From Bacteroidales bacterium (GTDB lineage Bacteria; Bacteroidota; Bacteroidia; Bacteroidales; UBA10428), in NCBI GenBank assembly GCA_016926235.1, contig JAFGOZ010000597.1, positions 1 to 6,074 of the forward strand: a stretch of 6,074 nt of DNA. The letters are read 5' to 3'. This document shows positions 1 to 6,074 of this stretch, in pieces. A program made the position numbers and the translations under genes. Under the pieces are notes generated by a model that worked only from the letters and a program-made list of their open reading frames with translations, was not told where the DNA came from and did not search any database. Each line of letters starts with the position of its first letter. Positions within the stretch are counted from its first letter, which is position 1.

Positions 1-51
1 ACAATTTTTAACTGGATTAATATGGGTAGATCTAGCTTAAATTGTGCTACC

Positions 52-72
52 TGAAAAAATGAGGGTTTTTCA
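52..72 (-). terminator. Weak AT-rich hairpin after hoxW, possible terminator
   Basis: TGAAAAA (52-58) and TTTTTCA (66-72) form a 7-bp inverted repeat around a 7-base loop, beginning eight bases after the hoxW stop. The stem has only one G-C pair and no T-run follows on the minus strand, so it is a poor intrinsic terminator. The operon may continue past the window edge. Confidence 0.2.
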
Positions 73-79
73 CGGTTAA

Positions 80-595
80 CTAATTATAATTTAATGCTTC
101 CTTTGTACTAACCGGTTCAATATATTCATCAATAAGATCAGGATATTTTACCATGTTCTTTAAAAGCTCAAATGCATAAAGAAGGTTTTTTTCTGCCTTT
201 TCCGTTATCCCCTCCTTCAATTCCCATTCATATCCTTTAATATGCACTAAATACGCCTCTGGTTTTCGATCATAAATCTCATTACATAAATGAAGTACAA
301 ATCCCGGTGAAACAGAATGCATCGTAAAATCCATCTTTGCTGACATATCCAATTTTGAGATATAAAAATCCTTTATCTCTTCCATCGAAGCATCAATAAA
401 TATTACAATATCACTGTTTGATATTTCAGCAGCATCCTCAATATTGAGCTGATAGTTAGAGTCAAAACGAACATTATTAAGGCTTTTTTCTTTTACCCAT
501 TCTTCAAGCAGTTCTGTGCACCTCACTCCCAAGCCATCATCCTGGCGGCCCGGATTTCCGTACCCGTAAACAAATATTCGTTTTTTACCTTTCAC
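80..595 (-). CDS. hoxW: HoxW-type [NiFe] hydrogenase maturation endopeptidase
   Basis: A 171-residue protein of the HybD/HycI peptidase family, close to the usual length of about 165. These nickel-dependent cytoplasmic proteases remove the C-terminal tail of the hydrogenase large subunit once nickel is in place; here the substrate should be the neighbouring HoxH. Seen in the sequence: the N-terminal strand and loop GYGNPGRQDDGLG (residues 11-23). The three probable nickel-sensing ligands are D20, D68 (in FIDAS) and H93 (in TMHSVSPG), matching E16/D62/H93 of HybD. The start codon is GTG, two bases after the hoxH stop. No later ATG precedes the conserved loop, so GTG is the only sensible start; the stop is TAG. 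No clear Shine-Dalgarno is seen, so translational coupling to hoxH is likely. It is the last operon gene visible, and no start codon opens a long frame in the 79 bases beyond it. The family call is firm; specificity for HoxH is inferred from position. Confidence 0.9.
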   Translation of the reverse strand: MKGKKRIFVYGYGNPGRQDDGLGVRCTELLEEWVKEKSLNNVRFDSNYQLNIEDAAEISNSDIVIFIDASMEEIKDFYISKLDMSAKMDFTMHSVSPGFVLHLCNEIYDRKPEAYLVHIKGYEWELKEGITEKAEKNLLYAFELLKNMVKYPDLIDEYIEPVSTKEALNYN

Positions 596-597
596 TA

Positions 598-2043
598 TTA
601 TCGGCGCTTACTTTCAATCAATTGATTATTTGCATCATATAATGAAACCTCAAGAGGCATGCGGCCTAATGCATGTGTTGCACAACTTAAACAAGGATCG
701 TAAGCCCTGATGGCTACCTCAACAGCATTCATCATACCTTCGGTTATTTCATCCTGGCCATTCATAAAATCTTTTGCCACCAAATTAACAGCCACATTCA
801 TAGGTTCATTGTTATTGGTTGTAGACACAATAAGATTAGCCATTTCAATCTGATCTTTATCATTAATCCTGTAATGGTGAAACAAAGTGCCACGAGGAGC
901 TTCAATTAAACCAACTCCTTCATTAACTTTTTTACCTTTAGTTAATCTTTCTCCTTTCATCAGGTCAGGATCATTCAATAATTCCTTCATCATTTCAGCA
1001 GAGTGAAGCAGCTCAATCAAACGGGCCCAATGCATATGCATTGACATATTATTAGGTTTACCATTTGTATAAGCTTTAAAAATTTCAAACTCTTTTTGTG
1101 CTAATGGTGTAGGAATAAATTCAGCAGTATTCAAACGAGCTAAAGGTCCTACCCTGTACCATCCGGTTTGCTTACCATGATCCAACAGGAATGGAAATTT
1201 CATGTAGCTCCAGGAGCGAACTTCTTCTCCAATATATTTCATGTAATCCTGGTAATCCACGTCGTGAAGTATTTTCTTTCCCTCAGCATCCACTGCACGC
1301 AATACCCCATGATATAGATCCAATGCACCATCTTTGCGTACTAAACTTAAATGGTTTGATGGAAATTGAGCAAAGCCATCAAGCATAGCCTGGTGCTCTT
1401 TGTGATATCCTTTGAAAAGTTCAATAGCAGCAATTGACCACTCAATCATTTTATCAATATTCATATCCCCTTTCAGGAAAGAATCCTTTTCCTCCTGTGT
1501 TAAATGTTTATTGATACCACCGGGTATAGCTCCCGTACCGTGAATTTTTTTACCCGCCGTTGCTTTAATCACCTCCTGACCAAATTTACGCATCATCACA
1601 CCCTGAACAGCAAGATCAGGGAATTTTAATGCTACCCCAATTACGTTTCTGATTGCAGGATCAGCATCTATACCAAATAATAAATCTGGTGATACCAGGT
1701 GAAAGAAATGTAATGCATGGGACTGGAACATTTGTCCGTAATGCATCAATCTTCTCATTTTTTCTCCTGTTGGAGTAAGTCCGTCACCGGTTCCTGCACC
1801 AACTATCACATCCAATGCTTTCGCTGCAGCCAAATGGTGGCTTACAGGACAAATACCACAAAGACGTTGTACCAAAACAGGAGCCTCCCAATAGGGTCTG
1901 CCTTGCACAAAGCGTTCGAAACCTCTGAACTCAACAATATGCAACCTGGATTGAACTACTTCGTTCTTATCGTTCAGGTGAATAGTCACTTTGCCATGAC
2001 CTTCGACCCTGGTTACTGGTTCTATAGTAACTTTCTTAGACAT
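598..2043 (-). CDS. hoxH: HoxH, large (NiFe) subunit of NAD-linked group 3d hydrogenase
   Basis: Catalytic subunit (481 residues) that splits or forms H2 at a Ni-Fe centre in the cytoplasmic soluble hydrogenase. Visible motifs: TRVEGHG (11-17), EFRGFERFVQGRP (38-50), the N-terminal nickel motif R60-L-C62-G-I-C65, EAPRG (381-385) with the conserved active-site Arg384, and the C-terminal motif DPC451-LS-C454-ATH457. All four cysteine ligands are present, so the enzyme should be active. The 24 residues after H457 form the peptide that a maturation protease removes; as I recall, the Ralstonia/Cupriavidus HoxH loses the same number. No Tat signal or membrane segment is found, as expected for group 3. 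ATG lies 15 bases after the hoxY stop, preceded by a strong GGAGG. The gene product pairs with HoxY. The Hyp proteins needed to build the Fe(CN)2CO group must be encoded elsewhere. Confidence 0.97.
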   Translation of the reverse strand: MSKKVTIEPVTRVEGHGKVTIHLNDKNEVVQSRLHIVEFRGFERFVQGRPYWEAPVLVQRLCGICPVSHHLAAAKALDVIVGAGTGDGLTPTGEKMRRLMHYGQMFQSHALHFFHLVSPDLLFGIDADPAIRNVIGVALKFPDLAVQGVMMRKFGQEVIKATAGKKIHGTGAIPGGINKHLTQEEKDSFLKGDMNIDKMIEWSIAAIELFKGYHKEHQAMLDGFAQFPSNHLSLVRKDGALDLYHGVLRAVDAEGKKILHDVDYQDYMKYIGEEVRSWSYMKFPFLLDHGKQTGWYRVGPLARLNTAEFIPTPLAQKEFEIFKAYTNGKPNNMSMHMHWARLIELLHSAEMMKELLNDPDLMKGERLTKGKKVNEGVGLIEAPRGTLFHHYRINDKDQIEMANLIVSTTNNNEPMNVAVNLVAKDFMNGQDEITEGMMNAVEVAIRAYDPCLSCATHALGRMPLEVSLYDANNQLIESKRR

Positions 2044-2052
2044 TATTTAATT

Positions 2053-2060
2053 CCTCCTTT
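2053..2060 (-). promoter_or_regulatory. Strong Shine-Dalgarno sequence for hoxH
   Basis: The minus strand reads AAAGGAGG, with the GGAGG core at 2053-2057 and nine bases (aattaaata) before the hoxH ATG. It overlaps the TAA stop of hoxY (2059-2061), so ribosomes ending hoxY can reinitiate on hoxH. It stands out because hoxF and hoxU have only A/T-rich leaders, and Bacteroidota genes usually lack such a sequence. Confidence 0.75.
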
Positions 2061-2610
2061 AATCAAATTTTACTACCTCGTAAGGTAAATTCATTTCATT
2101 CCCGGTTACAAGTGCACTTACGGCTTCCCAGATAAGATCGGCCCTGGGGGGACAACCCGGAAGATAATAATCTATTTTTACAATTTCATGACATGGATAC
2201 ACCCTGTCCAAAATCATGGGTAATTCGTCATCATTAGGAACAATTTTCTCATTATTATTGTTCGCAACAGTCGGGCCACTAAGATATGCTTCTTCGATAC
2301 ATTCTTTCACAGGAATCCCGTTTCTCATTGCTGGCAAACCACCCATAATGGCACATTCGCCTAATGAAATCAGAATTTTACAATTTTTCCTGAACTCCTT
2401 TAGTACATGAACGTTTTCACTGTTACAGCACCCACCCTCAATAATTCCGATATCACATGGTTTAGTAAATGTTTTAATATCATCTATAGGAGATTTATTA
2501 AACTCAACTAATTCAATTAGTTGTAATATCCTTTCATCAATATCGAGGATTGACATATGGCATCCGAAACAACCTGCCAATGATGTTGTAGCTACTACTG
2601 GTTTACTCAT
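2059..2610 (-). CDS. hoxY: HoxY, small subunit of NAD-linked group 3d hydrogenase
   Basis: A 183-residue short-form small subunit that carries only the proximal [4Fe-4S] cluster, passing electrons between the HoxH active site and HoxU. The cluster ligands are seen as C14 and C17 (AGCFGC), C86 (LGECAIMGG) and C153 (LPGCPP). Family hallmarks include ILDIDERIL (21-29), GGLPAMRN (90-97) and the YPCHEIVKIDYYLPGCPP stretch (138-155). There is no Tat signal and no C-terminal medial/distal cluster domain, as expected for the cytoplasmic 3d type. Vicinal cysteines C61-C62 in EGGCCNSEN are not standard cluster ligands. ATG lies 19 bases after the hoxU stop, with a GAGG element (2620-2623) nine or so bases upstream. 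The gene is co-transcribed with the neighbours and needs HoxH as its partner. Confidence 0.95.
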   Translation of the reverse strand: MSKPVVATTSLAGCFGCHMSILDIDERILQLIELVEFNKSPIDDIKTFTKPCDIGIIEGGCCNSENVHVLKEFRKNCKILISLGECAIMGGLPAMRNGIPVKECIEEAYLSGPTVANNNNEKIVPNDDELPMILDRVYPCHEIVKIDYYLPGCPPRADLIWEAVSALVTGNEMNLPYEVVKFD

Positions 2611-2629
2611 TATTGTATTCCTCGCAATT

Positions 2630-3334
2630 TTATTGTTTTACATTTTCTACTTCACTACCAATAGGCGATTTGTCGAATTTACGTGCACCAATTGGTTGAT
2701 AATATCCTTTTTCTTTCTTAAGAATTGAACCCACTGGGCAGTTTGCCATAGCTTTTTCTGCCATTTCATCAGTAAACTGTGATGCAAGTTCTTTGTCAAT
2801 ATTAATTTGCAAATTATGCCCGCGACCCTTATAGGCGAAAACGCTCTTACCATCTTCTGTTTTTATTGTACGCACACATCGTTTGCATAGTATGCAACGA
2901 TTTCTGTCGATATAGATTTTAGGCGTATCAGGATCCACTTCTTTTACCGGATAGAGATATGGGAACCTCGGAACCATCATCAGGTATCTGTAAGCTAATG
3001 CTTGCAATTCGCAGTTTCCACTCTTTTCACATGCCGGACAATAGTGGTTCCCAGAAATGAAAAGAACTTCAATAATAGCTTTACGCAGATCGTGAAGATC
3101 CTGCACATCATTTTCAACTTCCATACCTTCGGAAACAGGAGTTGTACAAGCTGTCATAGGACGACCATTAACACGAACATTGCATATTCTGCATGAACCG
3201 GCAGGAATCACGTCCCTCATGTGGCATAAGTATGGTATATAAACACCATTATCTGTTGCAGCATCTAAAAGGGTTTGTCCTTCTTTGGCTACACATTCTT
3301 TACCATCTATTTTAAATTTAATAGTATTTGCCAT
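2630..3334 (-). CDS. hoxU: HoxU, Fe-S electron-transfer subunit of the diaphorase module
   Basis: Homologue of the N-terminal part of complex I NuoG, wiring electrons between HoxF and HoxY. Using the ATG at 3332-3334 the protein is 234 residues, the usual HoxU length. Seen: a plant-type [2Fe-2S] ferredoxin domain with C37, C48, C51 and C63; a His-Cys3 [4Fe-4S] motif with H97, C99, C102 and C108 (ending SGNCELQA); and a further [4Fe-4S] site with C147, C150, C153 and C199. The frame is open upstream to another ATG at 3394, but that start would add 20 residues (MLQWQNPAKLL...) unlike any ferredoxin N terminus and would overlap hoxF by 53 bases. The chosen start MANTIKFKIDG lies seven bases after the hoxF stop and leads directly into the ferredoxin fold. 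No Shine-Dalgarno is visible (leader tttaattacact). Confidence 0.96.
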   Translation of the reverse strand: MANTIKFKIDGKECVAKEGQTLLDAATDNGVYIPYLCHMRDVIPAGSCRICNVRVNGRPMTACTTPVSEGMEVENDVQDLHDLRKAIIEVLFISGNHYCPACEKSGNCELQALAYRYLMMVPRFPYLYPVKEVDPDTPKIYIDRNRCILCKRCVRTIKTEDGKSVFAYKGRGHNLQINIDKELASQFTDEMAEKAMANCPVGSILKKEKGYYQPIGARKFDKSPIGSEVENVKQ

Positions 3335-3341
3335 AGTGTAA

Positions 3342-5135
3342 TTAAATTTTTGGGGTTCTGCCAACAGCTTCGCAGGATTCTGCCACTGCAGCACTCATAT
3401 CAAATTCACTTATATATTCTTCTTGCTTAACCAATACTTCGTAAACATTACGGAAGTGCTCAATACTGGTTAATATAGGATTAGCACAGGTTTGTCCCAG
3501 CCCGCAACGGTTAGCCTTCTTCATCATACTTCCCCATTTTACAAGGTCATCAATGTCACTTGCAATACCTTTGCCTCTCATAATTTTCTCCAGTTTAAAT
3601 TTTAATACCGGAGTTAAATTTCTACATGGAGCGCATGATCCGCAAGATTCTTCAATGAAGAAATCAGTAAAGTTGGCCACAATTTCCAGAAGGTTACGAT
3701 TGTTACCTATAATGATTATTGAACCACCAGTTGGCACATCTTCGTAGCAGATTCTACGCTTGAAGTCTTTAGGAGCAACAAGCATACCTGACGGTCCTCC
3801 AACCTGAACTGCCTGAACATCTTTAGCTCCAACCATTTCAAGCAAATCGGCAATAGATATTCCCCAGGCAACTTCGTATACACCGGGTTTTTCACAATCA
3901 CCTGAAATACTTAATAATTTTGTTCCTGCTGATTCATGTGTTCCGATTGATTTAAACCAACCTGACCCCTTGACCATTATTTTTGCCACTGAACAAAGAG
4001 TTTCAACATTATTTACTACAGTTGGCATTTGCATATATCCCTTTTGTACCGGAAATGGAGGCCTGTTTCTGGGTTCGCCTCTTTTGCCTTCAGCTGATTC
4101 GATGAGCGCTGATTCCTCACCACAAATATATGCACCGGCACCTAATTGTATGCGAATATCAAAATCAAAACCTTGTTTACCGGCTATATTTTTCCCTAAA
4201 AGATTTTTATTACGAAAATCCTGTAATACCTTCTCAAGATAATCTTTTAAATATTTATATTCATATCTTAAATAGAGAATACCTTCTTTCGCTTCCAAAG
4301 CATAACCTGCAATGATCATACCTTCAAAAAGCAGTCCCGGGATTTCTGTAAGTATAGCTCTTTCCTTGAATGTTCCAGGTTCTCCCTCATCTGCATTGCA
4401 TACAAGGTATGCTGTTTTATCTCCTTTTGCCCGACGACAAAAACCCCATTTCATACCTGTTGGGAAACCAGCACCGCCCCTCCCACGGATATTGGAATCG
4501 ATAACTTCGAAGACAACATCACCCGGAGCAACTGAAACAGCTTTTTTAATCCCTGCACCTTCTTCGTAATCGGAGAATAATACAGCTCCTTTCATCTCAA
4601 TGTTGTTATTTACCATGGCTTTCACCAACGCATCAGCATTCTTGCCGTCACCGAAAGATGTTACCATCTGATCAACAGATTTTCCTTCTTTCATGGCTTT
4701 TACTATAGTTTTGACTTTGTCTGTAGTAAGGCTGGTGAATACTTTACCATTAATTATGGCGGCTGGTTCCTGGTCATTCATACCAATACATGCGGTATTA
4801 AAAAGACCAATAGTACCATCGGCAGTTACTTTACCGAATGAAATTCCAATCTCTTCTTCAAATGCTTTGGCAATTTTTGCCCTTCCCATCATATTTGCTA
4901 CAGCGCTGTCATTCAGGTATATACTATATTTACCTGAAGGTTTGCTGTTAAAAAAGTGATAGAAAGAAAGCGTCTGTTCAACATCCACAGTTGATATTTT
5001 CAACTGGCTGGCAATATCTTTGATCATATCTTTCGATACATGACCGCTTTCAGCCTGGATATCCAATAAAATATCCATCAAGCGGGACTTATCGTTCTGA
5101 TATTTGCCAGTTACATTTTGTACTGTCTGTCCCAT
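3342..5135 (-). CDS. hoxF: HoxF, NAD(H)-oxidoreductase flavoprotein with fused NuoE-like domain
   Basis: Diaphorase subunit (597 residues) that exchanges electrons between NAD(H) and the Fe-S wire. Residues 1 to about 150 form a NuoE/HoxE-like thioredoxin-fold domain fused to a NuoF-like body, so no separate hoxE is expected. The NuoE part has lost most cluster ligands: N75, A80 and N120 stand where Cys is expected and only C116 (TACIGMND) remains, so the [2Fe-2S] cluster is probably absent. In the NuoF part: glycine-rich NADH/FMN loop RGRGGAGFPTG (217-227), CNADEGEPGTFKER (246-259), GAGAYICGEESALIE (332-346), an SLBB-type segment (about 404-450), and the [4Fe-4S] ligands C498, C501, C504 and C544. 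C550 is an extra nearby cysteine. Length and fused layout match the roughly 600-residue Ralstonia/Cupriavidus HoxF. This is the first gene of the operon; the leader is A-rich with no clear Shine-Dalgarno. Confidence 0.96.
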   Translation of the reverse strand: MGQTVQNVTGKYQNDKSRLMDILLDIQAESGHVSKDMIKDIASQLKISTVDVEQTLSFYHFFNSKPSGKYSIYLNDSAVANMMGRAKIAKAFEEEIGISFGKVTADGTIGLFNTACIGMNDQEPAAIINGKVFTSLTTDKVKTIVKAMKEGKSVDQMVTSFGDGKNADALVKAMVNNNIEMKGAVLFSDYEEGAGIKKAVSVAPGDVVFEVIDSNIRGRGGAGFPTGMKWGFCRRAKGDKTAYLVCNADEGEPGTFKERAILTEIPGLLFEGMIIAGYALEAKEGILYLRYEYKYLKDYLEKVLQDFRNKNLLGKNIAGKQGFDFDIRIQLGAGAYICGEESALIESAEGKRGEPRNRPPFPVQKGYMQMPTVVNNVETLCSVAKIMVKGSGWFKSIGTHESAGTKLLSISGDCEKPGVYEVAWGISIADLLEMVGAKDVQAVQVGGPSGMLVAPKDFKRRICYEDVPTGGSIIIIGNNRNLLEIVANFTDFFIEESCGSCAPCRNLTPVLKFKLEKIMRGKGIASDIDDLVKWGSMMKKANRCGLGQTCANPILTSIEHFRNVYEVLVKQEEYISEFDMSAAVAESCEAVGRTPKI

Positions 5136-5180
5136 ATGCTATTCTTACTGTTTGTGTGTTATTAAGATAGTTCTCTTTAT

Positions 5181-5196
5181 TGTGAAAAATTTCACA
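5181..5196. promoter_or_regulatory. CRP/FNR-type palindromic operator at the hox transcription start
   Basis: TGTGAAAAATTTCACA has the form TGTGA-N6-TCACA, the classic half-site spacing of CRP-like regulators. The 7-base arms TGTGAAA/TTTCACA are perfectly symmetric around two central bases. It begins four bases downstream of the -7 element of the hox promoter, so it covers roughly +1 to +14. A protein bound here would be expected to block transcription rather than activate it. The matching regulator is not in the window and its signal (cAMP, redox, NO) cannot be told. Alternative: the same bases could form a short 5'-terminal RNA hairpin (6-bp stem, 4-base loop). Confidence 0.6.
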
Positions 5197-5199
5197 GCC

Positions 5200-5230
5200 C
5201 AAATTTACTTCGTTTATTTGTCTCTGCAAA
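5200..5230 (-). promoter_or_regulatory. Bacteroidota-type (-33/-7) promoter of the hox operon
   Basis: On the minus strand TTTG (5230-5227), a 19-base spacer and TAAATTTG (5207-5200) match the primary sigma factor consensus of Bacteroidota (TTTG, 19-21 bases, TAnnTTTG) with no mismatch. Transcription should start near 5193-5196, giving a leader of about 60 bases before the hoxF ATG. It is the only full match I found upstream of hoxF. Confidence 0.7.
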
Positions 5231-5285
5231 AAATATAAGAAATTTAGAACGATTTCAAACTAGAGTAGACAAATTTAATAATTTA

Positions 5286-5312
5286 TTGATTTAATGATAT
5301 TTATTAAATCAA
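5286..5312. promoter_or_regulatory. 27-bp AT-rich dyad upstream of the hox promoter
   Basis: TTGATTTAAT (5286-5295) and ATTAAATCAA (5303-5312) are perfect 10-base inverted arms around GATATTT. The centre lies about 105 bases upstream of the presumed hox start, a plausible position for an activator or enhancer-type protein. The stem is too AT-rich for a good terminator, and there is no gene end nearby to terminate. The cognate protein is unknown. The arms start and end in FNR-like TTGAT/ATCAA, but the spacing of 17 is wrong for FNR. Confidence 0.4.
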
Positions 5313-5342
5313 AATAATTAATCCTTATTTTAAATTAATATA

Positions 5343-5350
5343 AATAAGCT
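5343..5350 (+). repeat. Left copy of 8-bp target site duplication
   Basis: AATAAGCT, identical and in the same orientation as the copy at 5600-5607, abutting the left inverted repeat of the MITE. The match runs one base further (G), but that base belongs to the symmetric GTAAC end. Confidence 0.75.
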
Positions 5351-5599
5351 GTAACTACCCAGGTATATCAATAATCCCGTAAGAGATTGAACGTGAATAG
5401 CCACAGGTTTTACCTGTGGTTTATAAAAGAAATGCGTCTTCCAAACCCTGAAAGGGTTTAACAGTTTAATATTCAAGCCATTCAGGCTTTTTTGCATTAC
5501 GGTATATATACCACCGATTCCATCGTCGGTTATTCATATTTAAGCCCTATGGGCTTATTTTTGTGTGCGCATAAGCTTTTAATATACCTGAGTAGTTAC
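5351..5599. mobile_element. 249-bp MITE with IS66-like ends
   Basis: The left end GTAACTACCCAGGTATATCA (5351-5370) and the reverse complement of the right end (5599-5580), GTAACTACTCAGGTATATTA, match at 18 of 20 positions. The repeats are directly bounded by an identical octamer, AATAAGCT, at 5343-5350 and 5600-5607, the signature of a transposition event. There is no transposase, so it must be mobilised in trans. Ends starting GTAA plus an 8-bp target duplication are traits of the IS66 family, which is common in Bacteroidota; that family assignment is inference. The interior is a run of short palindromes rather than coding DNA. Confidence 0.75.
5401..5557. repeat. Ladder of short palindromes inside the MITE
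   Basis: Successive hairpin-forming units are: CCACAGGT-TTT-ACCTGTGG (5401-5419), AAACCCT-GAA-AGGGTTT (5443-5459), AAGCC-ATTCA-GGCTT (5475-5489), the self-complementary GGTATATATACC (5501-5512), ACCGA/TCGGT (5513-5530) and TAAGCCC-TAT-GGGCTTA (5541-5557). The spacing is roughly 15-45 bases and each unit has a different sequence, so this is not a tandem repeat or CRISPR array. From memory it resembles dispersed palindromic stretches seen in many Bacteroidota genomes; I cannot confirm this here. Confidence 0.65.
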
Positions 5600-5607
5600 A
5601 ATAAGCT
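5600..5607 (+). repeat. Right copy of 8-bp target site duplication
   Basis: AATAAGCT, abutting the right inverted repeat. That the two copies are perfect suggests a fairly recent insertion. Confidence 0.75.
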
Positions 5608-5684
5608 GGTAAAAAATCTGGGATACACAATTACTTCTATTACATACCAGTGAACAACTTCCTTATATAATTCATAAAATAAAT

Positions 5685-5715
5685 TTTGAAATTTAATTAG
5701 ATATTTAGATATTTG
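5685..5715 (+). promoter_or_regulatory. Probable promoter of the arsR-type gene
   Basis: TTTG (5685-5688), a 19-base spacer and GATATTTG (5708-5715) fit the Bacteroidota promoter pattern with one mismatch in the -7 element. The spacing equals that of the hox promoter. Transcription would begin about 5720-5724, only some 10-14 bases before the ATG at 5734. Confidence 0.45.
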
Positions 5716-5724
5716 TCTAAATAT
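5701..5724. promoter_or_regulatory. ArsR-type operator over the repressor's own promoter
   Basis: Perfect 9-base inverted arms ATATTTAGA (5701-5709) and TCTAAATAT (5716-5724) flank the spacer TATTTG. A two-fold site of this size directly ahead of an ArsR-family gene is the usual autoregulatory operator. It contains the -7 element, so a bound dimer would shut the promoter. Autorepression is inferred from position. Confidence 0.65.
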
Positions 5725-5733
5725 AAAAATATA

Positions 5734-5991
5734 ATGAATAATATTTTTAAGGCATTAAACGACCCTGTAAGAAGACAAATTATTGAGCTCCTTAGGGATG
5801 GAGATAAAAATGTAGGGGAAATCTTCGAAAACTTTACTGTTACAATGCCAACATTATCCCATCACCTGGATATACTTAAAAGAGCTGATTTGTTAACAAG
5901 TGAAAAAAAAGGACAATTTGTTTATTATTCATTGAATTTGACTGTTTTAGATGATGTTATACATTGGTTACTTCAAATAAAAAACAAATAA
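5734..5991 (+). CDS. ArsR-family winged-helix repressor, SdpR-like, cysteine-free
   Basis: An 85-residue DNA-binding protein consisting almost wholly of the ArsR-type winged helix. MNNIFKALNDPVRRQIIELL (1-20) is the family's N-terminal helix pair, TVTMPTLSHHLDILKRADLL (35-54) holds the recognition helix, and KKGQFVYYSL (58-67) is the wing. There is no cysteine, so the classic metal-sensing motifs are missing; it resembles the SdpR autorepressor branch, whose members often sit beside a membrane partner gene. The frame can be extended to a TTG at 5713, but that codon lies inside the operator and the probable -7 element, upstream of the expected RNA start. ATG 5734, with an A-rich leader, is therefore preferred. 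The gene is divergent from hox. I see no complete copy of its operator at the hox promoter, so there is no direct sign that it controls hydrogenase. Confidence 0.85.
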   Translation: MNNIFKALNDPVRRQIIELLRDGDKNVGEIFENFTVTMPTLSHHLDILKRADLLTSEKKGQFVYYSLNLTVLDDVIHWLLQIKNK

Positions 5992-6074
5992 AATGAAACA
6001 TCCATGATAAATCTTCTAACACGCACGAGCATGATTATAAATGAAAATCATCCGCTTAAGTCAGAGCTTCGTGG

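Follow-up and report, generated by a model that had tools for sequence, protein, structure and literature searches.

The locus described here raises the question of what kind of mobile DNA has settled between the divergent hox and arsR genes of a Bacteroidales bacterium, and where its ends and its interior come from. The stretch of DNA analysed, referred to in the following as the window, is 6,074 nucleotides long (contig JAFGOZ010000597.1 of GenBank assembly GCA_016926235.1), and its relevant features are compiled in Table 1. A first-pass annotation made from the sequence alone had recognized a MITE with an IS66-type mobilizer in the hox/arsR spacer; both parts of this interpretation stand, the second in a refined form, but the inverted pair of hairpin modules that fills the interior of the element had been overlooked. 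When these modules are taken into account, the 249 bp are very probably a chimeric non-autonomous mobile element in which a REPIN-like unit is carried inside an IS66-type (ISBst12-like) MITE.

Table 1. Features of the window, with positions counted from its first nucleotide.
Feature	Position	Strand	Basis
Whole non-coding mobile element, 249 bp; shell of IS66/ISBst12 type as judged from its ends, with paired-hairpin core	5351..5599	.	Ends, duplication, ORF list, model hits
Target duplication, left 8-bp copy AATAAGCT	5343..5350	+	Sequence reading, repeat finder, paired-end survey
Target duplication, right 8-bp copy AATAAGCT	5600..5607	+	Sequence reading, repeat finder, paired-end survey
Left terminal inverted repeat GTAACTACCCAGGTATATCAA	5351..5371	+	Repeat finder, end scans
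Right terminal inverted repeat, reads GTAACTACTCAGGTATATTAA on the minus strand	5579..5599	-	Repeat finder, end scans
Module copy 1, three hairpins at about 5373-5388, 5401-5419 and 5443-5459	5369..5463	+	Alignment; cmsearch with model R1, 74.5 bits
Module copy 2, inverted, hairpins at about 5475-5489, 5513-5530 and 5541-5557	5470..5560	-	Alignment; cmsearch with model R1, 88.2 bits
Terminator-like hairpin followed by a T run, reads towards arsR; predicted function	5541..5565	+	Terminator scan
Fused HoxE-HoxF-like diaphorase subunit, start 215 bp left of the element	3342..5135	-	ORF list, domain matches
ArsR-type repressor, SdpR-family model NF033789 above cut-off; alternative ATG start at 5734	5713..5991	+	ORF list, domain matches

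Re-reading of the sequence and the output of a repeat finder place the element and its flanking octamers exactly, to the base, where the first-pass annotation had put them. The left end (GTAACTACCCAGGTATATCA) agrees with the reverse complement of the right end (GTAACTACTCAGGTATATTA) at 18 of 20 positions, as had been stated, and the repeat finder reports inverted arms of 22 nt at 5350-5371 and 5579-5600 (91%). It scores the direct repeat as 9 nt rather than as the octamer AATAAGCT seen on reading, because the G that follows the octamer matches too. The ORF list of the window contains no frame of at least 60 aa that overlaps 5351-5599, which agrees with the earlier remark that nothing in the 249 bp codes for a transposase. 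The window holds a single place at which an exact 8-bp repeat bounds an 18/20 inverted repeat, and in just one of 300 dinucleotide-preserving shuffles of the window did an 8-bp repeat bound an inverted repeat under the relaxed threshold of 14/20. Short, non-coding, and provided with 18/20 terminal inverted repeats and a perfect 8-bp target duplication, the segment 5351-5599 is a MITE, as originally proposed. The plasmid and phage collections searched contain no match to the 249-bp element; a lone match to its end among the viral contigs (L001) was taken as chance, as it has no second end and falls within apparently coding sequence.

The element begins with GTAACTAC, and its GTAA ends together with the 8-bp target duplication are characteristic of the IS66 family. 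Canonical IS66 elements share the GTAA start and the 8-bp duplication with it but have ends that begin with GTAAGCG, in contrast to GTAACTAC in the window (PMC11946415). The ISBst12 group provides a closer counterpart: the accessible portion of the report on its member ISDge4 gives ends GTGACTACTCAGCA/GTAACTGCTCAGCA, an 8-bp repeat and one transposase gene of 449 aa (PMC12898284), and the window element has the same GTAACT..CAG-type ends and duplication length. Autonomous relatives in this group carry a single-ORF IS66 transposase, whereas the window element is gene-less and consists of ends and a foreign hairpin core.

Six of eight genomes searched contain a match to the IS66 transposase domain (PF03050), several of these being fragments only. 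An IS66 transposase gene adjoins the window-type end in two genomes that possess this end. In the first, of the Sulfuricellaceae (L061), the gene, one IS66 ORF of 477 aa, is situated between two window-type ends, the most similar of those that enclose an IS66 gene, which are 1,528 bp apart and match each other at 15 of 18 positions, and its flanks are without a duplication (2/8). In the second, from the Deltaproteobacteria (L062), there is one clear end; the candidate second end starts with GC and is likewise without a duplication. In these genomes, other than that of the window, a PF03050 transposase has the same type of end on both sides (L061) or clearly on one (L062), and both proteins score above the cut-off of NF033517 and contain zf-IS66 and DUF6444 domains. 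A search with the L061 transposase retrieved 211 plasmid records, and eight of the 30 listed were examined; GT-starting inverted repeats (11 to 17 of 18 positions) with perfect 8-bp duplications are present in six of them and absent in two, and the ends read GTAACTACTTAGGT in Planococcus and GTAACTGCTCAGCA in Deinococcus. On the strength of its resemblance to ISDge4 and these plasmid relatives, and not to the GTAAGCG type, we assign the shell of the window element, by its ends, to the IS66 family as ISBst12-like. The earlier suggestion of an IS66-family mobilizer had thus named the right family, seeing that the end recurs with 8-bp duplications and has IS66 genes beside it in two genomes, with the refinement that the ISBst12 group fits better than canonical IS66.

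How widely this type of end is distributed was assessed by scanning the pattern GTAACTACYCAGGTATAT against the contigs of GTDB r220. The scan yielded 59 loci from 28 genomes, as counted from the titles, some of which may be chance matches, as L001 seems to be; they belong to a Treponema MAG (23 loci), Methanosarcinales archaea, Thermodesulfovibrionales, Sulfuricellaceae, several Deltaproteobacteria, a Magasanikbacteria MAG, a Fibrobacterota MAG and three Bacteroidota. After Paenibacillus, Fuchsiella and a Clostridiales MAG had been left out, the 13-mer GTAACTACTCAGG was found in 21 of the remaining 25 genomes, with a maximum of 151 ends (74+77) in a Saprospiraceae genome, while a reversed control pattern occurs 0 or 1 times per strand. 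The source genomes are mostly MAGs, so that wrong bins could inflate this host range and phylum assignments from single contigs may err. The 15-mer GTAACTACTCAGGTA is present in 2 of 395 sampled genomes from the phylum of a Bacteroidales MAG, that MAG being one of the two, and the window-type end is therefore patchily spread.

Pairs of such ends were surveyed at distances of 40-450 bp, allowing up to two mismatches in 13 and requiring a GTA start. Counting that of the window, 70 distinct elements with lengths of 55-422 bp were obtained; they are a non-random sample, as 32 of the fetched regions had been picked for having both ends listed. The duplication is perfect (8/8) in 36 of the 70 and reaches at least 7/8 in 44, with 26 below this value. 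Shuffled flanks gave no 8/8 and 0.7% at 7/8 or better, and not one 8/8 remained when the flanks were moved outwards by 1, 2 or 3 bp. Perfect duplications occur, as judged by locus titles, in Treponema (L008), Methanosarcinales (L018), Magasanikbacteria (L012) and Deltaproteobacteria (L030) and, as judged by genome handles, in Fibrobacterota (L143), Nitrospirae (L145), Saprospiraceae (L155) and Amoebophilaceae (L156). The Saprospiraceae genome also contains minimal elements of 55-57 bp (L193, L201, L207), which are nearly just two inverted ends and have duplications of 7/8 or 8/8; they provide a useful lower size limit for the transposition substrate.

The core of the window element consists, as an alignment with three other loci revealed, of an inverted pair of one 91-nt module with three hairpins, and it shares the inverted pairing of palindromic repeats with REPINs. 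BLAST found similarity to the element in 20 of 393 genomes from the order of the Bacteroidales MAG G001; none of the 30 core-bearing loci fetched from these matches contains the ends of the window element as a pair (up to two mismatches in 13). A covariance model of the module (R1; 91 positions, 22 pairs) was built on eight half-elements, two of which are the window halves, which therefore match it by construction; independent support comes from the BLAST similarity to other genomes. R1 gave 75 hits (72 distinct rows), its eight seeds included, in 52 sources (155 kb) and two hits in 30 control loci (133 kb), the 75 being non-independent, since L075 and L094 overlap and most loci had been picked up through their similarity to the window core or to Y1 genes from those genomes. 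In the 72 rows, 94.2% of the cells pair (74.0% after shuffling), 326 cells show changes on both sides (100.7 after shuffling), and the covariation score is 0.527, compared with 0.175 for shuffles (0 of 500 reaching it) and at most 0.079 when the pairing was slid; the underlying alignment (A3) was fitted to R1 and hence leans towards the structure, and the contrast with the slides is still large. Moreover, the motif TGAATA followed by a perfect hairpin of at least 7 bp was found at 26 of 148 places in core loci and at 0 of 139 in control loci.

These properties of the core bear on a rival account of the element, an ordinary IS66-derived MITE that arose by internal deletion of an insertion sequence and whose hairpins are incidental. 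Ends and duplication behave as they do in IS66/ISBst12 elements, and the paired-end survey includes elements of this type that are very short (55-78 bp), as such an origin would have it. The interior, in contrast, is a recognizable pair of Bacteroidales modules with covarying hairpins, which are also found where no shell was detected, and this makes the internal-deletion account improbable. R1 finds no module in 25 loci with the window-type end, nine of them from Bacteroidota, and the exact combination of the window's shell with this core is therefore known from the window alone.

The modules also have a connection with Y1 (RAYT-type) transposases. Matches to the Y1 domain (PF01797) are present in 12 of 12 genomes tested, and a Y1 frame is located within 50 bp of the core match in 3 of 30 core-bearing loci, compared with none in 30 control loci. 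According to model R1, a module lies near the gene in 5 of 21 Bacteroidales Y1 loci. Among eight loci having both, five (L075, L098, L179, L189, L190) display the same layout, a module on the plus strand, the Y1 gene and a module on the minus strand, in which the nearest modules overlap the Y1 frame by up to 11 bp or lie up to 115 bp away; in L078 and L187 a module is present on one side of the gene only, and L165 has two modules in the same orientation. Such flanking of a Y1 gene by one repeat in inverted orientation, here met with in other genomes of the order, is the layout described for RAYT genes and their REPs. The window core resembles REPIN/RAYT-REP systems in its inverted pair of hairpin repeats, and its module family flanks Y1 genes at some loci; it differs from them in having three hairpins per module and in being enclosed by a DDE-type shell with a target duplication. 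The available part of a survey of Y1 enzymes reports that subclasses 2.4 and 2.6 occur in Bacteroidetes, the latter with atypical flanking structures, and that the GT[AG]G tetranucleotide at the hairpin foot is absent in classes 2.6 and 3 (PMC6006769).

Given this association, the entire element could in principle be a REP cluster mobilized by a Y1/RAYT enzyme alone, its IS66-like ends and octamers being a coincidence or an outer REP hairpin. The position of modules beside Y1 genes in several loci is in its favour. The shuffles of the window described above, though, make a chance origin of ends and octamers unlikely, shells recur elsewhere with independent 8-bp duplications, and around seven Y1 loci with modules there is no GT-ended shell with a duplication of at least 7/8; the idea that these Y1 genes themselves reside inside an IS66-type shell was dropped on the same result. 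Furthermore, Y1 enzymes are not known to generate target duplications. A purely Y1-driven cluster is hence highly improbable. We prefer a REPIN-like core in an IS66-type shell because the module recurs in Bacteroidales, covaries and flanks Y1 genes in five loci.

Is the window element unique in its two-part build? Among 38 places first located through the core, three are enclosed by inverted repeats that start with GT and are bordered by a duplication matching at 7 or 8 bp, compared with 0 of 380 control intervals; at the same cut-offs, two other end dinucleotides gave one and two core places. The three are L095, with GTAACTATTTAGCA ends, and L071 and L091, with GTAAGYTCAA...GTTTCAGA ends. The L095 genome has one pair of its ends and shows the architecture once. 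In the Bacteroidales genome G271, from which L071 and L091 derive, 26 occurrences of the end pattern were counted (0 for the reversed control); they form 12 end pairs, L071 and L091 included, with six further ends unpaired. The duplications of these 12 pairs are 8/8 in six, 7/8 in five and 3/8 in one, and all 12 contain module hits, nine of them a full inverted pair and three a shortened core (146, 146 and 166 bp). With 12 shell-plus-core elements in G271 and one in the genome of L095, the window element is therefore one of a kind that multiplies in Bacteroidales with differing ends, its own combination of end and core having been seen in the window alone. The 146-bp elements L311 and L319 have lost the centre of the core and kept their ends, with a perfect duplication in L319 and not in L311; L325 and L307 contain about 20-25 additional bases within one core hairpin, as if hairpin tips were insertion hot spots. 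IS66 matches in the two Bacteroidales genomes with this architecture are only short or broken, and the search for an autonomous partner of the GTAAGYTCAA-ended shells in their own genome retrieved IS66 fragments with other ends only.

Folded cores inside such shells are also present in other lineages. The fold test comprised 36 paired elements with a duplication of at least 7/8, none shorter than 110 bp and none containing N, many of them copies of the same families; the core folds more than 3 SD better than shuffles in 25 of these 36 (median -4.6; window -3.5) and in 0 of 21 flanking stretches. The cores vary from lineage to lineage: that of Treponema matches its own genome only, among 10, that of the Methanosarcinales has 44 matches in its own genome and two each in two others, and that of the Fibrobacterota also has matches in five other genomes, one of them with 70, mostly short. 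BLAST hits to the Fibrobacterota core lie mostly in the middle of the query, as though the repeat stood free; this notion was dropped once both ends had been found. In 12 of 16 fetched copies (L267-L282), the palindromic repeat ATTGCGAGCGAAGCGAAGCAATC is enclosed by both (variant) GTAACTACTCAGG ends, with up to three mismatches in 13 and about 130-145 bp apart, and in that genome the intergenic repeat is therefore the inside of a MITE; among the remaining copies, three run from a left end to the end of the contig, and one has a left end and a distant weak right end. In the Methanosarcinales archaeon, neither end is present in 6 of 15 fetched copies, which had been chosen mainly for weak or partial matches. 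From the copies with ends in the Fibrobacterota and those without in the archaeon it follows that shells around hairpin cores are common and that cores also stand alone. The cores of four other lineages have no match, at E values up to 0.01, to eight Y1 loci of their genomes, and the RAYT link is thus seen in the Bacteroidales alone.

The insertion lies 215 bp from the start of hoxF and 113 or 134 bp from that of arsR, depending on the start codon. On the minus strand, its left neighbours are the fused HoxE-HoxF-like subunit, a HoxU-like protein, a small subunit, a NiFe hydrogenase large subunit and a maturation protease, with several of the NCBIfam matches falling below their cut-offs. In the protein database, the HoxH nearest to that of the window (P0002, on a 9,495-bp contig) shows 97% identity, and 12 of the 14 listed relatives for which an organism is named are from Bacteroidales, Bacteroidetes or Bacteroidota, which probably places the host in the Bacteroidota. 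A single frame of 597 aa contains both the HoxE-like and the HoxF-like domain, and its 30 best-matching relatives in the order can be aligned with it across almost all of its length.

As another explanation, the 249 bp could be a conserved and structured part of the hox/arsR spacer with a regulatory role, such as a leader RNA or an attenuator. Folding of the element is much stronger than that of shuffles on both strands (z -7.7 and -8.3), because several hairpins sit inside the stem formed by its ends, and all three terminator-like sites between 5100 and 5800 are inside the element on the plus strand (0.2 expected), pointing in the direction of arsR. Against such a role stand the absence of an Rfam match at gathering scores, the presence of the module at many other loci, and the gene neighbourhood: none of the best 30 HoxF loci, from 215 genomes with a match, has a relative of this ArsR in its fetched flanks (tblastn, E up to 1e-6), although 5 of the 30 had less than about 350 bp upstream. 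We consider a conserved regulatory region exceedingly improbable. A conserved pairing of hox and repressor finds no support so far in these 30 loci, none of which offers an orthologous hox-arsR spacer in which the empty site could be read, and we therefore make no claim that ArsR ever controlled hox. Just upstream of arsR, the repeat finder detected a palindrome at 5700-5732 (ATATTTAGA-TATTTG-TCTAAATAT), and the 9-mer TATTTGTCT recurs at 5215-5223 near hoxF, to the left of the element; the palindrome is a candidate operator for ArsR, part of which is repeated on the hox side.

For the chimeric element that we favour, the following scenario can be envisioned. The shell, with its ISBst12-like ends of the IS66 family, would most likely have been cut there by a DDE transposase encoded elsewhere and acting in trans, and insertion between hox and arsR would have duplicated the 8 bp that now border the ends. 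The present insertion is thereby accounted for by the shell; the core, made up of a Bacteroidales repeat with three hairpins in two inverted copies, which elsewhere occurs shell-less and flanks Y1 (HUH, RAYT-type) genes in several loci, probably arrived earlier, and its association and layout with these genes suggest that a Y1 enzyme may have moved it. The insertion added several strong hairpins, one of them terminator-like, between two divergent genes, whose regulation it may affect.

Two known systems invite comparison. Cardinium belongs to the Bacteroidota. Its MITECca01 measures about 240 bp, close to the 249 bp of the window element, and has a likely parental IS in the genome, which is of the IS982 and not of the IS66 family; the accessible part of its description mentions no REP-type core (PMC9769881). 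In ISPpu9, as far as the available part of the report goes, an IS and REP sequences are physically joined as well, but there the IS lies inside the REP, whereas in the window the repeat pair lies inside the MITE (PMC8450116). Among the papers listed from the open-licence PubMed Central literature, we found none whose accessible portions describe REP pairs inside IS66-type MITEs.

For the movement of REP-like hairpin repeats and their accumulation in some genomes, a RAYT-type pair in an IS66-type shell suggests a second route by which such repeats may spread, with an 8-bp duplication marking each jump. In other phyla, too, IS66-type MITEs may have some of the intergenic hairpin repeats as their interior, as the Fibrobacterota copies suggest. 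We tentatively put forward, as a possibility that we rate somewhat below even, that IS66-type (ISBst12-like) MITEs form a recurrent two-layer class in bacteria and archaea, in which a shell with shared ends encloses a core from the lineage's own hairpin-repeat family, RAYT-type REPIN pairs in the case of the Bacteroidales. If this holds true, hairpin repeats would be spread by two unrelated transposases, DDE and HUH.
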